This document shows positions 1 through 64,000 of a stretch of DNA of 64,000 bases, one piece after another (the first letter of the stretch is position 1; every line of letters starts with the position of its first letter). The DNA is from Algoriphagus yeomjeoni. GTDB taxonomy: Bacteria; Bacteroidota; Bacteroidia; Cytophagales; Cyclobacteriaceae. The position numbers and the translations under genes are program-made. The stretch covers positions 248,001 through 312,000 of the forward strand of contig NZ_QLLK01000005.1 in assembly GCF_003259505.1 (NCBI RefSeq), written 5' to 3'. The notes under the pieces are model-generated. The model worked only from the letters and a program-made list of their open reading frames with translations. It had not been told where the DNA came from and made no database searches.

Positions 1-452
1 CTATTCAGCTTAAAGATCGATTGTATTATGGGGGGAACTTTGGGATGCAATTTGGAACCGTCACTTTAATTGACTTTTCTCCTCTAGTCGGTGTGATGAT
101 TACCCCGAAGTTTTCATCAGGTGTTGGGATCACCTATCAATATTTTAATGATAGACGCTACATAGGTGGAGAAACATCCTCCTACGGTGGCAGGCTTTTC
201 AGTCGATATAATATCTTTCCAAATATCTTCCTTCATGCGGAATATGAATCTATCAACTTCGATAATTATAATCGATTTTCAGAGCGATTTGAACGGATTT
301 GGTCCAATGCAATCTTCTTAGGTGGTGGTTATTTCGCCCCGTTTGGCCCAAGAGGAGGTGCAAACTTTACATTCCTCTATAATGTATTGCATGATAATCT
401 TCGTTCGCCTTATGGTGAACCATACGTGATTCGTGTTGGTTTTGTGCTGTAG
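1..452 (+). CDS. Outer-membrane-like protein, C-terminal part (5' end outside window)
   Basis: The reading frame is open from the left edge (first full codon at base 3) to the TAG at 450-452, so this is the last ~149 residues of a longer gene. The visible protein has alternating polar/aromatic stretches typical of short beta-strands (for example YYGGNFGMQFGTV and IFLHAEYESINFDNYNRF) and ends with a hydrophobic strand (VIRVGFVL), as in small outer-membrane beta-barrels. It lies 20 nt upstream of cysE, with no terminator between them. The exact family cannot be stated because the N-terminus is missing. Confidence 0.6.
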   Translation, partial: IQLKDRLYYGGNFGMQFGTVTLIDFSPLVGVMITPKFSSGVGITYQYFNDRRYIGGETSSYGGRLFSRYNIFPNIFLHAEYESINFDNYNRFSERFERIWSNAIFLGGGYFAPFGPRGGANFTFLYNVLHDNLRSPYGEPYVIRVGFVL

Positions 453-472
453 ATACACCTAATACATTTTTA

Positions 473-1321
473 ATGGAATCCTTTATTTCAAAACTTCACA
501 AAGCTCATCAGGATTGTTCTGAATGCCCTTCACCAAAGGTGATTCAGAAGTTTTTTGAAGATACGCTTGGGCTCCTTTTCCCGGAGTATACCGTAGAAAA
601 GATCGAAGATAGGTTGCAAATAGAAGCGGCTTTACTTATTCTGCAGGATGATTTATCTTTTATTTTGGAGAGAAACCCTCATTTACATAAGGGCAAAGGT
701 TCACAACTAGCGAAGGTCTTTTTTGATAATCTGGAACAGATTTATGACTGGATAAATCAGGATGTTGATGCCATGTATGCTGGAGATCCTGCTGCCAAGT
801 CAAGGACGGAAATACTTAGAAGCTACCCAGGCTTCTATGCTATCGCAGCCTATAGAATTGCGCATTCTCTTCTGGGCTTAGGTATCAATTTGATTCCAAG
901 AATCATCACAGAATTTGCACATAGCCGTACGGGAATAGATATTCATCCAGGGGCAACCATTGGGAAGCATTTCTGTATTGATCATGGTACCGGAGTGGTG
1001 ATTGGTGAGACGACTATCATTGGGAATCACGTGAAGATCTATCAAGGCGTTACTCTCGGAGCATTGAGCGTAGATAAAGCGGATGCAGATAACAAAAGGC
1101 ATCCGACCATAGAAGATGAAGTCGTGATTTATTCGGGAGCGACTATTCTTGGCGGTAATACGGTTATTGGGAAAGGCAGTACAATAGGTGGCAATGTTTG
1201 GCTGACGAAAAGTGTCGCCCCAAAAAGCAAAGTTTATTACCAAACTCAAATGTACCACGCAGACTCTGCTGTGACAGATATGTACGTTTTCAAAAATGAT
1301 CAAGATGAAATGAGCCACTAG
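473..1321 (+). CDS. cysE: Serine O-acetyltransferase
   Basis: A 282-aa protein that acetylates L-serine with acetyl-CoA, the first step of cysteine synthesis in the cytoplasm. The N-terminal half (1-150) is alpha-helical; residues ~153-255 form a left-handed beta-helix of hexapeptide repeats (IDIHPGATIG, CIDHGTGVVIGET, GATILGGNTVIGKG). Asp156 in DIHP and His171 in DHGTG sit where the catalytic Asp/His pair of E. coli CysE sits. The C-terminal tail continues to residue 282 and could carry the CysK-binding end, although it lacks the usual terminal Ile (ends MSH). It starts 20 nt after the preceding stop and is followed after 73 nt by cysteine synthase, so both enzymes of the pathway are side by side. 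Confidence 0.93.
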   Translation: MESFISKLHKAHQDCSECPSPKVIQKFFEDTLGLLFPEYTVEKIEDRLQIEAALLILQDDLSFILERNPHLHKGKGSQLAKVFFDNLEQIYDWINQDVDAMYAGDPAAKSRTEILRSYPGFYAIAAYRIAHSLLGLGINLIPRIITEFAHSRTGIDIHPGATIGKHFCIDHGTGVVIGETTIIGNHVKIYQGVTLGALSVDKADADNKRHPTIEDEVVIYSGATILGGNTVIGKGSTIGGNVWLTKSVAPKSKVYYQTQMYHADSAVTDMYVFKNDQDEMSH

Positions 1322-1394
1322 TATTTATTCTAGGAAAGAATAATATTTTAGCGAGCGAATTCCATGCGAGCAAACTTCTATCAATACTAAACGC

Positions 1395-2270
1395 ATGAAA
1401 CTATTTGAACTTATAGGCAATACCCCACTTGTAGAGCTAGATCATATTCCAGTAAATCCCAAAGTCAAGATTTTTTGTAAACTGGAAGGTCAAAATCCAG
1501 GAGGAAGTGTGAAAGATCGTGCAGCATATAATATGCTTAGAAGTGCCATGGATCGCGGCGATATTAAAGCCGGAGATAAGCTAGTAGAAGCAACCAGCGG
1601 AAACACAGGAATTGCCTTGGCGATGGTTGCCAAAGTTCTTGGACTGGAAATGACGTTAATCATGCCTGATAATTCCACTAAAGAGCGTGTGATTTCTATG
1701 GAAGCTTACGGAGCTACAGTGATTCTCACGCCAGCGGCAAAAACAATCGAATATTCTAGAACCTTGGCAGAGAAGATGAGCAAGGAGGGTTATTTGATGT
1801 TGGACCAATTCGCTAATCCGGATAATTACCTAGCTCACTACAAAACAACTGGACCAGAAATATGGGAGGCTACAGATGGTGAAGTGACTCATTTTGTATC
1901 TGCGATGGGGACCACAGGGACAATCATGGGAGTTTCCAAGTATTTGAAAGAGAGAAATCCTGAAATTCAAATTGTAGGAACTCAGCCAACTGATGGCTCA
2001 AGCATACCCGGTATCAGGAGATGGTCACCCGAGTTTTTGCCAAAGATTTTTGACTCGAGTAGAGTTGATCAGGTGATAGATGTTAGTCAGGATCAGGCCA
2101 CTGAAATGACTCGACGAATGGCAAGAGAAGAAGGTATCCTTGCCGGGATGAGCAGCGGAGGAGCATTACATGCAGCTATCGAGCTTTCCAAAACTTTGAA
2201 AGAAGGAGTGATTGTTTGTATTACCTGTGACCGTGGTGATAGATATTTGAGCTCCGATCTTTTTGGGTGA
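1395..2270 (+). CDS. cysM: Cysteine synthase, CysM type
   Basis: A 291-aa PLP-dependent O-acetylserine (or O-phosphoserine/thiosulfate) sulfhydrylase. The PLP lysine is Lys40 in NPGGSVKDRAA; the substrate loop TSGNTG is at 67-72; the phosphate-binding GTTGT loop is near 173-177. The length and the short C-terminus resemble CysM (~290-300 aa) rather than CysK (~310-320). It converts the product of the upstream serine acetyltransferase gene to cysteine. The 73-nt gap upstream contains no clear terminator, so cotranscription with cysE is likely. CysM versus CysK is decided by overall look only. Confidence 0.92.
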   Translation: MKLFELIGNTPLVELDHIPVNPKVKIFCKLEGQNPGGSVKDRAAYNMLRSAMDRGDIKAGDKLVEATSGNTGIALAMVAKVLGLEMTLIMPDNSTKERVISMEAYGATVILTPAAKTIEYSRTLAEKMSKEGYLMLDQFANPDNYLAHYKTTGPEIWEATDGEVTHFVSAMGTTGTIMGVSKYLKERNPEIQIVGTQPTDGSSIPGIRRWSPEFLPKIFDSSRVDQVIDVSQDQATEMTRRMAREEGILAGMSSGGALHAAIELSKTLKEGVIVCITCDRGDRYLSSDLFG

Positions 2271-2551
2271 TATGCCCTTTACTCGTATTCTGATTTTATA
2301 AGTTGAATCCATCAACTCTGGTAGGAATCATTTTCCCCGATCTAGGTATAAAAGATATAGCCTGAACCCATTCAGGTTTATCCTTCAAAAAAGGCATAGG
2401 TGAAAAATTAGCCTATATGTGGTTCTCAGAGGGGTTTTTCTTTACGGTAAAAGAATTTGTTGCTACAAGGTCTCAATGGGCAGCTGGTTTGCATTATTTC
2501 TAATGAACCCGATTACTGGGTTTTAATTTGAAATTTTAAACCAACTAGACC

Positions 2552-3088
2552 ATGAACTCAATTAATGAAAATCAGGAAGAACATAACAGAGAAAACCTTG
2601 CTGGACAGGAAGCAGTGAAGAAAATCCGTGAATTGATTGATAAATCAGGATCATGTTTTTTTGTGACTTCAACAAGTCTCAATAACTCTCATAAGTCTCG
2701 TCCTATGTCTGTCCAAAAGACTGATGAAGCTGGGAATATCTGGTTTCTCAGCGCAAAGGATAGTATGAAGAATATGGAAATTGCAGCTGATACGGACGTG
2801 ACGCTATATTTTCAAGGTTCATCATATTCAGATTTCTTAGAATTGAATGGTCATGCTGTAATTACAGATGATCGCGCAAAAATTGAAGAACTTTGGGACC
2901 CAACAGTTAAGGCATGGTTTACCGAAGGAAAAGATGATCCTAGAATCTCAGTCATACAATTTATCCCTGATAGCGGATATTATTGGGACAACAAGCATGG
3001 AAATACTGTCGCTGGAATCAAAGTTTTGATCAGTGCGATTTCAGGGAAAACAATGGATGATTCCATTGAAGGAACTTTGAAAGTATAA
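2552..3088 (+). CDS. Pyridoxamine 5'-phosphate oxidase-fold protein (general stress protein 26-like)
   Basis: A 178-aa cytoplasmic protein with a split-barrel FMN-binding fold (COG3871-like). After a polar N-terminus (1-25) it shows the typical core: a strand reading FFVTSTS, the RPMSVQ strand that usually contacts flavin phosphate, IWFLSAKDS, then VTLYFQGS, followed by an acidic helix and the FIPDSGYYWDN strand typical of this group. Its substrate is unknown; family members bind flavins and are stress-linked. It is a single-gene unit: 281 nt of noncoding sequence precede it and a hairpin terminator follows. In the upstream gap I see only a short hairpin (CCTGAA-4 nt-TTCAGG near 2363) and no gene. 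Confidence 0.82.
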   Translation: MNSINENQEEHNRENLAGQEAVKKIRELIDKSGSCFFVTSTSLNNSHKSRPMSVQKTDEAGNIWFLSAKDSMKNMEIAADTDVTLYFQGSSYSDFLELNGHAVITDDRAKIEELWDPTVKAWFTEGKDDPRISVIQFIPDSGYYWDNKHGNTVAGIKVLISAISGKTMDDSIEGTLKV

Positions 3089-3107
3089 TGGGGGACTTTA
3101 AAGTTCG

Positions 3108-3141
3108 AATGTGATCTGGGAAACTGGATCACATTTTTTTA
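3108..3141 (+). terminator. Rho-independent terminator after the PNPOx-fold gene
   Basis: A 9-bp perfect stem, AATGTGATC (3108-3116) with GATCACATT (3127-3135), a 10-nt loop and a T-run, 20 nt after the stop codon at 3088. Confidence 0.8.
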
Positions 3142-3150
3142 TTTCTTAGC

Positions 3151-3166
3151 CACGAAGGACACGAAG
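3151..3166. repeat. CACGAAG tandem motif
   Basis: CACGAAGGACACGAAG: two CACGAAG units 2 nt apart, followed by purine-rich AAAGCGCAAAGG. It lies in the gap between two convergent genes. Similar CACGAAGG-type strings are, from memory, often seen beside GxxExxY-family genes in many bacteria; no such gene is present here, so this may be a remnant. Confidence 0.4.
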
Positions 3167-3248
3167 AAAGCGCAAAGGTTTTGGATGGAAAGGGAAATTG
3201 AGCGGAAGGAGAAGATGTGTAACGGTAACAATATCAACATAATTTCGC

Positions 3249-3268
3249 CGCGGCGTTGCGTCGCCGCG
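3249..3268. repeat. GC-rich inverted repeat just downstream of the acyltransferase gene
   Basis: CGCGGCG, a 6-nt loop TTGCGT, then CGCCGCG: a perfect 7-bp GC-only stem in an otherwise AT-rich gap, 7 nt beyond the stop of the minus-strand gene. It has no T-run and is much more GC-rich than its surroundings, so it looks like a dispersed REP-like element more than an ordinary terminator. Confidence 0.5.
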
Positions 3269-3274
3269 AGACAG

Positions 3275-4381
3275 TTAGATCCTGAAAAAGATCTTCTTTT
3301 TATAAAGGAAGTAGCATAAATACCACATTGCACCCAGAGTCAGAAATGCAGTAATAATAGCGATGACAGCTTCTCCTATTCCAATCGATTCTAAGACCCC
3401 ACCGCTGAAAATTTCTATAAAGCCATAAAGCCAGCGATGTCCTAAAGTCTCTGCAAAGAGATAAATGAATATGGAATTCATCCCAACTATCACAAATGGG
3501 AAAACCCAGGAATTTACTTTTTTGACATCCACCAACCAATAGCAGAAAGCTAATGCCAACATCGCCCAACCACCAGAAGCAAAAGCAAATGCGGTGGTAC
3601 TGATCCGCTTTACAATAGGGGTGATTCCTGCTATATCCAATCCATAACCGATTGCCAAGGCAATTACTCCAGCTATTACGAGCGCTTTTATCTTTTCTTT
3701 TTCTGACCTTTTGGAAAGAAGTAAATTCCCACAAATCGCTCCCCAAATCGTATGGGCAGCCGTCGGAATGCAATTAATAGCTACCCAGCCTCCATTATTT
3801 ACCTGCCCCATCAGAATTTGATCTATATAATTTCCAAAGTTGGTTCCATGCTCATATGGAACTTCAGGATTGTAAAGTCTATACAAAATTTCCGTCAAGG
3901 CAAGTAGAGCCAATGAAACTCCTAATTGTACTTTCCATGATCTGTCTAAAAGAAAATAAGTGACCAAAATGGTGAAAGATAATTGAGTTAGGACATTCCA
4001 CAGCTCGAATACCAATTCTCCTGCATAGACGCAATGCAAACCTGTCCCGAAGAGAAATAGTAAGAGGCATCGTTTCAGAATGTGGCGGGTTACCTTGCTT
4101 CGGTCACTAACTACCGCCATTCTTTTGTTCAGAGAAAACGGCATAGCTACACCTACGATAAACATGAAAAATGGCTGGATCAAATCCCAAAACCGCAGCC
4201 CATGCCAAGGATGATGGGTGAATTGTGTGAAAAAAGGATGAAGGAATGCTCCTTCAGGATTAGCCTCCAAAAGTGTATGGTAAACTGATGCTGCTTCAGC
4301 TACAAGTAAGAACATAGTTATTCCTCGAAATACATCTAGGGAAACAAGCCTGTTTTGGTTAGAAAGTTTCAGGTTACTCAT
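3275..4381 (-). CDS. NagX/HGSNAT-like membrane acyltransferase (DUF5009-type)
   Basis: A 368-aa polytopic inner-membrane protein with about ten hydrophobic helices. The start at 4381 gives MSNLKLSNQNRLVSLDVFRG, the usual N-terminus of this family (RLVSLDVFRG directly before helix 1); a longer frame back to 4465 adds a tail unlike relatives. The signature HHPWHGLRFWDLIQPFFMFIVG lies near residues 60-85; these His residues belong to the loop implicated in acetyl transfer from acetyl-CoA to amino sugars by heparan-alpha-glucosaminide N-acetyltransferase. The likely role is acetylation of a glucosamine-type sugar; the substrate is not shown by the sequence. It is its own unit, since a terminator separates it from the upstream VOC gene. 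Confidence 0.82.
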   Translation of the reverse strand: MSNLKLSNQNRLVSLDVFRGITMFLLVAEAASVYHTLLEANPEGAFLHPFFTQFTHHPWHGLRFWDLIQPFFMFIVGVAMPFSLNKRMAVVSDRSKVTRHILKRCLLLFLFGTGLHCVYAGELVFELWNVLTQLSFTILVTYFLLDRSWKVQLGVSLALLALTEILYRLYNPEVPYEHGTNFGNYIDQILMGQVNNGGWVAINCIPTAAHTIWGAICGNLLLSKRSEKEKIKALVIAGVIALAIGYGLDIAGITPIVKRISTTAFAFASGGWAMLALAFCYWLVDVKKVNSWVFPFVIVGMNSIFIYLFAETLGHRWLYGFIEIFSGGVLESIGIGEAVIAIITAFLTLGAMWYLCYFLYKKKIFFRI

Positions 4382-4463
4382 GGGTATGGGTTTAGAGTCA
4401 GTGGTTTTTCTAAGATATAAAAAATGGAAGTTTATATTATTGTAAACTTGACCAGTGGAAATC

Positions 4464-4498
4464 AAAAAAGGGAAGAGGCTTTATTAGCGTCTTCCCTT
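4464..4498 (-). terminator. Terminator of the VOC / ferritin-like / VioB-like operon
   Basis: On the minus strand GGGAAGACGC pairs with GCCTCTTCCC (one C-C mismatch) around a short AT loop and is followed by six T. It lies 27 nt past the stop of the VOC gene at 4526, marking the end of that operon. Confidence 0.75.
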
Positions 4499-4525
4499 AA
4501 CTACTTGAATAGAATTATTGCTTAC

Positions 4526-4975
4526 TTATTTCTCCTTCTCTTTTAGATTTTGTCTCATTACCAGAGAATTGTTGTCTGGGTCTCGAAAGAAGAAAAACCG
4601 ATCTACGTAGCCTTCGTCTGATATGTTTTCAATTATAAATTCCTCATCAGAAACGGGATCTATAGCTACATTTTTACACTGAAGATATTCCAGGCCCTTT
4701 TTAATGTCTGATACAATAAGGCTTGGGACGGTTCCACTATCCGGTGGCGGGTCAAATGGCTTTTCTATATCAACAAATAACCCAATTGTAGATTTTAGTC
4801 CCTCATCTACATTTAGGTTCATCTGTATATAGGAGTTTTTTTCATAAGACCCACCAGCGTTAATTGTGTACTTGTCTTCTACTTCATAGCCTAGGATGTC
4901 TCTGTAGAACGTGAGAGACTTTACCATATCACTTACTGAGATTTTGGTGACCTGCTGTTCATAGTTGAAAGTCAT
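4526..4975 (-). CDS. VOC (glyoxalase/dioxygenase-fold) family protein
   Basis: A 149-aa protein with the paired beta-alpha-beta-beta-beta layout of the vicinal oxygen chelate superfamily: first module KISVSDMVKSLTFYRDILGYEVEDKY, second module PSLIVSDIKKGLEYLQ ending in DRFFFFRDPDNNSLVM. The RDPDNN turn before the last strand is characteristic. Members bind metals or small molecules (glyoxalases, resistance proteins, dioxygenases, epimerases); a specific activity cannot be assigned. It starts 11 nt after the ferritin-like gene, which itself starts 11 nt after the VioB-like gene, so it is the third gene of that operon and could act on, or protect from, the same product. Confidence 0.83.
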   Translation of the reverse strand: MTFNYEQQVTKISVSDMVKSLTFYRDILGYEVEDKYTINAGGSYEKNSYIQMNLNVDEGLKSTIGLFVDIEKPFDPPPDSGTVPSLIVSDIKKGLEYLQCKNVAIDPVSDEEFIIENISDEGYVDRFFFFRDPDNNSLVMRQNLKEKEK

Positions 4976-4986
4976 AGAAGTTGAGT

Positions 4987-6081
4987 TCAGTGCTTCAGTT
5001 TGGCTCTTTCAGCTGGAGTCAAATCCTCTCCAGTCACAAATTCAAAGCTAGGTCCAGCCATAAATCCTGGATGGTTTGGATCTGGAGTTTTCAAAAGAGT
5101 TAAGGCATATAGCCTAAGTGAAAACATCAAGCCCATAGCTTCATTAATTTGTTCAGGTTCTCCATTGAATGTGCGATGCAGGCTATTGAGCAAATACGTA
5201 TAGGAATAGTTGAAAAACTTGCTGTTCACAAACGCTAAGGAATTCGTCGGATAATCTGACATTTTTGGGTTCGGCCACATATTCGGAATATGGGTACTGT
5301 CCAATGGAACCGGTGCTCCCGAATAGGAGTAGCCATTTTCTGCATTAGGATCTTTGACCAGTTTTTTGCCTTTGACAATCTCCTGAAACCGGTAATAATG
5401 TGCAGGCTCTTCAATTTCAGAATCGTCAGGATTGACAAAAGGATCAGTGCTAGTACCTTCACCTTGATCTACAATGATATCTATTCCTCTAATTGCTGAA
5501 TCTAAATCTGTGATAGGAAATAGCAGATTTGCCGGAAAGAACTTCTCAAAAGTCATTTGATCTTCAATTTTGCCAGTAAAAATTGTTTTCCCAGGACCTG
5601 CAGCTTCTTCCATTCGTTTTAATTTGTCTTTAATTTTTTGATAAAACTGTCCTATGGTCATCGGTTCATCACTGCCAGCATAATTAGCTAATGCCTTGAT
5701 AGATATGGGATGTTCTGGCTCTTCAATGGACATAAAGACATTTTGGACCAAGTCCACCGAGAATTTCTCCAAAGGAACAGTTAGCCCGGAATCAACGCCT
5801 CCCGGTAATGGTCCCGGATAGGTAGGAATAAAATCAGGTTTATTTAAGCAAGGCTTTCCACCAATGGCTGTCAGTAAGTTACTCGCAATCGAAAGGTGCA
5901 GCATTTCTTCTCCGACCACGGAGCCTATGATATTGGAGATTTCATCATTTCCGGTATTGTGCAATGTGAAATTTGCAGTCAAATAGGGTGGGATAGTTGA
6001 ATGCTCGAGTTCTATGGCTGTTTGTACAGCATTTCTTAAGTCCTCGATTGAGTCGATAGTTATTTTTTTAAGTAAGATCAT
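4987..6081 (-). CDS. Ferritin-like domain protein, resembles the C-terminal half of VioB/RebD
   Basis: A 364-aa protein. Helix 1 has AIELEHSTIPPYL (23-34, Glu24/Glu26), helix 2 GEEMLHL with E59-x-x-H62, a later segment MSIEEPEH (116-124), the string DQGEG (205-209) and E225-x-x-H228 before YYRF: the repeated E/ExxH pattern of a di-iron-type four-helix bundle (Pfam Ferritin-like, PF12902). Compared from memory with VioB and RebD, the same order occurs in their C-terminal half: AxELxxMLQYL, EEMIHxLVVNNxLMA, IEQPE, DQGEG/EQGEG and a near-terminal AGPSFE, which is also found here (MAGPSFEF). VioB/RebD couple two tryptophan-derived imines. Here the half is free-standing, 11 nt downstream of a gene resembling the other half. 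The substrate is unknown. Confidence 0.78.
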   Translation of the reverse strand: MILLKKITIDSIEDLRNAVQTAIELEHSTIPPYLTANFTLHNTGNDEISNIIGSVVGEEMLHLSIASNLLTAIGGKPCLNKPDFIPTYPGPLPGGVDSGLTVPLEKFSVDLVQNVFMSIEEPEHPISIKALANYAGSDEPMTIGQFYQKIKDKLKRMEEAAGPGKTIFTGKIEDQMTFEKFFPANLLFPITDLDSAIRGIDIIVDQGEGTSTDPFVNPDDSEIEEPAHYYRFQEIVKGKKLVKDPNAENGYSYSGAPVPLDSTHIPNMWPNPKMSDYPTNSLAFVNSKFFNYSYTYLLNSLHRTFNGEPEQINEAMGLMFSLRLYALTLLKTPDPNHPGFMAGPSFEFVTGEDLTPAERAKLKH

Positions 6082-6092
6082 GAGTGGAGGGA

Positions 6093-7838
6093 TTAAAGTT
6101 TTTTATAAGTGATTTCATCTTTTTTTCCGGTTTGGCTAAGTATGCCATCCAGGTAATTGAGAATCATTTGTTGTTTATCCCTCGAGAGATCTCGCGTCAC
6201 AGGCATGTAGTTTGGATCAGATTTCTCTTTTCCGAAGACAAATTTTAATATCTCAGCATTTTTATCAACTACTTCTTGATCAGCCAGATTGAAAATCCCT
6301 TTTGACATCAATGGATAAAGATTGGCGTATTGCTGCATGGTAGGCTGTAAGTCTGACCAGGTAGGATTGTCGATCTTAGTTTGTTCCACGCTGTCAAAAA
6401 CCAACAGACTGATGAAGTTATTCTGGTTGCAATTGGAAAAATAGGTGTTGCTTAAGTTATAGGCTATTCCGTATACTTGCCCATCTATATAGGATCTAGG
6501 ATTACCTGGATCGCCAGCTTTCACGGGTAAGCTTAGCTTTCCTTCAGCGTCGGTGGTTAAGGTTTCAGGGAAATCAATTGCTTCTACCGGCACACCTATA
6601 ACTGGAGGATTTGGGCCCAACGCATTTATGTTTCTTGCGAATGAAACCGAACGATTTGGTAAAGGCTTGCCTAGTGAAGAAGCGTATAACTGGGCTTCGC
6701 ATGACTCTCCAGGATTCAAGTAAAACACCGGGTAATCGGCGCAGACGTATTCTTTGAATTCTTGAAAAACTGGGGTTGATTGTTTCGTAGATGCGATTAA
6801 GTCAGGATCGTTGGGATTGTTTGGAGTGACTATAACTAGAGGGTATTTTTCTGCTAGTTCAAATTGAGTTTCACTGAGCGGAATGCTACAAACCCCAGAA
6901 GAGCCTAGGTACCAATCAGGCTCATGGTAGGGAATGTTTGCCAGAAATTCGTAGTCTGGATAATTCGTAGCTCCTTTATCCACAGCTAGAATTAGCTTAT
7001 TATGTTGGGCTAAAACCACATGACCTGTAGCTTTATCTACGTCGAACTGGAAGGAGTTACTAAGATCGAGTGAAAGGCATTTTACTTGAGAGTCCAGCAC
7101 AGCTGAGGCGTAGCAGCTAATACTTGAATTAGTAGGGAAAAACTGCCTGCCAACGGTGAAATGCTTAGGTTCAGAAGTAGTGGAAGGACCGATTGAGCCT
7201 ACTATTCTTCCCAATGTGAATTGAGGGGAAGTGTGGTCGCCATTGTATCTATCCACAGTAAACTGGATGGAAAGCTGATCCGGGCTGCACCCAAACAATT
7301 CTTTGAGATACCTGGAATTACTCTCTTCTAAATCCCAAGTTATGTTTTTCAAAATAGACTGGTAAGTGGCGGATGCCGCTCCATCGTGGGTCTGATCCAG
7401 CGACCTGGTAAACCATAAGTTGGTAAATGCGGCAACTTCATAGTCGGCTTTAAATAGATCCTTTTCGCCCGAAACTAGTCTGACAATTAATCCCCAAAGC
7501 GCAGAAACACCCTGCTGTTGGGAGTCTAGATCCACTATTTTACCACAGACCTTGGAGTCAGAATCCATGATAGACATTCCGATGATGGGGTCATCTGCAT
7601 GGTGAAACGTGCTGGTGCCATCCAAGTAGGTAACGCTTTTCACAGTACATCCTAGAAATCTCCAGTTTCCTGTACCATCAGGATTCCACCAGCCATTTGC
7701 GTTCTTTCCTTCCGTGTATTGTTGATACTCAGGTCGGAATGATACATTGTTGAAATGTGTGGGATCATTGTTGACCGTAGAGGGGTCAGCCTGGAATTGC
7801 CCCGAAAAAGTTAATCGGGGTGAGTTTAAATAAGACAT
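6093..7838 (-). CDS. Large protein resembling the N-terminal half of VioB/RebD (chromopyrrolate-synthase-like)
   Basis: A 581-aa protein without signal peptide or membrane helix. The N-terminus MSYLNSPRLTFSGQF matches, from memory, the MSxxDxPRxHFxG opening of VioB and RebD. The C-terminal segment 504-563 (YANLYPLMSKGIFNLAD, then NYMPVTRDLS and ILNYL) matches the VioB/RebD linker of the form YYELxYxFM..VFSLAD...YYMPxTRxLS...FLKYL that leads into their ferritin-like domain. Here the protein stops shortly after this segment and the ferritin-like half follows as a separate gene after 11 nt, so the two are probably a heteromeric version of the fused enzyme. Upstream lie 220 nt of AT-rich sequence in which I find no convincing promoter. 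This is not a frameshift: a stop, an 11-nt spacer and a normal start with a folded N-terminus are present. Confidence 0.72.
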   Translation of the reverse strand: MSYLNSPRLTFSGQFQADPSTVNNDPTHFNNVSFRPEYQQYTEGKNANGWWNPDGTGNWRFLGCTVKSVTYLDGTSTFHHADDPIIGMSIMDSDSKVCGKIVDLDSQQQGVSALWGLIVRLVSGEKDLFKADYEVAAFTNLWFTRSLDQTHDGAASATYQSILKNITWDLEESNSRYLKELFGCSPDQLSIQFTVDRYNGDHTSPQFTLGRIVGSIGPSTTSEPKHFTVGRQFFPTNSSISCYASAVLDSQVKCLSLDLSNSFQFDVDKATGHVVLAQHNKLILAVDKGATNYPDYEFLANIPYHEPDWYLGSSGVCSIPLSETQFELAEKYPLVIVTPNNPNDPDLIASTKQSTPVFQEFKEYVCADYPVFYLNPGESCEAQLYASSLGKPLPNRSVSFARNINALGPNPPVIGVPVEAIDFPETLTTDAEGKLSLPVKAGDPGNPRSYIDGQVYGIAYNLSNTYFSNCNQNNFISLLVFDSVEQTKIDNPTWSDLQPTMQQYANLYPLMSKGIFNLADQEVVDKNAEILKFVFGKEKSDPNYMPVTRDLSRDKQQMILNYLDGILSQTGKKDEITYKKL

Positions 7839-8058
7839 TTTTATAAGTTTAAAAGATTAATAAAAAGTATAATCTTAAGTTAGTTGATGTCTTTTTTAAA
7901 AGCTAATAAATTAATTATAAATATCTGATAATAAGTTATTTAATTATTTATAATATCGAGATAATCCTATTGTGGGGTTGGACAATTTCATAAAAATTTG
8001 ATTATAAGAGTAGTATAATGTTGTTTGCTAATATATAATTGTAATATATATGGTTAGC

Positions 8059-9270
8059 TCAGTTGTTAAGTTCTTTCCTAATCCAATTTTTCATTTTGGG
8101 AAATTCCGTTGAGTCGCATAAGTCCATCCATACCAATAATGGTAACCCTTTAAAATCCCCAGATTCATAGGAGTCAATTAGCATCTGAGCATCTCCTTTG
8201 TATCCATCAGGATGAAAGACTACTTCCGGATTAAGATTCAAATACTTCAAAGCAGCATAGGACCAAAGCATCACGCCAATTTCATCATCTTGTCCTGGTG
8301 CTCTATATTCTTTGACATTACCTACAATTGTTTTTCGCTCTTCCTCGGTCATCAACGCGATATGTCCAGCTTCATGGAGTAAATCACCTGGATATAAAAG
8401 TGTTTCCAGGTCATATAATAAAACGCCTTTTTCAATTTTTAGCCCAGGTAGGAAGGTGTTATCAAGTTTTTGAGATTTTGTAGGTATTCCGATTTCCTCT
8501 AGGAAATCAAAGATGATTTTCGTGTTTTTGGTGTCTTCTTTAGATTTAGGCAAAGGTGTTTTCGCTTTAATTCCCCCAAAAGCCCCGAAGCACATATTCT
8601 TATGCAGAATCTCAACCTGGCTAAATCCTACCTGTTTCATCAGGTCTAGCTGGTAATTCATTGATCTTGGCGAATCTTCCTTGGCTACATAAGCCAGTAC
8701 TTTTTCACGATAATCTTTTCCGCCGATTTCTTCTAGGTATTCACCATAGCGCTCCCACGTGTAGGCATTGAGCAAGTCAGTATCTTGCGTAATCAAATCA
8801 GATATCATGAGACATCCTCCTGGTTTGAGCAGCTTAAAAAGTTTAGCAAAGGTTCTTTCCCAGTCTTCATCTTCCCGAAGATGATGCAAAACTGCTCCAG
8901 CTAAAATAATGTCGAAACTTCCTTCAGGAAGCCAAATATCCCGTATGTCTCCTTGGAAAGCTGATACTTTACCTTGAGTTTCAGCTGAAACCCGTTCTAC
9001 TGCCTTCTCAAGCATATTCCCACTTAAATCCACTAATGTGCACGACAGATCAGGAACTTTGCTAAGCATTTTCAATGCATAATTTCCCGCTCCGCAACCC
9101 ACATCAAGAATACTTTCTGCTTTGGGGACGATTCGTTTTGCGGCTTCAGTAATTAGTTCCAGAGAAATCGTAGCATCGATAGTAGCCACTTGGCCTGTAT
9201 CTAGGTTTGAAAATCGTTCTACATCATTATCGAATCTTTCGCGGATTTCTGAGACACTTGACTTATTCAT
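8059..9270 (-). CDS. SAM-dependent methyltransferase fused to a C-terminal HExxH domain
   Basis: A 403-aa cytoplasmic protein in two parts. Residues ~1-235 are a class I methyltransferase: motif I DVGCGAGNY (56-64), acidic DLS after strand 2 (81-83), QGDIRD (106-111), and AGAVLHHL then LLKPGG (148-152). Residues ~248-403 are a separate domain with LLHEAGHIALM, so His299-Glu300-Ala-Gly-His303 has the zinc-peptidase HExxH form, followed by an acidic DDEIGVMLW helix (Glu330 is a candidate third ligand). The joint is a charged linker (PLPKSKEDTKN). I know both parts as separate families but not this combination. It is 51 nt downstream of the anchored VOC gene. The HExxH part could be a degenerate peptidase or only a metal site. 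Confidence 0.8.
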   Translation of the reverse strand: MNKSSVSEIRERFDNDVERFSNLDTGQVATIDATISLELITEAAKRIVPKAESILDVGCGAGNYALKMLSKVPDLSCTLVDLSGNMLEKAVERVSAETQGKVSAFQGDIRDIWLPEGSFDIILAGAVLHHLREDEDWERTFAKLFKLLKPGGCLMISDLITQDTDLLNAYTWERYGEYLEEIGGKDYREKVLAYVAKEDSPRSMNYQLDLMKQVGFSQVEILHKNMCFGAFGGIKAKTPLPKSKEDTKNTKIIFDFLEEIGIPTKSQKLDNTFLPGLKIEKGVLLYDLETLLYPGDLLHEAGHIALMTEEERKTIVGNVKEYRAPGQDDEIGVMLWSYAALKYLNLNPEVVFHPDGYKGDAQMLIDSYESGDFKGLPLLVWMDLCDSTEFPKMKNWIRKELNN

Positions 9271-9321
9271 TGGTAAGATTGTGGGGTGAAAAATGACAAT
9301 TAGTAATTTGAAATGGGTTGC

Positions 9322-9813
9322 TTATAAGTGCTGATCAAAAAGAATCATATTTCCATCTGGATCTTTGACTAAAAAGCTGCCTGGTCCTGATGTGTTCTCA
9401 TCAGCCGGGTTGATGATTTCTTCGCCGGCAGACTTTAAGTGCTGCTGGATTTTTCTTACATCCAGGTAACCTTCCACTTCCTGAGCATTTTCATCCCAAC
9501 CTGGATTGAAAGTCAAGATATTCTCTTCAAACATGCCTTGAAACAACCCAATCAGGGTACTCTCATTTTTCATAATCAAGTAATTACTTTCCATAGCTCC
9601 ACCAAACTGGGTAAAGCCAAGGTTTTCATAAAATGCTCGGGAAGCTTCAAGGTCTTTGACGCTGAGACTAATAGAAAATGCTCCTAGTTTCATAGCTGTG
9701 TAGTTTATGTTTTTAGATGTATTTGCAGGGTTTGATTCCAAAAAAGAATTTAAGAAAAAACCTAGGATAAAGGATGTCATTACTGCGCTGCTAAAAAGAA
9801 CAAAACGGTTCAT
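9322..9813 (-). CDS. VOC family protein with N-terminal membrane anchor
   Basis: A 163-aa protein. Residues ~4-25 (FVLFSSAVMTSFILGFFLN) are a single hydrophobic helix without a lipobox, followed by a 15-residue polar linker and a VOC domain: LGAFSISLSVKDLEASRAFYENLGF, then IQQHLKSAGEE and a closing FLVKDPDGNMILFDQ. An internal Met (residue 41, base 9693) could instead start a soluble VOC protein; I prefer the long form because the leader is a clean helix that continues in frame. The gene begins 17 nt after the DinB gene and precedes the methyltransferase fusion by 51 nt, so the three are probably one transcript. Confidence 0.78.
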   Translation of the reverse strand: MNRFVLFSSAVMTSFILGFFLNSFLESNPANTSKNINYTAMKLGAFSISLSVKDLEASRAFYENLGFTQFGGAMESNYLIMKNESTLIGLFQGMFEENILTFNPGWDENAQEVEGYLDVRKIQQHLKSAGEEIINPADENTSGPGSFLVKDPDGNMILFDQHL

Positions 9814-9830
9814 ATCAAGATTGATTAGGT

Positions 9831-10289
9831 TTATTTAATGAATTTCAAGAGACTTATCATGGTGCCCAAATGCATGGCTTCATGGTAATTATTGAAACTT
9901 ATTGCATCCTCTACCTTGGCTAGATGAAAGCCCTTGGATGTGGTGTAAGGTGTGTATTGTTGCAGTTTTCCTGTTGCAAAATCAGCCTTTGTCTGTGTGA
10001 TTGGCTTGATCAGAAGCTCCTTGAATAGCTCAATGGTGTCCTGAGATTCGGGGATGCTAGGCTTAGTTCCGGGCTTATATTTTTGAAAAATATCATCAGA
10101 AATATTCAATGGTACATTGGCGAGTCCATAGACGAGGCGTTGCTGCACCACGATTACATGGCCGATATTCCAAAGCAAGTTATTATTGAAACCCTTAGGC
10201 ACTTCATTCAATTGTTCCAAAGAATTGTGAATAAGAAACTTCAGGTAGATTTTCCGATTGTTTTCCCAGATGTGAAAGTCGTTATTCAT
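9831..10289 (-). CDS. DinB-family four-helix metal-binding protein
   Basis: A 152-aa protein of the DinB/YfiT superfamily. The three metal-ligand histidines are visible: His44 in WNIGHV at the end of helix 2, and His136 and His140 in YHEAMHLGT in helix 4. Members are damage-inducible proteins or thiol-dependent transferases (bacillithiol, mycothiol and others); here the substrate is unknown. It is the first gene of a likely three-gene unit with the anchored VOC protein and the methyltransferase fusion, and follows tamL by 126 nt. Confidence 0.82.
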   Translation of the reverse strand: MNNDFHIWENNRKIYLKFLIHNSLEQLNEVPKGFNNNLLWNIGHVIVVQQRLVYGLANVPLNISDDIFQKYKPGTKPSIPESQDTIELFKELLIKPITQTKADFATGKLQQYTPYTTSKGFHLAKVEDAISFNNYHEAMHLGTMISLLKFIK

Positions 10290-10415
10290 AGAGGCTAGTT
10301 ACAGGTTTTTATGCTCATGTTGCCAGAGCTTATTTTTAACAATATACTGAGAAAGTAAAAAAACAGCTTTAACTAGGTAAGCTATTCTGAAATAAAAAGT
10401 AGCAATCTGAGCACT

Positions 10416-12713
10416 TTAGAATGGATATCCAATTGCAAAGTTGAAGATCAGGTTTTGTTTTCTCCAAGTTTTGCTACCTACATCAAAGCTATTTCCCCAG
10501 CGCTCCCCCTCCTCCAAATATGGTATGCGTAGTGGTGTCGCCAAATCGAAGCGAATCACAAAAAACTCAATATCGACACGTAACCCAAACCCAGTTCCTA
10601 CAGCTAACTGATTCCACCAGTTAGATGTGAATTTACCGCCGGGCAAGGCTTCATTTTCGTTCATCAGCCAGATATTTCCTGCATCCATGAATAGCGCTCC
10701 TTTCAGCAAAGACACGATCGGGAATCTGTATTCTATATTACCTTCAATGCGCACATCTCCAGATTGATCGAAGAATGAATTGAGACTAAAGTCCTCAGGT
10801 CTATAGGTTCCAGGTCCTATGGAGCGTATTCGGAATGCCCTTACGCTATTTGGTCCACCAGAAAAATACTGCTTGATATATGGCAAAGATTGTGAATTGC
10901 CAAAAGGCAACCCGAAGCCTGCAAAAAGTCTGGTGGCGATGGTTTGCTTTTTATCAATATTCAGATGATATCGTAGATCAAAATCAATTTTGCCGTATTG
11001 GGCATATTCCAGCCCCAAGAATTTCCCATCATCCTTCCCGGATATTTTATTGAGTAGATTTATCGTATTTCCGGCAAAGTCTAGCCCCAGCCCAAAGAAA
11101 TAGCCATGTGTACGGAACCTGTCATTTAACTTATTATAGTTAAAAGTGTAATTGATGCCTGCGATGAAATTCTGCTCAAAACTACGTCTCAAGAAAGGGT
11201 TGTCATCTAAAATTTGCTCAAATTCAGGAGAAGTTTTACTGAGGTTTACTACGCTTACGCTGATCGGATTTATCTCGTGATAGGCAAACTGGTTAGCGTT
11301 CCAGAAATAGCCATATTTCGCTGAAATTGAGTTCAAACGGTAAAGTCCACCTCGGCTGAGGTATTCTGCACTTAGTCCCATTTTGGTTTTAGGGACCGAG
11401 TAGCTGAACTTTTCTGTGATAGGAACGAAGAAGATGACCCTCGGGAAAATTAAATCAGCGCCTAAGCCCAGCTCCAAGGATTGAAGCCCTTTCCTGCCTT
11501 CTCCTCCAGCTATTTGGAACTCATACCCCACCTTTCCAGTCAAATTGAGTGTTTCACCACCTTTGAATAGATTCCTATTTCTATAAACCAAATTCAAAGC
11601 AGGGCCAGCGAAGTTGTTTGATTTGGATACTGCCAAAAGTTCAGCCCTTAAGGAGCGTTTGGTCATTGGAGATAAATAGAAATTGGCGGTGAGATGACCA
11701 AGTGAGTCAGAAGTTGCTAACTCCTTATAGCGCAGATTTACAAACTTATAATTACCGATTGAACTTAGCCTATTACTGGAAAGTCGGGAAAGGGTCGGGT
11801 TATATCGTTCATTCTTTTGGATCAGGATATAGTCATTCAATAGTTTTGGCTTGAAGACTTTCTTATCCTGAATGAAGTTTTTGCCAGCTAGCGTTACCGT
11901 ATCAGATTTCACACTGTTTTCGTCAATAGAATAATTTGGGAAAACATTGATAGTGTCTACCATATAGGGGATTATTCCATTGGATGGCACATTATTTTTC
12001 AGCCTGAGATAAAGCTTGAATAGCCTTGCGCTGTCAGAGATGTTTGTATCTGCTTCGAAAATTAGGTAGTCGCTGTTAAAGTTGTAATAGCCTCTATCTT
12101 TTAGCGCTAAATCAATTCTGTTTCTTTCAGCGGTCAATGTTTGTAGGTCAAACCTGCTTCCCGAGTCGAGGGTAGTTTCCTTCATCAGCTCGATGATTAC
12201 TTTTTCCAATTCTAGACTATCCCTTTCGACTACTACCTCTGTGAGTTTGTAAGGTTCCGAGATTGTAGCTGTGTAATCAACCTTAGCAAATTTATCTTTT
12301 CGAATCACCTCAGAATTTGTCGTGCTGTAAAAGAACCCTCGGTTTTCCAGTCTATTTATGATCAGTTCTTCTGTTCGGCTTGGCGTTACTTGACTAAAAT
12401 ACACCGGTTTTTCTCCGATTTTTTTGTTTAAAAAGCGATTGATGAATCCAGGTTTTTCTTGAGTTCCTTTATAATGAGCCCAAAGACCGATGTACATTCC
12501 TAGGAATTTTGAGTTTGGCTCAGGACGGAGAAGTTCATTCAATTCTTCCTCTACATCTTCTAGTCCTTTGATATCTTCAACTTCCGTCTGGAGATTAAGA
12601 TCGGCTCCTGTATAAAGGAATTCATCCTCGGGTATATACTTCTTCACGCTGCAGCCAATCATAGTTGCAAGTAGAATTAAATAGATAACCGATATGAACC
12701 TCTTAATCCTCAT
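10416..12713 (-). CDS. tamL: TamL: lipoprotein-type TamA/BamA-family outer-membrane protein
   Basis: A 765-aa Omp85-superfamily protein. Starting at 12713 gives MRIKRFISVIYLILLATMIGC, a lipoprotein signal with the lipid-modified Cys at residue 21; a longer frame to 12761 would bury this signal. The N-terminal third carries POTRA-like modules (LTEVVVERDSLELEKVIIELMK and neighbours); the C-terminal ~400 residues are a barrel with SGGPNSVRAFRIRSIGPG, close to the conserved VRG(F/Y) region of Omp85 proteins, and a last strand ending NFAIGYPF. The lipoprotein form of TamA is typical of Bacteroidota. It overlaps the end of tamB by 11 nt, and the two form the TAM complex linking inner and outer membrane in outer-membrane homeostasis. 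Confidence 0.88.
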   Translation of the reverse strand: MRIKRFISVIYLILLATMIGCSVKKYIPEDEFLYTGADLNLQTEVEDIKGLEDVEEELNELLRPEPNSKFLGMYIGLWAHYKGTQEKPGFINRFLNKKIGEKPVYFSQVTPSRTEELIINRLENRGFFYSTTNSEVIRKDKFAKVDYTATISEPYKLTEVVVERDSLELEKVIIELMKETTLDSGSRFDLQTLTAERNRIDLALKDRGYYNFNSDYLIFEADTNISDSARLFKLYLRLKNNVPSNGIIPYMVDTINVFPNYSIDENSVKSDTVTLAGKNFIQDKKVFKPKLLNDYILIQKNERYNPTLSRLSSNRLSSIGNYKFVNLRYKELATSDSLGHLTANFYLSPMTKRSLRAELLAVSKSNNFAGPALNLVYRNRNLFKGGETLNLTGKVGYEFQIAGGEGRKGLQSLELGLGADLIFPRVIFFVPITEKFSYSVPKTKMGLSAEYLSRGGLYRLNSISAKYGYFWNANQFAYHEINPISVSVVNLSKTSPEFEQILDDNPFLRRSFEQNFIAGINYTFNYNKLNDRFRTHGYFFGLGLDFAGNTINLLNKISGKDDGKFLGLEYAQYGKIDFDLRYHLNIDKKQTIATRLFAGFGLPFGNSQSLPYIKQYFSGGPNSVRAFRIRSIGPGTYRPEDFSLNSFFDQSGDVRIEGNIEYRFPIVSLLKGALFMDAGNIWLMNENEALPGGKFTSNWWNQLAVGTGFGLRVDIEFFVIRFDLATPLRIPYLEEGERWGNSFDVGSKTWRKQNLIFNFAIGYPF

Positions 12714-15700
12714 TTTCTTCCGATTCTTTAGCTTGCTTTTCCTTATTTTCTTCCAACTCATCTATCGGGTTTTCCTTATTTGGATCTATAGGTGCCTTCC
12801 ATAGTTCGGAGAATTCATTGAACTCCCGATTGAAAATTAAGCCACCTCCTGTGACGATAAGTTGTCCGTCAATGATACTTTCAAATTGATTTTTACGGAA
12901 AGCACGGATTCTCCAACGCCCATCTTCTGTGAGCAAGTATTCAAAACTGATATTTGCCAAGATAGAATTAGGCTGGTCTGAGTTTTGGGTACTTCCTTCC
13001 AGATCCATTTGGCTTCCTACCTGCACCACCAGGCGGTCATCAAAGAGAGTTTGCTGCGCATTTATATTGAGATCAGTCCTATTTTGTGCACTTCCCGATT
13101 GATAATCTTGATAGCTATCTACATCAAAGCCAACTTGGAATCCGCTGTCTCCAAAGAGTTTATTTGACAACGCATTCATTTGATCAGAAAGCACTTGACT
13201 CACCGAATTTCTAGCTATTGCCTCTGCACCTCCATTGGAACCATCACTACCAGTGGATGGGAAAAATCTATTGAGAACAAGCAGTGAAAATACCTGCTTG
13301 TTCAACTCGTCTTCTTGTTCGTTTATTTGTAGTACTCGTGAATACACATTTCCTCCAAATGCTCCCCGTTGATTCTCAGGCATATCTAGTCTAAATGTGA
13401 TTTCTGGTTTTAGCAACTCACCTTCCACATTAAGGTATACCAAGAAAGGAAGCTTTTGCTGATACTGAACTTGCGTTTGATTAGTGCTGCCAGTGAGCTG
13501 TGCAGACATAAGTTCAGAGGCCGCGGTTTCTACCCTATAAATTGCCTGAATGTCCATGTTTGCATCCATTGGATCCCCATTCCATGTGATACGACTCCCC
13601 TGATTGATTTCAAACTTTTTACTCACGAGATTATAGAGGGACATTTCGTAGTTGCCTCCTGAGATCTCATAGTTGCCACTTAATGTGATTCGCCCGTTAG
13701 GGTTAATATCCATTTGGAGGTTCGCATCACCAGCAATTTGAAGGTTGTCACCCGTGGAAGGATCTATTACTATGGTAAAAAGTGCTTCAGGATCTACAGT
13801 TAATATTGCTTGTATATCAAACCCAGAGAAAGCACTTGTAGTTTCTTCAGATTGACGCGTTAAGATATCATCTGGGTTTTCCTTGTTTACGAATAAAACG
13901 ACGCCCTGTCTTTCCACTAAGTCAATCTGAGATTCCGGAATGATGACTGTTAAGTCGGTATTGTCTTTTACTCCCAGATTTGCCTTAACTACTGGCAGTA
14001 GCAAATCTCCTTGGATAGTGACATCTGCATCAAGAGATCCTGTGCCATATATCAATTCATTCTCTTTATCAGTAGAATTTACTGCCATGAAGTTTTTGGC
14101 GGTAAGCTTCAGGTCGAATGTTGGGTTGATGTAGCTTTCTGTGCCTACCGTACCGTCAATAACGAAGGAGTTACTTTCAGCATCTCTGATGGTGAATTGA
14201 TCAAAATAAACTCCAGCATTGTCTACTTTCAGCGTTTCATCGGATAGAATGTATTTTGTGCTGAGTTCAGCTGGCACAAATGAAGTTTCATTAAACTGAA
14301 TCTCTCCTGTGTACTTAGGATCATTTGTTGTTCCGTTCGCTGTAATGGTTCCGGAGAGAAAACCTGTGGCATCCAAGATTTGATCTTGAGAAATGGCAGC
14401 TACTTTATCCATTTCTATTCTATTCAGGTCTAACTTCAGGTCAAAGTTTCCGCCTGTTTCATCTGCTACAAAATCTCCTGTTAAGTCCAGGTCAAACCCA
14501 CCGTCTTTCAACCCAAGTTTGATAATATAATCACCAAGACTTTTTGCGGTAGCTTCCAGGCTGAGGTTGCCAAGCGGTACATTTACGACTTTAAGACTAT
14601 CTACTTTTAGCTCGCCCATTAGCCCAGTTGCGCCGAAAGGGTTCTCTACAACCAGTCGACCATCCAATTTTCCCCCGGCAATAATTTCTGTGGGATTCAA
14701 TAAACTGGTAATGGTAGAAAGTCTGAAATCCCTAAATACCATTGCAATATTTTCGTCTGTAAATCCTTCTACATTATTTACAAAGGAGATTTCTTGATTT
14801 CCTTTTGTGAACTTAAAATCTCTGAAGTCGAGACTTTCGCCAGAATAGGCTACCAGATTATTATCCGCTATAGTCCATTCTTCTCCCTTCAGAATTAAGT
14901 CAAGAAAAGAAATATGATAGTCGATCGTGTCACCATTCAGTCCAATGTCAGAAGCCACATGGTACTTTAGTTCATCTTCTTCGTACGAATTAAAATCCAA
15001 ATACATTCGGCCGTCATCTAAATCACCAGTCAGGAATGTTTTGCCGATACGCAAAGGACCTGAGGTCAAATCTTGAAAACCAACATAAAGGTTGAGATCT
15101 TCTTTGTTTGAGTTTATTCTCAGTCCCAAACTATCCACTTCCGTACCCGAATAGTTGACATAAGGAAAGGAAATATCAGCTGTAAGAGAATCTATTTTTT
15201 GAAAATAATCAACCTTAATTCTCGCCGAGTCAAATCTTTCCACTCCTTGCAAAAGGACATCATTCAATAAAGGATCATCCGAGATGCTCAAATCCATATT
15301 CATGACTATTCCTCGATTGCCAGTCAAATTTACCGAGTCGGCTTTATCTAAATACTGTCGAAAATGTTCTGAAATGGCTGCAGTCAAATCAGTGATATTA
15401 GTATTAGTTCGGACAAAACCATTTAGAATTTTACTGGAAATAACTGCGTTGGTAGAATCTTCTCCCACATTCGCATCGATCGCAGCTTTTCCAATTGGAT
15501 AATTCGCTTCATCATATAATAAAATCCCATCCTGCAATTGAGCATCAAGCTCAAATTCATCAAGATTCCCATTGAATTTGGCGTCTAACTTTAGCCTTGC
15601 TCTAGCACTTTTATCAGTAAGCCCAAGCTCATAGAAATCAGCTCCTATTAGGTCTAGGTTGAGATCTATTTTTGAATTTACTGAGTCAAGAACCAATTTG

Positions 15701-17676
15701 GTTATCAGCTCAAAATCTAAATACTCTGAATCTAATCCCGCCTCTAAATCTCCTGCGCCATCTGTTAATTTACCCTCTAGTTTCAATCCTGAATAATCCG
15801 AGCCATAGAGTCTGAGACGCTCAAATGTGGAGGATAATTCCGCATTTAGCTCATTCAGGCTAGATCCTGTACCAGTAGCCCTGATTTCAAATGTAAGCGT
15901 ATCCAGTTCTGGTTGATTAAGAAGATTACCCAGTTGCAACTGGTTCACTTTGAGGTCTGCCTTGAAAGCTATGCTCCCGTTATCTTGGTAAGAGCCATCA
16001 AGCAATACATTTCCCATGCTCGTCTCCAAATCCAAGTTGGCCAGAAGGTCATCTAGCATTCCTCTGGTATTTGCTTGTAGGTCGATCTGCTCAGGAAATT
16101 TGATTCCATACTCCTCTTCCTTGACGAATTTCAGTAAGGTTTCTCTAGTTGTTTGAATATTTATTTCAGGGAAATCGAATGCAAGCTTCTCTACCTCCAA
16201 TGGGTTTTGAACCGTTCCATTTGCCTTGAAGACACTTTTCCCCCAATTCAGGTTTAGGCTTGGGATATCCATCGCTTTGAGGTCTCCCTTTGCTATAAAA
16301 TCCAACAACACCGGGGCTTTTGAAAGCTCTTGTATAAGTGTGTCCTGCGCCAGTGTTGGGTCAAAAAAGTAGCTGTCCCGTACGTCCAACGCAGATTCTT
16401 CAACAGTTACGTCAAATTTAAGAGTCTCATAATTATCGATGAGTGCTTGAATTGATGGGTATTCAACAGCTAGTTCTGCGTCGAGTTTACTTCGATTGGT
16501 AGCCAGCACCAAGTTCTCAACCTTAGCTGAATTATTGCCAGCTTCAAAGGAAAAATGGAATTCGTTTAGGTCAAAACCACTTCCTTCTTGGAAGTGCAAC
16601 TCCTGTAGGATTAGGCCTACTTTTTCATCTTTTAGGTAAAAATCTTCAGCATCAAAAATCAAGTTAGTAAGGGTAATAAATTCAGGATTGAATTCACCTT
16701 TTTTGATTTGGACATCAGCAGATTTATATTCAATGTCAGTCGAATCAATTGTTAATTTATCAGCTTCTACTATCCAATCAGGCCATTCAAATGGAGTAGA
16801 AGGACTTGATGTGCTAGGTTCAATAGGCGTAGGAATCGAGAAATCATGAAAAAGAATAGAAGCGTTTCTTAAGTCCAAGGTCTTCAGCTTGACTGTCTGA
16901 GATTGCAGATCAGCTTCAGGCAGTACAATAAGTAAATCGCCAATCTGGACTTGTGCTTCCTGATTATCTGGTGCACTGGCATAATCCGCAGACACATCTA
17001 CCAATCTGAATTCATCCAGATTTATAAGAGGAATTAAAGTCTCCTCTGAAGAATCTTCGGTTGGTGGGAAAGGCTTAGTCTGATGGTATTTGATTTGGGT
17101 GTTTTGGAGGGTTATTTTTTTAATGTCAAACTCATATTTTTCAAAATCAAGTCCAGGGATGGTGACCTCTAATTCACCTAACCTAAGTGCGGCATCTATT
17201 CCCATCACTTCATCTACAAATGTGATGTCAAAATCCCTTAGTGAAATAGGTGAAAGATTGATGTTGAGTGGGGCTGAAGCAGTCGTATCGGCAGTAACAG
17301 TTTGCGTCGAATCCGCAGTTTGAGAAGCAAAAGCCTCAATAAGAAAGTTGAAGTTGAATTTTTCGGTGGTTTCACTTCTACTCACTCTGGCGACTAGACC
17401 TTGCCATTCTAGCTTGGTTACATTGATATTGCCGGAGGATATTAAGGGAGCAAAAGCAAGACCAGCTTCAAGGTTTTTGGAGTAGATTAAGGTGTCTCCA
17501 TCGGTGTCTTCCAAGTATAAATCTTCCAGATAAATATTACCCGAAAAAGTGATGAAAAGTCGCTTTACAGATACTTCAGTGCCTGTTTTGTCCGAAACAT
17601 AACTAGTCGCTTTATCCACAATTATCCCCTGGCCCCAAGGGCTACGAATAAAGAGAATCAGGGCACCAACTATCAC
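12703..17676 (-). CDS. tamB: TamB translocation/assembly module protein (DUF490/AsmA-like)
   Basis: About 1657 residues, the longest gene here. An N-terminal membrane anchor leads into IRSPWGQGIIVDKATSYVS, then more than 1300 residues of beta-rich repeats typical of lipid-channel proteins such as TamB and AsmA, and the conserved TamB C-terminus (SFEYLLTEDGRWRIRAFRKNQF). It overlaps tamL. The start is unclear: GTG at 17676 leaves an anchor of only ~9 hydrophobic residues (IVGALILFI), whereas the frame stays open upstream to a TAA at 17749-17751 and encodes FLAKLLKILGITIITIL, which would complete the helix. No ATG, GTG or TTG lies in that stretch, so an ATT start (17736) or another non-standard codon may be used. 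Confidence 0.88.
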   Translation of the reverse strand: MIVGALILFIRSPWGQGIIVDKATSYVSDKTGTEVSVKRLFITFSGNIYLEDLYLEDTDGDTLIYSKNLEAGLAFAPLISSGNINVTKLEWQGLVARVSRSETTEKFNFNFLIEAFASQTADSTQTVTADTTASAPLNINLSPISLRDFDITFVDEVMGIDAALRLGELEVTIPGLDFEKYEFDIKKITLQNTQIKYHQTKPFPPTEDSSEETLIPLINLDEFRLVDVSADYASAPDNQEAQVQIGDLLIVLPEADLQSQTVKLKTLDLRNASILFHDFSIPTPIEPSTSSPSTPFEWPDWIVEADKLTIDSTDIEYKSADVQIKKGEFNPEFITLTNLIFDAEDFYLKDEKVGLILQELHFQEGSGFDLNEFHFSFEAGNNSAKVENLVLATNRSKLDAELAVEYPSIQALIDNYETLKFDVTVEESALDVRDSYFFDPTLAQDTLIQELSKAPVLLDFIAKGDLKAMDIPSLNLNWGKSVFKANGTVQNPLEVEKLAFDFPEINIQTTRETLLKFVKEEEYGIKFPEQIDLQANTRGMLDDLLANLDLETSMGNVLLDGSYQDNGSIAFKADLKVNQLQLGNLLNQPELDTLTFEIRATGTGSSLNELNAELSSTFERLRLYGSDYSGLKLEGKLTDGAGDLEAGLDSEYLDFELITKLVLDSVNSKIDLNLDLIGADFYELGLTDKSARARLKLDAKFNGNLDEFELDAQLQDGILLYDEANYPIGKAAIDANVGEDSTNAVISSKILNGFVRTNTNITDLTAAISEHFRQYLDKADSVNLTGNRGIVMNMDLSISDDPLLNDVLLQGVERFDSARIKVDYFQKIDSLTADISFPYVNYSGTEVDSLGLRINSNKEDLNLYVGFQDLTSGPLRIGKTFLTGDLDDGRMYLDFNSYEEDELKYHVASDIGLNGDTIDYHISFLDLILKGEEWTIADNNLVAYSGESLDFRDFKFTKGNQEISFVNNVEGFTDENIAMVFRDFRLSTITSLLNPTEIIAGGKLDGRLVVENPFGATGLMGELKVDSLKVVNVPLGNLSLEATAKSLGDYIIKLGLKDGGFDLDLTGDFVADETGGNFDLKLDLNRIEMDKVAAISQDQILDATGFLSGTITANGTTNDPKYTGEIQFNETSFVPAELSTKYILSDETLKVDNAGVYFDQFTIRDAESNSFVIDGTVGTESYINPTFDLKLTAKNFMAVNSTDKENELIYGTGSLDADVTIQGDLLLPVVKANLGVKDNTDLTVIIPESQIDLVERQGVVLFVNKENPDDILTRQSEETTSAFSGFDIQAILTVDPEALFTIVIDPSTGDNLQIAGDANLQMDINPNGRITLSGNYEISGGNYEMSLYNLVSKKFEINQGSRITWNGDPMDANMDIQAIYRVETAASELMSAQLTGSTNQTQVQYQQKLPFLVYLNVEGELLKPEITFRLDMPENQRGAFGGNVYSRVLQINEQEDELNKQVFSLLVLNRFFPSTGSDGSNGGAEAIARNSVSQVLSDQMNALSNKLFGDSGFQVGFDVDSYQDYQSGSAQNRTDLNINAQQTLFDDRLVVQVGSQMDLEGSTQNSDQPNSILANISFEYLLTEDGRWRIRAFRKNQFESIIDGQLIVTGGGLIFNREFNEFSELWKAPIDPNKENPIDELEENKEKQAKESEENED

Positions 17677-17880
17677 CAGAATAGTAATAATTGTGATACC
17701 TAGAATTTTTAAAAGTTTGGCTAAAAAGCTTTTAATGGAATTGAGCGTTTAAATAGTGGCGTAAATGTACATGTCCCTAAGACTATAATGGGGCAATAAA
17801 TAAGCCAGTTTGCCTAATATTACCTATACTTTTAACCTGCCTGCTCTTTGTTTTGTTGAGATAATTGATTTAGATAAGCC

Positions 17881-19251
17881 TCATTTACTCCCCTTTTTGT
17901 AAGTCCGCATGTACTCTGCCATTTCTTCAGGAGTCATTTTCTTTTCAGATCCTGGAGTCAATTCTATTGCCTCTTGGATTGCTTTATCGGCTCTATCGAT
18001 GAATTGCTTTGGCTGATTTTCTGTCTTGATCAGGTCGAAGGCATCATATAAATCTCCTGTGGCAGTGTATGCCCCATAGCTAAGTCGATCTCCTTCTATG
18101 CTAATCAATTGGAATAATTGGGTGTTCGAAGCTGCCCGATCCATCCACTTGTCAAAAGTCAGATTGTACATTTTTGGTCCACTAACTGAAACTACATATA
18201 CCGGACCTTGCGCTGCTGGATCTTGATTAGCTACGCCAGAAGGAAGGTTTCTTCCTCTACCATAGGAATGGTCGTGTCCCTGTAGCACGAGGTCAACTTT
18301 GTATTTGTCAAAAATTGGTTTGAATGCCTCTCTAAATTCTTTGTTGTCACGACCGGTTCCTGAGGAATAAATCGGATGATGAAAAGTGATGACTGTCCAT
18401 TTTTGAGTATTACCAGCAAGTACTTTTTCCAACCAAACTCGCTGGGTCTCCATGGATTTTTCATTTTGAACTATCTCCTGTGAGTTCAAAGAAATCAATC
18501 GCAAATCTGAATAATCGATGTAATAAACAGTCTCCGAAAACTCGCTTGGGCCATTTATAGGAAATGTAAATTGCTTTTGCCAATGGTAATCTAAAACTAA
18601 AGTCCCATCTTCCTCGCTGTCATATTCATGGTTACCAGGAGTGCTTACACTAGGGATCATCGCATTGATAAATCCCCCAGCATAGTTCCACTCACCCCAT
18701 TCGGAGTCGGATTGCGTGCTGTTGATGAGATCACCTGCGTGAACCATGAATGCCGCTTTTGGAAGGTTGGAATAGGCCTGCCGAATAACTCTTGACCATT
18801 GAGATTTGAGATTGTTTTGCGCATCTCCAAAATAGGCGAAAGTAAAAGGTGTTCCCTTTTTTGGTGCGGTGGTAAACTGAAACCATTCTGACCACGTGCC
18901 TTCATTTCCCACACGATAGGCATAGGTTGTTGCTGCTTGAAGCTCCTGAAAAGTAACCGAATGGTAGTTTGCTGCTACACTATCTACGTCGAGAAATTCA
19001 GTGCTTGCAGGCAACGTCTCGACACTGTCTAGATAAATTGGGGTATTTGGGGCCAAAATGAATTGTGCCTTCGAAACTTTCACGTCAGGAGAAGTTCTCC
19101 AAGTGACCGATTGGGTGGTCATCGGGTCATCAGACCAAGTAAGAATGATGCGGTCAGGGAATTCTGAAGGCTTAAAATTCTGAGCGAAAAGTGCAGATGA
19201 GGATGCTGCAATAAACAGCATGGTCATAGCAATCTTAATTGAGGTGTGCAT
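17881..19251 (-). CDS. Secreted purple-acid-phosphatase-like metallophosphoesterase
   Basis: A 456-aa exported protein. The start at 19251 gives MHTSIKIAMTMLFIAASSSALFAQ, a type I signal peptide (cleavage probably after residue 23); the longer frame to 19314 is poorly shaped. Residues ~28-130 are a fibronectin-III-like N-terminal domain as in purple acid phosphatases. Residues ~135-400 are the calcineurin-type phosphoesterase with all metal motifs: GDAQ (142-145, where GDxG is usual), HAGD (171-174), GNHE (206-209), HHP (291-293), GHDH (325-328). It probably removes phosphate from esters in the periplasm or outside the cell. It ends with a charged helix (KKMTPEEMAEYMRTYKK). The membrane-protein gene at 19323 lies upstream. 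Confidence 0.86.
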   Translation of the reverse strand: MHTSIKIAMTMLFIAASSSALFAQNFKPSEFPDRIILTWSDDPMTTQSVTWRTSPDVKVSKAQFILAPNTPIYLDSVETLPASTEFLDVDSVAANYHSVTFQELQAATTYAYRVGNEGTWSEWFQFTTAPKKGTPFTFAYFGDAQNNLKSQWSRVIRQAYSNLPKAAFMVHAGDLINSTQSDSEWGEWNYAGGFINAMIPSVSTPGNHEYDSEEDGTLVLDYHWQKQFTFPINGPSEFSETVYYIDYSDLRLISLNSQEIVQNEKSMETQRVWLEKVLAGNTQKWTVITFHHPIYSSGTGRDNKEFREAFKPIFDKYKVDLVLQGHDHSYGRGRNLPSGVANQDPAAQGPVYVVSVSGPKMYNLTFDKWMDRAASNTQLFQLISIEGDRLSYGAYTATGDLYDAFDLIKTENQPKQFIDRADKAIQEAIELTPGSEKKMTPEEMAEYMRTYKKGSK

Positions 19252-19322
19252 TAATTCAGAGTTTTGGTAAAAATTTTTATGTAAAGAAGCCCATAAAAGA
19301 GAAGTTCTTTTCAAAAGCTGTA

Positions 19323-19931
19323 TTAAGTAATTCTTAAATCATCCTTATTAGTCAAAATCCTATCTACTCGAAAGCTTAATCCGGATAGGGTAAGACCAAT
19401 CAAAACTATCGCGCAGGCAACTATCCAATTCCAATAAGAAACCGGAATTGCAAAAAGTTGAAGTGCAAGGCCTGCAAACCAAACGAGGTGACCGTTTACA
19501 GTCCGTATTTTTCTCACTTTAATATCATGACTGCTTTTGCCTTCATCAATTAATGGTCTAAAGAAATCTCTGTATTGCCAAAGTAAAATTAGATCCAGAA
19601 CTAGCAGGAAAGCCAAGACAAGCGGTGTTCCGCGCCACTGCAAGGAAATAGTCACCATCAATATATTTCCAATCAAAGGAATCATCATAATGCTACCGAG
19701 TAATTTGTATCGTGTAGTGACCAAAAGATATCCTATTATAATTTGGCTGAAGGCTATAAACTTACCATAGAATCCTAATCCATAGGGTTCCAGTTCTTCG
19801 ATCAACCATACCGGCCCAATCCAGCCAAAAAACTGGTGATCATGAAAAAGTTTTGCCATACCAGCCCCCCAAAAGGTGAAGCCAAGAAAAATAGAGATAC
19901 CACTTAGAATCAGTTTCGGAATAGTATTCAT
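19323..19931 (-). CDS. DoxX-like membrane protein of unknown function
   Basis: A 202-aa protein with about six hydrophobic segments; the first four form a DoxX-like bundle (GFTFWGAGMAKLFHDHQFFGW is reminiscent of the DoxX first helix and loop). A polar loop DEGKSSHDIKVRKIRTVNGH separates the last two helices. No catalytic motif is visible. It lies immediately upstream of the phosphoesterase gene on the same strand and diverges from the TonB receptor gene. Confidence 0.6.
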   Translation of the reverse strand: MNTIPKLILSGISIFLGFTFWGAGMAKLFHDHQFFGWIGPVWLIEELEPYGLGFYGKFIAFSQIIIGYLLVTTRYKLLGSIMMIPLIGNILMVTISLQWRGTPLVLAFLLVLDLILLWQYRDFFRPLIDEGKSSHDIKVRKIRTVNGHLVWFAGLALQLFAIPVSYWNWIVACAIVLIGLTLSGLSFRVDRILTNKDDLRIT

Positions 19932-20052
19932 GTGAATTTTGGAAAATCTAAGGATTCAATTTATTCAAAATCTTCTTAATAGTGATTTCTCCAATGGTTT
20001 GATGCAAAATTATTGGAGAAATCAGATGCATAACTGCGGTGTAATATTTTTT

Positions 20053-20093
20053 TTAGATTAATTCTAAATAGTGCTTGTTTAGAATTAATCTAA
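20053..20093. promoter_or_regulatory. Perfect inverted repeat, candidate iron-repressor operator pair
   Basis: TTAGATTAATTCTAAA (20053-20068) and its exact reverse complement TTTAGAATTAATCTAA (20078-20093), separated by 9 nt. Each arm is itself nearly palindromic, so it can be read as two operators 25 bp apart. The TTAG...CTAA form resembles sites of DtxR/IdeR-type iron repressors. The right arm lies between the -33 and -7 elements of the receptor promoter, so a bound repressor would block it. The repressor identity is inference. Confidence 0.7.
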
Positions 20094-20105
20094 GTAATAG
20101 GTTTG
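20075..20105 (+). promoter_or_regulatory. Promoter of the TonB receptor / PepSY operon
   Basis: TTG at 20075-20077, 20 nt spacing, then TAGGTTTG at 20098-20105, a perfect Bacteroidota -7 element (TAnnTTTG). Transcription would start near 20112, about 20 nt before the ATG. Confidence 0.65.
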
Positions 20106-20130
20106 TGGAATATTTGAAAGTTAAAACAAC

Positions 20131-22509
20131 ATGAACCTTAGAAGACTTTACCTATCCGCTCTATTTTATCTCTCGATTTTTGGTGCATTTGCTCAGTCAG
20201 CAAGCATCAAAGGATTTGTAACTACCTCGGATAATCAGCCGATGGAATTTGTAAATGTAGGGATTCAAGGCCTTGCAAAAGGAAATGCAACTGACAGGAA
20301 TGGTTTTTTCGAAATCAAGAATATCGCTCCGGGAATCTACACTGTTTATGCCTCATTTGTAGGTATAGAAAAGCAGGAGAGAACTATCCAGTTAAGTGCT
20401 GGCGAGACGCTTTCTGTGAATTTCACGTTGTCAGAAAGCTCCACAGATCTCTCAGAAGTAATCGTCACAGATCAGACATCCAACAGGTTTTATGCGGATA
20501 GCAATTTCACAGTGGCAAAGCTTCCTTTGACAGATTTGCAAAACCCTCAAGTTTACAACTCTGTTTCTTCGAAACTTTTGAAAGAGCAAGTGGTGACGAA
20601 TATGAATGATGCCCTGAAAAATGCGACTGGAGTGACACGGCTTTGGGAATCAACTGGGCGTGGAGGTGACGGTGCAGAATATTATTCTATGAGGGGATTT
20701 TCGGTACAGCCAACTATGGTCAATGGAATGCCAAGCTTGAATAACGGTGGCCTTGACCCTGCAAATGTGGAAACTGTAGACGTAATTAAAGGGCCTTCGG
20801 GGACACTTTTCGGAAGTTCCGTGATTTCCTATGGTGGATTGATCAATATCACCACTAAGCGTCCAACCGAAACTTTTAAAGGTGAAGTCGGCTTTATCAC
20901 GGGAAGTTATGGATTGAACAGAATCACAGGTGATGTGAATGTGCCTTTGAATGAAAATGCATCCATGCGAGTGAATACCGCATACCAGTCAAACAATACG
21001 TTTCAGGATGCAGGTGGAAGAAACTCCTTTTTTATCGCCCCTTCATTCAAGTTTCAAGCAAGCGAAAGACTTTCGTTTTTGATCAACACAGAATTTTTGA
21101 ATGCTAATTCTGTGAATGCTCCAATGATTTTCTTAAACAGATCAAACCCTTTGACTTTTGACTCAATTGAACCATTTGAAAGAAATTATGAGCGATCCTT
21201 TACCGGAAACGAATTAAGCATTAATAACAGCTCTTACGCACTTCAGGCTCAGGCTTTCTACAAACTTTCCAATAACTGGACTTCTCAGACTGTAGTCTCT
21301 AGAAGTACCACAAAAACTGACGGGTACTACCACTATTTGTTTGACGGAAGTGATGGAGACTCCTTCTACAGATATATTTCTGATCGAAATGGCCAAACAA
21401 TTTCTACCGATATCCAGCAAAATTTCATCGGGGATTTCAAGTTGGGATCTATGAGGAATAAACTAATCGCAGGTGTTGATTACTACGATCAGGATATTCT
21501 CAACAGCAGTAGTGGATGGGTTGGAAATGGCGTAGTGACACTTTCCGATGGAAACGACACAGGAGTTTTGACTCAAGCTGGAGTTGATGAATTACTGAAA
21601 GATACCTTTGAAGGAAATACAACCGGAAATACCCGAGTATTAAGTGCATATGTGTCCGATGTGATAGAATTGACTTCTCAGCTTTCTGTGATGGCAAGTG
21701 TAAGAATAGACAATTTCAAAAATGAAGCTTGGGGCGATGATACCGAAGAAAATACCCAGACTGCTGTTTCTCCAAAATTTGGGATCGTTTATCAGCCAAT
21801 AAAAGACAAGGTTTCCATCTTTGGTAACTACATGAATGGGTTCTCGAATGTGGCTCCAACCACTGTGACTGATGCAGACGGGACCAATGCAAGATTCAAG
21901 ACTTTTGATCCTGAAAATGCCAATCAGTACGAGTTTGGAGTGAAGACAAACTTATTGAAAGATAAGATCGCCGCCACCGCCAGCTATTATAATATCACAG
22001 TAAAAAATCGTGTGATGACCGATCCTAACAACATCAATAATTCCATTCAAGGAGGTGAAGTGGTGAGTAAGGGTTTTGAATTCAGTGTGATTGCCACGCC
22101 AGTTGTAGGCTTGAATTTGGTAGCTGGTTTCAGCCATAACGACGCCGAAGTGACGAAGGATTATCCAGAAAGTGGTTATTTGGGAATGCGGCCAGAAGAG
22201 GCGGGTCCAGCTGATTTGGTAAATTTCTGGGCAAGTTATTCTTTCTCAGCTGGGACATTGAAAGGATTCGGTCTTGGCTTTGGTGGAAATGCTGCAAGCG
22301 AGCATTTAACACTCAACAGAGATAATATTGGGTCATTTGCATTGCCGGCTTACCAAGTATTTAACGCATCTCTTTCTTATACAGGGTCGCAATATTTCTT
22401 AGCCTTGAAAGTAAACAATCTGACAGATCAGAAATACTATTCAGGTTGGTCCACAGTGACTCCTCAGAATCTTCGAAACGTATCTCTAAGCCTTAATTAT
22501 AGATTTTAA
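20131..22509 (+). CDS. TonB-dependent siderophore receptor with carboxypeptidase-like N-terminal domain
   Basis: A 792-aa outer-membrane receptor that imports a large ligand, most likely a ferric siderophore, using ExbB/ExbD/TonB energy. A signal peptide (1-22, ending GAFAQ) is followed by a carboxypeptidase-regulatory-like beta domain (~24-105: GFVTTSDNQPMEFVNVGIQG, ATDRNGFFEIKNIAPGIY), a plug (~125-250, with ALKNATGVTRL, YYSMRGFSVQPTMVNG and VETVDVIKGPSGTLFG, the last typical of FhuA/FpvA-type siderophore receptors) and a 22-strand barrel ending in SLNYRF with a C-terminal Phe. Its TAA overlaps the ATG of the PepSY gene (TAATG). The operator and promoter directly upstream support iron control. 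Confidence 0.9.
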   Translation: MNLRRLYLSALFYLSIFGAFAQSASIKGFVTTSDNQPMEFVNVGIQGLAKGNATDRNGFFEIKNIAPGIYTVYASFVGIEKQERTIQLSAGETLSVNFTLSESSTDLSEVIVTDQTSNRFYADSNFTVAKLPLTDLQNPQVYNSVSSKLLKEQVVTNMNDALKNATGVTRLWESTGRGGDGAEYYSMRGFSVQPTMVNGMPSLNNGGLDPANVETVDVIKGPSGTLFGSSVISYGGLINITTKRPTETFKGEVGFITGSYGLNRITGDVNVPLNENASMRVNTAYQSNNTFQDAGGRNSFFIAPSFKFQASERLSFLINTEFLNANSVNAPMIFLNRSNPLTFDSIEPFERNYERSFTGNELSINNSSYALQAQAFYKLSNNWTSQTVVSRSTTKTDGYYHYLFDGSDGDSFYRYISDRNGQTISTDIQQNFIGDFKLGSMRNKLIAGVDYYDQDILNSSSGWVGNGVVTLSDGNDTGVLTQAGVDELLKDTFEGNTTGNTRVLSAYVSDVIELTSQLSVMASVRIDNFKNEAWGDDTEENTQTAVSPKFGIVYQPIKDKVSIFGNYMNGFSNVAPTTVTDADGTNARFKTFDPENANQYEFGVKTNLLKDKIAATASYYNITVKNRVMTDPNNINNSIQGGEVVSKGFEFSVIATPVVGLNLVAGFSHNDAEVTKDYPESGYLGMRPEEAGPADLVNFWASYSFSAGTLKGFGLGFGGNAASEHLTLNRDNIGSFALPAYQVFNASLSYTGSQYFLALKVNNLTDQKYYSGWSTVTPQNLRNVSLSLNYRF

Positions 22510-23678
22510 TGAATCTAAAAAAGACAATAAATAAGCTTCACCTGTGGCTCGGACTTTCGTCCGGGCTAGTGGTGTTTATAGTGGCAGTGACTGGATGTAT
22601 CTACGCTTTTCAGGCTGAGATCAAAGATTTGACATATTCATTTATGTCTGTCGAGCCTCAGGAAAAAGCTGTTTTGCCACCCAGTGAAATCAGTGAAATC
22701 GCACAGGCAACCTTTCCCGAAGGGCATCTTCATGCGATTCTTTACCCTAAGAAAGAAAAATCTGTTCAGGCGATTTTCTTCAGCTACGGGGAAGGAAACG
22801 ATCACTACCAGATCGCTTACATCAACCCTTATTCAGGCGAAGTACTCAAGCTAAAAGATGAGTATGCTGACTTTTTCCGAATAGTTTTGGATGGGCATTT
22901 CTATCTCTGGCTGCCTCCTGAGATCGGACAACCTGTAGTGGCGAGTTTTACCTTGATCTTTCTTTTTATGGTGATCTCGGGACTGATTCTTTGGTGGCCA
23001 AAGAAAAAGAAGAATCTGAAGCAAAGTCTGAAGATAAAATGGTCTGCTAGATGGAGAAGAAAGAACTACGATTTGCATCAAGTGCTAGGCTTCTATGCCA
23101 TGACTTTTGCCCTGGTTTTTGCAATCACTGGTTTGGTTTGGGGATTTGTATGGTTTAGAGACGGAGTTTATTTCGTGGCTTCCGGCGGGGAAAAGTTTGT
23201 GGAGTACTACAATCCACTTTCGGATTCTACGAAAACTTATCAGGGTGAGATTCCCGCTTTGGATGCAGTCTGGATGAAAATGAATCAGGAATATCCGAAT
23301 GCAGACTGGATAGAAGTGCATCCCCCTGAATTCGAAGGTTCGGCGCTTGCCGCCAATGCCAACCCGGATGCCATGACTTATTGGAAATCGGATTACCGAT
23401 ATTTTGATCAAAATACCTTGGAGGAAATCCCAGTAACGCATTTTTACAATCGGTTTGAAGAGGCTACTGTGGCTCAGAAAATCATGCGGATGAACTACGA
23501 TGTCCATGTAGGGGCTATAGCTGGTTTGCCTGGAAAAGTCTTAGCTTTCTTATTGAGTGCGATATTTGCCTCACTTCCGGTGACAGGTTTTATGATTTGG
23601 TGGGGAAGGAGAAATAAACCTAAAAAAGAGCCGGTCGCTGAGATTAAGGAGGTGAGGCGTGAGTTGACGGAGGCTTGA
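22509..23678 (+). CDS. PepSY-associated TM protein, iron-uptake type
   Basis: A 389-aa inner-membrane protein with four predicted helices: INKLHLWLGLSSGLVVFIVAVTGCIYAF at 6-33 (with the HLWLGL motif of PepSY_TM proteins), VVASFTLIFLFMVISGLILWWP at ~144-165, a third near 190-210 (HQVLGFYAMTFALVFAITGLVWGF) and one near the end (VLAFLLSAIFASLPVTGFMIWWGRR). Two large periplasmic PepSY-like segments lie between. Members stand next to siderophore receptors and some reduce ferric siderophores; the conserved His in HLWLG, HFYLWLP, HQVLG and HVGAIAG could bind haem. Translationally coupled to the receptor by a 1-nt overlap. Confidence 0.88.
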   Translation: MNLKKTINKLHLWLGLSSGLVVFIVAVTGCIYAFQAEIKDLTYSFMSVEPQEKAVLPPSEISEIAQATFPEGHLHAILYPKKEKSVQAIFFSYGEGNDHYQIAYINPYSGEVLKLKDEYADFFRIVLDGHFYLWLPPEIGQPVVASFTLIFLFMVISGLILWWPKKKKNLKQSLKIKWSARWRRKNYDLHQVLGFYAMTFALVFAITGLVWGFVWFRDGVYFVASGGEKFVEYYNPLSDSTKTYQGEIPALDAVWMKMNQEYPNADWIEVHPPEFEGSALAANANPDAMTYWKSDYRYFDQNTLEEIPVTHFYNRFEEATVAQKIMRMNYDVHVGAIAGLPGKVLAFLLSAIFASLPVTGFMIWWGRRNKPKKEPVAEIKEVRRELTEA

Positions 23679-23716
23679 GTTCAAGTAAAAAGTGAAAATT
23701 AAAAAGTTGTAAGGTG

Positions 23717-23750
23717 GAAAGGTTGCAAGGTTTTGCAACCTTTCTTTTTT
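23717..23750 (+). terminator. Terminator of the receptor/PepSY operon
   Basis: GAAAGGTTGCAA, loop GGTT, TTGCAACCTTTC, then six T: a 12-bp perfect stem, 39 nt after the PepSY stop codon. Confidence 0.9.
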
Positions 23751-23837
23751 GAGACAGTGTGATAGGGTATTTCTTGGATAGGTAAGGGTTTAGTTTTTGT
23801 CAAAATTCCTTATTTTGGTGGCCTAAACATTTTTAAA

Positions 23838-24377
23838 ATGGCATCAGCAAGTGAATTAGCTCCGGGAAGCAAATTGGTACATCCGAAATTCGGGACAGGA
23901 ATGATTCTTTCTGTGGACGACACCTATTATAAAATCTATTTTTATTCGACTGAAGAAGTAAAGACACTCGCAAGGGATTACGAGGGTTTTACAGTGGAGG
24001 AAGCTAAGGTTCCAGACTTCCCTATGCTGACGATGAAGGATGTAGAAAAGGCAATTCGGGAAGCTTTAATTCAAACTTCTGAACGAGCACCGATTATACC
24101 TCTCGGGGGTAAATGGATGGGTGGAAATGTGATTTTTGAGCCAAATGATAAAAGTCTTCAGCCAAAAGAAATTCCTATGGCTACTTTCTTTCACAAGATT
24201 GTAATGGTGAGAGAGAAGCTGAGAGTTTTGGAGCAAAACATTAATAATCATCCCAAACTTGACGACGAAGACCGTATTAATATGCAGCAATACATCACCA
24301 GATGTTACGGCTCCTTAACTACCTTCAATGTGCTATTCGCCTATAAAGAAGATCAGTTCAAGGGAAGTGGAAGCTGA
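23838..24377 (+). CDS. Hypothetical protein with Tudor-like N-terminus
   Basis: A 179-aa soluble protein. Residues ~8-55 (LAPGSKLVHPKFGTGMILSV, then YYKIYFYSTEEVKTLARDYEGF) resemble the Tudor-like fold at the C-terminus of UvrD/PcrA helicases and CarD-like proteins, where a G-x-x-V-x-H-x-x-FG-x-G string is common and which binds RNA polymerase. The remaining ~110 residues are mostly helical (VEKAIREALIQTSERAPI, FHKIVMVREKLRVLEQNINNHP) and I do not recognise them. A single-gene unit. A function in transcription-coupled processes is only a suggestion. Confidence 0.6.
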   Translation: MASASELAPGSKLVHPKFGTGMILSVDDTYYKIYFYSTEEVKTLARDYEGFTVEEAKVPDFPMLTMKDVEKAIREALIQTSERAPIIPLGGKWMGGNVIFEPNDKSLQPKEIPMATFFHKIVMVREKLRVLEQNINNHPKLDDEDRINMQQYITRCYGSLTTFNVLFAYKEDQFKGSGS

Positions 24378-24397
24378 TAGCTGTTTGTTTGAAAAAG

Positions 24398-24961
24398 CTA
24401 GATTCTTGCTCTGATCCTACTGAGAGTTTCAATAGTCATATCGAGAAATGAGGCAATCTGACCTACAGATGCCTTATGGATCACTTTTGGCCGGTATTGC
24501 ATCAATTCGAGGTATCTTTCCCTAGCAGTTTTGAATTTGGTGAAGATCTGTTGCTCCTCCAATACTATATAATATTGCTCCAAGATCATTCTATAAGCAC
24601 GTTCCAGTTCTGGGAATTTCAAAAAACAGGCTTGGAGATTATCGTAGGAGATTTTGAATACCTTACTTTTTTCCATTGTTTCAATGTTTTCGTAAGAAGG
24701 TTTCCTCGTAATGAAAGAATGCATTGCGGTGACAAACTCTTCATCTAGCGTAAAGGAAACAGTAATATCCCTGTTGTCACGGATATAATAACTTCTCGCA
24801 GAACCTACCGCTACAAAATAGAGGTACTTGCTTATTTGCCCTTCTCTTTCAAGTAAGTATCCTTTTTCTACTTCAAATTCTTCTAGTTGACTGGCGAATG
24901 CACGCTTTGCCTCATCACTTATGGTAGGGAATTTGCTGAATAAGCTTGAGAAATTTTCCAT
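24398..24961 (-). CDS. Crp/Fnr-family transcriptional regulator
   Basis: A 187-aa protein. Residues ~10-115 form a cyclic-nucleotide-binding-type beta-roll (VEKGYLLEREGQISKYLYFVAVGSAR, then YIRDNRDITVSFTLDEEFV); a dimerisation helix (EEQQIFTKFKTARERYLELMQ) follows and a short helix-turn-helix ends the protein (ASVGQIASFLDMTIETLSRIRARI). As in many Bacteroidota Crp/Fnr proteins there are no FNR cysteines, and the arginine/serine pair needed for cAMP is not evident, so the ligand is unknown. It is divergent from an outer-membrane protein gene at 25142, with a perfect palindrome between them. Confidence 0.85.
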   Translation of the reverse strand: MENFSSLFSKFPTISDEAKRAFASQLEEFEVEKGYLLEREGQISKYLYFVAVGSARSYYIRDNRDITVSFTLDEEFVTAMHSFITRKPSYENIETMEKSKVFKISYDNLQACFLKFPELERAYRMILEQYYIVLEEQQIFTKFKTARERYLELMQYRPKVIHKASVGQIASFLDMTIETLSRIRARI

Positions 24962-25011
24962 TAGTTCGGTATTAAAAAGTAACAGCAGCCAATTTTAACT
25001 TGTGACCTTTA

Positions 25012-25025
25012 GCATAAATTTATGC
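25012..25025. promoter_or_regulatory. 14-bp perfect palindrome in a divergent regulator/OMP gap
   Basis: GCATAAATTTATGC lies 51 nt from the Crp/Fnr start and 117 nt from the OMP start. It could be the operator of the adjacent regulator; this rests on position and symmetry only. Confidence 0.35.
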
Positions 25026-25141
25026 GGTTAATTTAAAAAGAAGCTATCTAACGCTTGTCCTAAATCAGGAATTATATCAGTTTTTATTGATCAAACCGTT
25101 GTTTTTATTCCAGAAATCGCATTAACTAAATCATAACTACC

Positions 25142-25693
25142 ATGAAAAATATTTTAGCATTCGTTTTCTTTCTAGGCCTGTTTGCTACAGCAAATGCACA
25201 ATTCGGTGTTCGTGCAGGTTATAGCAGTGCGAATTTCTCTGATTTTGATACTGATGCGCTCTCCGGATTTCATGTAGGAGCATATTACAAGGTAGGTGAT
25301 GGTTTTCTGGCTGTTGAACCCGGAATTCAATATTCGCAGAAAGGATACAGGAATCTTATGAACGGATCTCCATTCACAGAAAAAGAACTTTTGAATTATG
25401 TGGATCTTCCCGTCTTAGTCCGCGTTAATTTCCTTCCATTCCTAAATGTTTTTGCTGGTCCACAGGCTTCAGTACTGGTGTCTAGGGAGCGGGAGTTTTC
25501 AGACGGAAGCACAGAATCTACCACAGAGCCTATCAGAGGGTATGATATAGCCGGTGTGATAGGTGTAGGAGCAAACTTACCATTGGGTATCAATGCGCAG
25601 TTGAGTTACGATATAGGTTTCCAAAGTGTCAATTATTACAATCAGGATGTTAAAAACAATGTGTTGAAGGTGTCTTTAGGATATGATTTCTAA
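25142..25693 (+). CDS. Small outer-membrane beta-barrel protein (PorT-like fold)
   Basis: A 183-aa protein with a signal peptide (1-19, ending TANAQ) and the layout of eight-stranded Bacteroidota barrels (PF13568): FGVRAGYSSANFSDFD, FHVGAYYKVGDGFLAVEPGIQYSQKGY, YVDLPVLVRVNFLPFLNVFAGPQASVLVS, INAQLSYDIGFQSVNYYN, and the last strand VLKVSLGYDF ending in Phe. Function unknown. Divergent from the Crp/Fnr gene and convergent with ruvC, sharing a bidirectional terminator. Confidence 0.82.
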   Translation: MKNILAFVFFLGLFATANAQFGVRAGYSSANFSDFDTDALSGFHVGAYYKVGDGFLAVEPGIQYSQKGYRNLMNGSPFTEKELLNYVDLPVLVRVNFLPFLNVFAGPQASVLVSREREFSDGSTESTTEPIRGYDIAGVIGVGANLPLGINAQLSYDIGFQSVNYYNQDVKNNVLKVSLGYDF

Positions 25694-25719
25694 TTGATCA
25701 ATTGTCTTTGAAAATTATT

Positions 25720-25745
25720 AAAACCCGGTTTAGGCCGGGTTTTTA
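25720..25745. terminator. Bidirectional terminator between OMP gene and ruvC
   Basis: AAACCCGG, 6-nt loop, CCGGGTTT with A/T tracts on both sides. The T-run overlaps the last codon of ruvC on the other strand, so this single hairpin serves both convergent genes. Confidence 0.88.
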
Positions 25746-26318
25746 CTTTTTAACCCTGCTTGGATTATCTTCAATAAATGATTTCCATCCCGCATTTCTT
25801 CCCTTGGTCTGTAATCTTCCCTCATGAAAATGATGGCAAAGTGCGACAGCTAAAGCATCTGTAGCATCCAACATTTTTGGAAGTTCAGTCAATGAAAATA
25901 GGGTCTGAAGCATGGCAGCCACTTGTTCTTTGGAAGCATTTCCATTTCCGGTTACAGACTGCTTCACTTTTTTAGGAGAATATTCGGTGATAGGAATGTC
26001 CCTAGCCAAAGCTGCAGCCATAGCGACTCCCTGCGCACGACCAAGCTTTAGCATGGATTGCACATTGACACCAAAGAAAGGAGCTTCCAGGGCAACGCTG
26101 TCGGGTAAAAATTCCTCTATAATTCCTGTGATTCGTTCAAAAATTTTCTTGAGTTTCAACTCATGAGTTTCATACTTTTTCAGATGAATTACGCCGTATT
26201 GCAGGAGTTTATACTTTTTGCCCTCAGTCAAAATCACCCCGTAACCCATCACGTTCGTCCCGGGATCTATCCCTAAGATGATTTTTTCCTTTGGTGCTTT
26301 TTCTTGTTCTTTGCTCAC
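25743..26318 (-). CDS. ruvC: Crossover junction endodeoxyribonuclease RuvC
   Basis: A 191-aa Holliday-junction resolvase that acts with RuvAB. The RNase-H-like fold starts with [14 protein letters not shown] (Asp18 catalytic); the second acidic residue is Glu in [11 protein letters not shown]; the final pair is in [16 protein letters not shown] (two Asp). The family strings [21 protein letters not shown] and KLGRAQGVA are complete. The ~10-residue N-terminal tail is charged and usual in Bacteroidota. It is divergent from a glycosyltransferase gene, with only 21 nt between the start codons. Confidence 0.95.
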
Positions 26319-26339
26319 CCCCGCAAGTTAGCCCAAAAC

Positions 26340-27440
26340 ATGCTAAGTTTTTACCTCATTTGGTCCCTGAGTTACTTCACATTGCTTTGGTGGATGGGTA
26401 GATTTTGGTCGATTAAATCTGATAAATCACCTAATCAGACATTTATTCCCAAAGTAACATTGCTCATTCCTTTCAGAAATGAAGCTAAAAGTATCGATAG
26501 ACTAAGTTCCAATATTAAGAAGCTCAACTACCCAAACCTAGAGGTACTGTTGATAGACGATCATTCTGAAGATATCTCATTTGAGCTTTTACAAGAGTCC
26601 TTAAGGAAAAATGAAAATGTTCAAATAGTAAGAAGTGAGAAAACTGGCAAGAAGCGAGCGCTGGAATTTGGAGTAAATGAAGCTAAAAGTCAAATCATAC
26701 TTTGCTCAGATGCCGACTGTGAATTTTCAGAGTTTTGGGTAGAAAAGATGGTCTTGCCTTTTCAGGAACCCAAAGTTCAGTTGGTAGCAGGAACTGTTCT
26801 CACCGAAAGAGGAGCTGGGTTTTTAGAAGCTTTTCAAACTTTAGACTGGGCAAGTATTTTATTGCTTACCAATTACTCCTTTGTTCACCAAAATCCTTTG
26901 ATGTGCAGTGCTGCGAATCTGGCTTACAGAAAGGGGGCTTTTGAGCAAGTAAATGGATATGAGGGTAATCGGGAGTTTGCTTCCGGCGACGATGAGTTTT
27001 TGCTGAAGAAAATCCATAAGGAATATGGCAGAGGAGCTTGTCTCTATTTAACTTCAGCAGAAACTCTAGTTAAGACGAAGCCTGAACCTACCTGGGATTC
27101 CTTGATCAATCAGCGCGTTCGGTGGGCGAGTAAATGGAAGGCGCATTTTTCTTTTTCTCATGCGTTATCGGCAGCGGGAGCTTTTCTGACTCAGTTGATA
27201 TGGATAGGAAGCGCCTATTTAGTTTTTCTTGGAGCAAAGGGAATTGTAGCTTTTGGGTTAGTTTGGCTGATCAAAATCGCAGCAGAAAAGTTGAGTTTGG
27301 GAAAAGTCCTTAAAATGCTGGATGCGCAACCGAGTAATATTTCTATGCTTCAAACTTCCCTGGTGCATCCATTTTATGTTTTGCGAGTTGGGATTGCAGC
27401 TTTAAGCGGAAAATTTACTTGGAAAGGTAGGGAGAACTAG
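26340..27440 (+). CDS. Family 2 glycosyltransferase, membrane-bound
   Basis: A 366-aa protein; the ATG at 26340 gives MLSFYLIWSLSYFTLLWW, an N-terminal helix, and avoids overlap with ruvC. GT-A features in order: VTLLIPFRNEAKSI, VLLIDDHSED, ILCSDADCEF (the DxD metal site), ASGDDEFLLKKI and QRVRWASKWK (the QxxRW site of processive GT2 enzymes). Two or three C-terminal helices follow. It probably extends or transfers a sugar to a polysaccharide or lipid in the inner membrane. A second GT2 gene of the same design lies at 29563, beyond a phosphatase and a polysaccharide deacetylase, and all are on one strand. Confidence 0.88.
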   Translation: MLSFYLIWSLSYFTLLWWMGRFWSIKSDKSPNQTFIPKVTLLIPFRNEAKSIDRLSSNIKKLNYPNLEVLLIDDHSEDISFELLQESLRKNENVQIVRSEKTGKKRALEFGVNEAKSQIILCSDADCEFSEFWVEKMVLPFQEPKVQLVAGTVLTERGAGFLEAFQTLDWASILLLTNYSFVHQNPLMCSAANLAYRKGAFEQVNGYEGNREFASGDDEFLLKKIHKEYGRGACLYLTSAETLVKTKPEPTWDSLINQRVRWASKWKAHFSFSHALSAAGAFLTQLIWIGSAYLVFLGAKGIVAFGLVWLIKIAAEKLSLGKVLKMLDAQPSNISMLQTSLVHPFYVLRVGIAALSGKFTWKGREN

Positions 27441-27473
27441 AGAAGTGTTAATTTACAATCTGAAACTTAGATC

Positions 27474-27725
27474 ATGAGCGAAGCAGAATTTGACTTGATG
27501 GACGAACTCTATTTTGTCCAGCCCTATACCTACCTTATCGAAACCTTAGCTTGGGAAGATGAATTGCTATTAGCAACTTTACAGAGTCTCTATGCTCAAG
27601 GCTTAATCAAATGTCTAGATGATCCTGATACAGAAAGATTTGGGGCTGTTGACATCAGCAAAGAAGGAAAAGATTTATATTTTTTGGCAACGAAAAAAGG
27701 CCTAATGGCACATAATACACTTTAA
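27474..27725 (+). CDS. Small conserved-looking protein, winged-helix-like, unknown function
   Basis: An 83-aa acidic, mostly helical protein: FDLMDELYFVQPYTYLIETLAWEDELLLATLQSLYAQGLIKC, then a beta-turn and KDLYFLATKKGLMAHNTL. The order helix-helix-helix-strand with LQSLYAQGLIKC before a hairpin looks like a winged helix, though no DNA-binding evidence is visible. It is 33 nt after the glycosyltransferase and only 2 nt before the SpoIIE phosphatase gene, so it may be a partner of that phosphatase (inference). Confidence 0.6.
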   Translation: MSEAEFDLMDELYFVQPYTYLIETLAWEDELLLATLQSLYAQGLIKCLDDPDTERFGAVDISKEGKDLYFLATKKGLMAHNTL

Positions 27726-27727
27726 AA

Positions 27728-28939
27728 TTGATCAAAGAAACACACAAATTCCAACGGAAGGAACTGCAACTTAAATCTCTGCTAGAGATCACTCAGGCTA
27801 TTAATGAAAATCAGTCTGAAGCAGTTTTGCTCAATATTTTCAAGTTTACCTGCCTAGTCCATTTGAATATCAAAGCGCTGATTCTATACGTGGCAAAGGA
27901 AGGAGCTTTTGAAAATAAAATTTCCCACGGAGTGAAGGGGAATGTGCCTAAGTTGATTTCTACCGACCAAGTTTTGGATGAAAAGTCTACAGGAGAATTG
28001 AGGTTGGAATTGGAAGAGCAATATTCCTTTGCGGAGCTCGAAACCTATCTGCCAGTCTACCACAAAGACAAGATGCTTGCGATTCTCTTTCTCAAGCGAA
28101 AGGATTTGAGTTTGGATTTAGATCTGAACTTCACCCAAGCTTTAACCAATATTTTGGTGGTGGCTTTGGAAAATAAGCGATTCGCCAGAAAACAGTTGGA
28201 ACAGGAGATCTTGAATCGTGAGGTAGCGATAGCCTCTCAGGTGCAGCAAATGCTTTTTCCAGCAGAACTTCCTATTGATAAAGAACTCAAGGCAAAAGTG
28301 ACTTATTTACCTCATAGTATGGTGGGAGGAGATTATTATGATTTGATCCGCAAATCAAAAGATGAAGTCTATTTCTGTATTGCCGATGTTTCTGGAAAAG
28401 GAATTTCTGCTGCCTTGCTCATGTCTAATTTTCAGGCAGCACTTCGTACACTTTTGCGAAGCGATGCTGATTTGGAAATGGTGGTAAAGCAATTGAATTA
28501 CACCTTGTTTGAAAATACCAATGGTGAGCGATTCATTACTTTTTTCCTTGGTTACTTCAACTTCAAAACCCGGGAACTTTCCTATGTCAACGCTGGGCAT
28601 AATCCGCCATTGTTGTATAGAGAAGGAGCGGATAAAGGTGAGAATTTAGATGCTGGGACGACGATTCTTGGGGCTTTTGATGAACTGCCTTTTCTGGAAA
28701 TAGGAAAGCGAGAAGGTCTCAATAACTTTTCTTTGCATCTATATACTGATGGGCTGACCGAAGCTATGAATCCAACCGGAGAGGAGTTTGGGGAGGAGCG
28801 ATTAGAGAAATTTGTAAGTAAAAATGGAGGCTTGGATCCAGATGACTTTCACCGAAAGTTCTTGAAGAAGATCAATTCTTTTTCAAAAAATGTTCCTCTG
28901 AGAGATGACTTGACGTTGCTTAGTTTAAAGTTTCAATAG
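27728..28939 (+). CDS. GAF-SpoIIE-type PP2C serine/threonine phosphatase
   Basis: A 403-aa protein, starting at TTG 27728, 2 nt after the previous stop; no better start was found. Residues ~12-155 look like a GAF-type sensor domain; a helical linker (NREVAIASQVQQMLFP, the usual lead into PP2C_SIG domains) is followed by the phosphatase: MVGGDYYDLI, FCIADVSGKGISAALLM, NAGHNPPLLY, LYTDGLTEAMN and RDDLTLLSLKF, with all metal Asp positions in place. Such proteins dephosphorylate anti-anti-sigma (STAS) or other partners; no STAS or RsbW kinase gene lies nearby. It is followed without spacing by the deacetylase gene. Confidence 0.88.
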   Translation: MIKETHKFQRKELQLKSLLEITQAINENQSEAVLLNIFKFTCLVHLNIKALILYVAKEGAFENKISHGVKGNVPKLISTDQVLDEKSTGELRLELEEQYSFAELETYLPVYHKDKMLAILFLKRKDLSLDLDLNFTQALTNILVVALENKRFARKQLEQEILNREVAIASQVQQMLFPAELPIDKELKAKVTYLPHSMVGGDYYDLIRKSKDEVYFCIADVSGKGISAALLMSNFQAALRTLLRSDADLEMVVKQLNYTLFENTNGERFITFFLGYFNFKTRELSYVNAGHNPPLLYREGADKGENLDAGTTILGAFDELPFLEIGKREGLNNFSLHLYTDGLTEAMNPTGEEFGEERLEKFVSKNGGLDPDDFHRKFLKKINSFSKNVPLRDDLTLLSLKFQ

Positions 28940-29566
28940 ATGATTTTGCATACCGTTCCAAGGTTTTTTCAGATGCTTTATCCTGAGAGGATTTGGAAGA
29001 AAAGTGTAGATGATAATACGATTTACTTGACTTTTGACGATGGTCCAGTGCCTGGAGTTACCGACTATGTTTTGCAGGAATTGGCCAAAAGAAATCAGCA
29101 AGCTACCTTTTTTGTGGTCGGTGATAACGTTAGAAAGAACCCAACCTTAGCTCACGAGATCATCAAGGCAGGTCATAAACTAGGAAATCATACATTCAAC
29201 CATATAAATGGCTGGAAAACAGTAGATCCCGACTATTTAGAAAACATTGAACTCTGCGATAAAACCCTTCAGGATGTTTTGAGCATAAAGACGAAAATTT
29301 TTCGTCCACCCTATGGTTTGATCAAATCGAACCAGTCAGTGGAGGTGTCCAAATTCTATGATATTGTAATGTGGACGATGCTATCAGGAGATTATGATCA
29401 ACGTATTGAGCCTGAAGTGGTGTTGAGAAAATCTATAAAGCATACTCGCGTAGGCTCTATTGCAGTTTTCCATGATCAGTTAAAAACTAAAGCACTTTTG
29501 CCAAAAATTTTGCCATCATACCTTGATTACATACAGGAAATGGGGTGGAAAACTGGACTGTTATGA
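28940..29566 (+). CDS. Polysaccharide deacetylase family protein (NodB domain)
   Basis: A 208-aa protein. NodB motifs in order: TFDDGP (31-36, Asp33 and Asp34 as base and metal ligand), H84-x-x-x-H88 in NHTFNH (metal ligands), RPPYGL, and MWTMLSGDYD with a final IAVFHDQLK histidine. No clear signal peptide (MILHTVPRFFQMLYPE), so the site of action is uncertain. It removes acetyl groups from N-acetylated sugars such as chitooligomers or peptidoglycan. The ATG directly abuts the phosphatase stop and its TGA overlaps the ATG of the next GT2 gene (ATGA), so translation is coupled. Confidence 0.88.
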   Translation: MILHTVPRFFQMLYPERIWKKSVDDNTIYLTFDDGPVPGVTDYVLQELAKRNQQATFFVVGDNVRKNPTLAHEIIKAGHKLGNHTFNHINGWKTVDPDYLENIELCDKTLQDVLSIKTKIFRPPYGLIKSNQSVEVSKFYDIVMWTMLSGDYDQRIEPEVVLRKSIKHTRVGSIAVFHDQLKTKALLPKILPSYLDYIQEMGWKTGLL

Positions 29567-30672
29567 TCATTTGGCTGTTCATTGGCGCTTTGGCATTGAT
29601 TCAGATACAGTTTGTTGTTCTGCTGATTCGAATGAGATTTTTCTGGAAAAACCATGCTAAGGATACTGATTTTGATTTACCATTAGTTTCAGTTTTAGTT
29701 GCAGCACGAAATGAAGAAGTAGATCTCCCTGACCTTCTATGCTCCTTGGAAAAGTTGGATTACCCTTCTGATCGAATCCAGTTCCTGTTTGCTGATGACC
29801 AAAGTTCAGACTCTACCCCTGAGATTTTGGGAAATTGGTGTGGGAAACAACCTAATCGAACTTTCTTAACTATTGCTCCACTCCAAACTGGATTATATAA
29901 CCAAAATGGTAAGGCAAATGCCTTGGCAATTTTGGGAGAAAAGGCGATTGGGGAATATTATTTTTTTACAGATGCAGACTGTGAGGTAAACCCAAATTGG
30001 ATTCGCGAAGGAGTTTCTTGTTTCGGTGAAACTATTGGTCTGGTGATTGGAATTACTAAAGTCAAGGCAAAAAGTTTGTTAGAGAAGTTTCAGGAGATTG
30101 ATTGGTGGTTGACATTGGGTTTTGTCAAAGTGGCTACGGATTTGGGAGTTCAGACAACAGGACTTGGTAACAACATGGCTATTAGTAAAGAGGCCTATGG
30201 ACGATCTGGAGGATTTAAAAATTTGCCCTTTTGCCTTACCGAAGATCTCGAGATCTCAAGAGCCATTCAGCAATCAGGATTTAAAATAGCACATCAAGTG
30301 AGTCCTAGAATGCTTGCCATCACCAAGCCAGAAATCAATTTTTCGGCTTTACTTGAACAGCGGAAGCGCTGGATGAGTGGAGTGATGACTTTGCCATATT
30401 ATTGGAAGTTTATTCTATCATTTCAATTTATTTATTTTGTAGTGATTACAGGTTTAATCCTACTTTACCCATCGCTTGGGATTATTCTAGCTTTGATGAA
30501 ATCGTTGTTACAAAGCGTGTTTCTTATTGCGTTAGCCAGAAAAGTGGGAGTTAAATTAGGTTGGGTTTCCTTGCTGGTTTTTGATTTTTATAATTTCAGT
30601 ACTATCCTCCTTACTATTCTTTACTATTTTTGGCCTTCCAAAACCAAATGGAAATCCAGAGAATACCCATGA
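29563..30672 (+). CDS. Family 2 glycosyltransferase, membrane-bound (second copy)
   Basis: A 369-aa protein starting at the ATG of an ATGA overlap with the deacetylase stop; a GTG at 29545 in the same frame is less likely. N-terminal helix MIIWLFIGALALIQIQFVVLLI, then VSVLVAARNEE, LFADDQSSD, YFFTDADCEV (DxD), FCLTEDLEISRAI and QRKRWMSGV (QxxRW), plus two C-terminal helices. It is the same architecture as the glycosyltransferase at 26340. With the deacetylase between them the pair could make or modify an N-acetylhexosamine polymer, which is an inference from neighbours only. Confidence 0.88.
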   Translation: MIIWLFIGALALIQIQFVVLLIRMRFFWKNHAKDTDFDLPLVSVLVAARNEEVDLPDLLCSLEKLDYPSDRIQFLFADDQSSDSTPEILGNWCGKQPNRTFLTIAPLQTGLYNQNGKANALAILGEKAIGEYYFFTDADCEVNPNWIREGVSCFGETIGLVIGITKVKAKSLLEKFQEIDWWLTLGFVKVATDLGVQTTGLGNNMAISKEAYGRSGGFKNLPFCLTEDLEISRAIQQSGFKIAHQVSPRMLAITKPEINFSALLEQRKRWMSGVMTLPYYWKFILSFQFIYFVVITGLILLYPSLGIILALMKSLLQSVFLIALARKVGVKLGWVSLLVFDFYNFSTILLTILYYFWPSKTKWKSREYP

Positions 30673-30801
30673 AACTGAGCCTGCCATGCAGATCGGCGGT
30701 ATGACTGAAATTGGAACACATGGGGAAAAGTGTAATGTATACGAGATTCCACCCCTAGGTACCTGGCCAAGTAATGGCCTTTAAAAGTAAGATATAACCC
30801 T

Positions 30802-31578
30802 ATGAATTATATAGAAACACACGCGCATATTTACTCTTCCAAGTTTGACTCCGATAGGGATCAGGTGATCCAAGATATCAGAGAAGCTGGGGTTGAGCGC
30901 GTTTATATGCCGAATGTGGATGTGGAAACGATCGCGGCAATGCTTGACTGTGAGGAGAAATATCCAGGATTATGTATTCCGATGATGGGATTGCATCCAT
31001 GTGATGTGAAGGAAGACTTTCGGGATCAGTTAGTGATCATGGAGGATTGGCTAAATAGGAGGCAATTTGCAGCAGTGGGTGAAATCGGATTGGATCTCTA
31101 TTGGGACAAAACATTTTTTGAGCAGCAAAAAGAAGCGCTGAGAATTCAGATCAATTGGGCAAAAGAAAGAGATTTACCCATTGTTTTGCACTGTAGGGAC
31201 TCTATTGACGAAACCATAGCTATTGTTCAGGAGGAGCACAATGGTAACCTAAAAGGAATTTTCCATTGTTTTACTGGAGATCTAGCTCAGGCCAAGCGAA
31301 TTATTGAAATGGGATTTCTACTTGGAATAGGTGGTGTGGCGACTTTCAAAAATGGGGGATTGGATAAAGTCATTCCTGAAATCAGTATAGCGCATTTAGT
31401 GCTGGAAACTGACGCTCCTTACCTAGCCCCCGTACCTTTTAGGGGGAAAAGGAACTCTCCGGCATATTTACCTATTATTGCAGAGAAAATCGGAGATTTC
31501 TTGCAGATTTCGAAGGAGGAGGTAGCTCTTCAAACAAAACAAAATGCCCTTAACCTATTCCGTGAGATTGGATCATGA
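30802..31578 (+). CDS. tatD: TatD-family hydrolase
   Basis: A 258-aa metal-dependent TIM-barrel hydrolase: ETHAHIYS (two metal His), GEIGLDLYWD (metal Glu), LHCRDS, FHCFTGD and ETDAPYLAP (metal Asp) are all present. Members are 3'-5' DNases/RNases linked to DNA repair and turnover. It lies 129 nt after the glycosyltransferase, with a small unassigned reading frame between, and overlaps the asparaginase gene by 4 nt (ATGA). Confidence 0.93.
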   Translation: MNYIETHAHIYSSKFDSDRDQVIQDIREAGVERVYMPNVDVETIAAMLDCEEKYPGLCIPMMGLHPCDVKEDFRDQLVIMEDWLNRRQFAAVGEIGLDLYWDKTFFEQQKEALRIQINWAKERDLPIVLHCRDSIDETIAIVQEEHNGNLKGIFHCFTGDLAQAKRIIEMGFLLGIGGVATFKNGGLDKVIPEISIAHLVLETDAPYLAPVPFRGKRNSPAYLPIIAEKIGDFLQISKEEVALQTKQNALNLFREIGS

Positions 31579-32642
31579 ATTATAAAATAGTTAGATTAAA
31601 TACAGCTCTTCGCACGAGTAAAACTTCTTCTGTCCTTATTGTATATACTGGAGGAACGCTTGGCATGGCCTATGATGATAGTGGTGCATTGGTGCCGTTT
31701 AACTTTGGGCAGATTCTGGAGAAAATCCCTATTCTATACACGATGGATATCGCTATCACGGTGATTTCATTCCCTGAGCCGATTGATTCTTCTAATGTCA
31801 CGATGAGCCACTGGAAGGACATGGCGTATATAATCTATGAGAATTACGATAGTTACGATGGTTTTGTAGTTCTACACGGTACAGATACCATGGCTTATTC
31901 AGCTTCCATGCTAAGCTATATGCTTCAAGGATTGAACAAGCCGGTGATTTTTACGGGAGCGCAATTGCCAATTTCAGCAATGAGATCTGATGCTCGGGAA
32001 AATCTGATGACATCTTTAGAAATTGCTACCGCAAAAATCAATGGAGAGCCAATAGTGCCAGAGGTATGTATTTTCTTTAACCACCTGTTGCTAAGGGGAA
32101 ATCGCTCCAAGAAGGTGCAGAGCGTTCACTTTGATGCCTTCGAATCAGAGAATTATCCGCCACTGGCCGAGTCTGGGATTGTCATAGATTATAATACCCA
32201 GGCCATTCGCCCCATTGAAACCCATAAGAAATTAGTGAATAGAAACTCACTGGATAACAATGTACTTATCCTAAAGTTGTTTCCAGGAATCACTCAGAAT
32301 GTGATCGATGCGACGCTAAATATAAAGGGATTGAAGGCGATAGTGCTGGAAACCTATGGTTCTGGAAATAGTCCAAGTGAAGAGTGGTTTATGGATTCAC
32401 TCCAAAAAGCAATCAAAAAAGGGATAATTATTCTTAATGTATCCCAGTGTAATGGCGGAAGAGTTATCCAAGGCAGATACGAAACAAGTAAGGAGCTTCT
32501 GAATGTAGGTGTGATCAGTGGTACGGATATGACTACCGAAGCAGCAGTGACGAAATTGATGTTTTTACTAGGCCAGGAAAATAAGCATTCGGAGATTATT
32601 GCAAAGCTGAAGGTGCCATTGGCAGGAGAGATGAGTGCTTAA
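31575..32642 (+). CDS. ansA: Type I (cytosolic) L-asparaginase
   Basis: A 355-aa protein without signal peptide: YTGGTLGM (~24-31, first catalytic Thr), LHGTDTMAYSASMLSYML (second Thr and Asp), and FTGAQLPISAMRSDARENL, all diagnostic of bacterial asparaginases. It hydrolyses asparagine to aspartate and ammonia. Slightly longer at both ends than E. coli AnsA (338 aa). Coupled to tatD by an ATGA overlap. Confidence 0.92.
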   Translation: MNYKIVRLNTALRTSKTSSVLIVYTGGTLGMAYDDSGALVPFNFGQILEKIPILYTMDIAITVISFPEPIDSSNVTMSHWKDMAYIIYENYDSYDGFVVLHGTDTMAYSASMLSYMLQGLNKPVIFTGAQLPISAMRSDARENLMTSLEIATAKINGEPIVPEVCIFFNHLLLRGNRSKKVQSVHFDAFESENYPPLAESGIVIDYNTQAIRPIETHKKLVNRNSLDNNVLILKLFPGITQNVIDATLNIKGLKAIVLETYGSGNSPSEEWFMDSLQKAIKKGIIILNVSQCNGGRVIQGRYETSKELLNVGVISGTDMTTEAAVTKLMFLLGQENKHSEIIAKLKVPLAGEMSA

Positions 32643-32809
32643 CTCTTGGGGAAGCTCAATTTCGCATTTGAGTATATTGTTCCGTTTAGTTAGAAAAAAG
32701 GAGACAGCTTTTTTTTAAATTATTGTTAATATTTCACTTTTCAAGAGGCTAGCGCAAATTTCATTGAATAAAACACTTAGTTTTAAAGGGTTTTTAATAC
32801 TATATACGG

Positions 32810-33481
32810 ATGAGGAATTTGAAGTCATTTTCAACAGCTGCATTTTTCATAGCAACAGCAGTTTTCGCGTTTTCTTGCCAAATGGATGATCAGATAGAGG
32901 GAATTCAAGAAGCAAAAATTATCGTTAAGGAGACTGTTTTTAGGTTTTCCATCAACCATAGTGAGCAGGATATTTTGAGTGAATCAGGAACCGATTTATC
33001 ATGGGACTGGCAATCAGTAAATCAAATGGTGTCTGCATACATTGACTTTCCTCAGTCCCCAACTATTTCGCAACTTACTATTCCGGCACCTTGGTATACA
33101 CAGGGCAACCCGCTTAATACGATTGAAAAAGATATTTATTCAAAGGATGGATGGGTATTAGTTATGCGAAATTTTGGTTCCTCTGAGCGTGCTGTGAAAA
33201 GACCTTATTTCGGATTGCTAAATACCAAAACAAATATTCTCAAGATTTTCATTCACAACTCACAATGGCAGCCTGGCCATTATTTAGAATCTAACCTAGT
33301 CCTAGTTGATAGTCAGAATATCCACAGTAGAAGTTTTGAGTCCAAACCTGCTAAAATAGTCCAATTTGATTCCTGGTTTAATTTGGAGTTTCAGCTAGAT
33401 CAAAATCAGCTAAGCACTCCATATGCGAATTTCAGTTTCCTAATTGAATGCGCAGGAATCCTTGAAACTGAAGTAGGCTGA
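32810..33481 (+). CDS. Predicted lipoprotein, unknown function
   Basis: A 223-aa protein with a lipoprotein signal: hydrophobic 8-20 and FAFSC with lipid Cys near residue 23. The mature part is beta-rich (VSAYIDFPQSPTISQLTIPAPW, WVLVMRNFGSSE, ILKIFIHNSQWQPGHYLESNLVLV) with no motif I recognise. An independent unit 167 nt after asparaginase. I see no clear terminator in the following 80 nt, before the tRNA promoter. Confidence 0.7.
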   Translation: MRNLKSFSTAAFFIATAVFAFSCQMDDQIEGIQEAKIIVKETVFRFSINHSEQDILSESGTDLSWDWQSVNQMVSAYIDFPQSPTISQLTIPAPWYTQGNPLNTIEKDIYSKDGWVLVMRNFGSSERAVKRPYFGLLNTKTNILKIFIHNSQWQPGHYLESNLVLVDSQNIHSRSFESKPAKIVQFDSWFNLEFQLDQNQLSTPYANFSFLIECAGILETEVG

Positions 33482-33567
33482 AATTTGAAATTCTAAACGT
33501 GTTTTCTTGAAAACCTTCTTAAATGAAAAGAATGGGAATTAGATTCCTGTGTTTTTTTTAGATATAG

Positions 33568-33599
33568 TTTGTAGGAGGCTCAATTTATTCATTTCTTTG
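33568..33599 (+). promoter_or_regulatory. Promoter of tRNA-Ser
   Basis: TTTG at 33568-33571, 20 nt, then TTTCTTTG (33592-33599), one base from the TAnnTTTG -7 consensus; the tRNA begins 36 nt later. Confidence 0.45.
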
Positions 33600-33635
33600 C
33601 ACTCCGATTCGGAATACTGGATCGGAAGCCAACCT

Positions 33636-33725
33636 AGAGAGGTGGCCGAGTGGCTGAAGGCGCACGCTTGGAAAGCGTGTATACTCGTGAGGGTATCGAG
33701 GGTTCGAATCCCTTCCTCTCTACCA
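33636..33725 (+). tRNA. tRNA-Ser (anticodon GGA)
   Basis: Acceptor AGAGAGG pairs with CCTCTCT (33715-33721); D arm GCCGAGTGGCTGAAGGC; anticodon loop CTTGGAAAG gives GGA, read as UCC/UCU; a long class II variable arm (around TACTCGTGAGGGTA); T arm GAGGG-TTCGAAT-CCCTT; discriminator A and encoded CCA at 33723-33725. 90 nt in all. Confidence 0.95.
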
Positions 33726-33728
33726 GAA

Positions 33729-33760
33729 AAGCCAGTTTTAGCAATAAAACTGGCTTTTTC
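33729..33760 (+). terminator. Terminator after tRNA-Ser
   Basis: AGCCAGTTTTA, loop GCAA, TAAAACTGGCT, then T-run; 11-bp stem starting 4 nt after the tRNA. Confidence 0.92.
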
Positions 33761-34698
33761 TATTTCATTTATTCAAGTACAAAAGTGGAAGGGGATGAGA
33801 ACTCTGGGGTTTGAAATCGAACATCGGGAGATACGCGAGAGATGGTGCGGCATGGCTGTGCATATGAGCAATCCCGTCCTCTCTACAGAGTATTGCCCTA
33901 ACTATCTGAAATAATGATAGTTAAGATTTGATTGTTTTAGTAATTGCAGGTTGTAGGCTAGGCTTAAGTACTAATAGACCAGAATGTTATTCGCCTTGAG
34001 TTGGGACTTTCAAAAGTCTCATCGATACATCATTGGATTTTATTGTCTCTCATCCTGAGGTTCTGGAAAAAGCATAACGAGATTCTAATTAATATTTTCC
34101 TTTTCTAGGTGCCTCTAATGTGTTTTGGTCATGAAGGCGATGGATAGATCACGGGATCAAATGCTGAAACTATTTTTATCGAAATGCAAATCAACTCAAA
34201 GTAATAAAGCTTGTGGTTCTAATCATATCCCAAGGTGTATTGGGTCTTTTTTACTTCACTAAACCTTACTTGGAAGGTTAATTATTTACTAGAAGAAATA
34301 ATAGAAAGCTACATATGCTATTACGGAATAGCTTTTGGGAATATGTCAGGAAAAGCAACAGTGAAAAATTTAAACTTTGTTAAATATGATTAGGAGTATA
34401 GTTCGTTTCTTCAAGGATTTTTGCAACTTATAGACAATTAGAAAAATTTCATTGAGGAATAGTATTAAAATGTTTCAGGTTGTAATAATCGATTAGTCAG
34501 TGTTTTATGATCAATTATAAGAAAGCTTGGCTCTCTTAGACATTTTAATTTTTCTTTCTGCGAAAAAATAAGAACCTTACACCGAGTTTTGGAGATATAT
34601 GATCTTTTAAAATGTAAAAGGAATTACTTCCGTTCGTGTAAAAGCTTGCTTAATCCTGAGATATAAGCCTGATTTTTCACAAAATTCTAAAAGAGTCG
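33761..34698. other. Gene-free stretch of about 1 kb after tRNA-Ser
   Basis: No convincing gene on either strand. It contains a partial copy of the tRNA-Ser 3' end (33870-33886), very AT-rich sequence after 34280, and an open hydrophobic stretch ending at the TAA 34279-34281 (…VVLIISQGVLGLFYFTKPYLEG) that has no normal start codon and may be a gene remnant. I see no structured RNA that I can name. Confidence 0.5.
33870..33886 (+). repeat. Partial duplicate of the tRNA-Ser 3' end
   Basis: AATCCCGTCCTCTCTAC matches AATCCCTTCCTCTCTAC at 33707-33723 of the tRNA in 16 of 17 positions, 163 nt downstream. Such 3'-end copies are left by site-specific integration or by recombination between tRNA genes. 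Confidence 0.5.
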
Positions 34699-34731
34699 TT
34701 TGTTTTTTGAATTTAAAAAATGATAACTTTA
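34699..34731 (+). promoter_or_regulatory. Candidate promoter of the exbB operon
   Basis: TTTG (34699-34702), 21 nt, TAACTTTA (34724-34731), one base off TAnnTTTG, 62 nt upstream of the exbB ATG. Confidence 0.4.
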
Positions 34732-34793
34732 AAACTCGATTCTAGAGTAGAAACCATTTAACCTTTATCAAAAGTCTATTTAAAATCCACATT

Positions 34794-35600
34794 ATGAGAA
34801 AGTTAATCGCTTTGTTCATGCTTGCAGGCATCCTTTTCGCACCTGTCATCGCTAACGCACAAGATGCAGCAGATACCGCAGCACAAGAAGAACCAACCCC
34901 AGTAGCAGTTGAGCCTGCTGCATCTCCTACAATTATTGACGATGAGATCGTTGAAGAGGAGCTAAGCTTCCACCAAGTTGTAAAGGAGAAATTCATCGAA
35001 GGTGATCCTCTTTACATGACTCCAGTATTGATCTGTTTGATCTTGGGTCTTGCGGTTGCATTGGAAAGAATCATCACCCTGAACCTTTCTACGACCAACA
35101 CTAAGAAATTGTTGACTAAAGTGGAAGATGCTCTTGAATCAGGAGGAGTAGAAGCAGCCAAAGATGTTACTAAAAACACTAAAGGTCCTGTAGCTTCTAT
35201 CTTTACTCAAGGTCTGATGAGATATTCAGAAGGAATCGAGATGGTGGAGAAATCTATTATTTCTTATGGTTCTGTAGAAATGGGTAGATTGGAAAAAGGT
35301 CTGGTATGGATCTCACTTTTCATCTCTCTAGCTCCAATGTTAGGATTCATGGGTACAGTAATTGGTATGATCGGTGCATTCGATTCTATCGAAGCAGCTG
35401 GTGATATCTCTCCATCTCTAGTTGCGGGTGGTATCAAAATCGCCCTTTTGACTACAGTTGCTGGTTTGATCGTAGCGATCATCCTTCAGTTGTTCTACAA
35501 CTATTGTGTAGCTAAAATTGATTCTTTGGTTAATGACATGGAAGATGCTTCCATAACATTGGTTGACATCTTGGTTAAGCATAAATTGACTGGCAAGTAA
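34794..35600 (+). CDS. exbB: ExbB/TolQ/MotA-family proton channel protein
   Basis: A 268-aa inner-membrane protein. It begins with a cleavable-looking signal (LIALFMLAGILFAPVIANAQ) and an acidic Ala/Pro-rich periplasmic segment, as is common for Bacteroidota ExbB, then helix 1 (YMTPVLICLILGLAVALERI), a cytoplasmic domain, and helices 2 and 3 (LVWISLFISLAPMLGFMGTVIGMIGAF with the conserved GTVxGM string, and IKIALLTTVAGLIVAIILQLFYNY). With ExbD it forms the proton channel that energises TonB. First gene of a four-gene operon ending at 37089; it would power the TonB receptor at 20131 and others. Confidence 0.92.
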   Translation: MRKLIALFMLAGILFAPVIANAQDAADTAAQEEPTPVAVEPAASPTIIDDEIVEEELSFHQVVKEKFIEGDPLYMTPVLICLILGLAVALERIITLNLSTTNTKKLLTKVEDALESGGVEAAKDVTKNTKGPVASIFTQGLMRYSEGIEMVEKSIISYGSVEMGRLEKGLVWISLFISLAPMLGFMGTVIGMIGAFDSIEAAGDISPSLVAGGIKIALLTTVAGLIVAIILQLFYNYCVAKIDSLVNDMEDASITLVDILVKHKLTGK

Positions 35601-35656
35601 GCCGTCAATTTTGTTGGACCTGAATTTATACGTTAACCTCAAAGAAAAACTACATT

Positions 35657-35986
35657 ATGGATACTTATGACATCTTATTATACGGAAGTTACATCCTAAT
35701 CGCAGTTGGTGCTGTAGTGGCTGTTTTTATGCCATTGATCAAGTCTTTGGATAATCCAAAAAGCTTGCTTAAAACTGCAGTGGGAATTGTTGGTATAGTT
35801 GTTTTGTTCTTCATAGCTTACTCAATTTCAAGCAATGAAGTACTTCCAAAATTTGAAGCTTCTCCTTTTAACTTGACTCCTGCGGGATCTCAGTTAGTTG
35901 GCGGAATGCTTATCACCACCTATATTCTTGCACTCGTTGCTTTAGGTAGCATCGTATTGACAGAATTGAATAAAGCGATAAAGTAA
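35657..35986 (+). CDS. Small three-helix membrane protein of the ExbB/ExbD operon
   Basis: A 109-aa protein with three hydrophobic helices: ILLYGSYILIAVGAVVAVFMPLI, AVGIVGIVVLFFIAYSI and GMLITTYILALVALGSIVL, joined by short loops. It sits between exbB and the first exbD (1 nt before the latter), a position where I recall similar small membrane proteins in Bacteroidota. Probably an accessory subunit of the energising complex; no direct evidence beyond position. Confidence 0.7.
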   Translation: MDTYDILLYGSYILIAVGAVVAVFMPLIKSLDNPKSLLKTAVGIVGIVVLFFIAYSISSNEVLPKFEASPFNLTPAGSQLVGGMLITTYILALVALGSIVLTELNKAIK

Positions 35987-35987
35987 T

Positions 35988-36623
35988 ATGGCCAGAAAGA
36001 AAAATAGAATGAGTACGGAGGTCAATGCAGGCTCTATGGCAGATATTGCTTTCCTGCTACTGATCTTCTTTCTCGTCACCACTACGATCGCATCGGATAA
36101 GGGTATTTTAAATATTCTTCCTCCGAAGCTTGATCCAAACAATCCTCCTCCAGAAATTGATCTGAATGAGCGAAATATCTTCACTATTCTACTTAATGCC
36201 AATGATCAGTTGTTGGTTGAAGGTGAATTCAGAGATAATCCTGATGGATTAGATGAAGATGTTAAGGCGTTTATCTTGAATTTTGGTCAGCCAGATGAAG
36301 AGGGTACAGCGCTTTATAACACGCTTCCAGCTTCCTTGAAAGCATTGTCAGCAAAACTTCCAGATTCTTCGGATGATCCAGGAGAGGCGGTAGTTTCGAT
36401 AAAAACAGACCGTGGTACCAGCTATGACAAATATCTTGAAGTATTTGATTTAACTAAGAAGGCATACTTCGATATTTATGCTGCTCGAGTTAATTTAAGT
36501 ACTGATGAGTATAGAGCATTGACTGGTAAAAATGATGCTGAAGTAAGTTTACAGGATAAAGGCAAGGAAGGAATTCCGATGGCTATATCTATTGCAGAAC
36601 CTAATAAGATAGGAGGAAATTAA
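35988..36623 (+). CDS. exbD: ExbD/TolR biopolymer transport protein (first copy)
   Basis: A 211-aa single-pass protein. The N-terminus ARKKNRMSTEVNAGSMADIAFLLLIFFLVTTTI has the ExbD signature with the membrane Asp of MADIAFLLLIFFLVT that carries protons. The periplasmic domain is longer than the ~140-aa E. coli form, with an acidic insert (FRDNPDGLDEDVKAFILNF) and the usual VVSIKTDRGTSYDKYLEV fold. The second ExbD gene follows after 1 nt, suggesting a mixed ExbD dimer. Confidence 0.9.
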   Translation: MARKKNRMSTEVNAGSMADIAFLLLIFFLVTTTIASDKGILNILPPKLDPNNPPPEIDLNERNIFTILLNANDQLLVEGEFRDNPDGLDEDVKAFILNFGQPDEEGTALYNTLPASLKALSAKLPDSSDDPGEAVVSIKTDRGTSYDKYLEVFDLTKKAYFDIYAARVNLSTDEYRALTGKNDAEVSLQDKGKEGIPMAISIAEPNKIGGN

Positions 36624-36624
36624 A

Positions 36625-37089
36625 ATGGGAAAGTTCGGAAAGAAAAATAAAGTCTCGGAGAATATCCCAACCTCAGCGTTACCGGATATTATCTTTATGT
36701 TACTCTTCTTTTTCATGGTAACAACCGTGTTAAGAGATCAGGAGATATTGGTGGAGCAGAAAATTCCTCAAGCAACCCAGCTTCAAAAGCTTCAGAAAAA
36801 GACGCTTATTTCTTATATCTTCATTGGTAAGCCTAAGAATACAGCACTTTATGGTACAGAACCTAGAGTACAAGCGAATGATGCCTTATTGAATACTCCT
36901 GATATTGTTCAGTGGGTGAACCAAGAGCGTGATTTGCTTCCTGAATCTGATCGTGGATTAATTACTATTTCCATGAAAGCTGATAGAGATGTGAAAATGG
37001 GTCCTATCTCTGATGTTCAGACTGAACTAAGAGAGGCAGATGCAAGAAGAATACTTTACGCTTCTACAGGTAAAGTTAAGAACGATTAA
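36625..37089 (+). CDS. ExbD/TolR biopolymer transport protein (second copy)
   Basis: A 154-aa protein with the helix PTSALPDIIFMLLFFFMVTTVL, where Asp in LPDIIFMLLFFFMV is the proton-carrying residue, and a periplasmic domain ending GPISDVQTELREADARRILYAS. It differs from the first copy in length and sequence. Last gene of the operon; a strong terminator follows. Confidence 0.9.
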   Translation: MGKFGKKNKVSENIPTSALPDIIFMLLFFFMVTTVLRDQEILVEQKIPQATQLQKLQKKTLISYIFIGKPKNTALYGTEPRVQANDALLNTPDIVQWVNQERDLLPESDRGLITISMKADRDVKMGPISDVQTELREADARRILYASTGKVKND

Positions 37090-37108
37090 TATTTTCTATT
37101 GATTATAT

Positions 37109-37143
37109 AAAAGCTATCCCAATTCCAGGGATAGCTTTTTTTT
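37109..37143 (+). terminator. Terminator of the exbB-exbD operon
   Basis: AAGCTATCCC, 7-nt loop, GGGATAGCTT followed by a run of T; perfect 10-bp stem, 21 nt after the stop. Confidence 0.92.
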
Positions 37144-37152
37144 GTAGTACCT

Positions 37153-38466
37153 ATGCTAGCTTCTCTTAAAGACACCCAGAAAATTCAAAATGCCTGGGCG
37201 ATGTATGACTGGGCAAATTCAGTTTACAGTTTGGTGATTACTTCGACGATTTTTCCAGTTTATTTTAATAGTGTTACAAAGGGGTTAAGCGCTAATGATG
37301 CTGTTGATTTTTTTGGTTTTGAAATCGTAAACACAGTTTTATATTCTTATTCCATTTCCTTTTCCTTTTTAATTATTGCTTTGATCTCTCCAATACTGTC
37401 TGGTATTGCTGATGCAAGCGGAAAAAAACTTCAATTCATGAAGTTTTTTGCCTATATGGGCTCTCTTTCATGTGTTGCTCTTTTCTTTTTTGATGGAAAT
37501 AATCTTGAGTGGGGGATATGTTTTAGTGTCTTAGCAAGTGTGGGGTATGCTGGAAGTATTGTTTTTTACAATGCCTATTTACCAGAGATTACCACTCCTG
37601 ATAAATTTGATCTTTTAAGTGCAAAGGGGTTTGCCCTGGGATACATTGGTAGTGTTATATTATTAGTTGTGAATTTGCTAATGATCCAGTTTCCATCTTG
37701 GTTTATGCTTTCTGATGATGGCATGGCAGCACGTTTTTCATTTTTAATTACGGGTCTATGGTGGGCTGGATTTTCTCAGATTCCTTTCAGAATACTACCA
37801 CAAAACCCATTTGGAAAGGATATTAGAAAAGAGTTTTTGCTCAAAGGTTACCAAGAAATACGAAAAGTGTGGAATGAGGTAAAGCAAATAAAAGTGATGA
37901 ATCGATTTCTCGCTTCCTTCTTTTTTTATTCTATGGGTGTCCAAACAGTAATGTACTTAGCTGCCACGTTTGGAGATAAGGAACTTGGATTACCTGGTGA
38001 TCAGTTAATCATGACTATTTTGATTATTCAGATAGTGGCCATAGCAGGTAGCTATTTCTTTGCGTTTATTTCCAAAAAATATGGGAATAAGCAGAGTTTG
38101 GTGATTATGGTTTTGATCTGGGTAGGGATATGCGCAGGTGCATATTATGTCTATACTGTATATGAGTTTTTTGCCTTGGCTTTTGTAGTCGGATTGGTGA
38201 TGGGAGGAATACAGTCCTTATCTAGATCAACATTCTCCAAGTTAATCCCGAGAGACACCACAGACCATGCTTCCTATTTTAGCTTTTATGACGTGACCGA
38301 GAAGGTAGCTATTGTCCTAGGTACTTTCTCCTATGGATTTATAGAGCAAATCACAGGAAGTATGAGGAACTCTGCTCTTTCTCTAGGTTTATTTTTTCTT
38401 GTTGGCTTAGGTTTCCTACTTTTAGTTACTATCCCTAAGAAGGGGTTGGGACCTGAAGTAGGATAA
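37153..38466 (+). CDS. UMF1-type MFS transporter
   Basis: A 437-aa polytopic protein with 12 predicted helices. The N-terminus NAWAMYDWANSVYSLVITSTIFPVYF carries the YDWANS motif of the UMF1/Atg22-like MFS group; GGIQSLSRSTFSKLIPRD, between late helices, is the second signature of that group. Its cargo is unknown; Atg22 relatives export amino acids. It starts 10 nt after the upstream terminator and abuts nnr (1 nt gap). Confidence 0.87.
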   Translation: MLASLKDTQKIQNAWAMYDWANSVYSLVITSTIFPVYFNSVTKGLSANDAVDFFGFEIVNTVLYSYSISFSFLIIALISPILSGIADASGKKLQFMKFFAYMGSLSCVALFFFDGNNLEWGICFSVLASVGYAGSIVFYNAYLPEITTPDKFDLLSAKGFALGYIGSVILLVVNLLMIQFPSWFMLSDDGMAARFSFLITGLWWAGFSQIPFRILPQNPFGKDIRKEFLLKGYQEIRKVWNEVKQIKVMNRFLASFFFYSMGVQTVMYLAATFGDKELGLPGDQLIMTILIIQIVAIAGSYFFAFISKKYGNKQSLVIMVLIWVGICAGAYYVYTVYEFFALAFVVGLVMGGIQSLSRSTFSKLIPRDTTDHASYFSFYDVTEKVAIVLGTFSYGFIEQITGSMRNSALSLGLFFLVGLGFLLLVTIPKKGLGPEVG

Positions 38467-38467
38467 C

Positions 38468-39937
38468 ATGCAAAAAATACTAGCTGGAAATCAAGTCAAA
38501 GATCTTGATTCACAACACCTGAAATTATGCGGGCAAGAAAGCCATGAGTTAATGGAGGCGGCTGCGCATTCTTTTGTGAATTGGTTTGTGGACCAAAATT
38601 TTTCTCTAAACTCTCCTGTTCTAATTGCTGTAGGAGGTGGAAATAACGGAGGCGATGGGTTGGCAATTGCGAGATTATTAACTGAGAAATCATTTTCAGT
38701 TTCAATACTTCAATGTTTTGAATCTATTGACAAATTGAGTCCTGATGGACTTTTGAACTATAACAATCTTCCCAAGTCGATTGACCTTATATCTTTTGAA
38801 AATTGGGAGTTTCCAGAGGATTCCATATTGATTGACGCATTTCTTGGCGTTGGTTTAAAGGGAGAGCTTAGACCAGTTGCGAAGAAGTATATTACTCGGT
38901 TGAATGAATATGATGGAAAGGTAATCAGCATTGATATCCCTTCGGGCTTGCCTTCCGATGACATTGTATCAAATACAGCGATAAAAGCAGACTTTACTGT
39001 TAGTTTTGAATTTCCGAAGCTTTCATTGATTTTACCAGAGCACGGTGAATTTGTTGGTGAATTAGTAGTCCTGAAAATTGGGGTAGTAAATGCAGCCTAC
39101 AATGGGATAGATTCATCATTATATTATCTGGAAGCACAAGACATTCCTCCATTGCATAAATCTTTTAGCAGGTTTAGTTACAAAGGAGATATGGGTAAGG
39201 TACTGCTGATGGGCGGGAGTCCTGGAAAAATGGGAGCACTTATTCTATGTGCTAAAAGTGCCTTGCGAACAGGTTCAGGCTTGGTTACTTGTCACATGGA
39301 GGATTCAGAACGTTTTATTATCCAAACTGCTGTTCCTGAAGCGATGGCCTCATGGGGACTGATCCCAAATCCTGAATTTTACGATTCGGTAGGGATAGGT
39401 CCAGGCTGGGGGACGGAAAATAGGGAGCGTTTATTCCGGCAGTTTCTACAGGACTTTAAAAAGCCTATTGTAATAGATGCAGACGGATTGAATCTATTAG
39501 CGAGGTATCGTGATTTGGTGCCCTTGCTTCCAAAGAGTTCTATTCTTACTCCTCACATCGGAGAGTTTACAAGACTCGTTGGCGCTGCGGGGAATCATCC
39601 AGAGCGGTTAGAAAAGGCAAAAGCATTTGCTTTAGAGAACCAATTAATTTTGGTGCTAAAAGGAGCAAATACAGTTGTAAGTTTACCTGATGGAAGACAA
39701 GTTGTCAATTCTTCTGGGACTAAATATATGGCAACTGGAGGTTCTGGAGATGTGCTTACAGGAATGATTACTTCTTATCTAGGTATGGGGTACACTCCTG
39801 AAAATGCTGCGCTTTGTGGCGTTTATCATCACGGTTTGGCAGGAGAAATAGCCTCACGTACTAAGAGGAGATCTATGGTTGCAAGTGATATCATAGAAGC
39901 AATTCCAGCGACTTACCTTCACTTGAATATTTCTTGA
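38468..39937 (+). CDS. nnrD: Bifunctional NAD(P)HX epimerase / ADP-dependent NAD(P)HX dehydratase
   Basis: A 489-aa repair enzyme that rescues hydrated NAD(P)H. The N-terminal YjeF_N epimerase (~1-215) has VGGGNNGGDGLAIARLL and IDAFLGVGLKGEL, and VISIDIPSGLPSD. The C-terminal dehydratase (~225-489) has MGGSPGKMGALILCAKSAL, GIGPGWGT, IDADGLNLLA and the nucleotide loop ATGGSGDVLTGMI. The fused layout is usual in bacteria. It probably shares the transcript of the preceding transporter. Confidence 0.94.
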   Translation: MQKILAGNQVKDLDSQHLKLCGQESHELMEAAAHSFVNWFVDQNFSLNSPVLIAVGGGNNGGDGLAIARLLTEKSFSVSILQCFESIDKLSPDGLLNYNNLPKSIDLISFENWEFPEDSILIDAFLGVGLKGELRPVAKKYITRLNEYDGKVISIDIPSGLPSDDIVSNTAIKADFTVSFEFPKLSLILPEHGEFVGELVVLKIGVVNAAYNGIDSSLYYLEAQDIPPLHKSFSRFSYKGDMGKVLLMGGSPGKMGALILCAKSALRTGSGLVTCHMEDSERFIIQTAVPEAMASWGLIPNPEFYDSVGIGPGWGTENRERLFRQFLQDFKKPIVIDADGLNLLARYRDLVPLLPKSSILTPHIGEFTRLVGAAGNHPERLEKAKAFALENQLILVLKGANTVVSLPDGRQVVNSSGTKYMATGGSGDVLTGMITSYLGMGYTPENAALCGVYHHGLAGEIASRTKRRSMVASDIIEAIPATYLHLNIS

Positions 39938-39999
39938 TTATTTCTGTTTAAGCAAACTTTATCAGTTTTCCTGAGGTTTCTCATTTATCCATTTTTACT

Positions 40000-41187
40000 A
40001 TGAACAAAGAGAAGCTTTTACTCTGGACTTTAGCCGCCATCAATTTTATTCACATTGTCGATTTTATGATTTTGATGCCCTTAGGGCCTCAGCTCATGCG
40101 GATCTTTGATATTTCACCGCGTGAATTTGGACTTTTAGTTTCATGCTATACATTTAGCGCAGGAATTTCAAGTTTTTTTGGAGCCTTTGTCTTAGACCGT
40201 TTTGATCGAAAAAAAATATTGGTTTGGGTGTACATAGGTTTCGCTATTGCCACTTTAGGATGTGCATTATCACCTAGCTACCCAGTTCTTTTGGCTGCTC
40301 GAGTGATCTCAGGTTTATTCGGTGGGTTAACATCGGCTTTGATTTTAGCTATTATTGGCGATGTTATTCCGGATTCCAGGCGTGGTCGGGCGATGGGATT
40401 GGTGATGGCAGCTTTTTCTGTAGCATCTGTACTTGGTGTTCCTTTGGGCTTGTTCCTTGCAAGCTTATCAGATTGGCATACACCATTTTTCATCCTTACG
40501 GGATTATCAGTATTGAGCCTTGGGATGATTGTCAAATACATTCCAAATATCACAGAACATCTTAAAAATGATGTAGTTCGACCAAATCCTTTAGTCGTGA
40601 TTCGTAGAGTGACGAGCGATTCTAATCAAATGCGAGCAATCACACTTTCGGTAATGATGATGTTTGGGCAATTTATGGTAATTCCATTCATTAGCCCTTA
40701 CACTGTGGCAAACGTCGGGTTCACTGAGTTACAGCTCACCTATATTTATATGGCTGGAGGTGCATTTACTATTTTCACATCCCCCTGGGTTGGGAAGCTA
40801 TCTGATAAGTACGGCAAGCAAAAGATCTTTATCATCTTTATGCTGCTTAATTTGATTCCCATTGCCATAATTACCAATCTTGGAGTTACACCTGTGCCTT
40901 TTGTATTGATGGTTTCCACAATGTTTTTTGTCACTTCAAACGGAAGGTATGTGCCAGCCGCAGCAATTGTCACAGGGACTTCGAAACCTGAAAACAGGGG
41001 TAGTTTTTTAAGTTTCAATTCAGCAGTACAACAATTAGCTACGGGGGTAGCATCTTTAATGGCTGGAATAATAATAGGTGAAAATGCAGCAGGAGAATTA
41101 ACCAATTACAATATCGTTGGATATTTGGCCATCGGTTTTAGCTTGGTATGTATTCCGCTTGCAAGGAGAATTAAAGTGGTTAGTTGA
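40000..41187 (+). CDS. MFS transporter, drug/arabinose-efflux type
   Basis: A 395-aa 12-helix transporter. DRFDRKKILVWVYIGF, between helices 2 and 3, is the MFS loop motif A; GRAMGLVMAAFSVASVLGVPLGLFLA resembles motif C of antiporters; a second loop has GKLSDKYGKQKIF. Probably an exporter with an unknown substrate. It is separated from nnr by 62 nt and convergent with asnS, sharing a terminator. Confidence 0.85.
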   Translation: MNKEKLLLWTLAAINFIHIVDFMILMPLGPQLMRIFDISPREFGLLVSCYTFSAGISSFFGAFVLDRFDRKKILVWVYIGFAIATLGCALSPSYPVLLAARVISGLFGGLTSALILAIIGDVIPDSRRGRAMGLVMAAFSVASVLGVPLGLFLASLSDWHTPFFILTGLSVLSLGMIVKYIPNITEHLKNDVVRPNPLVVIRRVTSDSNQMRAITLSVMMMFGQFMVIPFISPYTVANVGFTELQLTYIYMAGGAFTIFTSPWVGKLSDKYGKQKIFIIFMLLNLIPIAIITNLGVTPVPFVLMVSTMFFVTSNGRYVPAAAIVTGTSKPENRGSFLSFNSAVQQLATGVASLMAGIIIGENAAGELTNYNIVGYLAIGFSLVCIPLARRIKVVS

Positions 41188-41190
41188 AAA

Positions 41191-41220
41191 AAAATCCCCA
41201 ACATTTCTGAAGGGGATTGA
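41191..41220. terminator. Terminator between the MFS gene and asnS
   Basis: AATCCCC (41193-41199), 12-nt loop, GGGGATT (41212-41218). The A-run before it is a T-run on the minus strand, so it mainly terminates asnS and may also stop the plus-strand gene. Confidence 0.75.
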
Positions 41221-41225
41221 TGATT

Positions 41226-42677
41226 TTAAAACTCTGCGTTTCCAGGAGTTCGAGGGAATGCGATCACATCCCTGATATTTCCCATTCCGGTGACAAAAAG
41301 CACCATTCGCTCAAAGCCAAGTCCAAAGCCGGCGTGAGGCGTAGCACCGAATCTTCTGGTATCCAGATACCACCACATTTCGTCTTGTGGAATATTCATT
41401 TCTTCCATTCGTTTAGTGAGTACATCCATTCGCTCCTCTCGCTGAGAACCGCCGACTATTTCACCGATCCCAGGGAAAAGAATATCCATCGCAGCAACAG
41501 TTTTCCCATCGTCGTTTTGACGCATGTAGAATGACTTGATGTCCTTAGGATAGTCAGTAAGAATTACCGGCTTTTTGAAGTGTTTTTCTACCAAGAATCG
41601 CTCATGCTCAGATTGCAAATCAGCTCCCCAAGATTCGATTAGATAGGAGAATTTCTTTTTCTTATTCGGATTTGAGTTGCGAAGAATATCAATGGCTTCC
41701 GTGTAAGTAATTCGCACAAAGTCATTATCTACTACGAATCTCAGCTTATCCATCAAGCTCATTTCGCTTCGCTGATCAGCAGGTTTTACTTTTTCTTCTT
41801 CCTGGAGCCTTGTGTCAAGGAAAGCAAGATCCTCTGCACAATTGTCAAGTGCATATCGAATGACATATTTTAAGAAATCTTCAGCAAGATCAGCGTTGTC
41901 CTCTGCATCATAGAAAGCCATCTCCGGCTCTATCATCCAGAACTCAGCTAAATGCCTTGTTGTGTTTGAATTCTCTGCTCGGAAAGTAGGGCCAAAGGTA
42001 TAGATGTCTGCAAGTGCCATTGCTGCCAATTCACCTTCCAGCTGACCAGATACCGTCAGGTTAGTTTCTCTTTCGAAGAAATCTTGCTTGTAGTCGATCC
42101 CTCCCTCGCTAGTTTTTGGAGGGTTTTTCAAATCAAGCGTAGTTACTTTAAAGGTCTCCCCGGCTCCTTCTGCATCTGAAGCAGTGATGATTGGTGTATG
42201 GATATAGAAGAACCCTTTATCGTTAAAGTATTTATGTACAGCAAAAGCTAAGGCATGCCTAACTCTAAATACTGCGCTGAAAGTATTGGTACGCATTCTC
42301 AAATGCGCATTTTCCCGAAGGAACTCCATAGAGTGCTTCTTAGGCTGCAGAGGATATTTTTCAGGGTCCGCTTCACCAAGTACTTCGATAGAAGTTGCAT
42401 TCAGTTCAGAGCTTTGACCTGCACCCTGAGATGCTACTACGTTTCCGGTTACCTTAAGGCAGGCGCCTGTAGCACACTTTTTAAGGATTTCCTCTGAAAT
42501 CAGATTGGGGTCAGCCACCACCTGGTAATTGGTAATGATGGAGCCGTCGTTAAGTGCAATGAATGAAACATTTTTGTTCCCTCTTTTTGTACGTACCCAG
42601 CCCATGAGCGTCACTTCTGTTCCAATAGGATTAGTATCCAGGATGGTCTTGATTTTGACTCGTTTGTTAAATGCCAT
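41226..42677 (-). CDS. asnS: Asparaginyl-tRNA synthetase
   Basis: A 483-aa class IIb synthetase charging tRNA-Asn. The N-terminal OB-fold (~15-115: [25 protein letters not shown]) binds the anticodon. Motif 2 is [24 protein letters not shown] and motif 3 [30 protein letters not shown]. Length is normal for AsnRS (466 in E. coli) with a small insertion. AsnRS rather than AspRS because of the [13 protein letters not shown] string and the length. Monocistronic, convergent with the MFS gene. Confidence 0.96.
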
Positions 42678-42779
42678 TTGGTGATTTGTTAATACAGGAA
42701 TTATTATCCTGCGAATAATTTAAAGGAATGCAAAAAAACGATTAAATAAGCTTTTTATCAAAAAATTGCTCGTTTTTCC

Positions 42780-42821
42780 TAACTTTGGCATAAGGGCTTT
42801 TTCAAGAGAAAAGGCCTTTTT
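42780..42821 (+). promoter_or_regulatory. rpoN upstream region: -7 element and a leader hairpin
   Basis: TAACTTTG at 42780-42787 is a perfect -7 element (TAnnTTTG); no good -33 partner at the usual spacing. Nine nt later an imperfect stem (GGGCTTTT / AAAAGGCC around TCAAGAG) is followed by six T, giving a terminator-like hairpin between promoter and rpoN. Confidence 0.35.
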
Positions 42822-42854
42822 TGAACCCAAACAGCAGGTTTTACCAAATACTGA

Positions 42855-44309
42855 ATGCAAAAGTTAAATCTTAGCCAATCACTTTCCCAGAAGCTTTCAC
42901 CTCAGCAAATACAATTTATCAAATTGCTGCAGGTGCCGACAGCCGAATTGGATACCCGAATCGAAGAAGAACTCGAGATTAATCCTGCGCTGGAAGAAGG
43001 AAAAACAGAAGAAAAGGATAGTGCGGAGGAGGAATTTGATGATAACTATGAGGAGGAGCCTCTAAAAGATGACCGCGATGTAAATATAGATGACTACTTA
43101 GATGATGAGTATGGAGGCTATAAAATGCAGGGCGATGGCAATTACAATGCAGATGAGGAGGATAGAGAAATCCCTATTTCCAGTCAGTCATCACTTCACG
43201 AGCAGCTCGTGTCACAATTAAGTTACCTCAAGTTAGATGATAGAGAAAAGATCATTGGGGAGCAGTTAATTGGTAGTATTGAGAATGATGGGTATATCCG
43301 TAGAGATTTAGAGGCCATAATTAATGACTTAGCATTCAGCCAAAATATTGAGACCGATATTGATGAGCTAGAAGAGATTTTGAGAAAAATTCAAAATTTT
43401 GATCCTGCTGGAATTGCCTCGAGAAATCTTCAAGAGTGTCTTACTATACAGCTTGAGCGCAAAGAGCATCCGGATGACCCAACGGTGCAAAATGCACTTA
43501 GGATTATGCAGGATTGCTTCGATGAATTCACCAAAAAGCATTATTCGAAAATTCAGAAGCGTTGTGATCTGAGTGATGAGGAGACCAAAGAAGCAGTTAA
43601 TTTGATTACTAAACTGAATCCAAAGCCAGGAGGAGTGGCGGATGGCTTAGTTCGGACACAATACATCATTCCGGATTTCATGCTGACCAATACTGCTGGC
43701 AAATTTGAGATCAGCCTAAATTCTAAGAATGCACCGGAATTAAGAATATCCAGATCTTATTCTGAGATGTTTGACGCTTACGATAAAAGCGATAAGAAGG
43801 ATAAAAAACTGAAGGAGACAGTCACTTTTGTCAAGCAAAAGCTAGATGCCGCCAAGTGGTTCATTGATGCTATCAAGCAAAGACAGAATACTCTTTTGAG
43901 AACCATGGAGGCTATTCTTCAATATCAAAAAGAGTTTTTCATTGACGGTGATGAAACCAATCTTCGTCCCATGATTTTGAAGGATATAGCGGAGAAAATT
44001 GATATGGATATTTCTACCGTTTCACGAGTGGCAAACAGTAAAGCGATTCAGACAGAATTTGGAGTTTACCCACTTAAATACTTTTTCTCCGAAGGAATAG
44101 CAACTGATAGTGGCGAAGATGTGAGTAACCGTGAAGTGAAATCTGTTCTTCAAGGAATGGTAGATGCAGAGGATAAGAAGAAGCCACTTTCGGATGATAA
44201 GCTGGTCAAAATGCTAAATGCTAAAGGCTATAATATTGCGAGAAGGACTGTTGCAAAATATCGTGAGCAACTCCAAATCCCTGTAGCTAGACTAAGAAAA
44301 GAATTGTAG
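42855..44309 (+). CDS. rpoN: RNA polymerase sigma-54 factor
   Basis: A 484-aa alternative sigma factor. Region I (1-50) has QSLSQKLSPQQIQFIKLLQVPTAELDTRIEEELEINPAL, as usual for binding enhancer-activator ATPases; region II is acidic (EEEFDDNYEEEPLKDD). The core-binding and HTH parts include LKDIAEKIDMDISTVSRVANSK, and the RpoN box ARRTVAKYREQL is close to the C-terminus. It directs RNA polymerase to -24/-12 promoters. The next gene starts at a GTG overlapping its stop. Confidence 0.96.
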   Translation: MQKLNLSQSLSQKLSPQQIQFIKLLQVPTAELDTRIEEELEINPALEEGKTEEKDSAEEEFDDNYEEEPLKDDRDVNIDDYLDDEYGGYKMQGDGNYNADEEDREIPISSQSSLHEQLVSQLSYLKLDDREKIIGEQLIGSIENDGYIRRDLEAIINDLAFSQNIETDIDELEEILRKIQNFDPAGIASRNLQECLTIQLERKEHPDDPTVQNALRIMQDCFDEFTKKHYSKIQKRCDLSDEETKEAVNLITKLNPKPGGVADGLVRTQYIIPDFMLTNTAGKFEISLNSKNAPELRISRSYSEMFDAYDKSDKKDKKLKETVTFVKQKLDAAKWFIDAIKQRQNTLLRTMEAILQYQKEFFIDGDETNLRPMILKDIAEKIDMDISTVSRVANSKAIQTEFGVYPLKYFFSEGIATDSGEDVSNREVKSVLQGMVDAEDKKKPLSDDKLVKMLNAKGYNIARRTVAKYREQLQIPVARLRKEL

Positions 44310-44929
44310 TGGGGAGGATTTTTTCGTTAATTATTTCAGTTGTCTTGCAGCCACTGGTCATTCCAAGTTTAGTTTTTGGGTTGATGTTTTTTACTGTTCC
44401 TGAGTCTACAAGTATCCCTGAGGAATTCAAAGTCCGAATCTTTTACCTGATCGTTTTGTCTACACTTGCTATTCCTATGATCACAATTCTAGGATTGCGG
44501 TTGAGTGGAACCCTCAGAAGCGTTCATATGGCTGAGTTAAAGGATCGGGCTATTCCTTTTTCAGTCACTAGCATTTATTACGTCCTCACCGTCTATTTTT
44601 TATATCAAAAGAAAGAACTTGATCCAATTCTATGGCAGGTACTTGGGGTAATCACACTGGCGATTGTAGGCCTTACCTTGATTACTTTTGTATGGAAGAT
44701 GTCTGCACATTTAACTGGAATGGGAGGGCTACTGGCGCTGGTCCTGGTGCTAGGGTTTAAATTCCCTACTTTTCGGCCACTTTACCCTTTACTTGCATCG
44801 TTAGTGCTAACTGGGCTGGTTGGGACAGTTAGGTTGTTCTTAGAGGCTCATAGGCCTATTGAGATTTATGTTGGTTTAATTTTTGGTTTTTTACTTTGCT
44901 TTGTAGGTTTTAGTTGGATTTGGGCATAA
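44309..44929 (+). CDS. Hypothetical polytopic membrane protein (PAP2-like)
   Basis: A 206-aa protein with six hydrophobic helices, starting at GTG 44309 that overlaps the rpoN stop by one base. The segments KMSAHLTGMGGLLALVL and RLFLEAHRPIEIYVGLIFGFLLCF resemble the SxHxxG... H...Y-x-x-G end of PAP2-type phosphatases, but the full KxxxxxxRP motif is not seen, so the enzymatic role is uncertain. It is coupled to rpoN and closed by a terminator. Confidence 0.65.
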   Translation: MGRIFSLIISVVLQPLVIPSLVFGLMFFTVPESTSIPEEFKVRIFYLIVLSTLAIPMITILGLRLSGTLRSVHMAELKDRAIPFSVTSIYYVLTVYFLYQKKELDPILWQVLGVITLAIVGLTLITFVWKMSAHLTGMGGLLALVLVLGFKFPTFRPLYPLLASLVLTGLVGTVRLFLEAHRPIEIYVGLIFGFLLCFVGFSWIWA

Positions 44930-44957
44930 AAAAACCGAGCTAAAGCCCGGTTTTTCA
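44926..44957. terminator. Bidirectional terminator after the rpoN unit
   Basis: AAAAAACCGAGC, loop TAAA, GCCCGGTTTTT: a stem with one mismatch, A/T tracts on both sides, between convergent genes. Confidence 0.85.
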
Positions 44958-44978
44958 AATTCAAATTATAAAAGGTTA

Positions 44979-45737
44979 TTAGAAAACGTTTACGGCAATA
45001 CCAAAGTTGATTTGGGTAGCTTCTGTGCCATTTGGTCCCATACCTTTCTGAAAGACTTTATTGAGTCCGAAATAACTCCAAGCATAAAATCCTGGAGAGC
45101 CAGCTTTAACTGAAATACCGTATCGGAACTTTTCAAAACCATAATTCTGCGAATCTTTGATTTGTCTCTTCAAGTCATCTGAGTTTTCATACTTTACTTT
45201 GGTGTGTGACTCATAGAGATAACCGAATTTCCCGCCTACACTTACTGCAAAGCCTTTAGAGTAGTTCGTTTTATTAAAGTGGTAAACGAAGTCCAAGGGA
45301 ATATCAAAGTAATTAGCAGCTACTACGTTCTTTTTGATATTTATATCATCTCCCAATACTTCAGTGATTTCTCTTAAAACACTCGATTCAGCGCCAAGCG
45401 CAGGATTGTTGTATAATGTCTGATCGTCCTTGAAAGCATATTTGTCAGTTCCGACTCCTATACCAATATCCATGGTGAATCCAGAGGCATCACCAAAAAT
45501 AGCAATAGGGTATTGATAGTAAACATTGAATGTGCGTGAGGCAAAGAAGTTGATGCCAAGGTCTTCGGCCCTGTTATTAAGTTGGTTGAATCCAAATTCT
45601 AACTTCAAGTCACTTGGGATATTTGGTCTTCCTCCGATTGGAGTCTTTGATTTTTTGGCGATTTGCAGGCTGTCCTGAGCGAATGCTCCTTGAATCAAAA
45701 CAAATGCGAACAGGAAGGTGTATATTTTTTTCATCAA
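44979..45737 (-). CDS. Outer-membrane beta-barrel protein (PorT-like)
   Basis: A 252-aa protein with a signal peptide (MMKKIYTFLFAFVLIQGAFAQ). The mature part is a chain of short beta-strands: DLKLEFGFNQL, INFFASRTFNVYYQYPI, FTMDIGIGVGTDKY, YFDIPLDFVYHF, GFAVSVGGKFGYLYES, ISVKAGSPGFYAWSYFGLNKVFQ, and a closing INFGIAVNVF ending in Phe, the outer-membrane insertion signal. Probably PF13568-like; no function known. The tRNA-Arg gene lies upstream on the other strand. Confidence 0.8.
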   Translation of the reverse strand: MMKKIYTFLFAFVLIQGAFAQDSLQIAKKSKTPIGGRPNIPSDLKLEFGFNQLNNRAEDLGINFFASRTFNVYYQYPIAIFGDASGFTMDIGIGVGTDKYAFKDDQTLYNNPALGAESSVLREITEVLGDDINIKKNVVAANYFDIPLDFVYHFNKTNYSKGFAVSVGGKFGYLYESHTKVKYENSDDLKRQIKDSQNYGFEKFRYGISVKAGSPGFYAWSYFGLNKVFQKGMGPNGTEATQINFGIAVNVF

Positions 45738-45872
45738 ATTGGTTTACTTAAATGCACTCAATGCGGGCAAAAATAGGAAATCCCAGCTGATTTACCCCTT
45801 TTTTGGTCTTAATTATTCTTAAGGAGGAACGCCGGAACAGAAAGAAAATTATTAAATTTCTATACGACGGTG

Positions 45873-45903
45873 TTTGGATAAAATCTAATTTTAAATACCT
45901 TTG
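45873..45903 (+). promoter_or_regulatory. Promoter of tRNA-Arg
   Basis: TTTG at 45873-45876, exactly 19 nt, TACCTTTG at 45896-45903: a perfect match to the Bacteroidota promoter form, ending 11 nt before the tRNA. Confidence 0.75.
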
Positions 45904-45914
45904 CATTCCAATTC

Positions 45915-45988
45915 GGCTTCGTAGCTCAACTGAATAGAGCACCTGATTACGGCTCAGGAGGTTTCAAGTTTGAATCTTGACGAGGTCA
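45915..45988 (+). tRNA. tRNA-Arg (anticodon ACG), atypical
   Basis: Acceptor GGCTTCG pairs with CGAGGTC using two G-U pairs; D stem GCTC/GAGC; anticodon stem CCTGA/TCAGG with loop TTACGGC (ACG); T stem TCAAG/CTTGA with loop TTTGAAT; discriminator A; no encoded CCA (next bases CAA). Odd: the T loop has T where the near-invariant C56 belongs, and the D loop (AACTGAATA) has GA where the usual GG (18-19) belongs, so the 19-56 pair becomes A-U. Promoter and terminator are intact, so it is probably expressed. Confidence 0.88.
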
Positions 45989-45994
45989 CAAGGT

Positions 45995-46027
45995 AAAAGC
46001 TTCATAGTTTTCTATGAAGCTTTTTTT
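45995..46027 (+). terminator. Terminator after tRNA-Arg
   Basis: AAAAGCTTCATAG, short loop, CTATGAAGCTTTT followed by further T; a perfect 13-bp stem 7 nt after the tRNA. Confidence 0.93.
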
Positions 46028-46117
46028 GTGTTTTGCCCATTCTTATTTAAAACCATTTTTTTTAAAAGAGAATTTATACTCATTTTAGTCTAACAATTCA
46101 GTCCTTTGAGATTTTCA

Positions 46118-46363
46118 ATGAAAAAGTACCTTCCATTTCTGATACTTATTTTAGCTAGTTGCAGCCTTTTTGAGAAGACTGACTTGGTGGATATCCAAGA
46201 AATAGATGGGCCTTGTACCATTCAGCTTACGGATGGTACCAGCGTAGTGAGTAATGGCAATATTGAGATCAGTAAACGGACTCAGGCTATCACTTACCGT
46301 GATGAGAATAATAAGATCTGGTCACTATTTAAAAATGATTACACTAGCTACACTTGTGAATAG
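46118..46363 (+). CDS. Small predicted lipoprotein
   Basis: An 81-aa protein; the ATG at 46118 gives MKKYLPFLILILASCSLFEK, a lipoprotein signal with LASC (Cys 15). A Met four codons earlier is possible. The mature part is beta-rich (VDIQEIDGPCTIQLTDGTSVVSNGNIEISK) and contains two more Cys, near the middle and the C-terminus (SYTCE), that could form a disulfide. I do not recognise the family. Convergent with yidC across a very strong hairpin. Confidence 0.65.
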   Translation: MKKYLPFLILILASCSLFEKTDLVDIQEIDGPCTIQLTDGTSVVSNGNIEISKRTQAITYRDENNKIWSLFKNDYTSYTCE

Positions 46364-46386
46364 TCAGTAGTATTTGTTTTCTAGAC

Positions 46387-46430
46387 AAAAAGAAGCCCCA
46401 ATAAGAATTGACTTATTGGGGCTTCTTTTT
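46387..46430. terminator. Strong bidirectional terminator between the small lipoprotein gene and yidC
   Basis: A perfect 19-bp stem: AAAAAGAAGCCCCAATAAG (46387-46405), loop AATTGA, and its complement (46412-46430), A/T-flanked on both sides. Confidence 0.95.
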
Positions 46431-46446
46431 AAGCGCTTTGTCAGAA

Positions 46447-48255
46447 TTATTTTTTGCGGTTGGTATCTGCTGCTTTCATTGCATCTTCCAGTTTCTGCTG
46501 GAATTTCGATTTCTTTTTATTCACATTCTTCGCTTTGCTCTCTTCCACTTTCGCTCTGATTTTCTCATCATCTACAAATAGCTTGATCAAGGCTTGCTGA
46601 CCAAATGTCACCATGTTTGACACGAAATAGTAGAAGCTCAATCCTGCAGGATATGAGTTCAAAATAAACATGAACATCACCGGCATAATATAGCCCAAGT
46701 TTTTCATAGGCCCGGTTGCCGTAGTCAGCTGATTGTTGAAGTGCGTGTAAATAATCTGAGACACCGTCATCAATAGTGTAAACATACTCACATGAGATCC
46801 ATAGAAAGGGATGGTAAATGGGAGTTTGAAAAACACGTCATAGGTAGAAAGGTCATTTGCCCAGAGAAATGATTCTTGGCGTAGTTCAATTGCATTTGGA
46901 AAGAAGAAGAACATCGCAAACAAGAATGGCATCTGAAGCACCATCGGCAGACAACCGGAGATAGGACTCACACCCAGCTTAGAGAAGAGCTTCATCTGCT
47001 CCTGCTGCATCTTGGTCGCGTCGTCACCATACTTCTCTTTCAGTTCGTCTATTTCTGGCTTGATCACACGCATCTTAGCCATACCTATGTACGATTTATA
47101 AGTGAGCGGGAAAAGCGCAAGTTTGATCAGAAATACGATGATGATAATGATGACACCGTAGTTGGTGAAGAACTTCTCCAAGAAGGCGAATAGATTAACG
47201 ATAATATACTTGTTAACCCAGCTGACGAAGAAGTAGCCCATGTCCACATTTTCCTCAAATCCATTGGTGACTTTTTTGAGGGTATTGTATTGGTCTGGGC
47301 CGAAATAGTATGTGAAACCAGCTTTACCATCTTGAAGCGGGATAGATAAGCTGGTAGCCATATTGCGTACGATGGTACTGTCTGCTTCAGGAGTACTTTG
47401 GGTAATCGTGACGCTTTGGAACTCCGTATCAGCAATCATTGCTGCTGTAAAGAATCGTTGACTAAAGCCTACCCATTTTACAGGCTCAGGAATAGTTTCT
47501 GTTTCCAAATCATTTCCAGCTCCCAGGTTGTCAAAAGACTCTGAGGTAGTATAATAGTTAAGCTGGGCTTGTCTTCTAGATTCTGCGAGATTGCTCTCTT
47601 GAGCGATTACTTGATCTTCCCAGTTCAGGGATAGGGTGTTTCCAGTAAATACACTTTGATATCGATCTACTTCAAAAGATTTGTGTACTTGATAGCTACC
47701 ATCAGCAAGAGTGAAAGTTTGGATAATTTGTCCGCTTTCTGTTCCTGCCTTAAGGGTTAGTGTCTGGATAGTTTTGCCATCTTCATTTTGGCTACTTCCT
47801 ACCGATGGAGTGAAGTAAAGATCGTTCAGGTCTAAAGGTCCATTATTGCTTTCTATCAAGAAATCCATTTTTGAACTTTCCTCATTGAAAAGTTCAAGTG
47901 GCTCCATTTTCCAGCTTTTGTATTCTTTTAGAATTACCTTTTTGACTTGTGCTCCTTTAGAAGAAATTTCGACTAGAATTACGTCGTTTTCAAGTGTAAG
48001 AGTTTCTTCTTCTCCCACAGTAATACTTGCTAAAGCACCATATTTTGCAAGTCTTGCTGCATCCAGGGTACTATCATTTTCAGAAATAGTCTCTGTTACT
48101 GCTGGTTGGTTTGCTGCATTTGATTGAATCGATTCTGTTTGAGTGGTAGTGGCTGTTTCCACTTCTGGTATCTCAGGCGTACTCGCAAAGAAAAACGAAT
48201 AAACAAGGATAACTGCTGCAAAAAGAATCAAACCAGTTGCTTGATTTCTGTCCAT
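46447..48255 (-). CDS. yidC: Membrane protein insertase YidC
   Basis: A 602-aa inner-membrane insertase of the Gram-negative type. Helix 1 (TGLILFAAVILVYSFFF, 6-22) is followed by a large periplasmic beta-sandwich (~60-340). The conserved insertase core starts near 370 (GVIIIIIVFLIKLALFPLTYKSYIGMAKMRVIKPEIDELKEKYGDD), with the Arg of the K-M-R hydrophilic groove, and continues with LPMVLQMPFLFAMFFFFP and later helices, ending in a Lys-rich cytoplasmic tail (VNKKKSKFQQKLEDAMKAADTNRKK). pyrG lies 41 nt upstream on the same strand, an arrangement I recall in other Bacteroidota. Confidence 0.96.
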   Translation of the reverse strand: MDRNQATGLILFAAVILVYSFFFASTPEIPEVETATTTQTESIQSNAANQPAVTETISENDSTLDAARLAKYGALASITVGEEETLTLENDVILVEISSKGAQVKKVILKEYKSWKMEPLELFNEESSKMDFLIESNNGPLDLNDLYFTPSVGSSQNEDGKTIQTLTLKAGTESGQIIQTFTLADGSYQVHKSFEVDRYQSVFTGNTLSLNWEDQVIAQESNLAESRRQAQLNYYTTSESFDNLGAGNDLETETIPEPVKWVGFSQRFFTAAMIADTEFQSVTITQSTPEADSTIVRNMATSLSIPLQDGKAGFTYYFGPDQYNTLKKVTNGFEENVDMGYFFVSWVNKYIIVNLFAFLEKFFTNYGVIIIIIVFLIKLALFPLTYKSYIGMAKMRVIKPEIDELKEKYGDDATKMQQEQMKLFSKLGVSPISGCLPMVLQMPFLFAMFFFFPNAIELRQESFLWANDLSTYDVFFKLPFTIPFYGSHVSMFTLLMTVSQIIYTHFNNQLTTATGPMKNLGYIMPVMFMFILNSYPAGLSFYYFVSNMVTFGQQALIKLFVDDEKIRAKVEESKAKNVNKKKSKFQQKLEDAMKAADTNRKK

Positions 48256-48296
48256 AAAGATTAATCGTAGTCCCGAAAATGAAACTTCGGGGTGTT

Positions 48297-49913
48297 TTAT
48301 TTAATTTTTTTGTCAACAGCCGCCTGAATGAATCTCACAAAAAGTGGCTGAGGAGTTAATACTGTACTTTTATATTCTGGGTGGAATTGAACGCCAACAA
48401 ACCAAGGATGGCTTTTGATTTCCACGATTTCTACCAAACCTGTTTCAGGATTTGTGCCTGTGGCGATCATGCCATTGCTCTCCATTTCCTTCAGATACTC
48501 GTTGTTGAACTCATATCTATGGCGATGTCTCTCTTGGATTTTCGATTTCCCATAAGCTTGGTAGGCCTTACTTCCTTTTTTGAGGTCGCAAGCATACGAA
48601 CCAAGACGCATAGTTCCGCCCATTTGATCAATATTTTTTTGCTCTTCCATTAACCCAATTACCGGATTGCTCGTTTTCGGATCCATTTCGGTGCTATTGG
48701 CATCTTTTAGGTTGAGTACGTTGCGTGCGTATTCTATTACTGCCACCTGCATTCCTAGACAGATCCCTAGGAACGGAATGTTGTTTTCTCTGGCATATTT
48801 TACAGTCTCAATTTTGCCTTCGAAACCTCGCTCACCAAATCCCGGAGCAACTACAATTCCATCCAAATCAGTAAGTTTCTGGATGATGTTATCCGAATTT
48901 AATTCTTCTGAAGAAATCAATCGAAGGTTGACATCACACTCAATAGAAGCACCTGCATGGGTAAATGATTCGATGATAGATTTATAGGCATCAGGCAAGG
49001 ATACATATTTACCTACTAATCCAATTGTCACTTCTTGTGTGGGATTTTTAAGCTTGCCAAGGAAATCTTTCCAATTTTCCAAGTCAGTGTTTTCTTTGGA
49101 AGAAAGCTTAAGCTTGGTCATTACGCGCTCATCCAACTTTTCCTTCTTCATCAGCAATGGCACGTCATAAATAGAGTCTGCATCCATTGCTTCAATTACA
49201 TTATTCAGCTGAACATTGCAGAATAACGCCAGCTTCTTCTTCACATCAGAAGGTAAATGGTATTCTGTACGGCAAACCAAAATGTCTGGCTGAATACCAG
49301 CTTCCAGTAATTGCTTGACAGAGTGCTGAGTTGGCTTGGTCTTTAATTCCTTCGCTGCTTTCAGATAAGGAATCAACGTTAAGTGGATAACCAAGAAATT
49401 ATTTGGGCCTAAATCCCATTTCGCTTGTCTTACAGCTTCAATGAAGGGGAGTGATTCTATATCTCCCACACAGCCACCTATCTCTGTGATTACTACGTCA
49501 ACCTTTCCGTCTTCACCTAATTTGTAAAAATTGGCTTTGATTTCATCAGTAATGTGTGGAATAACCTGTACTGTTTTGCCAAGGAATTCACCTTTACGCT
49601 CTTTTGTGATCACATTGTTGTAGATCCTGCCCGTGGTGATATTATTGTCTTGGGAGGTAGGGATATTCAAAAAGCGTTCGTAGTGTCCTAGATCCAGATC
49701 TGTCTCAGCCCCGTCATCCGTCACATAGCATTCGCCGTGTTCATAAGGGTTTAGAGTGCCTGGATCGATGTTCAGGTAAGGATCAAATTTTTGGATGGTT
49801 ACTCTGAAGCCTCTGGCTTGTAGCAACTTGCCTAATGAAGCAGCTATAATGCCTTTGCCTAGCGAGGAAGTAACGCCTCCGGTAATAAAGATGTATTTGG
49901 TGCTTGAAGCCAT
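48297..49913 (-). CDS. pyrG: CTP synthase
   Basis: A 538-aa enzyme making CTP from UTP with ATP and glutamine. The synthetase half (1-~270) opens with [17 protein letters not shown] (P-loop) and has [16 protein letters not shown] and the [13 protein letters not shown] metal/inhibitor region. The glutaminase half has the nucleophile Cys in GICLGMQ and the His-Glu of [12 protein letters not shown]. Length is normal (545 in E. coli). The 261-nt gap upstream is shared with the divergent orphan gene at 50175; a TAATTTTG element on the minus strand (49958-49965) may be its -7 box but lacks a -33 partner. Confidence 0.97.
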
Positions 49914-50174
49914 AAGAATGGGGGAGGATGGAAATTTGTTTGGATTCTTATGGGGCTCAAAATTATGGAAAAATTCCCGATTAATGGCTTTTTGAACTTT
50001 AAATAGATCACTTTTCTCGAATTTCTTGAGGTTTTATAAAAAAGTATATCCTGACAATACGTGTCAATTGTTGTTTGGTTTGTGGGAAAGGCAGTAGTTT
50101 TATTAGGTATTAAAGTCTGCAAGTGTGTGACTTTTAGCTAGTCTTACAGTGCTCATCATTTTAACGTATATCTT

Positions 50175-50951
50175 ATGAATTCTAATCCCAGAGAAATTAC
50201 ACTCGTAAATCAAATCATAAAGGAACAGTTAGGTAGCTTTTGTGACCTGCAACCGAATGATAACGAATGCTTTATACTAAATCCAATAGATTTATATAGC
50301 AGCATAGATTGGACTAAGTTTGAGGAAGATCTTGATGTGTTAAATTCAATATATGCTATCCTTTTTGATGAGTTCGTGATTGCTCGTAAGAAGATAGTAT
50401 GCTATTGGCCAAGTCAAGATTATGCTGACGATAAACTTTCAGAAATTAATGAATATTGTCTGTCAGCAGGAGTAGGATTAAATTTAGAGTTAAGCCAATG
50501 TTATGTGGATAGCGGTAATAAAATGTTTCCTGAACATGAAAGATTATGGTGTTCGTTTATGCTGTTTTTAGTTGAGTCTATATGTGAAGACATAAAGCTA
50601 AATGAGGAATTAGAAGAAATAGCTACTTTAAAATGTGACAACGAAAGTATCTTGGTTTTTAGTATAAGAGAAAATGGAATAACTCGTTATTCCTATTTAA
50701 AATCCCAAGTCTCCATATTTGAACTTGAAGGGGATATTGAGTGCTTTAAACAGGGGCTCGAAGGTGGGATGTCTTCTTTCTTAAATTTTCAAGAACTAAT
50801 GGGTTTTCTTATGAATGAAATTAATATTAAAAAATATAGTGCTAACTTTTCTAATAGTTCATTAGAAAAACAATATTACAGAGCTATTAGTCTGAATTTT
50901 AATTCGTTTAATCTTGTCCAGCAATGGATGGCTAATTTTAATCAGAATTAG
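50175..50951 (+). CDS. Orphan protein of unknown function, AT-rich gene
   Basis: A 258-aa acidic, soluble protein with no signal peptide, membrane helix or motif I recognise. It has scattered cysteines (FCDLQPNDNECF, IVCYWP, YCLSAG, SQCYVD, LWCSF, SICEDI, LKCDNE, IECFKQ), mostly helical segments and a FxLVQQWMANFNQN tail. Codon usage is visibly more AT-rich than pyrG and yidC nearby (many ATA, TTA and AGA codons), as in recently acquired genes. It is divergent from pyrG and precedes a gene with a transposase-like HTH. It is a plausible complete gene because it is open for 258 codons in AT-rich DNA. Confidence 0.65.
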   Translation: MNSNPREITLVNQIIKEQLGSFCDLQPNDNECFILNPIDLYSSIDWTKFEEDLDVLNSIYAILFDEFVIARKKIVCYWPSQDYADDKLSEINEYCLSAGVGLNLELSQCYVDSGNKMFPEHERLWCSFMLFLVESICEDIKLNEELEEIATLKCDNESILVFSIRENGITRYSYLKSQVSIFELEGDIECFKQGLEGGMSSFLNFQELMGFLMNEINIKKYSANFSNSSLEKQYYRAISLNFNSFNLVQQWMANFNQN

Positions 50952-51079
50952 TTTTTGATGGAACAGGAATTTTTATTAGTAAAAAAAGCTATTTATTTCT
51001 CTGTTTAATAAAACAAAGAATGATAATTATATATATTGCACTTAGTTTGTAATTAACAATTATCAACAGATAAGAAAAT

Positions 51080-51484
51080 ATGAGAGATTTAATCAAAGAA
51101 GCTATTGCTGACCTGAAAAAAGGCGATGGATTTATTTATGTAACATCTGACGGAAGTAAGATCGATTTACATGAGGCGGCTACTAAGGGTATTGCAGTGA
51201 CTCCTGTAAACCCGAAAGATCAGGTAATTAAAAAATTGGAGGCTGCTGGTCTTCATTTGAATGATGGTAGATTCTTAAATGAATTGAACGAATTGATTTC
51301 ACTTGTAACGGGTAATAGCACTGGTGCTAAATCTTCTAAAAGAAGATCGTTCACAGATGCTGAGAAAAGTAAGATAGTTGAAGAGTGGAAGAAGGTAGAG
51401 GCAGCAGGTAAAAAAACTAAAGCTGCATTTGCTAGAGAAATTGGAGTAGGCTATCAGACATTTATTAACTGGTTAAGAAGTTAA
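51080..51484 (+). CDS. Small protein with transposase-like helix-turn-helix
   Basis: A 134-aa protein. Residues 1-45 form a compact module (MRDLIKEAIADLKKGDGFIY, then SDGSKIDLHEAATKGI), followed by a helical stretch (PKDQVIKKLEAAGLHLNDG) and, after a Ser/Lys-rich linker (TGAKSSKRRSF), a C-terminal HTH: DAEKSKIVEEWKKVEAA, then AAFAREIGVGYQTFINWLR, close in form to the first HTH of IS3/IS911 OrfA-type transposases. No catalytic domain follows and no terminal inverted repeats are seen, so this is not an insertion sequence by itself. It could be a domesticated DNA-binding protein. Confidence 0.68.
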   Translation: MRDLIKEAIADLKKGDGFIYVTSDGSKIDLHEAATKGIAVTPVNPKDQVIKKLEAAGLHLNDGRFLNELNELISLVTGNSTGAKSSKRRSFTDAEKSKIVEEWKKVEAAGKKTKAAFAREIGVGYQTFINWLRS

Positions 51485-51502
51485 TTATACTTAACATAGA
51501 AA

Positions 51503-51534
51503 AAAAGACAGCTTATTGGCTGTCTTTTTTTGTT
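51503..51534. terminator. Bidirectional terminator after the HTH gene
   Basis: AAAAAGACAGC, loop TTATTG, GCTGTCTTTTTT, between convergent genes. Confidence 0.9.
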
Positions 51535-51545
51535 TTAATGATGAG

Positions 51546-51953
51546 CTATGAAATTTTCCATTTTCTTAAAGTTGTGATAAATGCTAAAGATGCCAGAATG
51601 ATAAAGGAGATTAGAGATTGTAGTACTATGGGGGGAAGATTTATCACAGGTACTGATATTTTAGGCAGTGATATCGCTAATTCTGGATAGGTGATATCAG
51701 GTAGCTGACTAAATAAGGAATTAGCTTCGCTGCCATTGGGAGCAAATAAAAAGACCGTGATAAATAGTATTACCAAAGTACTTCCAATAATCTTCCATGC
51801 TAAAGAAGAAATCACTGGTTTATAGACTGTTAACGAGGTCCTTGAGTTTATCTTCTCCAATATAGATTTATGAAAACCTACTGAAGGAGACATTGTACCG
51901 AGCTCAGAAATGAACTGTCTTATATATTCCTCTTCCTTTCCTTGATTTGTCAT
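51546..51953 (-). CDS. Putative membrane protein paired with an ECF sigma factor (anti-sigma-like position)
   Basis: A 135-aa protein: a charged N-terminal helical part (EEYIRQFISELGTMSPSVGFHKSILEKI) of the size of a short anti-sigma domain, then helix 1 (SLAWKIIGSTLVILFITVFLFAP), a Pro-rich periplasmic loop and helix 2 (SLISFIILASLAFITTL). It follows the sigma factor gene by 105 nt on the same strand. Position and architecture fit a membrane-bound anti-sigma factor; no zinc-binding H-x-x-x-C-x-x-C motif is present, so this is inference. Confidence 0.6.
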   Translation of the reverse strand: MTNQGKEEEYIRQFISELGTMSPSVGFHKSILEKINSRTSLTVYKPVISSLAWKIIGSTLVILFITVFLFAPNGSEANSLFSQLPDITYPELAISLPKISVPVINLPPIVLQSLISFIILASLAFITTLRKWKIS

Positions 51954-52058
51954 TTGCTCATTTATTGAAATTCATTTGTACTATTGGAACCAGCCTATTT
52001 ATGGGTTACAATTGGTGGCGTTCCTTACCATTTCCTTTCTAACTAAGTTAGTCTTCAT

Positions 52059-52634
52059 TTATAGCAAATGAATTAATTCACTATTTGTTATTTTTTGCAG
52101 AGATTCTAAAAGACTTTTTCTTCCTCTATGTAATAGAATTTTCACATGAGAACTTGTCAATCCCATTATTTCTTCAATTTCTTTTACGCTTTGTTCTTCT
52201 AAATAAAACAAGGTAAGTGCTGCAGATTCTGCGGGCTTCATGGCATCCAAACCTCGTTTTATTAGATCCTTTCTTTCAACTAGTTGTAGTGATTTTAATC
52301 CATCCAAGTAATCTGATGAATTACTTTCCATTTCCTCTACCTCATCTAATTGGACCGTATAATTCTTTGATTTTCTCAATCTACCCACTGCCTCATTATA
52401 TACAATAGTATATAGCCAAGTAGTAAATTTGGATTTTCCTTCAAATGTTTTCAAGGAATGGTACGCTTTCATAAAGGCGTCCTGACATGCCTCCTCAGCT
52501 TCCTCTTTGTTTTTAAGAATTCTCATTGCCAAGGTGAATACATATTTCTCATGCTTTTGGATCAATTGTCCATAAGCATTCATATTGCCCCGTAAGGTTT
52601 GCTGTATATAAAGGTGGTCTTCCTTGAATCGCAT
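52059..52634 (-). CDS. RNA polymerase ECF sigma factor (sigma-70 family, SigE/RpoE-like)
   Basis: A 191-aa protein; the ATG at 52634 gives MRFKEDHLYIQQTLRGN, the usual length and opening; a longer frame to 52763 would cross the promoter region. Region 2: VFTLAMRILKNKEEAEEACQDAFMKAYHSLKTF and FTTWLYTIVYNEAVGRLRKSK. Region 4: LFYLEEQSVKEIEEIMGLTSSHVKILLHRGRKSL. No C-terminal extension. It has its own ECF-like promoter on the minus strand, whose sequence is repeated on the plus strand ahead of the DUF6249 gene, so it probably activates both. Confidence 0.9.
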   Translation of the reverse strand: MRFKEDHLYIQQTLRGNMNAYGQLIQKHEKYVFTLAMRILKNKEEAEEACQDAFMKAYHSLKTFEGKSKFTTWLYTIVYNEAVGRLRKSKNYTVQLDEVEEMESNSSDYLDGLKSLQLVERKDLIKRGLDAMKPAESAALTLFYLEEQSVKEIEEIMGLTSSHVKILLHRGRKSLLESLQKITNSELIHLL

Positions 52635-52643
52635 TTTCACATT

Positions 52644-52672
52644 GGATGCATATACCTTAAAAAAAGTTACAA
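52644..52672 (-). promoter_or_regulatory. ECF-type promoter of the sigma-factor gene
   Basis: On the minus strand: TTGTAAC (52672-52666), 17 nt with TTTTTTTAAGG, then CATCC (52648-52644); predicted start is very close to the ATG at 52634. It is nearly the same sequence as the divergent promoter on the other strand. Confidence 0.55.
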
Positions 52673-52686
52673 TTTTTTCAACAGAG

Positions 52687-52715
52687 TTGTAACCTTTTCT
52701 AAGGCTACCCACATC
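52687..52715 (+). promoter_or_regulatory. ECF-type promoter of the DUF6249 gene
   Basis: TTGTAAC (52687-52693), CTTTTCTAAGG spacer (18 nt in total), CATC (52712-52715); 24 nt before the ATG. TTGTAAC is arranged as an exact inverted repeat with the copy at 52666-52672. Confidence 0.55.
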
Positions 52716-52738
52716 ATAGAAGAAAAAACACACAGCAT

Positions 52739-53080
52739 ATGGCAGATACCATCTTAGTAACACTGATTATTTTCTCCTGTATTTTCGGGGTTGTCTATAT
52801 TTTCTTGACTACTCGCAATAAGGAAAGATTGGCACTGATAGAAAACGGCGCAGATGCAAAGCTCTTCAACTCTGGTAAAAAGTACAGCTTTGGCCAATTT
52901 ATCTTGAACTTAGCACTTCTAGCCATAGGGGTAGGAGTAGGAGTCTTGATTGGCGCACTATTGAATAATCTAGGGGTCGAAGAAGGAATCGCATTCTCTT
53001 CTAGCATCTTCATTTTCGGGGGTATAGGCCTGATGTCAAGTTTTTTCATGAACAGAAAGCTTGAAAAAGAGGAAAAATAA
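52739..53080 (+). CDS. DUF6249-type membrane protein
   Basis: A 113-aa protein with three hydrophobic helices: TILVTLIIFSCIFGVVYIFLTT, FILNLALLAIGVGVGVLIGALL and AFSSSIFIFGGIGLMSSFFM, with NKERLALIENGADAKLF after helix 1, a string typical of DUF6249 proteins in Bacteroidota. The function is unknown. Divergent from the ECF sigma gene with matching promoters, so it is probably a member of that regulon; it is a standalone unit with a terminator. Confidence 0.82.
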   Translation: MADTILVTLIIFSCIFGVVYIFLTTRNKERLALIENGADAKLFNSGKKYSFGQFILNLALLAIGVGVGVLIGALLNNLGVEEGIAFSSSIFIFGGIGLMSSFFMNRKLEKEEK

Positions 53081-53104
53081 TTCAGACCCAAAGTCCTTTC
53101 ACAG

Positions 53105-53132
53105 ACCTTCCTTTTACAGGGAAGGTTTTTTT
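53105..53132 (+). terminator. Terminator after the DUF6249 gene
   Basis: ACCTTCC, 8-nt loop, GGAAGGT and a run of T; 24 nt after the stop. Confidence 0.85.
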
Positions 53133-53194
53133 GCTTTTACCCCAAAGGGCCTTGCTCTCGAAATTCTGATTATTTTTGTGAAAAAATAAACGAT

Positions 53195-53665
53195 TTGGAT
53201 CACGCACAACTACTATCAGCTTTTAGGGAAAAAGGTGTTCTGCACCTGAAAGAAGGAAACGGTAACGCACTTACCCTGATGAAACCGGAGCTTTGGCAGG
53301 TTAACATGGGTGAAGACTGGACATTTTTACTTTTTGATCTATTCCAGATCCGCACGATTTGTGAACCATTCTCAGAGGTTTCGCTAGATATTGTAGAATA
53401 TGCAAACAAGCCGACGGTGTATCATAGTCCTGCGAATCGTATTATTAAGAATGGGCCTATCGTTGATGGAGTGCTGAAATTTAGTCTCATTTTAGAGCCA
53501 AACTGGAACAAGTTATTATTTCAAATCTCCCAGCCAGTCCTTGTGAATTTGAATTCAAAGGAAATGACTGCCCACCAAACACCTTTATTATTTCCATTGC
53601 TGAGTCCCAGTACAAAAGAAATGTATTTAGGGCCAGAAGGGGAAGTCAAAATTATCAAAGGATGA
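53195..53665 (+). CDS. Hypothetical protein preceding the tRNA nucleotidyltransferase
   Basis: A 156-aa soluble protein starting at TTG 53195 ([16 protein letters not shown]); no ATG fits upstream. It is beta-rich ([61 protein letters not shown]). No motif known to me. Its stop overlaps the ATG of the tRNA nucleotidyltransferase gene by 4 nt (ATGA), so the two are translationally coupled and perhaps functionally linked. Confidence 0.6.
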
Positions 53666-55104
53666 ATTTCAAATCGCATCTTGACGAATTCGAAGTCTTC
53701 GAAAAAGTAGCAAAAGCAGCATCCAAGTTGGGTTTAGAAACCTATGTGGTGGGCGGCTATGTAAGAGATTTGATTTTGAAAAGAGAAAAAAGTGGGCAGA
53801 AGGATATTGATTTTACTTGTGTTGGTAGCGGAATAGAACTTGCCAAAGAAGTAGCAAAACAATATGATGAACATGTGCCACTTTCTGTTTTCAAGAACTT
53901 TGGTACGGCTATGCTGAAGTTGGACGATTTCGAATTGGAATTTGTAGGAGCTAGGAAGGAGTCCTACAGAGCTGATTCAAGAAATCCAATTGTGGAGTCT
54001 GGTACTCTTCAGGAAGATTTGGAGCGGAGAGATTTCACGATAAATGCCATGGCTATTTCATTAAATAGAAAGGATTATGGAGAATTATTAGATCCATTTG
54101 ATGGACTTGGTGACATTAAAAAGAAATTGATACGGACACCACTTGAGCCCAATATCACCTTTTCTGATGACCCACTACGTATGCTTAGAGCTGTTCGGTT
54201 TGCAGCTCAGTTGGATTTTGATATTGATGGAGATACCTTTTATGCCCTTAGCGAAAATGCTCACCGATTGAATATCATTTCGGCCGAACGAATCATTGTT
54301 GAGCTTAACAAAATCATTGAAGTCAAAAAGCCATCTTACGGGTTTAAATTGCTTTTTGCGGGGAAGTTACTTCATGAGTTTTTCCCGGAAATGGTAGAAT
54401 TGCAAGGCGTGGACTCAGTGGATGACAAGTCCCACAAGGATAATTTTTACCATACGTTGCAGGTTCTTGATAATGTTTGCCAGACCAGTGATGACCTTTG
54501 GCTTCGTTGGGCAGCTATTCTTCATGATATTGCAAAGCCAGCGACTAAGCGGTTCAATAAAAAAGTTGGCTGGACATTTCATGGTCATGAAGACAAAGGC
54601 GCTAGAATGACACCGGGAATTTTCAGAAGGCTAAAGCTTCCCATGGACGACAGGATGAAATATGTGCAGAAGCTGGTGAAACTTCATCTTCGTCCGATTG
54701 CTTTGGTCAAAGATGAAGTGACGGATTCAGCAATGCGAAGATTGCTCTTCGAAGCGGGAGACGATATCGATGATCTAATGAAACTTTGCAGGGCTGATGT
54801 CACGTCTAAAAATAATAAGAAAGTAAAACGATACTTGGAGAATTTCGATAAAGTAGCTCAGAAGCTGATCGAAGTAGAAGAAAAGGACCAGGTCAGAAAT
54901 TTCCAGCCTCCCATTTCTGGGGAAGAAATCATGAGGATTTTCGGTTTGGAGCCTTCAAAAATCGTTGGGGATATAAAAGAAGAAATTAAAGAAGCTATAT
55001 TGGAGGGCAAAATTCACAATAATCCTGAACAGGCACGTGAATTGATGCTGGAGATAGCCAAATCCAAAGGATTGTCACCAGTGTTAGATCGCCCAAATTC
55101 ATAA
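53662..55104 (+). CDS. cca: tRNA nucleotidyltransferase / poly(A) polymerase family (CCA-adding) with HD domain
   Basis: A 480-aa nucleotidyltransferase. The catalytic head has [14 protein letters not shown], then KDIDFTC with the two metal Asp (DxD), [13 protein letters not shown] and [11 protein letters not shown], the class II CCA-enzyme motifs. An HD phosphohydrolase domain follows ([25 protein letters not shown]), as in the larger bacterial members. It adds CCA to, or repairs, tRNA ends, or polyadenylates RNA; the exact specificity cannot be read. At least one tRNA in this window (tRNA-Arg at 45915) has no encoded CCA, so a CCA-adding enzyme is needed. The TPR protein gene follows at 55127. 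Confidence 0.9.
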
Positions 55105-55126
55105 ATTAAATCAAAATCAATCTAAA

Positions 55127-55831
55127 ATGAAGCACGTATTTCTCATGCTGCTTATGGCCTTTTGCGCCAGCACTACTATTGCCCAGACTGCAGATTCTGT
55201 AGCTAGACTGGATCCTAAACTCAAGAAAACCCTGAATGTAGCGGATCAGGCTGCTTATCAACTGGCTATGCGCTACAATGATATGGCTTCAGCAAAGAGT
55301 TTTCTCTATGAATTGATCGTGAGAAACCCTGAAGACATTCGTTACATTGAGATGTTGGGATCACTTTATTATGAGTCAGGACAGTCCATGTCAGCAGCTC
55401 TTGTGTCTATGGACGTGCTGAAAGTCAATGATAAAAGCATCGCTTCTTTAGAAATCGCTGCTTATTCCTTAGAGCAAGTTGGGGCATTGGAAAGAGCACT
55501 TCCATACTTCGAAAGTCTTTATTTGCTAAGTGGCGATAATTTTAGCCTTTATAAAACAGGATATCTTCAGTACAGTTTGAAAAAATATCCTGAAGCTTTG
55601 AATTCTATGAACATGCTTATCAAAAATGCTAAGCCTGAGGATAAAGTCGGATTTCCTAAGTCTCAAACAGAAACCCAGGAGATTAGCATGAAAGCAGCAG
55701 CCCTGAACTTAAAGGGGATGATTTACCTGGACCAAGGCTCCAAAGTAGAAGCAAAGACTGCCTTTGAAGAAGCAATTTCACTAGATCCTTCATTTGATTT
55801 CGCCAAAGAGAATCTTGCCAAAACAAATTGA
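55127..55831 (+). CDS. Exported tetratricopeptide-repeat protein
   Basis: A 234-aa protein with a signal peptide (KHVFLMLLMAFCASTTIAQ) and four or five TPR-like helical hairpins: YQLAMRYNDMASAKSFLYELI, YIEMLGSLYYESGQSMSAALVSMDVL, AYSLEQVGALERALPYFESLYLL, YLQYSLKKYPEALNSMNMLI, and LNLKGMIYLDQGSKVEAKTAFEEAISLDPSF, the last closest to the TPR consensus. A periplasmic scaffold for protein-protein contacts. It starts 22 nt after the nucleotidyltransferase gene and is closed by a terminator. Confidence 0.82.
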   Translation: MKHVFLMLLMAFCASTTIAQTADSVARLDPKLKKTLNVADQAAYQLAMRYNDMASAKSFLYELIVRNPEDIRYIEMLGSLYYESGQSMSAALVSMDVLKVNDKSIASLEIAAYSLEQVGALERALPYFESLYLLSGDNFSLYKTGYLQYSLKKYPEALNSMNMLIKNAKPEDKVGFPKSQTETQEISMKAAALNLKGMIYLDQGSKVEAKTAFEEAISLDPSFDFAKENLAKTN

Positions 55832-55852
55832 TCTAATTCTAATCAAAAAATG

Positions 55853-55879
55853 AAGCTGGCATATTTGTCGGCTTTTTTT
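55853..55879 (+). terminator. Terminator after the TPR gene
   Basis: AAGCTGGC pairs with GTCGGCTT (two G-U pairs) around ATATTT, followed by a run of T. Confidence 0.7.
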
Positions 55880-55965
55880 GTGGAATGATTTTAGGGTGGG
55901 AGTTAAATTTGCTCTAATCCAAATTGATTCAAACATATCTTTGGAATGGGATCACACCCATAATC

Positions 55966-56004
55966 AAAAAAGGTTGCCAAATATTGATTTGGCAACCTTT
56001 TTTG
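55966..56004. terminator. Bidirectional terminator, small membrane protein gene
   Basis: AAAAAGGTTGCCAAAT, short loop, ATTTGGCAACCTTTTT: a 16-bp perfect stem, A/T-flanked on both sides. Confidence 0.92.
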
Positions 56005-56022
56005 ATTTGAAAATTAGTATTC

Positions 56023-56238
56023 CTAGTTGAGAAATAAGTAGTAAGCCAGAAATGTTGTGAACAATGAAATCCCGAAGCTCATGAAAATGATCTTCGAGTA
56101 ATTTGTTACCCAATGACCTTTTTTGGTGTTTCCTTCTACTATCAACTGCCGCCTTGGTCTTATTACTTCTTGGATTAGTGCCAGGCAACCGAGGAAGTAA
56201 ATTGTTAGAATAAGGGCGAAGCTTGCTGCGGTTTCCAT
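56023..56238 (-). CDS. Small two-helix membrane protein
   Basis: A 71-aa protein: METAASFALILTIYFLGCLALI as helix 1, a basic loop (RPRRQLIVEGNTKKGHWVTN) and helix 2 (IIFMSFGISLFTTFLAYYLF). The overlapping longer frame in the same region has no such pattern and is a shadow. Monocistronic: a strong terminator lies 19 nt past its end. Function unknown. Confidence 0.68.
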   Translation of the reverse strand: METAASFALILTIYFLGCLALIQEVIRPRRQLIVEGNTKKGHWVTNYSKIIFMSFGISLFTTFLAYYLFLN

Positions 56239-56321
56239 GATTTTTTATTTGAACCCTAAATTTAGCATCATTTGAAGCCAAAGCTTTTGAAAAATAGAAA
56301 CTTAACAATTTGATAATGAGC

Positions 56322-56355
56322 AAAAAAAAGGTGACTCATGCGAGTCACCTTTTTA
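56322..56355. terminator. Bidirectional terminator after the S8 protease gene
   Basis: AAAAAGGTGACTC, loop ATGC, GAGTCACCTTTTT, 17 nt past the protease stop on the minus strand. Confidence 0.9.
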
Positions 56356-56371
56356 ATATTCCTAGATATTT

Positions 56372-57595
56372 TTATTTAATTGCTATTATATCAGCTACTC
56401 CATCAGGGTCATTTATAGCAGTTCCGCCATTCCTAGGTGTGCCATATAGCAATAATCCGCAGACATGTGGTGAAGCCATAGAAGTACCATTATAACTTGC
56501 ATACCCGCCTGGCACAGTAGATAAAACACCTACACCAGGAGCAGCAAAATCAACAGGAGGGTTGCCGTAGTTTGAGAAAGAGGCAAATCTGTCGTTGCTA
56601 TCGATAGCAGAAACGGTATAGATATTAGGTCCATTTGCTCTTGCTGGAGATGAATTGTTAGCATTACTACTTTCATTACCAGCTGCTAGAGCTACTTTTA
56701 CTCCCGCATTACCAAGTGCGATTACAGCAGCATCAAGAGCTGCCGATGCTGGTCCTCCAAGACTCATATTAGCAACGTCTCCTGAAGCGGCACTAGCAGT
56801 CACAAAATCAACCCCTGCGATCACACCAGAATATGATCCGGAACCTCTAGAGTCCAATACTTTTACAGGCACTACAGTAGCTCCAGCAGCTACGCCGACT
56901 ACACCTATTTCATTGTTTATGGCACCCACTGTTCCAGCGACGTGCGTTCCATGACCATTTCCATCACTTGAAAGATTAGAATCCTTTCCTTTGGTGAATG
57001 CATTAAATCCCGAATTTACGTCCACATTCAAATCCGGATGCGAAGCGTCAATTCCAGAATCGATAATATAAGCTTTGTTACTTCCAGCATAGGTTGCTCC
57101 TCCGCCTACTCTTGTAATTCCATAGGGGATTTCTTGAGAAGTTGATCCACCTCCACCTCCTCCATTACCTCTGCCCGGAGGAGGTGCTAATGCGATCACT
57201 CGATCTTGCTCAATAGCCTTGATGGAAGGGTCTTTTGAAATAGCTTGATATTGCTCGTCGGTTAAAGTGACAGCAAATCCTTCTATGCTGCTGCCATATA
57301 CATAACCTAGATTTTCTTGGTCGATTCTATATTTTGATAATAGCTCCGAACCAGTTTTTCTCATAGATGCCTGGACGTCAATATAGGACATGTCTTTTCT
57401 GAAACTAATTCCTGTTGGCATTAACCTAACAATGTATTTCCCAGGAATGACATCACCCGACTGGTATTTCACAAATTCAATTGAATCTCCTGTGATAGGA
57501 GATTCTGCCTCTTGCTGGCAGGAGAAGGCAAGGGCCCCGATGAGGATTCCTGCATATAGTGCAGGTTTTTTCCAAAGTTGTTTTTGGTTGATCAT
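56372..57595 (-). CDS. Lipoprotein subtilisin-like serine protease (S8 family)
   Basis: A 407-aa protein. Lipoprotein signal with Cys26 (LAFSC); an inhibitor-I9-like propeptide (~45-137: PGKYIVRLMPTG, IEGFAVTLTDEQYQAISKDPSIKAIEQDRV); a Gly-rich linker (144-151); then the protease: Asp179 (YIIDSGID), His215 (GHGTHVAGT), Asn307 of the oxyanion hole (AAGNESS) and Ser372 (GTSMASPHV). The layout is like proteinase-K-type S8 peptidases. It is exported, tethered to a membrane by lipid, and probably self-processed. The C-terminus (PDGVADIIAIK) is short with no sorting domain. Confidence 0.92.
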   Translation of the reverse strand: MINQKQLWKKPALYAGILIGALAFSCQQEAESPITGDSIEFVKYQSGDVIPGKYIVRLMPTGISFRKDMSYIDVQASMRKTGSELLSKYRIDQENLGYVYGSSIEGFAVTLTDEQYQAISKDPSIKAIEQDRVIALAPPPGRGNGGGGGGSTSQEIPYGITRVGGGATYAGSNKAYIIDSGIDASHPDLNVDVNSGFNAFTKGKDSNLSSDGNGHGTHVAGTVGAINNEIGVVGVAAGATVVPVKVLDSRGSGSYSGVIAGVDFVTASAASGDVANMSLGGPASAALDAAVIALGNAGVKVALAAGNESSNANNSSPARANGPNIYTVSAIDSNDRFASFSNYGNPPVDFAAPGVGVLSTVPGGYASYNGTSMASPHVCGLLLYGTPRNGGTAINDPDGVADIIAIK

Positions 57596-57715
57596 AAAAT
57601 ATAGTGGTTAATATGTTTTGTAAACTAACTCTTTGATAAGCATTTAGAGCAGTTCACGCATATAATGTCTGGAAATTATATGAATTAACCAATTATTTGA
57701 TGGTGTGATAAAAGC

Positions 57716-57742
57716 AAAAAAAAGCCCCGAACTATCGGGGCT
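57716..57742 (-). terminator. Terminator of the S41 peptidase gene
   Basis: On the minus strand: GCCCCGA, 4-nt loop, TCGGGGC and eight T, 7 nt past the stop codon. Confidence 0.9.
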
Positions 57743-57748
57743 AACTTC

Positions 57749-59146
57749 TTATTTTTTGATTTGGGATTCAATCATCTGGCCCATCCGGATTTTTCCGTCT
57801 AAGGTATTTGAGAGTTCTACTCGGTCCAGTTTGGTGACTCTGGCTGAGGAAGGAGTGCCCGTTACCTGTTCGATTGCCGTTCTGAGCATGATCTCATTTA
57901 CATCTCCCAACGCTCTTAGTCGCTCGCTGTTTTCATTTACAGCAATATTGGGAGTGAACCCCGTATTGTAATCAGATTGATCTAAGCTGTTGAAACTTTG
58001 AGTAACTATAGGTAAAAGTCCATAAGCATTTTCAGTATTCTCTTCGTCTTCGATAGCGATGGATCCCACATTTTTTCCGTAGGTGACACCTCCTATAAGG
58101 AAGACATCCATATATGGTTTTAGACCATTGATGATTAGTTCAGATGCTGAAGCTGTTCCGCTTGAGGTCAACACGTAAATTCGATTTCCTGTTAATGAAT
58201 TACCTATATTTTGTGTTTTTTCAAGGAAGGTAGTCTGCACATTACTCAAAGATGGAATATTTGTCATAATGAACTGATTGTATTTCGTCTTGGAAAAAAC
58301 ATCAGAACTGGTTACTCCAGGACCAATGAGGCTTGCTAAATTAACCGCAGAAGAAACATATCCTCCACCATTGTAGCGTAGATCCAAAACCAAATTAGTG
58401 ATATTCTCTGCTTTCATTTTGGCAAAAACAGCATCCATTTCTTTGTCATATTTAGTAGCGTCTGCCGTAGTGCCAGGAGCAAAGAAATTATACACAACGT
58501 ACCCAATTTTCTGATTATCAATTGTATAGATAGAGTCTAGAAAGTTTGGGTCTTCGGAGAACTGAATTGGAGTGAGAGAAATTTCTGGCATTTCTTCATA
58601 AGCCAAAGTCTCCTCATTGAAGCGAAGGGTGGTGATTGTATGGGTTAGCTCTGCTTGTCCACGAAGTTCAGAGAAGTTACTCCTCGTCAGTTCAATGCCA
58701 TTTATTGCGACAATGACATCACCTCTTTTTAGGTCTTTAGATGCGGCAGGACTATTTTCCTTGGTGTAAATTACTTCTCCATAAACGTCATCAGAGTTCG
58801 GAACTCCATACCATTTAGCTTCGTATCCAGGGTCAAGTGAAATGCCTTGAAGGGAATTAATCAATTCTTGATAATCCGGGTAAATAACAGAAAATCGATC
58901 TGTAGGAGTGTTTAGAAGAGAGTTGAAATAGGCTGTAGGATCAGATGTCTCTGCGATTGGAGTCTTCATATTCTGCCTCCAGTAATAGACTTCATCCATT
59001 ACATCATAAATCCAATTGTTAATTTGCTCTTCCAGCGTAGCGTTAGGATCGATTACAGGGTCTTCCTCGCCGTCCTTGTTGCAGCTCCAGAGCAGCCCAC
59101 TAAGTATAGCCAGCAATAGAGCTCTTGTGATTAGGGTAGATTTCAT
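57749..59146 (-). CDS. Lipoprotein S41-family (C-terminal processing) peptidase
   Basis: A 465-aa protein with a lipoprotein signal (Cys22 in LLWSC). Order: N-terminal helical domain (WIYDVMDEVYYWRQNM), a PDZ domain (~135-185: ENSPAASKDLKRGDVIVAINGIEL), then the peptidase core: VLDLRYNGGGYVSSA, TSSGTASASELIINGL with the nucleophile Ser, and TYGKNVG with the catalytic Lys, the Ser/Lys dyad of S41/Tsp peptidases. It degrades or processes periplasmic proteins. It ends with a charged tail. A separate transcription unit from the adjacent S8 protease, since its own terminator and a 153-nt gap follow. Confidence 0.92.
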   Translation of the reverse strand: MKSTLITRALLLAILSGLLWSCNKDGEEDPVIDPNATLEEQINNWIYDVMDEVYYWRQNMKTPIAETSDPTAYFNSLLNTPTDRFSVIYPDYQELINSLQGISLDPGYEAKWYGVPNSDDVYGEVIYTKENSPAASKDLKRGDVIVAINGIELTRSNFSELRGQAELTHTITTLRFNEETLAYEEMPEISLTPIQFSEDPNFLDSIYTIDNQKIGYVVYNFFAPGTTADATKYDKEMDAVFAKMKAENITNLVLDLRYNGGGYVSSAVNLASLIGPGVTSSDVFSKTKYNQFIMTNIPSLSNVQTTFLEKTQNIGNSLTGNRIYVLTSSGTASASELIINGLKPYMDVFLIGGVTYGKNVGSIAIEDEENTENAYGLLPIVTQSFNSLDQSDYNTGFTPNIAVNENSERLRALGDVNEIMLRTAIEQVTGTPSSARVTKLDRVELSNTLDGKIRMGQMIESQIKK

Positions 59147-59213
59147 ATCTTGATAGTTTGGGTGATTACAAACGCTGCAATTAGCATAATCGTTTGATAT
59201 TTAACTCGAAATA

Positions 59214-59924
59214 TCAAAAGGACGAACCAAAAGAAACGTCGTGGGTTTGACTATCCTGCAATTCACCTTTCTCACATTTCAATACTCGATATGGATACTT
59301 ACGAAGTAAATCATAATTATGGGTTGCCATTAAGATTGCAGTTCCCTTTTTATTTATTTCTTGGAAAAGCTTGAAGATGCCATCTGCCACATCTGGATCA
59401 AGATTTCCTGTAGGTTCATCTGCGAGCAGTATGGAAGGTTCATTAAGTAAAGCCCTTGCAATCACCACACGTTGTTGTTCACCTCCTGATAGCTGATGAG
59501 GCATTTTGCTGGAAGCATTATTCAGACCTACCAAAAGCAGGACTTCAGCCATACGGGCATTTATTTTTGCTTTGTCATTCCACCCGGTCGCTCTCATCAC
59601 GAAAGCTAAATTTTCCGCAACAGAACGATCATTAAAGAGCTGGAAATCTTGGAAGATTATTCCGATTTTTCTTCTCAGGTAGGGGATATCCTTCGTTTTA
59701 ATATTTTGCAGATTAAATCCTGCAACCTCCGCACTTCCACTTTTCAACTCCAAATCGGCATAAAGTGTTTTTAGCAAGGAGCTTTTTCCGCTGCCAGTTC
59801 TCCCAATTAGAAATACAAACTCGTGTTGCTCTACAGAGAAGTTTACATCAGTTAAGATGGGGTCAATTCCTTGAAAGATTGTCGCTTGTTTTACCTGAAG
59901 TACAGGCTGTGTGCTGAAATCCAT
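59214..59924 (-). CDS. ftsE: FtsE-like ABC ATPase
   Basis: A 236-aa ABC ATPase. Walker A GRTGSGKSSLLK (41-52), Q-loop IFQDFQLF, signature LSGGEQQRVVIARALL, Walker B ILLADEPTGNLD and switch His in MATHNYD. The overall form fits FtsE, the ATPase of FtsEX that works with a peptidoglycan hydrolase at the septum; its ftsX partner is not next to it in this window, so LolD/MacB-type is an alternative. It starts 2 nt after a small gene on the same strand and is the last gene of a short operon. Confidence 0.82.
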   Translation of the reverse strand: MDFSTQPVLQVKQATIFQGIDPILTDVNFSVEQHEFVFLIGRTGSGKSSLLKTLYADLELKSGSAEVAGFNLQNIKTKDIPYLRRKIGIIFQDFQLFNDRSVAENLAFVMRATGWNDKAKINARMAEVLLLVGLNNASSKMPHQLSGGEQQRVVIARALLNEPSILLADEPTGNLDPDVADGIFKLFQEINKKGTAILMATHNYDLLRKYPYRVLKCEKGELQDSQTHDVSFGSSF

Positions 59925-59926
59925 TC

Positions 59927-60130
59927 TTAAAGTTCTAATTTTTGCAATTTCCCAAAAGGAAGATCTTTGATTAACGCTTCCAATTCATCTTCCTTTCCTT
60001 CTAGACCAAATTTCTCCATTTTTTTCAAGGGCCTATCTGCTCTGAAATAGGCGACTAATACAAAGTTCTCATCTCTGATCTGTATGTAGTCAGGGATTTT
60101 CGCTTTGCCTTTTACTTTGATGATATACAT
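59927..60130 (-). CDS. Small protein of unknown function before ftsE
   Basis: A 67-aa protein (MYIIKVKGKAKIPDYIQIRD at the start, then FVLVAYFRADRPLKKMEKF and a Leu/Lys-rich end). It looks like a compact beta-beta-helix domain. Two nt separate its stop from the ftsE start, and it follows a terminator placed just after the aldolase gene, so it is probably translated with ftsE. I do not know the family. Confidence 0.6.
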   Translation of the reverse strand: MYIIKVKGKAKIPDYIQIRDENFVLVAYFRADRPLKKMEKFGLEGKEDELEALIKDLPFGKLQKLEL

Positions 60131-60139
60131 AGGGGAAAT

Positions 60140-60172
60140 TAAAAAAAGACCGACAAATGCCGGCCTTTTACA
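60140..60172 (-). terminator. Terminator after the aldolase gene
   Basis: On the minus strand AAAGGCCG pairs with CGGTCTTT (one G-U pair), short loop, then seven T; just past the stop codon at 60175. Confidence 0.8.
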
Positions 60173-60174
60173 TG

Positions 60175-60834
60175 TTATTTACCAGCTGCTTTGGCATGGT
60201 CTGCCAAAAACGTTGCCAAACCTGAGTCTGTCAATGGGTGATTTAATAAGCTGGTGATTACTTTCAATGGACAAGTCACTACATCTGCACCAACTTCAGC
60301 ACACTTTAGTAAGTGCATGCTGTGTCTAACTGACGCGGCTAGAACTTCAGTTTCGTAACCGTAGTTGCCGTAGATATGTACGATTTGAGCGATTAATTCC
60401 ATTCCGTCAAAAGAAATGTCATCCAATCTTCCGATGAATGGAGAAACGTAGGATGCTCCAGCTTTAGCAGCTAAAAGCGCTTGGCCTGCGGAGAAAATCA
60501 AGGTGCAGTTGGTACGGATACCTTCGCTGCTGAAGTATTTAAGCGCTTTTAAGCCATCTTTAATCATTGGGATTTTCACGACGATTTTGTCATCGATCTT
60601 TGCAAGCTCTTTTCCTTCTTTTACCATGCCTTCGAAATCTGTGGAGATTACTTCAGCACTTACTTTATCATCTACGATATCACAGATCGCCTTGTAGTGA
60701 GCTCTTACTTTTTCATCTCCGCTGATGCCTTCTTTAGCCATCAAGGAAGGGTTGGTAGTTACGCCATCTAAAACACCTAGGTCATAAGCTTCGCGAATGT
60801 CACTAAGATTGGCTGTGTCAATAAAGAATTTCAT
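60175..60834 (-). CDS. fsa: Fructose-6-phosphate aldolase / small transaldolase
   Basis: A 219-aa TIM-barrel enzyme of the short transaldolase family (E. coli FsaA, B. subtilis YwjH type). [36 protein letters not shown] is the full family opening with the catalytic Asp and the TNPSL loop; the Schiff-base Lys is in [39 protein letters not shown] is the phosphate region. It either splits fructose-6-phosphate or does transaldolase exchange; motifs alone cannot separate the two. A TAACTTTG element at 60958-60965 (minus strand) may be its promoter -7 box. Confidence 0.9.
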
Positions 60835-60957
60835 GTTTAAATTGTTTAATAGGTATTGAAATCCCTTTTCTCAGATTTTAGTATTCTTGCCTTAATTCAT
60901 AAAACAAGGTTAAAGCCCGATTGAAGGATGATTCCAAATGGATTTATTTGTAAGAAA

Positions 60958-60965
60958 CAAAGTTA
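60958..60965 (-). promoter_or_regulatory. Candidate -7 element for the aldolase gene
   Basis: TAACTTTG on the minus strand, 124 nt upstream of the aldolase ATG, matches TAnnTTTG. A well-placed -33 element is not evident. Confidence 0.35.
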
Positions 60966-61020
60966 GAAGATTAATCAAGATTTGGAACTTGATTGGAGGT
61001 GCCTTAGAAAAAATAGAGCA

Positions 61021-61106
61021 AAAAAGAAGCGGCATCGCACCGCTCAACCACCTACCCTTGCTTCCTTCCGGACCTGGGGGATTCAGCAGGAGCTGGTCGT
61101 GCCGCC
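61021..61106 (-). ncRNA. ffs: Bacterial signal recognition particle RNA (4.5S RNA)
   Basis: On the minus strand the conserved SRP domain IV hairpin is present: GGTCCGGAAGGAAGCA followed by GGGTAGG (around 61052-61075), the Ffh-binding loop. Both ends pair: GGCGGCA at the 5' end with TGCCGC near 61029-61034, and a T-run follows. About 86 nt, the small SRP RNA type. Its 5' end agrees with the promoter at 61111-61140. Confidence 0.93.
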
Positions 61107-61110
61107 GGTG

Positions 61111-61140
61111 CAAAAGTAAGGAGAATATTAATCTTTACAA
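61111..61140 (-). promoter_or_regulatory. Promoter of the SRP RNA gene
   Basis: On the minus strand: TTG (61140-61138), exactly 19 nt, TACTTTTG (61118-61111), a perfect TAnnTTTG; the RNA begins about 5 nt later. Confidence 0.75.
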
Positions 61141-61227
61141 TAATCTTACTTAGGATTACCAAAACGACCGCTTTTAGCGCTGACTGTGAGGGGGATTAAT
61201 TTCAAATAAGAAATTTGAGATTCGAAA

Positions 61228-61458
61228 TTACTTCGACTTCGCCAAGTGCATCTGAAACTCAAGGACATTGCAATGGATGAATTCGTCCTCGGCTAAGTCC
61301 TCAAAAATCTCCTCGTCAAAGGTCATTTCTGTCTTTTCAATTTTTCCATCAGGATGTACAATCAATTCTATTCCTGTGAAATCATCAGGATTCACCTGTA
61401 CCAAAACCTGGTAATCGTCAAAAACCCGCTTGAAATACTGTGGAAATGCTTTTGCCAT
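61228..61458 (-). CDS. Small acidic protein of unknown function
   Basis: A 76-aa acidic protein: MAKAFPQYFKRVFDDYQVLVQV, then FTGIELIVHPDGKIEKTEMTFDEEIFEDLAEDEF, suggesting a beta-meander plus acidic helix. No motif recognised. It lies between ffs and the trp operon, on the opposite strand to the latter. Likely real because the frame has clear coding bias and a clean start. Confidence 0.6.
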   Translation of the reverse strand: MAKAFPQYFKRVFDDYQVLVQVNPDDFTGIELIVHPDGKIEKTEMTFDEEIFEDLAEDEFIHCNVLEFQMHLAKSK

Positions 61459-61510
61459 GATATTTTACTTATGTTTTTTCAAAATTATATAGAAATAAAT
61501 GAAAAGAAGT

Positions 61511-61540
61511 TTTGTCATTAAGAATCCCTTTCTAAATTTG
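61511..61540 (+). promoter_or_regulatory. Promoter of the trp operon
   Basis: TTTG (61511-61514), 18 nt, TAAATTTG (61533-61540): both elements match. Transcription would start near 61547, only about 5 nt before the leader-peptide ATG. Confidence 0.7.
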
Positions 61541-61551
61541 CTCCCATTATT

Positions 61552-61614
61552 ATGAAAACAATCGCAAACAAATACTGGTGGTGGCATTCTATCTCTTTCC
61601 AAAAGGAAGTTTAG
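61552..61614 (+). CDS. trpL: trp leader peptide with three tandem Trp codons
   Basis: A 20-codon reading frame, MKTIANKYWWWHSISFQKEV, with TGG-TGG-TGG at 61576-61584 and stop TAG at 612-614 of the 61-kb block (61612-61614). Tandem Trp codons in a short frame just after a promoter, 38 nt ahead of a terminator hairpin and 93 nt ahead of trpE, are the hallmark of ribosome-mediated attenuation of trp genes. It is too short for ordinary gene finding. When Trp-tRNA is scarce the ribosome would stall here and prevent terminator formation. I could not find an obvious antiterminator pairing by eye. Confidence 0.85.
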   Translation: MKTIANKYWWWHSISFQKEV

Positions 61615-61652
61615 ACAGCCCCTGCATTTAATTTTGCGTTACTTAATAGTAT

Positions 61653-61686
61653 AAAAGGCTTACTGGATTTCCGGTAAGCCTTTTTT
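61653..61686 (+). terminator. trp attenuator terminator
   Basis: AAAAGGCTTACTGG (61653-61666), loop ATTT, CCGGTAAGCCTTTT (61671-61684) with one T-G pair, then more T: a 14-bp stem that ends 22 nt before the trpE ATG, inside the operon leader. Confidence 0.9.
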
Positions 61687-61707
61687 CATGATTAAAACAA
61701 CCACAAA

Positions 61708-63120
61708 ATGACTCATATAAAATTACCTGTTTTAACTACTTACAGAAAGCGATTGGCGGATACGATCACTCCGGTAAGTATTTATCTTCAGATTCGGGAT
61801 CGTTTTGCGAATCCTATTCTGCTGGAGAGTTCTGATTATCATGGGCAGGAAAATAGTTATTCCTACATCTGTTTTAACCCATTGGCTACTTTCAGTTTCA
61901 ATGCCGGAGAAGTTAAGGAGACCTTGCCTCTTGGGCATTCTGTATCTTATAAAGTGAGTTCGGATCAAAAGCTGATGGAAAGTTTGAGGGCTTTCGGGAA
62001 TAAGTTTGATACAGCTCAGGATAAATTTAAATTCAGCTCCAATGGGCTTTTCGGATACATCCAATACGATTCAGTAGCATATTTCGAAGACATCAATCTC
62101 CAGAATACAAAGCCGTCTGACGTGCCCATGATGCAATATTCGGTCTATCAGAATATCATCGTTGTGGATCATTATAAAAATGAGCTGCACTTATTGGAAC
62201 ACCGTGTGGCAGGAGCTGAGAATCCGGAATTAATGGATGAGATCGAGCGCTTACTTTCTAATAAAAACATCCCAAGCTACTCTTTTAAGAGGGTAGGAGA
62301 AGAAAGCTCTAACTACACGGACGAAGAGTTCTTAAAGATTCTGAATCAAGGTAGGGAGCATTGCTTCAAGGGCGATGTGTTCCAGATTGTACTTTCAAGA
62401 AGGTTCTCTACAGGCTTCAAGGGTGACGAGTTCAACGTGTATCGCGCCCTTAGGTCTGTTAATCCATCCCCTTATCTATTCTACTTTGACTATGGTTCCT
62501 TCAAGGTTTTTGGAAGTTCTCCAGAAGCTCAGATTGTAGTAAAAGATAAACGAGCAACAATCTTTCCTATAGCAGGTACTTTCCGCCGAACCGGGAATGA
62601 TCAGGATGATGCGGTTTTAGCACGTAAACTTTATGATGATCCTAAGGAAAATTCGGAGCATGTCATGCTGGTAGATTTGGCGAGAAATGACCTGAGTAGA
62701 TCATCTGAAAAAGTCAGTGTAGATGTATTCAAAGAGATTCAATACTATTCCCATGTCATTCACTTAGTATCCAAAGTGACTGGAGAATTACCAGATGGAA
62801 CAAATCCACTTCAGTTAGTAGCAGACACCTTTCCGGCCGGCACACTTTCCGGAGCTCCTAAATACAGAGCGATGGAGCTGATAGACGAGTTGGAGAATGT
62901 TTCTAGAACATTCTACGGCGGAGCAATCGGCTATTTGGGATTCAATGGAGACTTCAATCACGCGATTTTGATCCGATCATTTGTGTCTGAGAATAATCAA
63001 CTTCGGTTCCAAGCAGGTGCAGGTGTTGTGGCTAAATCAACCATACCATCCGAGCTGCAAGAAGTCGCAAATAAACTGGAAGCGCTACGAGTGGCATTGC
63101 GGGCGGCGGAAGGAATTTAA
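61708..63120 (+). CDS. trpE: Anthranilate synthase component I
   Basis: A 470-aa chorismate-utilising enzyme making anthranilate in tryptophan synthesis. N-terminal part (~1-190) as in TrpE (LPVLTTYRKRLADTITPVSIYLQIRD opens the Trp-binding barrel with the LLES-type string ILLESSDY near residue 40). C-terminal chorismate domain: GDVFQIVLSRRF, FYFDYGSFKVFGSSPEAQI, FPIAGTFRRTG, NSEHVMLVDLARND, FPAGTLSGAPKYRAMELI, YGGAIGYLGF and QAGAGVV, all complete. The LLES segment and the leader peptide suggest feedback and attenuation control. trpG follows after an inserted small gene. Confidence 0.96.
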   Translation: MTHIKLPVLTTYRKRLADTITPVSIYLQIRDRFANPILLESSDYHGQENSYSYICFNPLATFSFNAGEVKETLPLGHSVSYKVSSDQKLMESLRAFGNKFDTAQDKFKFSSNGLFGYIQYDSVAYFEDINLQNTKPSDVPMMQYSVYQNIIVVDHYKNELHLLEHRVAGAENPELMDEIERLLSNKNIPSYSFKRVGEESSNYTDEEFLKILNQGREHCFKGDVFQIVLSRRFSTGFKGDEFNVYRALRSVNPSPYLFYFDYGSFKVFGSSPEAQIVVKDKRATIFPIAGTFRRTGNDQDDAVLARKLYDDPKENSEHVMLVDLARNDLSRSSEKVSVDVFKEIQYYSHVIHLVSKVTGELPDGTNPLQLVADTFPAGTLSGAPKYRAMELIDELENVSRTFYGGAIGYLGFNGDFNHAILIRSFVSENNQLRFQAGAGVVAKSTIPSELQEVANKLEALRVALRAAEGI

Positions 63121-63154
63121 TTGGAAAATTGCAAGATTTTAAAATTGGAAAATT
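63119..63154 (+). repeat. AT-rich repeat block upstream of the four-helix-bundle gene
   Basis: TTGGAAAATT occurs at 63121-63130 and again at 63145-63154, with GCAAGATTTTAAAA between. The same unit recurs in reverse orientation beyond the gene at 63552-63586, so the two blocks look like terminal inverted repeats. Confidence 0.6.
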
Positions 63155-63541
63155 ATGGCAAAATACGAGCGATTTGAAGATTTACCAGTTTGGCAGCACG
63201 CTATTAGAATAGGAGTGGGAATATATCAATTAGTGGAATCTGAAAAATTAGCCAAAGACTATCGTGCCAAAGATCAATTAATAGGATCTGCAATTTCGAT
63301 TTCAAATAATATAGCAGAGGGCTTTGAATATAATAGGAATCGTCAGTTTATCCGATACTTAGAAATATCCAAGGGGTCTGCTGGTGAGCTTCGAAGCCAG
63401 CTTTTCTTGCTTCTTTCAGTTGGCAAAATAGATAAAGGAGCTTACCAAGCATACTACTTAGACTTAGTTGAGCTATCCAGTGAATTAAAAGGTTTAATCA
63501 AATACCTAAATGAATTTGAAGATAAAAAAAAGAAAAGTTGA
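63155..63541 (+). CDS. Four-helix-bundle protein (23S rRNA intervening-sequence / Avd-like family)
   Basis: A 128-aa basic protein. FEDLPVWQHAIRIGVGIYQLVES is the family opening (F-x-x-L-x-V-W-x-x-A), then LIGSAISISNNIAEGFEYNRN with the core IxxNIAEGxxR string, FIRYLEISKGSAGELRSQLFL, and a final LIKYLNEFEDKKKKS. Relatives are encoded inside 23S rRNA intervening sequences and as the accessory protein (Avd) of diversity-generating retroelements. Here the gene sits in the trp operon, 34 nt after trpE, and is flanked by inverted AT-rich repeats. No reverse transcriptase or template repeat is nearby. Confidence 0.87.
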   Translation: MAKYERFEDLPVWQHAIRIGVGIYQLVESEKLAKDYRAKDQLIGSAISISNNIAEGFEYNRNRQFIRYLEISKGSAGELRSQLFLLLSVGKIDKGAYQAYYLDLVELSSELKGLIKYLNEFEDKKKKS

Positions 63542-63551
63542 TGACTCTGGT

Positions 63552-63590
63552 GAATCTTCCAATTTTTCAATCTTCCAATCTTTCAATTAA
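63552..63590 (-). repeat. AT-rich repeat block downstream of the four-helix-bundle gene
   Basis: On the minus strand: ATTGAAAGATTGGAAGATTG, then AAAAATTGGAAGATT, repeats of a (G)ATTG-R-AA-R unit matching the upstream block in inverse orientation. It ends just before the trpG ATG at 63596. Confidence 0.6.
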
Positions 63591-63595
63591 TTAAA

Positions 63596-64000
63596 ATGAA
63601 AATACTCGTCCTAGATAACTACGATTCCTTCACCTACAACCTGGTCTATATTGTCAGGCAACTTGGTTATGGAGCTCAGATGGACGTTTTCCGAAATGAT
63701 AAAATCTCTTTGGAAGACGTGGATAAATATGACAAAATCATTCTATCTCCTGGACCTGGAGTACCGGAAGATGCTGGGATTATGCCTAAGCTATTGAAGC
63801 AATATGCATCCAGCAAATCAATTCTTGGGGTTTGTCTTGGACATCAGGCGATTGGTGAAGCTTTTGGCGGTGATTTGATCAATCTCTCTGAGGTGCTTCA
63901 TGGTGTCGCTTCTAAGGTAAAAGTCTCTGATGATTTGCTTTTCAAGGGCGTTCCCGATACTTTTAGTATTGGTAGGTATCACTCTTGGGTCATTAATGAA
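63596..64000 (+). CDS. trpG: Anthranilate synthase component II (glutamine amidotransferase), 5' part
   Basis: At least 135 codons, running off the right edge. MKILVLDNYDSFTYNLVYIVRQLG, ILSPGPGVPEDAG and GVCLGHQAIGEAFGG (nucleophile Cys of the class I GATase) are all present; HGVASKV and FSIGRYHSWV follow the known order of TrpG/PabA. It supplies ammonia from glutamine to TrpE. The next trp gene is presumably beyond the window. It is separated from trpE by 475 nt holding the four-helix-bundle gene and its repeats. Confidence 0.95.
   Translation, partial: MKILVLDNYDSFTYNLVYIVRQLGYGAQMDVFRNDKISLEDVDKYDKIILSPGPGVPEDAGIMPKLLKQYASSKSILGVCLGHQAIGEAFGGDLINLSEVLHGVASKVKVSDDLLFKGVPDTFSIGRYHSWVINE

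Follow-up and report, generated by a model that had tools for sequence, protein, structure and literature searches.

Two adjacent genes of Algoriphagus yeomjeoni, encoding a 581-aa protein (N) and a 364-aa ferritin-like protein (F), are full-length homologs of the two halves of VioB, RebD and StaD at a level of similarity beyond chance. They belong to a separate sister family of those enzymes, in which two adjacent genes are the usual arrangement, and we report here a recurrent linkage of this pair to the ebo operon. VioB, RebD and StaD are imine dimer and chromopyrrolic acid synthases, and violacein and rebeccamycin are made by the joining of tryptophans. For the pair and a small VOC-fold protein encoded behind it, we give an even chance to a role as a two-subunit dimetal oxidase acting on an aromatic, amino-acid-derived intermediate of an ebo-linked pathway.

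Homology of the two subunits to VioB, RebD and StaD

The window, which is the whole stretch of 64,000 nucleotides that was analyzed, contains an operon of three genes in which N is followed after 11 nt by F and F is followed after another 11 nt by the gene for the VOC-fold protein (VOC). Its features are the following:

6093..7838, minus strand: N, 581-aa beta-rich subunit, homolog of the N-terminal half of VioB/RebD/StaD
6183..6209, minus strand: YMPVTRDLS motif of N (residues 544-552), in the helical part at the end that N shares with VioB, RebD and StaD
4987..6081, minus strand: F, 364-aa ferritin-like subunit (PF12902), homolog of the C-terminal half of VioB/RebD/StaD
5398..6006, minus strand: codons of the six likely metal ligands of F (E26, E59, H62, E120, E208, H228)
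4526..4975, minus strand: VOC, 149-aa glyoxalase/VOC-fold protein (PF00903), third gene of the operon

The original prediction had located both reading frames correctly, including the 11-nt division between the stop codon of N and the ATG of F, and every motif that it quoted is present: SPRLTFSG, YANLYPLM..FNLAD and YMPVTRDLS in N, and AIELEHS..EEMLH, EEPE, DQGEG and AGPSFE in F. F gives a strong match to the Pfam family PF12902, Ferritin-like (E 2.9e-71; 240.3 bits against a gathering cut-off of 22.3), and a Pfam search with N returned no match. Both proteins match the NCBIfam model TIGR04492 (VioB) weakly and at the correct places, which are positions 514-585 of the model for N (E 2.3e-7) and 672-833 for F (E 6.5e-5). 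The scores of the pair on this model, 20.9 and 29 bits, are far under its equivalog cut-off of 1250, whereas true VioBs score 1700.

The homology was established with profiles built from 69 relatives of N and 66 relatives of F, which were aligned to a real Chromobacterium VioB using hhalign. The N profile aligns over columns 1-571 to VioB 1-578 with 98.3% probability (E 2.1e-14), bearing out the claim that the 581-aa protein resembles the N-terminal half of VioB, and the F profile aligns to the C-terminal half with 98.6% probability (E 5.3e-16). Over their whole length, N and F are thus co-linear with the halves of VioB. Homologs of RebD and StaD, drawn as positive controls from Pseudonocardia and Streptomyces loci, score 50-62 bits against the family profiles. 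The YMPVTRDLS motif of N aligns to VioB and is found in RebD and StaD as well; within it, M545, P546, R549 and D550 are invariant in the 69 relatives. Likewise, the six likely ligand residues of F are invariant in its 66 relatives; together with Y33, Y147, Q206 and Y294, the F of the window has them in common with ten representatives of the family and with VioB, RebD and StaD. Judged from sequence, the residue pattern of F is likely that of a ferritin-type dimetal site.

AlphaFold2 models of both proteins are confident (pLDDT 91.4 for N and 92.2 for F). The closest solved structure to F is PDB 3hl1, CC_0557 of Caulobacter, with a TM score of 0.72 by target length. The N model contains an Ig-like domain (residues 361-483) and the conserved helical end; a search of the PDB returned no whole-chain match for it, the Ig-like domain alone being matched, which does not make the rest a new fold. 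Profile matches of N to designed "Cake" proteins extend over about 26 residues and were set aside as chance matches. A sequence search of the PDB found no VioB structure for superposition, and the structural test of the homology is therefore indirect.

Upstream of the pair, at positions 8059-9270, the window encodes a protein of 403 aa, of which the N-terminal domain is a methyltransferase domain and the C-terminal part has no Pfam match but, by eye, an HEAGH motif. Clustering of neighboring genes showed no recurrence of this methyltransferase gene, or of the VOC and DinB genes beyond it, beside other pairs. A defense system and a phage origin were both rejected, as PADLOC returned no match and F had no match in phage records.

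A sister family that is mostly encoded by two genes

When GTDB genomes were searched for N alone, without reference to ebo, 80 loci were obtained from at least six phyla (Bacteroidota, Pseudomonadota, Acidobacteriota, Myxococcota, Cyanobacteriota, Actinomycetota and others). When these loci, the window and one further Algoriphagus were classified by gene layout, N and F proved to be split in 59 and fused in 19, and no F was seen in 4. The fused genes form one clade on the N tree, corresponding to a single change of state. VioB, RebD and StaD form a clade of their own outside the family, on a long branch whose exact place in this quick tree is unsure. In nearly all split loci the two genes are separated by 0-51 nt or overlap slightly. 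In the fused members, one of which is an 892-aa Undibacterium protein (L046), 43-51 residues, mostly 43, separate the MPxTR motif and the first F ligand, so that there is no long flexible linker between the halves.

The original prediction, of a VioB/RebD enzyme split in two, therefore holds for the homology and for the clean division, and is to be amended on one point, as the pair comes from a sister family for which a layout of two genes is normal (59 split versus 19 fused). It had also proposed a survey of adjacent split pairs, and their conservation, in 59 of the 78 rows with both parts, indicates that the two-gene form is ordinary in the family and that the pair in the window is not a broken gene. 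The idea of one gene broken through recent mutation or faulty sequencing, which has nothing but the two-reading-frame layout itself in its favor, is already refuted by this share of the rows and by five further Algoriphagus genomes with the same division, and we give it practically no credence.

These results suggest that the dimer synthases of the VioB/RebD type are one branch of a broad enzyme family that is mostly encoded by two genes. Public annotation names its members "hypothetical protein" or "ferritin-like protein", and this superfamily of natural-product enzymes would be larger than these names suggest.

Further relatives were seen in the course of the survey. Algoriphagus genomes (loci L007-L013 and L019-L025) carry a second N-type paralog of about 600 aa, 29-33% identical and without a ferritin-like partner, which has a GAF/guanylate cyclase gene on one side and, on the other, a gene for a secreted protein of ~490 aa with no Pfam match; in two Algoriphagus genomes, the ebo operon lies 12-13 kb from this paralog. 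A second kind of pair, in which a ferritin-like paralog of ~460-520 aa adjoins a protein of ~300-330 aa that opens with FxGYFxxRMATDPDPT, is present in Pyrinomonadaceae and Symploca (L054:4337-6806, L060:14143-16448 and L074:7132-9680). In Chromobacterium sphagni and C. subtsugae (L082, L084, L112 and L113), a true VioB and a two-gene relative beside ebo coexist in each genome.

Linkage to the ebo operon and the VOC protein

The widespread ebo pathway is encoded in bacteria of different phyla, and its operon even reaches the plastid genomes of some algae (PMC5133447). EboC homologs, one of them from Algoriphagus, attach farnesyl groups to quinoline acids in vitro (PMC9235831), and scytonemin precursors need ebo for their movement to the periplasm (PMC6282210); both observations fit an aromatic metabolite.

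Proximity to ebo was scored with profiles of EboA, EboC, EboD and EboE, within about 10 kb. By this measure, ebo genes lie near the pair in 28 of the 80 loci, in several phyla and in about nine gene orders, and two more loci on short contigs have an EboB fragment or EboF beside N. The order is N-F-VOC-ABCDEF in Flavobacterium, N-F-ABCDEF-VOC in Pedobacter, ebo and then N-F in Photobacterium, and N-F followed by D-E-C-A-B-F in Chromobacterium. The two units are divergent in Undibacterium, Nitrospirillum and Streptomyces and interleaved in Symploca, and on the Aureibacter plasmid pAT1 the RefSeq gene names read N-F-eboABCDEF. In the Symploca metagenome-assembled genome (L074:1-20626), the genes interleaved with ebo are one N-F fusion, a divergent gene for N and three more ferritin-like genes. 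Adjacency to ebo changes 13 times on the tree, with gains and losses counted alike. Our search of the literature found no link of ebo to ferritin-like or VioB-like proteins in this sense, an absence that is not proof that the link is undescribed.

Co-occurrence at the level of genomes was assessed in Bacteroidota, where the pair is present in 2 of 392 background genomes and EboC/ebo in 35 of 392. EboC was found in 30 of the 36 Bacteroidota genomes with the pair that were tested, and all six exceptions are metagenome-assembled genomes. Counted by genus and for isolates only, which removes the effect of relatedness only in part, EboC is present in 9 of 9 genera versus 20 of 178. Most ebo operons of Bacteroidota have no pair, and pairs without a clear EboC occur in the family members from Acidobacteriota, most Azospirillum and Sorangium. 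The genome of the window has a complete, intact eboA-F, but on another contig, so the pair is not linked to ebo at this locus; the distant operon would be its partner. All six tested Algoriphagus genomes with the pair have EboC. However, nearly all Algoriphagus have ebo and few have the pair, and co-occurrence inside the genus therefore says little.

In 18 loci, a VOC gene of the same orientation comes directly after the pair. Two Algoriphagus genomes, A. locisalis and G009, encode F and VOC as one fusion protein (identity at 492 of 507 residues), and in two Flavobacteriaceae VOC is joined to the end of EboF. These fusions tie F and EboF to one and the same small protein. By eye, VOC is without the usual H and E metal ligands.

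Candidate function, alternatives and comparison with known systems

In the reading that we favor, the operon would encode a two-subunit metal enzyme of the VioB/RebD/StaD superfamily together with a small VOC partner. F would form a ferritin-like helical bundle that holds two metals, probably iron, through E26, E59/H62, E120, E208 and H228 and that activates O2 or peroxide. The conserved helical end of N (YPxM..LAD and YMPxTRDLS) may pack on F and help to form the substrate pocket, and the enzyme would then oxidize or oxidatively couple an aromatic, amino-acid-derived intermediate that is made, modified or exported by EboA-F. The fuller form of this proposal, in which N, F and VOC are unrecognized optional components of ebo and constitute a dimetal oxidase that is sister to the tryptophan dimer synthases and acts on an ebo metabolite, falls somewhat short of an even chance in our estimation. 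If it is true, the ebo products in these bacteria would be oxidized or coupled amino-acid-derived aromatics. An ebo-linked enzyme with relatives of known chemistry thus provides a concrete hypothesis for the ebo product and a short list of strains. The original prediction had offered two functions, a different coupled product or a standalone iron enzyme of unknown role. The former comes closer than a split VioB/RebD does, with the ebo operon as its missing context, and the latter loses ground, given that N and VOC accompany F as partners, N as a conserved one, and that the pair is linked to ebo.

The main rival places N-F, as a biosynthetic enzyme, in various pathways of its own, and ebo would have been recruited to its side as an all-purpose module for export or trafficking, as happened beside the scytonemin genes; the link would then be logistic, and the substrate would not be an ebo intermediate. 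The service of ebo in precursor transport during scytonemin synthesis (PMC6282210) agrees with this explanation, as do the many pairs without nearby ebo, the genomes without a clear EboC, and the varied gene orders, which fit repeated recruitment. However, the fusions of VOC to both F and EboF suggest a tighter coupling, and EboC is an active prenyltransferase and thus more than a part of a transporter (PMC9235831). We regard recruitment of an export module as unlikely, though it is the strongest competitor of a dimetal oxidase acting on an ebo metabolite.

VioA and RebO supply the imine to VioB and RebD, and the presence of such an oxidase bears on whether the pair could be a true tryptophan imine dimer synthase, making chromopyrrolic acid or a violacein intermediate from two genes. 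The absence of VioA/RebO from the window, noted in the original prediction, extends to the whole genome: a search with PF01593 found no VioA/RebO-like oxidase, its matches resembling HpnE, CrtI and CrtD, and a fourth match, of 29 positions only, looking by eye like a glutamate synthase subunit. Beside the family pairs there is no VioA/RebO-type oxidase except for one weak match, whereas the positive-control RebD and StaD loci carry a flavin oxidase directly upstream. Although the co-linear homology and the identical ligand set are what a dimer synthase would have, the separate clade, the scores far under the VioB cut-off and the two Chromobacterium genomes that hold both a real VioB and the pair also stand against it, and we consider this function improbable.

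Genes for LodA/GoxA-type CTQ oxidases and a LodB-type flavoprotein lie near N-F in Mycetohabitans, Symploca, a Streptomyces and a member of the Verrucomicrobiales (L139:3498-6559, L071:1963-4171, L090:4473-9049 and L048:3-992, the last with the LodB part alone). Fungal lodA-like genes have been reported close to PF12902 genes (PMC4417212). These neighbors hint that the substrate is an oxidized amino acid. A LodA-type quinoprotein oxidase was rejected as a universal partner, since few clusters have one and the genome of the window has none.

Slightly less probable than a dimer synthase is that F stores or detoxifies iron or peroxide in the manner of other ferritin-like proteins, with N as an accessory. 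Its ferritin-like fold and the Algoriphagus N-type proteins that exist without F would accord with such a role, but the residues that are invariant outside the metal site are common to the biosynthetic enzymes, F is both fused to and paired with N, and the genes around it are those of secondary metabolism.

Compared with known systems, the pair is most like VioB, RebD and StaD, with which it shares the same two domains in the same order, the same conserved motifs and the six likely metal ligands. It differs in that VioB, RebD and StaD are each encoded by one gene for about 1000-1200 aa, whereas this family mostly uses two genes and forms a separate clade; and in that their company consists of bisindole tailoring genes, whereas that of this family consists of ebo genes. 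F has the same fold as CC_0557 (PF12902; 3hl1), and the profile alignment retains the same acidic and histidine motifs. The ebo operon is the neighborhood common to the 28 ebo-linked loci of the family, and none of N, F and VOC is among its six named genes.

Follow-up and report, generated by a model that had tools for sequence, protein, structure and literature searches.

Genes of the IVP/S23 family ("23S rRNA-intervening sequence protein") are known from the intervening sequence (IVS) of 23S rRNA in Salmonella, Leptospira and Coxiella, where the open reading frame lies within terminal inverted repeats able to pair, the elements are sporadically distributed and horizontally transferred, RNase III removes them from the rRNA, and the host RNA is functional (PMC4990558). 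In the RAYT/REPIN systems (REPtrons), a gene for a Y1 (IS200/IS605-like) transposase is enclosed by inverted short repeats, gene-less copies of the palindromic repeats are dispersed, and RAYTs are described as vertically inherited (PMC8049555, PMC3116915). Imprecise intergenic tandem arrays of 7-bp units, the cyanobacterial STRRs among them, sometimes arranged as convergent inverted pairs, form a further group. The heptamer GGGAATC occurs in Xanthomonas as ~70 convergent inverted pairs per genome in two genomes (PMC4692102), while intergenic arrays of TAACTGA have also been published (PMC4679880); these arrays were described without a link to the IVP/S23 family (PMC4692102, PMC4679880), and with no gene or mobility mechanism. 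Avd proteins of diversity-generating retroelements (DGRs), and homing introns and homing endonuclease genes, provide two additional points of comparison.

The element considered here is a 475-bp cassette, consisting of a 5' arm, an IVP gene and a 3' arm, which fills the gap between trpE and trpG in Algoriphagus yeomjeoni. It was found in a window of 64,000 nucleotides, the whole stretch of DNA that was analysed, to which all coordinates refer unless otherwise indicated. The cassette resembles the 23S rRNA IVS in its protein family, in an open reading frame set within terminal inverted repeats able to pair, and in its sporadic distribution, horizontal transfer and functional host. Unlike the IVS, it lies between the protein genes trpE and trpG, and its ends are tandem arrays of 7–8-bp units that are lineage-specific; since it is not in rRNA, it is not a 23S IVS. 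As in REPtrons, a gene stands within inverted short repeats and gene-less repeat copies are dispersed. Unlike REPtrons, the cassette carries a PF05635 gene in place of the Y1 transposase gene, and is for this reason not a REPtron, its arms are tandem arrays where REPINs have palindromes, and it moves horizontally. The published heptamer arrays, in their imprecise tandem and sometimes convergent inverted arrangement, are of the same type as the arms of cyanobacterial S23 genes; here such arrays form the ends of an IVP cassette. The IVP shares the fold of Avd, but the locus is without reverse transcriptase, template or variable repeat, and the cassette is not a DGR. Like homing introns and homing endonuclease genes, it shows one lineage per site, same-site spread across species and short co-converted flanks; unlike these, it has neither a nuclease domain nor a self-splicing RNA, with an Rfam scan giving no intron match at the locus and no rRNA match in the window. 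Of these systems, the cassette is closest in its proposed workings to an IVS, here set in protein-coding operons and with tandem-array ends and site-specific spread.

Structure of the cassette in the trp operon

The trpE, IVP and trpG genes are co-oriented (Table 1), with trpG extending in the full genome as an open frame of 202 aa. The 5' arm starts at the stop codon of trpE and, besides the arms and the gene, the trpE-trpG interval comprises only the 11 nt that separate the gene from the 3' arm and the 5 nt between this arm and trpG. In a preliminary sequence-only reading of this DNA, a gene of the Avd-like/23S-rRNA-intervening family had been placed between trpE and trpG, bracketed by repeats of a ~10-bp unit in opposite orientation. 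The family assignment was confirmed by profile searches (PF05635, 91.9 bits against a cut-off of 33.8; TIGR02436, 89.9 bits against 24). The opposite orientation likewise stood, with the 5' arm matching the reverse complement of the 3' arm without gaps over 38 nt (score 46; maximum score 30 in 2000 dinucleotide shuffles), while the 10-bp unit was rejected in favour of a period of 8. The 5' arm is composed of ATTGGAAA-ATTGCAAG-ATTTTAAA-ATTGGAAA-ATT and the 3' arm, read reversed, of ATTGAAAG-ATTGGAAG-ATTGAAAA-ATTGGAAG-ATT. No transposase is present at the trpE-trpG site, as had been noted, and the PF05635 gene is the sole gene in the insert. Elsewhere in the window, a Small SRP RNA (RF04183, 69.9 bits) is found on the minus strand at 61022-61112, ~600 bp upstream of trpE, and a short stretch with a 7-bp period, TCAAAATGCTAAATGCTAAAGGCTATAA, at 44206-44233.

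Table 1. Features of the trpE-trpG region in the Algoriphagus yeomjeoni window
Feature	Position	Strand	Evidence
trpE, anthranilate synthase component I; intact host gene upstream of the cassette	61708..63120	+	PF00425 256.6 bits, PF04715 104.5 bits
5' arm, ATTGRAAR units (8 bp) in an imprecise tandem array	63117..63154	+	Sequence; inverted match to 3' arm
IVP / S23 / four helix bundle protein gene, 128 aa	63155..63541	+	PF05635 and TIGR02436 profiles; AlphaFold2; fold matches
3' arm, ATTGRAAR array in inverted orientation	63553..63590	-	Sequence; inverted match to 5' arm
trpG, anthranilate synthase component II; host gene downstream of the cassette, truncated at the window end	63596..64000	+	PF00117 114.1 bits

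The predicted product of the cassette gene is a member of the IVP family. Its AlphaFold2 model is a confident helical bundle (pLDDT 94.9), and the nearest folds identified with Foldseek are the four-helix bundles of the IVPs 2gsc and 2rld (E 1.8e-5; TM 0.79/0.87), both of which are matched by sequence too. Next among the fold matches is Avd, both alone (4dwl) and in the DGR reverse-transcriptase particle (8ub7), with a TM-score of 0.71-0.75 by query length at an identity of ~13%; a relationship between IVP and Avd has been noted previously (PMC10053308). With 20 K+R against 18 D+E residues the window IVP has no more than a slight basic excess. Purifying selection acts on the IVP genes, the median dN/dS being 0.05-0.21 by site, with few pairs available at some sites.

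The trpE-trpG junction among Algoriphagus genomes

A search for TrpG covered 72 genomes of the genus, and 70 junction loci were read. Clean junctions without the insert, which the sequence-only reading had proposed to look for, are found in 33 of these, and the gene is thus not a constant feature of this site in relatives. Sixteen junctions contain a type A cassette, eight a type B cassette and eleven remnants (truncated genes, solo arms or scars), while two were unscorable. Two of the 33 empty gaps measure 17 and 45 bp; the others lie between an overlap of 4 bp and a spacing of 13 bp. Type A IVPs are 67-100% identical to the window IVP, with some broken by stops or frameshifts, and type B IVPs 50-57% identical; the arm unit on both sides is ATTGRAAR with type A and GTTGNAAR with type B. 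On the TrpE+TrpG tree the empty, A, B and remnant states are intermixed among sister species, with at least 16 state changes, or 20 where remnants are assigned to their own type. For example, the genomes G025, G024 and G012 have type B, type A and empty junctions, respectively, at 93-95% trpE identity.

Some junctions are layered: at L085 the tail and 3' arm of an A cassette lie downstream of a B cassette, and at L095 a full A cassette is preceded by a B 5' arm. Copies truncated at the 5' end (L081, L022 and L024) and at the 3' end (L027) also occur. The presence of empty sites, two IVP types, remnants and a recent cassette-only transfer between species (see below) lends good support to the earlier view of a small passenger whose entry leaves operons unbroken. 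Target-site duplications, which the sequence-only reading had also proposed to look for, were not seen when empty and filled junctions were compared, the short spacer being diverged or replaced.

A spacer, ACCTATTGAACC, is common to many empty gaps (L046, L080, L082, L086, L099 and others) and absent from filled gaps; together with the stop codon it reads TTGAACC-TA-TTGAACC, a small heptamer repeat. At the trp junction of G002 (L028), a gene-less inverted pair, GACACAGAGGG...CTCTGTG, is nested in the type A 5' arm region.

Horizontal transfer and site specificity

The 475-bp inserts of the window species and of G070 share 98.5% identity, as compared to 85.8% for trpE and 84.0% for trpG. The tract of low divergence extends from 18 nt before the end of trpE to 45 nt into trpG, with 7 mismatches over 538 bp. 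Synonymous sites and arms are as similar as the rest of the insert, and constraint on the protein therefore cannot explain its identity. Across pairs at the trp site, IVP identity is uncorrelated with that of the flanks (rho 0.02 and 0.14), while the identities of the trpE and trpG flanks are correlated with each other (0.33). Pure vertical inheritance with losses was rejected on the basis of these uncorrelated distances and of the excess insert identity. Such excess is also seen at other sites (95 vs 82-84% and 91 vs 77-78%), whereas sites 2, 5 and 6 look more, and largely, vertical, so that rates differ between sites.

Among the 72 genomes, all homologues more than 50% identical to the window IVP adjoin trpG. 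Where a junction is counted as the same if both flanking genes are homologous, the proportion of IVP pairs in the genus which share a junction increases from 0.4% at 30-40% identity to 77% at 60-75% and 94% at ≥75%. About 30 IVP sites were found in the genus, with other junctions recognised from translated flanks including sufB-sufC (L011) and, by eye only, ffh-folD (L018). The trp IVP lineage also stands beside trpE and trpG in Belliella, Aquiflexum, Cognataquiflexum, Mariniradius and a MAG named Chitinophaga. Each IVP lineage is thus bound to a single site, which the sequence-only reading, partly supported as a whole, did not foresee. By these sequence comparisons the cassette behaves as a mobile, site-specific unit, in which arms and gene spread horizontally together.

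Inverted arms at other IVP genes

All ten IVP genes of the A. yeomjeoni genome have adjacent short imprecise tandem arrays, mostly inverted, with that of L014 appearing direct. The unit differs at each locus (AAGTATC, GATGTCG, ATTTGAA, GTTAACN, AATCCCT and GGTTGTT, among others). For 133 IVP genes of the genus the median inverted-flank score is 31, compared to 16 for flanks taken from mismatched loci and 17 for the direct orientation; control medians are 16 both for 283 other genes of the own genome and for 277 genes of two IVP-less genomes. The 87 IVPs from other genomes and plasmids score 32 against 17. Chance similarity of AT-rich arms was rejected by the shuffles, the mismatched pairs and the control genes. 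Between about a third (genus) and less than half (others) of the IVPs do not exceed the 95th percentile of the mismatched scores, which points to decay of the arms or, in some cases, their absence.

Within one site the unit is retained while copy number and order vary. Among elements at different sites, arm similarity increases with protein identity (Mantel r 0.37; 0/1000 permutations), same-site pairs having been excluded by flank similarity, which may miss some. At 50-60% protein identity, different-site pairs share arms in sense in 20% of cases and in antisense in 1%. Arm sharing also crosses phyla, including L345 (Marinilabiliaceae) and L361 (Zambryskibacteria; taxa as titled in the records). 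Arms and protein lineage vary together across phyla, and cassettes of this kind, each with a unit of its own, are present between genes in many bacterial phyla.

Of 62 sampled IVPs, 57 have co-directional genes on both sides and are in sense with them, against 41/78 small genes (Fisher 2.5e-7) and 284/553 background genes (7e-11), in a non-random set fetched with the trp IVP as query and with partly non-independent sites; in the genus this arrangement occurs at 18/24 sites. The computed arm-arm RNA duplex is stronger than in shuffles in 12/13 trp cassettes (z -2.4 to -5.7), with an in silico z of -3.6 for the window element.

Gene-less arrays and GxxExxY genes

A pattern of two consecutive ATTGRAAR units followed by ATTG has 0-52 matches per genome, including 14 in A. 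yeomjeoni, while the reversed control pattern has none in any genome and two near-complete IVP-less genomes contain no ATTGRAAR arrays. A strict link between the number of these arrays and the type A gene was considered and found to be weak, with arrays in several empty-junction genomes and none in some type A genomes. In a de novo scan, three heptamer arrays were found in 400 kb of the own genome and none in 390 kb of IVP-less genomes, both small counts. At leuC-leuD, gene-less arrays are present in most of the relatives read and the gap is short in five, and L003 is an inverted array pair without a gene. Repeats thus do occur without the gene, at leuC-leuD and elsewhere, which taken literally is what the sequence-only reading had named as counting against itself. 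Given that all IVPs of the genome have such arrays and control genes do not, the gene-less arrays are read here as solo or gene-less derivatives of cassettes, from which they would have descended.

Two further features accompany these arrays. The leuC gene is often shorter beside them (~463 vs 482-495 codons; L369-L398), as if array insertion had replaced its end. A REP-like palindrome, TCCGCCACGGCGGACAAGT, is found inside ATTGRAAR arrays of several species, at leuC-leuD (L370, L371, L372 and L394) and in a trp 3' arm (L038), the arrays being targets of another small repeat. Elsewhere in the A. yeomjeoni genome (L166:13620-14072), a small protein which by eye resembles a RAYT-type (Y1) transposase has REP-like palindromes on both sides.

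Inverted arrays scoring at least 28 flank 10/22 genes of the GxxExxY family (PF13366), compared to ~5/560 control genes. These genes, of the PD-(D/E)XK superfamily (L153:12102-12497, equal to L271, and L248-L277), have a different unit per locus; one site seems to be common to L265, L271 and L276, and there too the units differ.

Cyanobacterial arms and CRISPR neighbours

Inverted heptamer arms also flank several S23 genes of cyanobacterial plasmids, with units such as GGGAACA (Nostoc), GGGAAAA (Geminocystis), GGGTGTA (Calothrix) and GGTGACA (Anabaena 90). For 17 such genes, about half without clear arms and a few near-copies of each other, the median score is 22 against 16 for mismatched flanks (p 1.5e-4). 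By the kind of sequence, these arms may be equivalent to the classical short tandem repeats (STRRs), the imprecise heptamer arrays of cyanobacterial intergenic DNA. IVP cassettes may then account for these so far unexplained repeats.

IVP genes on cyanobacterial plasmids also separate cas6 from cas4 and cas10 from cmr3 (L280, L286 and L402). The IVP has been listed among CRISPR-linked domains in a survey (PMC10910872), and is the commonest domain of candidate DGR immunity sets (PMC10053308). The position of the plasmid IVPs between cas genes suggests that the CRISPR association may be hitch-hiking. A literature search in which most subscription journals lay outside coverage, and which is accordingly weak evidence, returned no report linking IVP or GxxExxY genes to such arrays.

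Mode of spread and alternative explanations

The element is probably a small site-specific mobile cassette which occupies an operon gap in sense orientation, spreads horizontally between species at that gap and from time to time becomes established at a new site. That the inverted arms mark the ends of the cassette is well supported. The co-inheritance of the protein with arms of its own unit indicates that the IVP most likely recognises arms; that it would be made from the operon transcript and bind arms of its own kind is a step on which our confidence is evenly balanced. Similar weight is given to the prediction, based on analogy and computed pairing, that the cassette is transcribed with the host operon and that its arms pair into a stem in the transcript. 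Such pairing would allow the insertion to be tolerated with host genes intact, as for the IVS in rRNA, and by the same analogy RNase III might cut at the paired arms in the cell. More tentatively, entry into an empty or older allele could proceed by host recombination or by copying (cDNA), guided by flank homology and helped by an arm-protein complex. Several observations stand against the cassette reading: the insertion enzyme is not encoded in the cassette, a target duplication was not seen, about a third of IVP genes score no higher than the 95th percentile of controls, the IVP is barely basic, the gene-less arrays do not closely track a matching IVP, and some sites (2, 5 and 6) look largely vertical.

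The strongest rival for spread at an existing site is passive homologous recombination, by which A, B and empty alleles would be exchanged through DNA uptake and recombination in the conserved flanks and lost by deletion, with no present mobility. The 18 nt of trpE and 45 nt of trpG included in the transferred tract are as expected of such exchange, composite junctions could be recombinants within arms, and site-specific lineages would follow automatically. However, flanks of 84-86% identity are poor recombination substrates, and this explanation accounts neither for new sites nor for protein-matched arms: the matched inverted arms at many unrelated sites, the sharing of sense-oriented arms among related IVPs that occupy different sites and belong to different phyla, the dispersed gene-less arrays and the sense bias are all left unexplained. 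As a full account it is considered rather unlikely.

Movement as a non-autonomous, MITE-like transposon, in trans by a transposase which recognises the arms, would accommodate the inverted ends, gene-less copies such as L003 and the dispersed arrays. It is nevertheless improbable, given that no target duplication and no transposase with such ends were seen, that the ends are imprecise arrays which differ at every site, and that a single site per lineage is untypical of transposons. Still less probable is a retro-element whose transcript is copied by a reverse transcriptase in trans, with the IVP in an Avd-like role. The fold shared with Avd of the DGR particle, the sense bias and the 5'-truncated copies are in keeping with it, but 3'-truncated copies occur too, and a strong reverse transcriptase as an obvious mobiliser was rejected, the sole RVT_1 match in the A. 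yeomjeoni genome being weak (30.6 bits, in a 1106-aa frame; L278, G000:C2:92965-93348) and located on contig C2, with the window on C5. Lastly, the IVP gene could be a normal member of the trp operon that serves the host (e.g. as a regulator), is inherited vertically and has been lost in some lineages. This would fit the purifying selection and the trp lineage at this site across the family, but is scarcely credible and, as a full account, by the sequences already contradicted, with an insert far more similar between species than both flanks and uncorrelated with them in distance, A, B and empty states among sister species, and a like arrangement at ~30 unrelated sites in the genus.

Significance

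On the cassette reading, two things that have lacked an explanation, the many S23/'four helix bundle' genes located outside rRNA and the short tandem arrays seen in Bacteroidota and cyanobacteria, become parts of a single element that can be tested. The trpE-trpG junction, with empty, A, B and remnant alleles in sister species, provides a system for studying how an element without a recognisable enzyme reaches one site. Where an IVP gene neighbours CRISPR or reverse-transcriptase genes, it may be there as a passenger. It is conceivable, somewhat short of probable, that IVP genes with inverted short-unit arms form a widespread and previously unrecognised class of homing elements in bacterial operons, whose Avd-like protein, itself non-catalytic, reads the arms of its own lineage, and that cyanobacterial STRRs and other dispersed heptamer arrays are the ends and remnants of these and of a parallel GxxExxY class. 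If it is true that such ends account for STRRs, the class would merit a name of its own.
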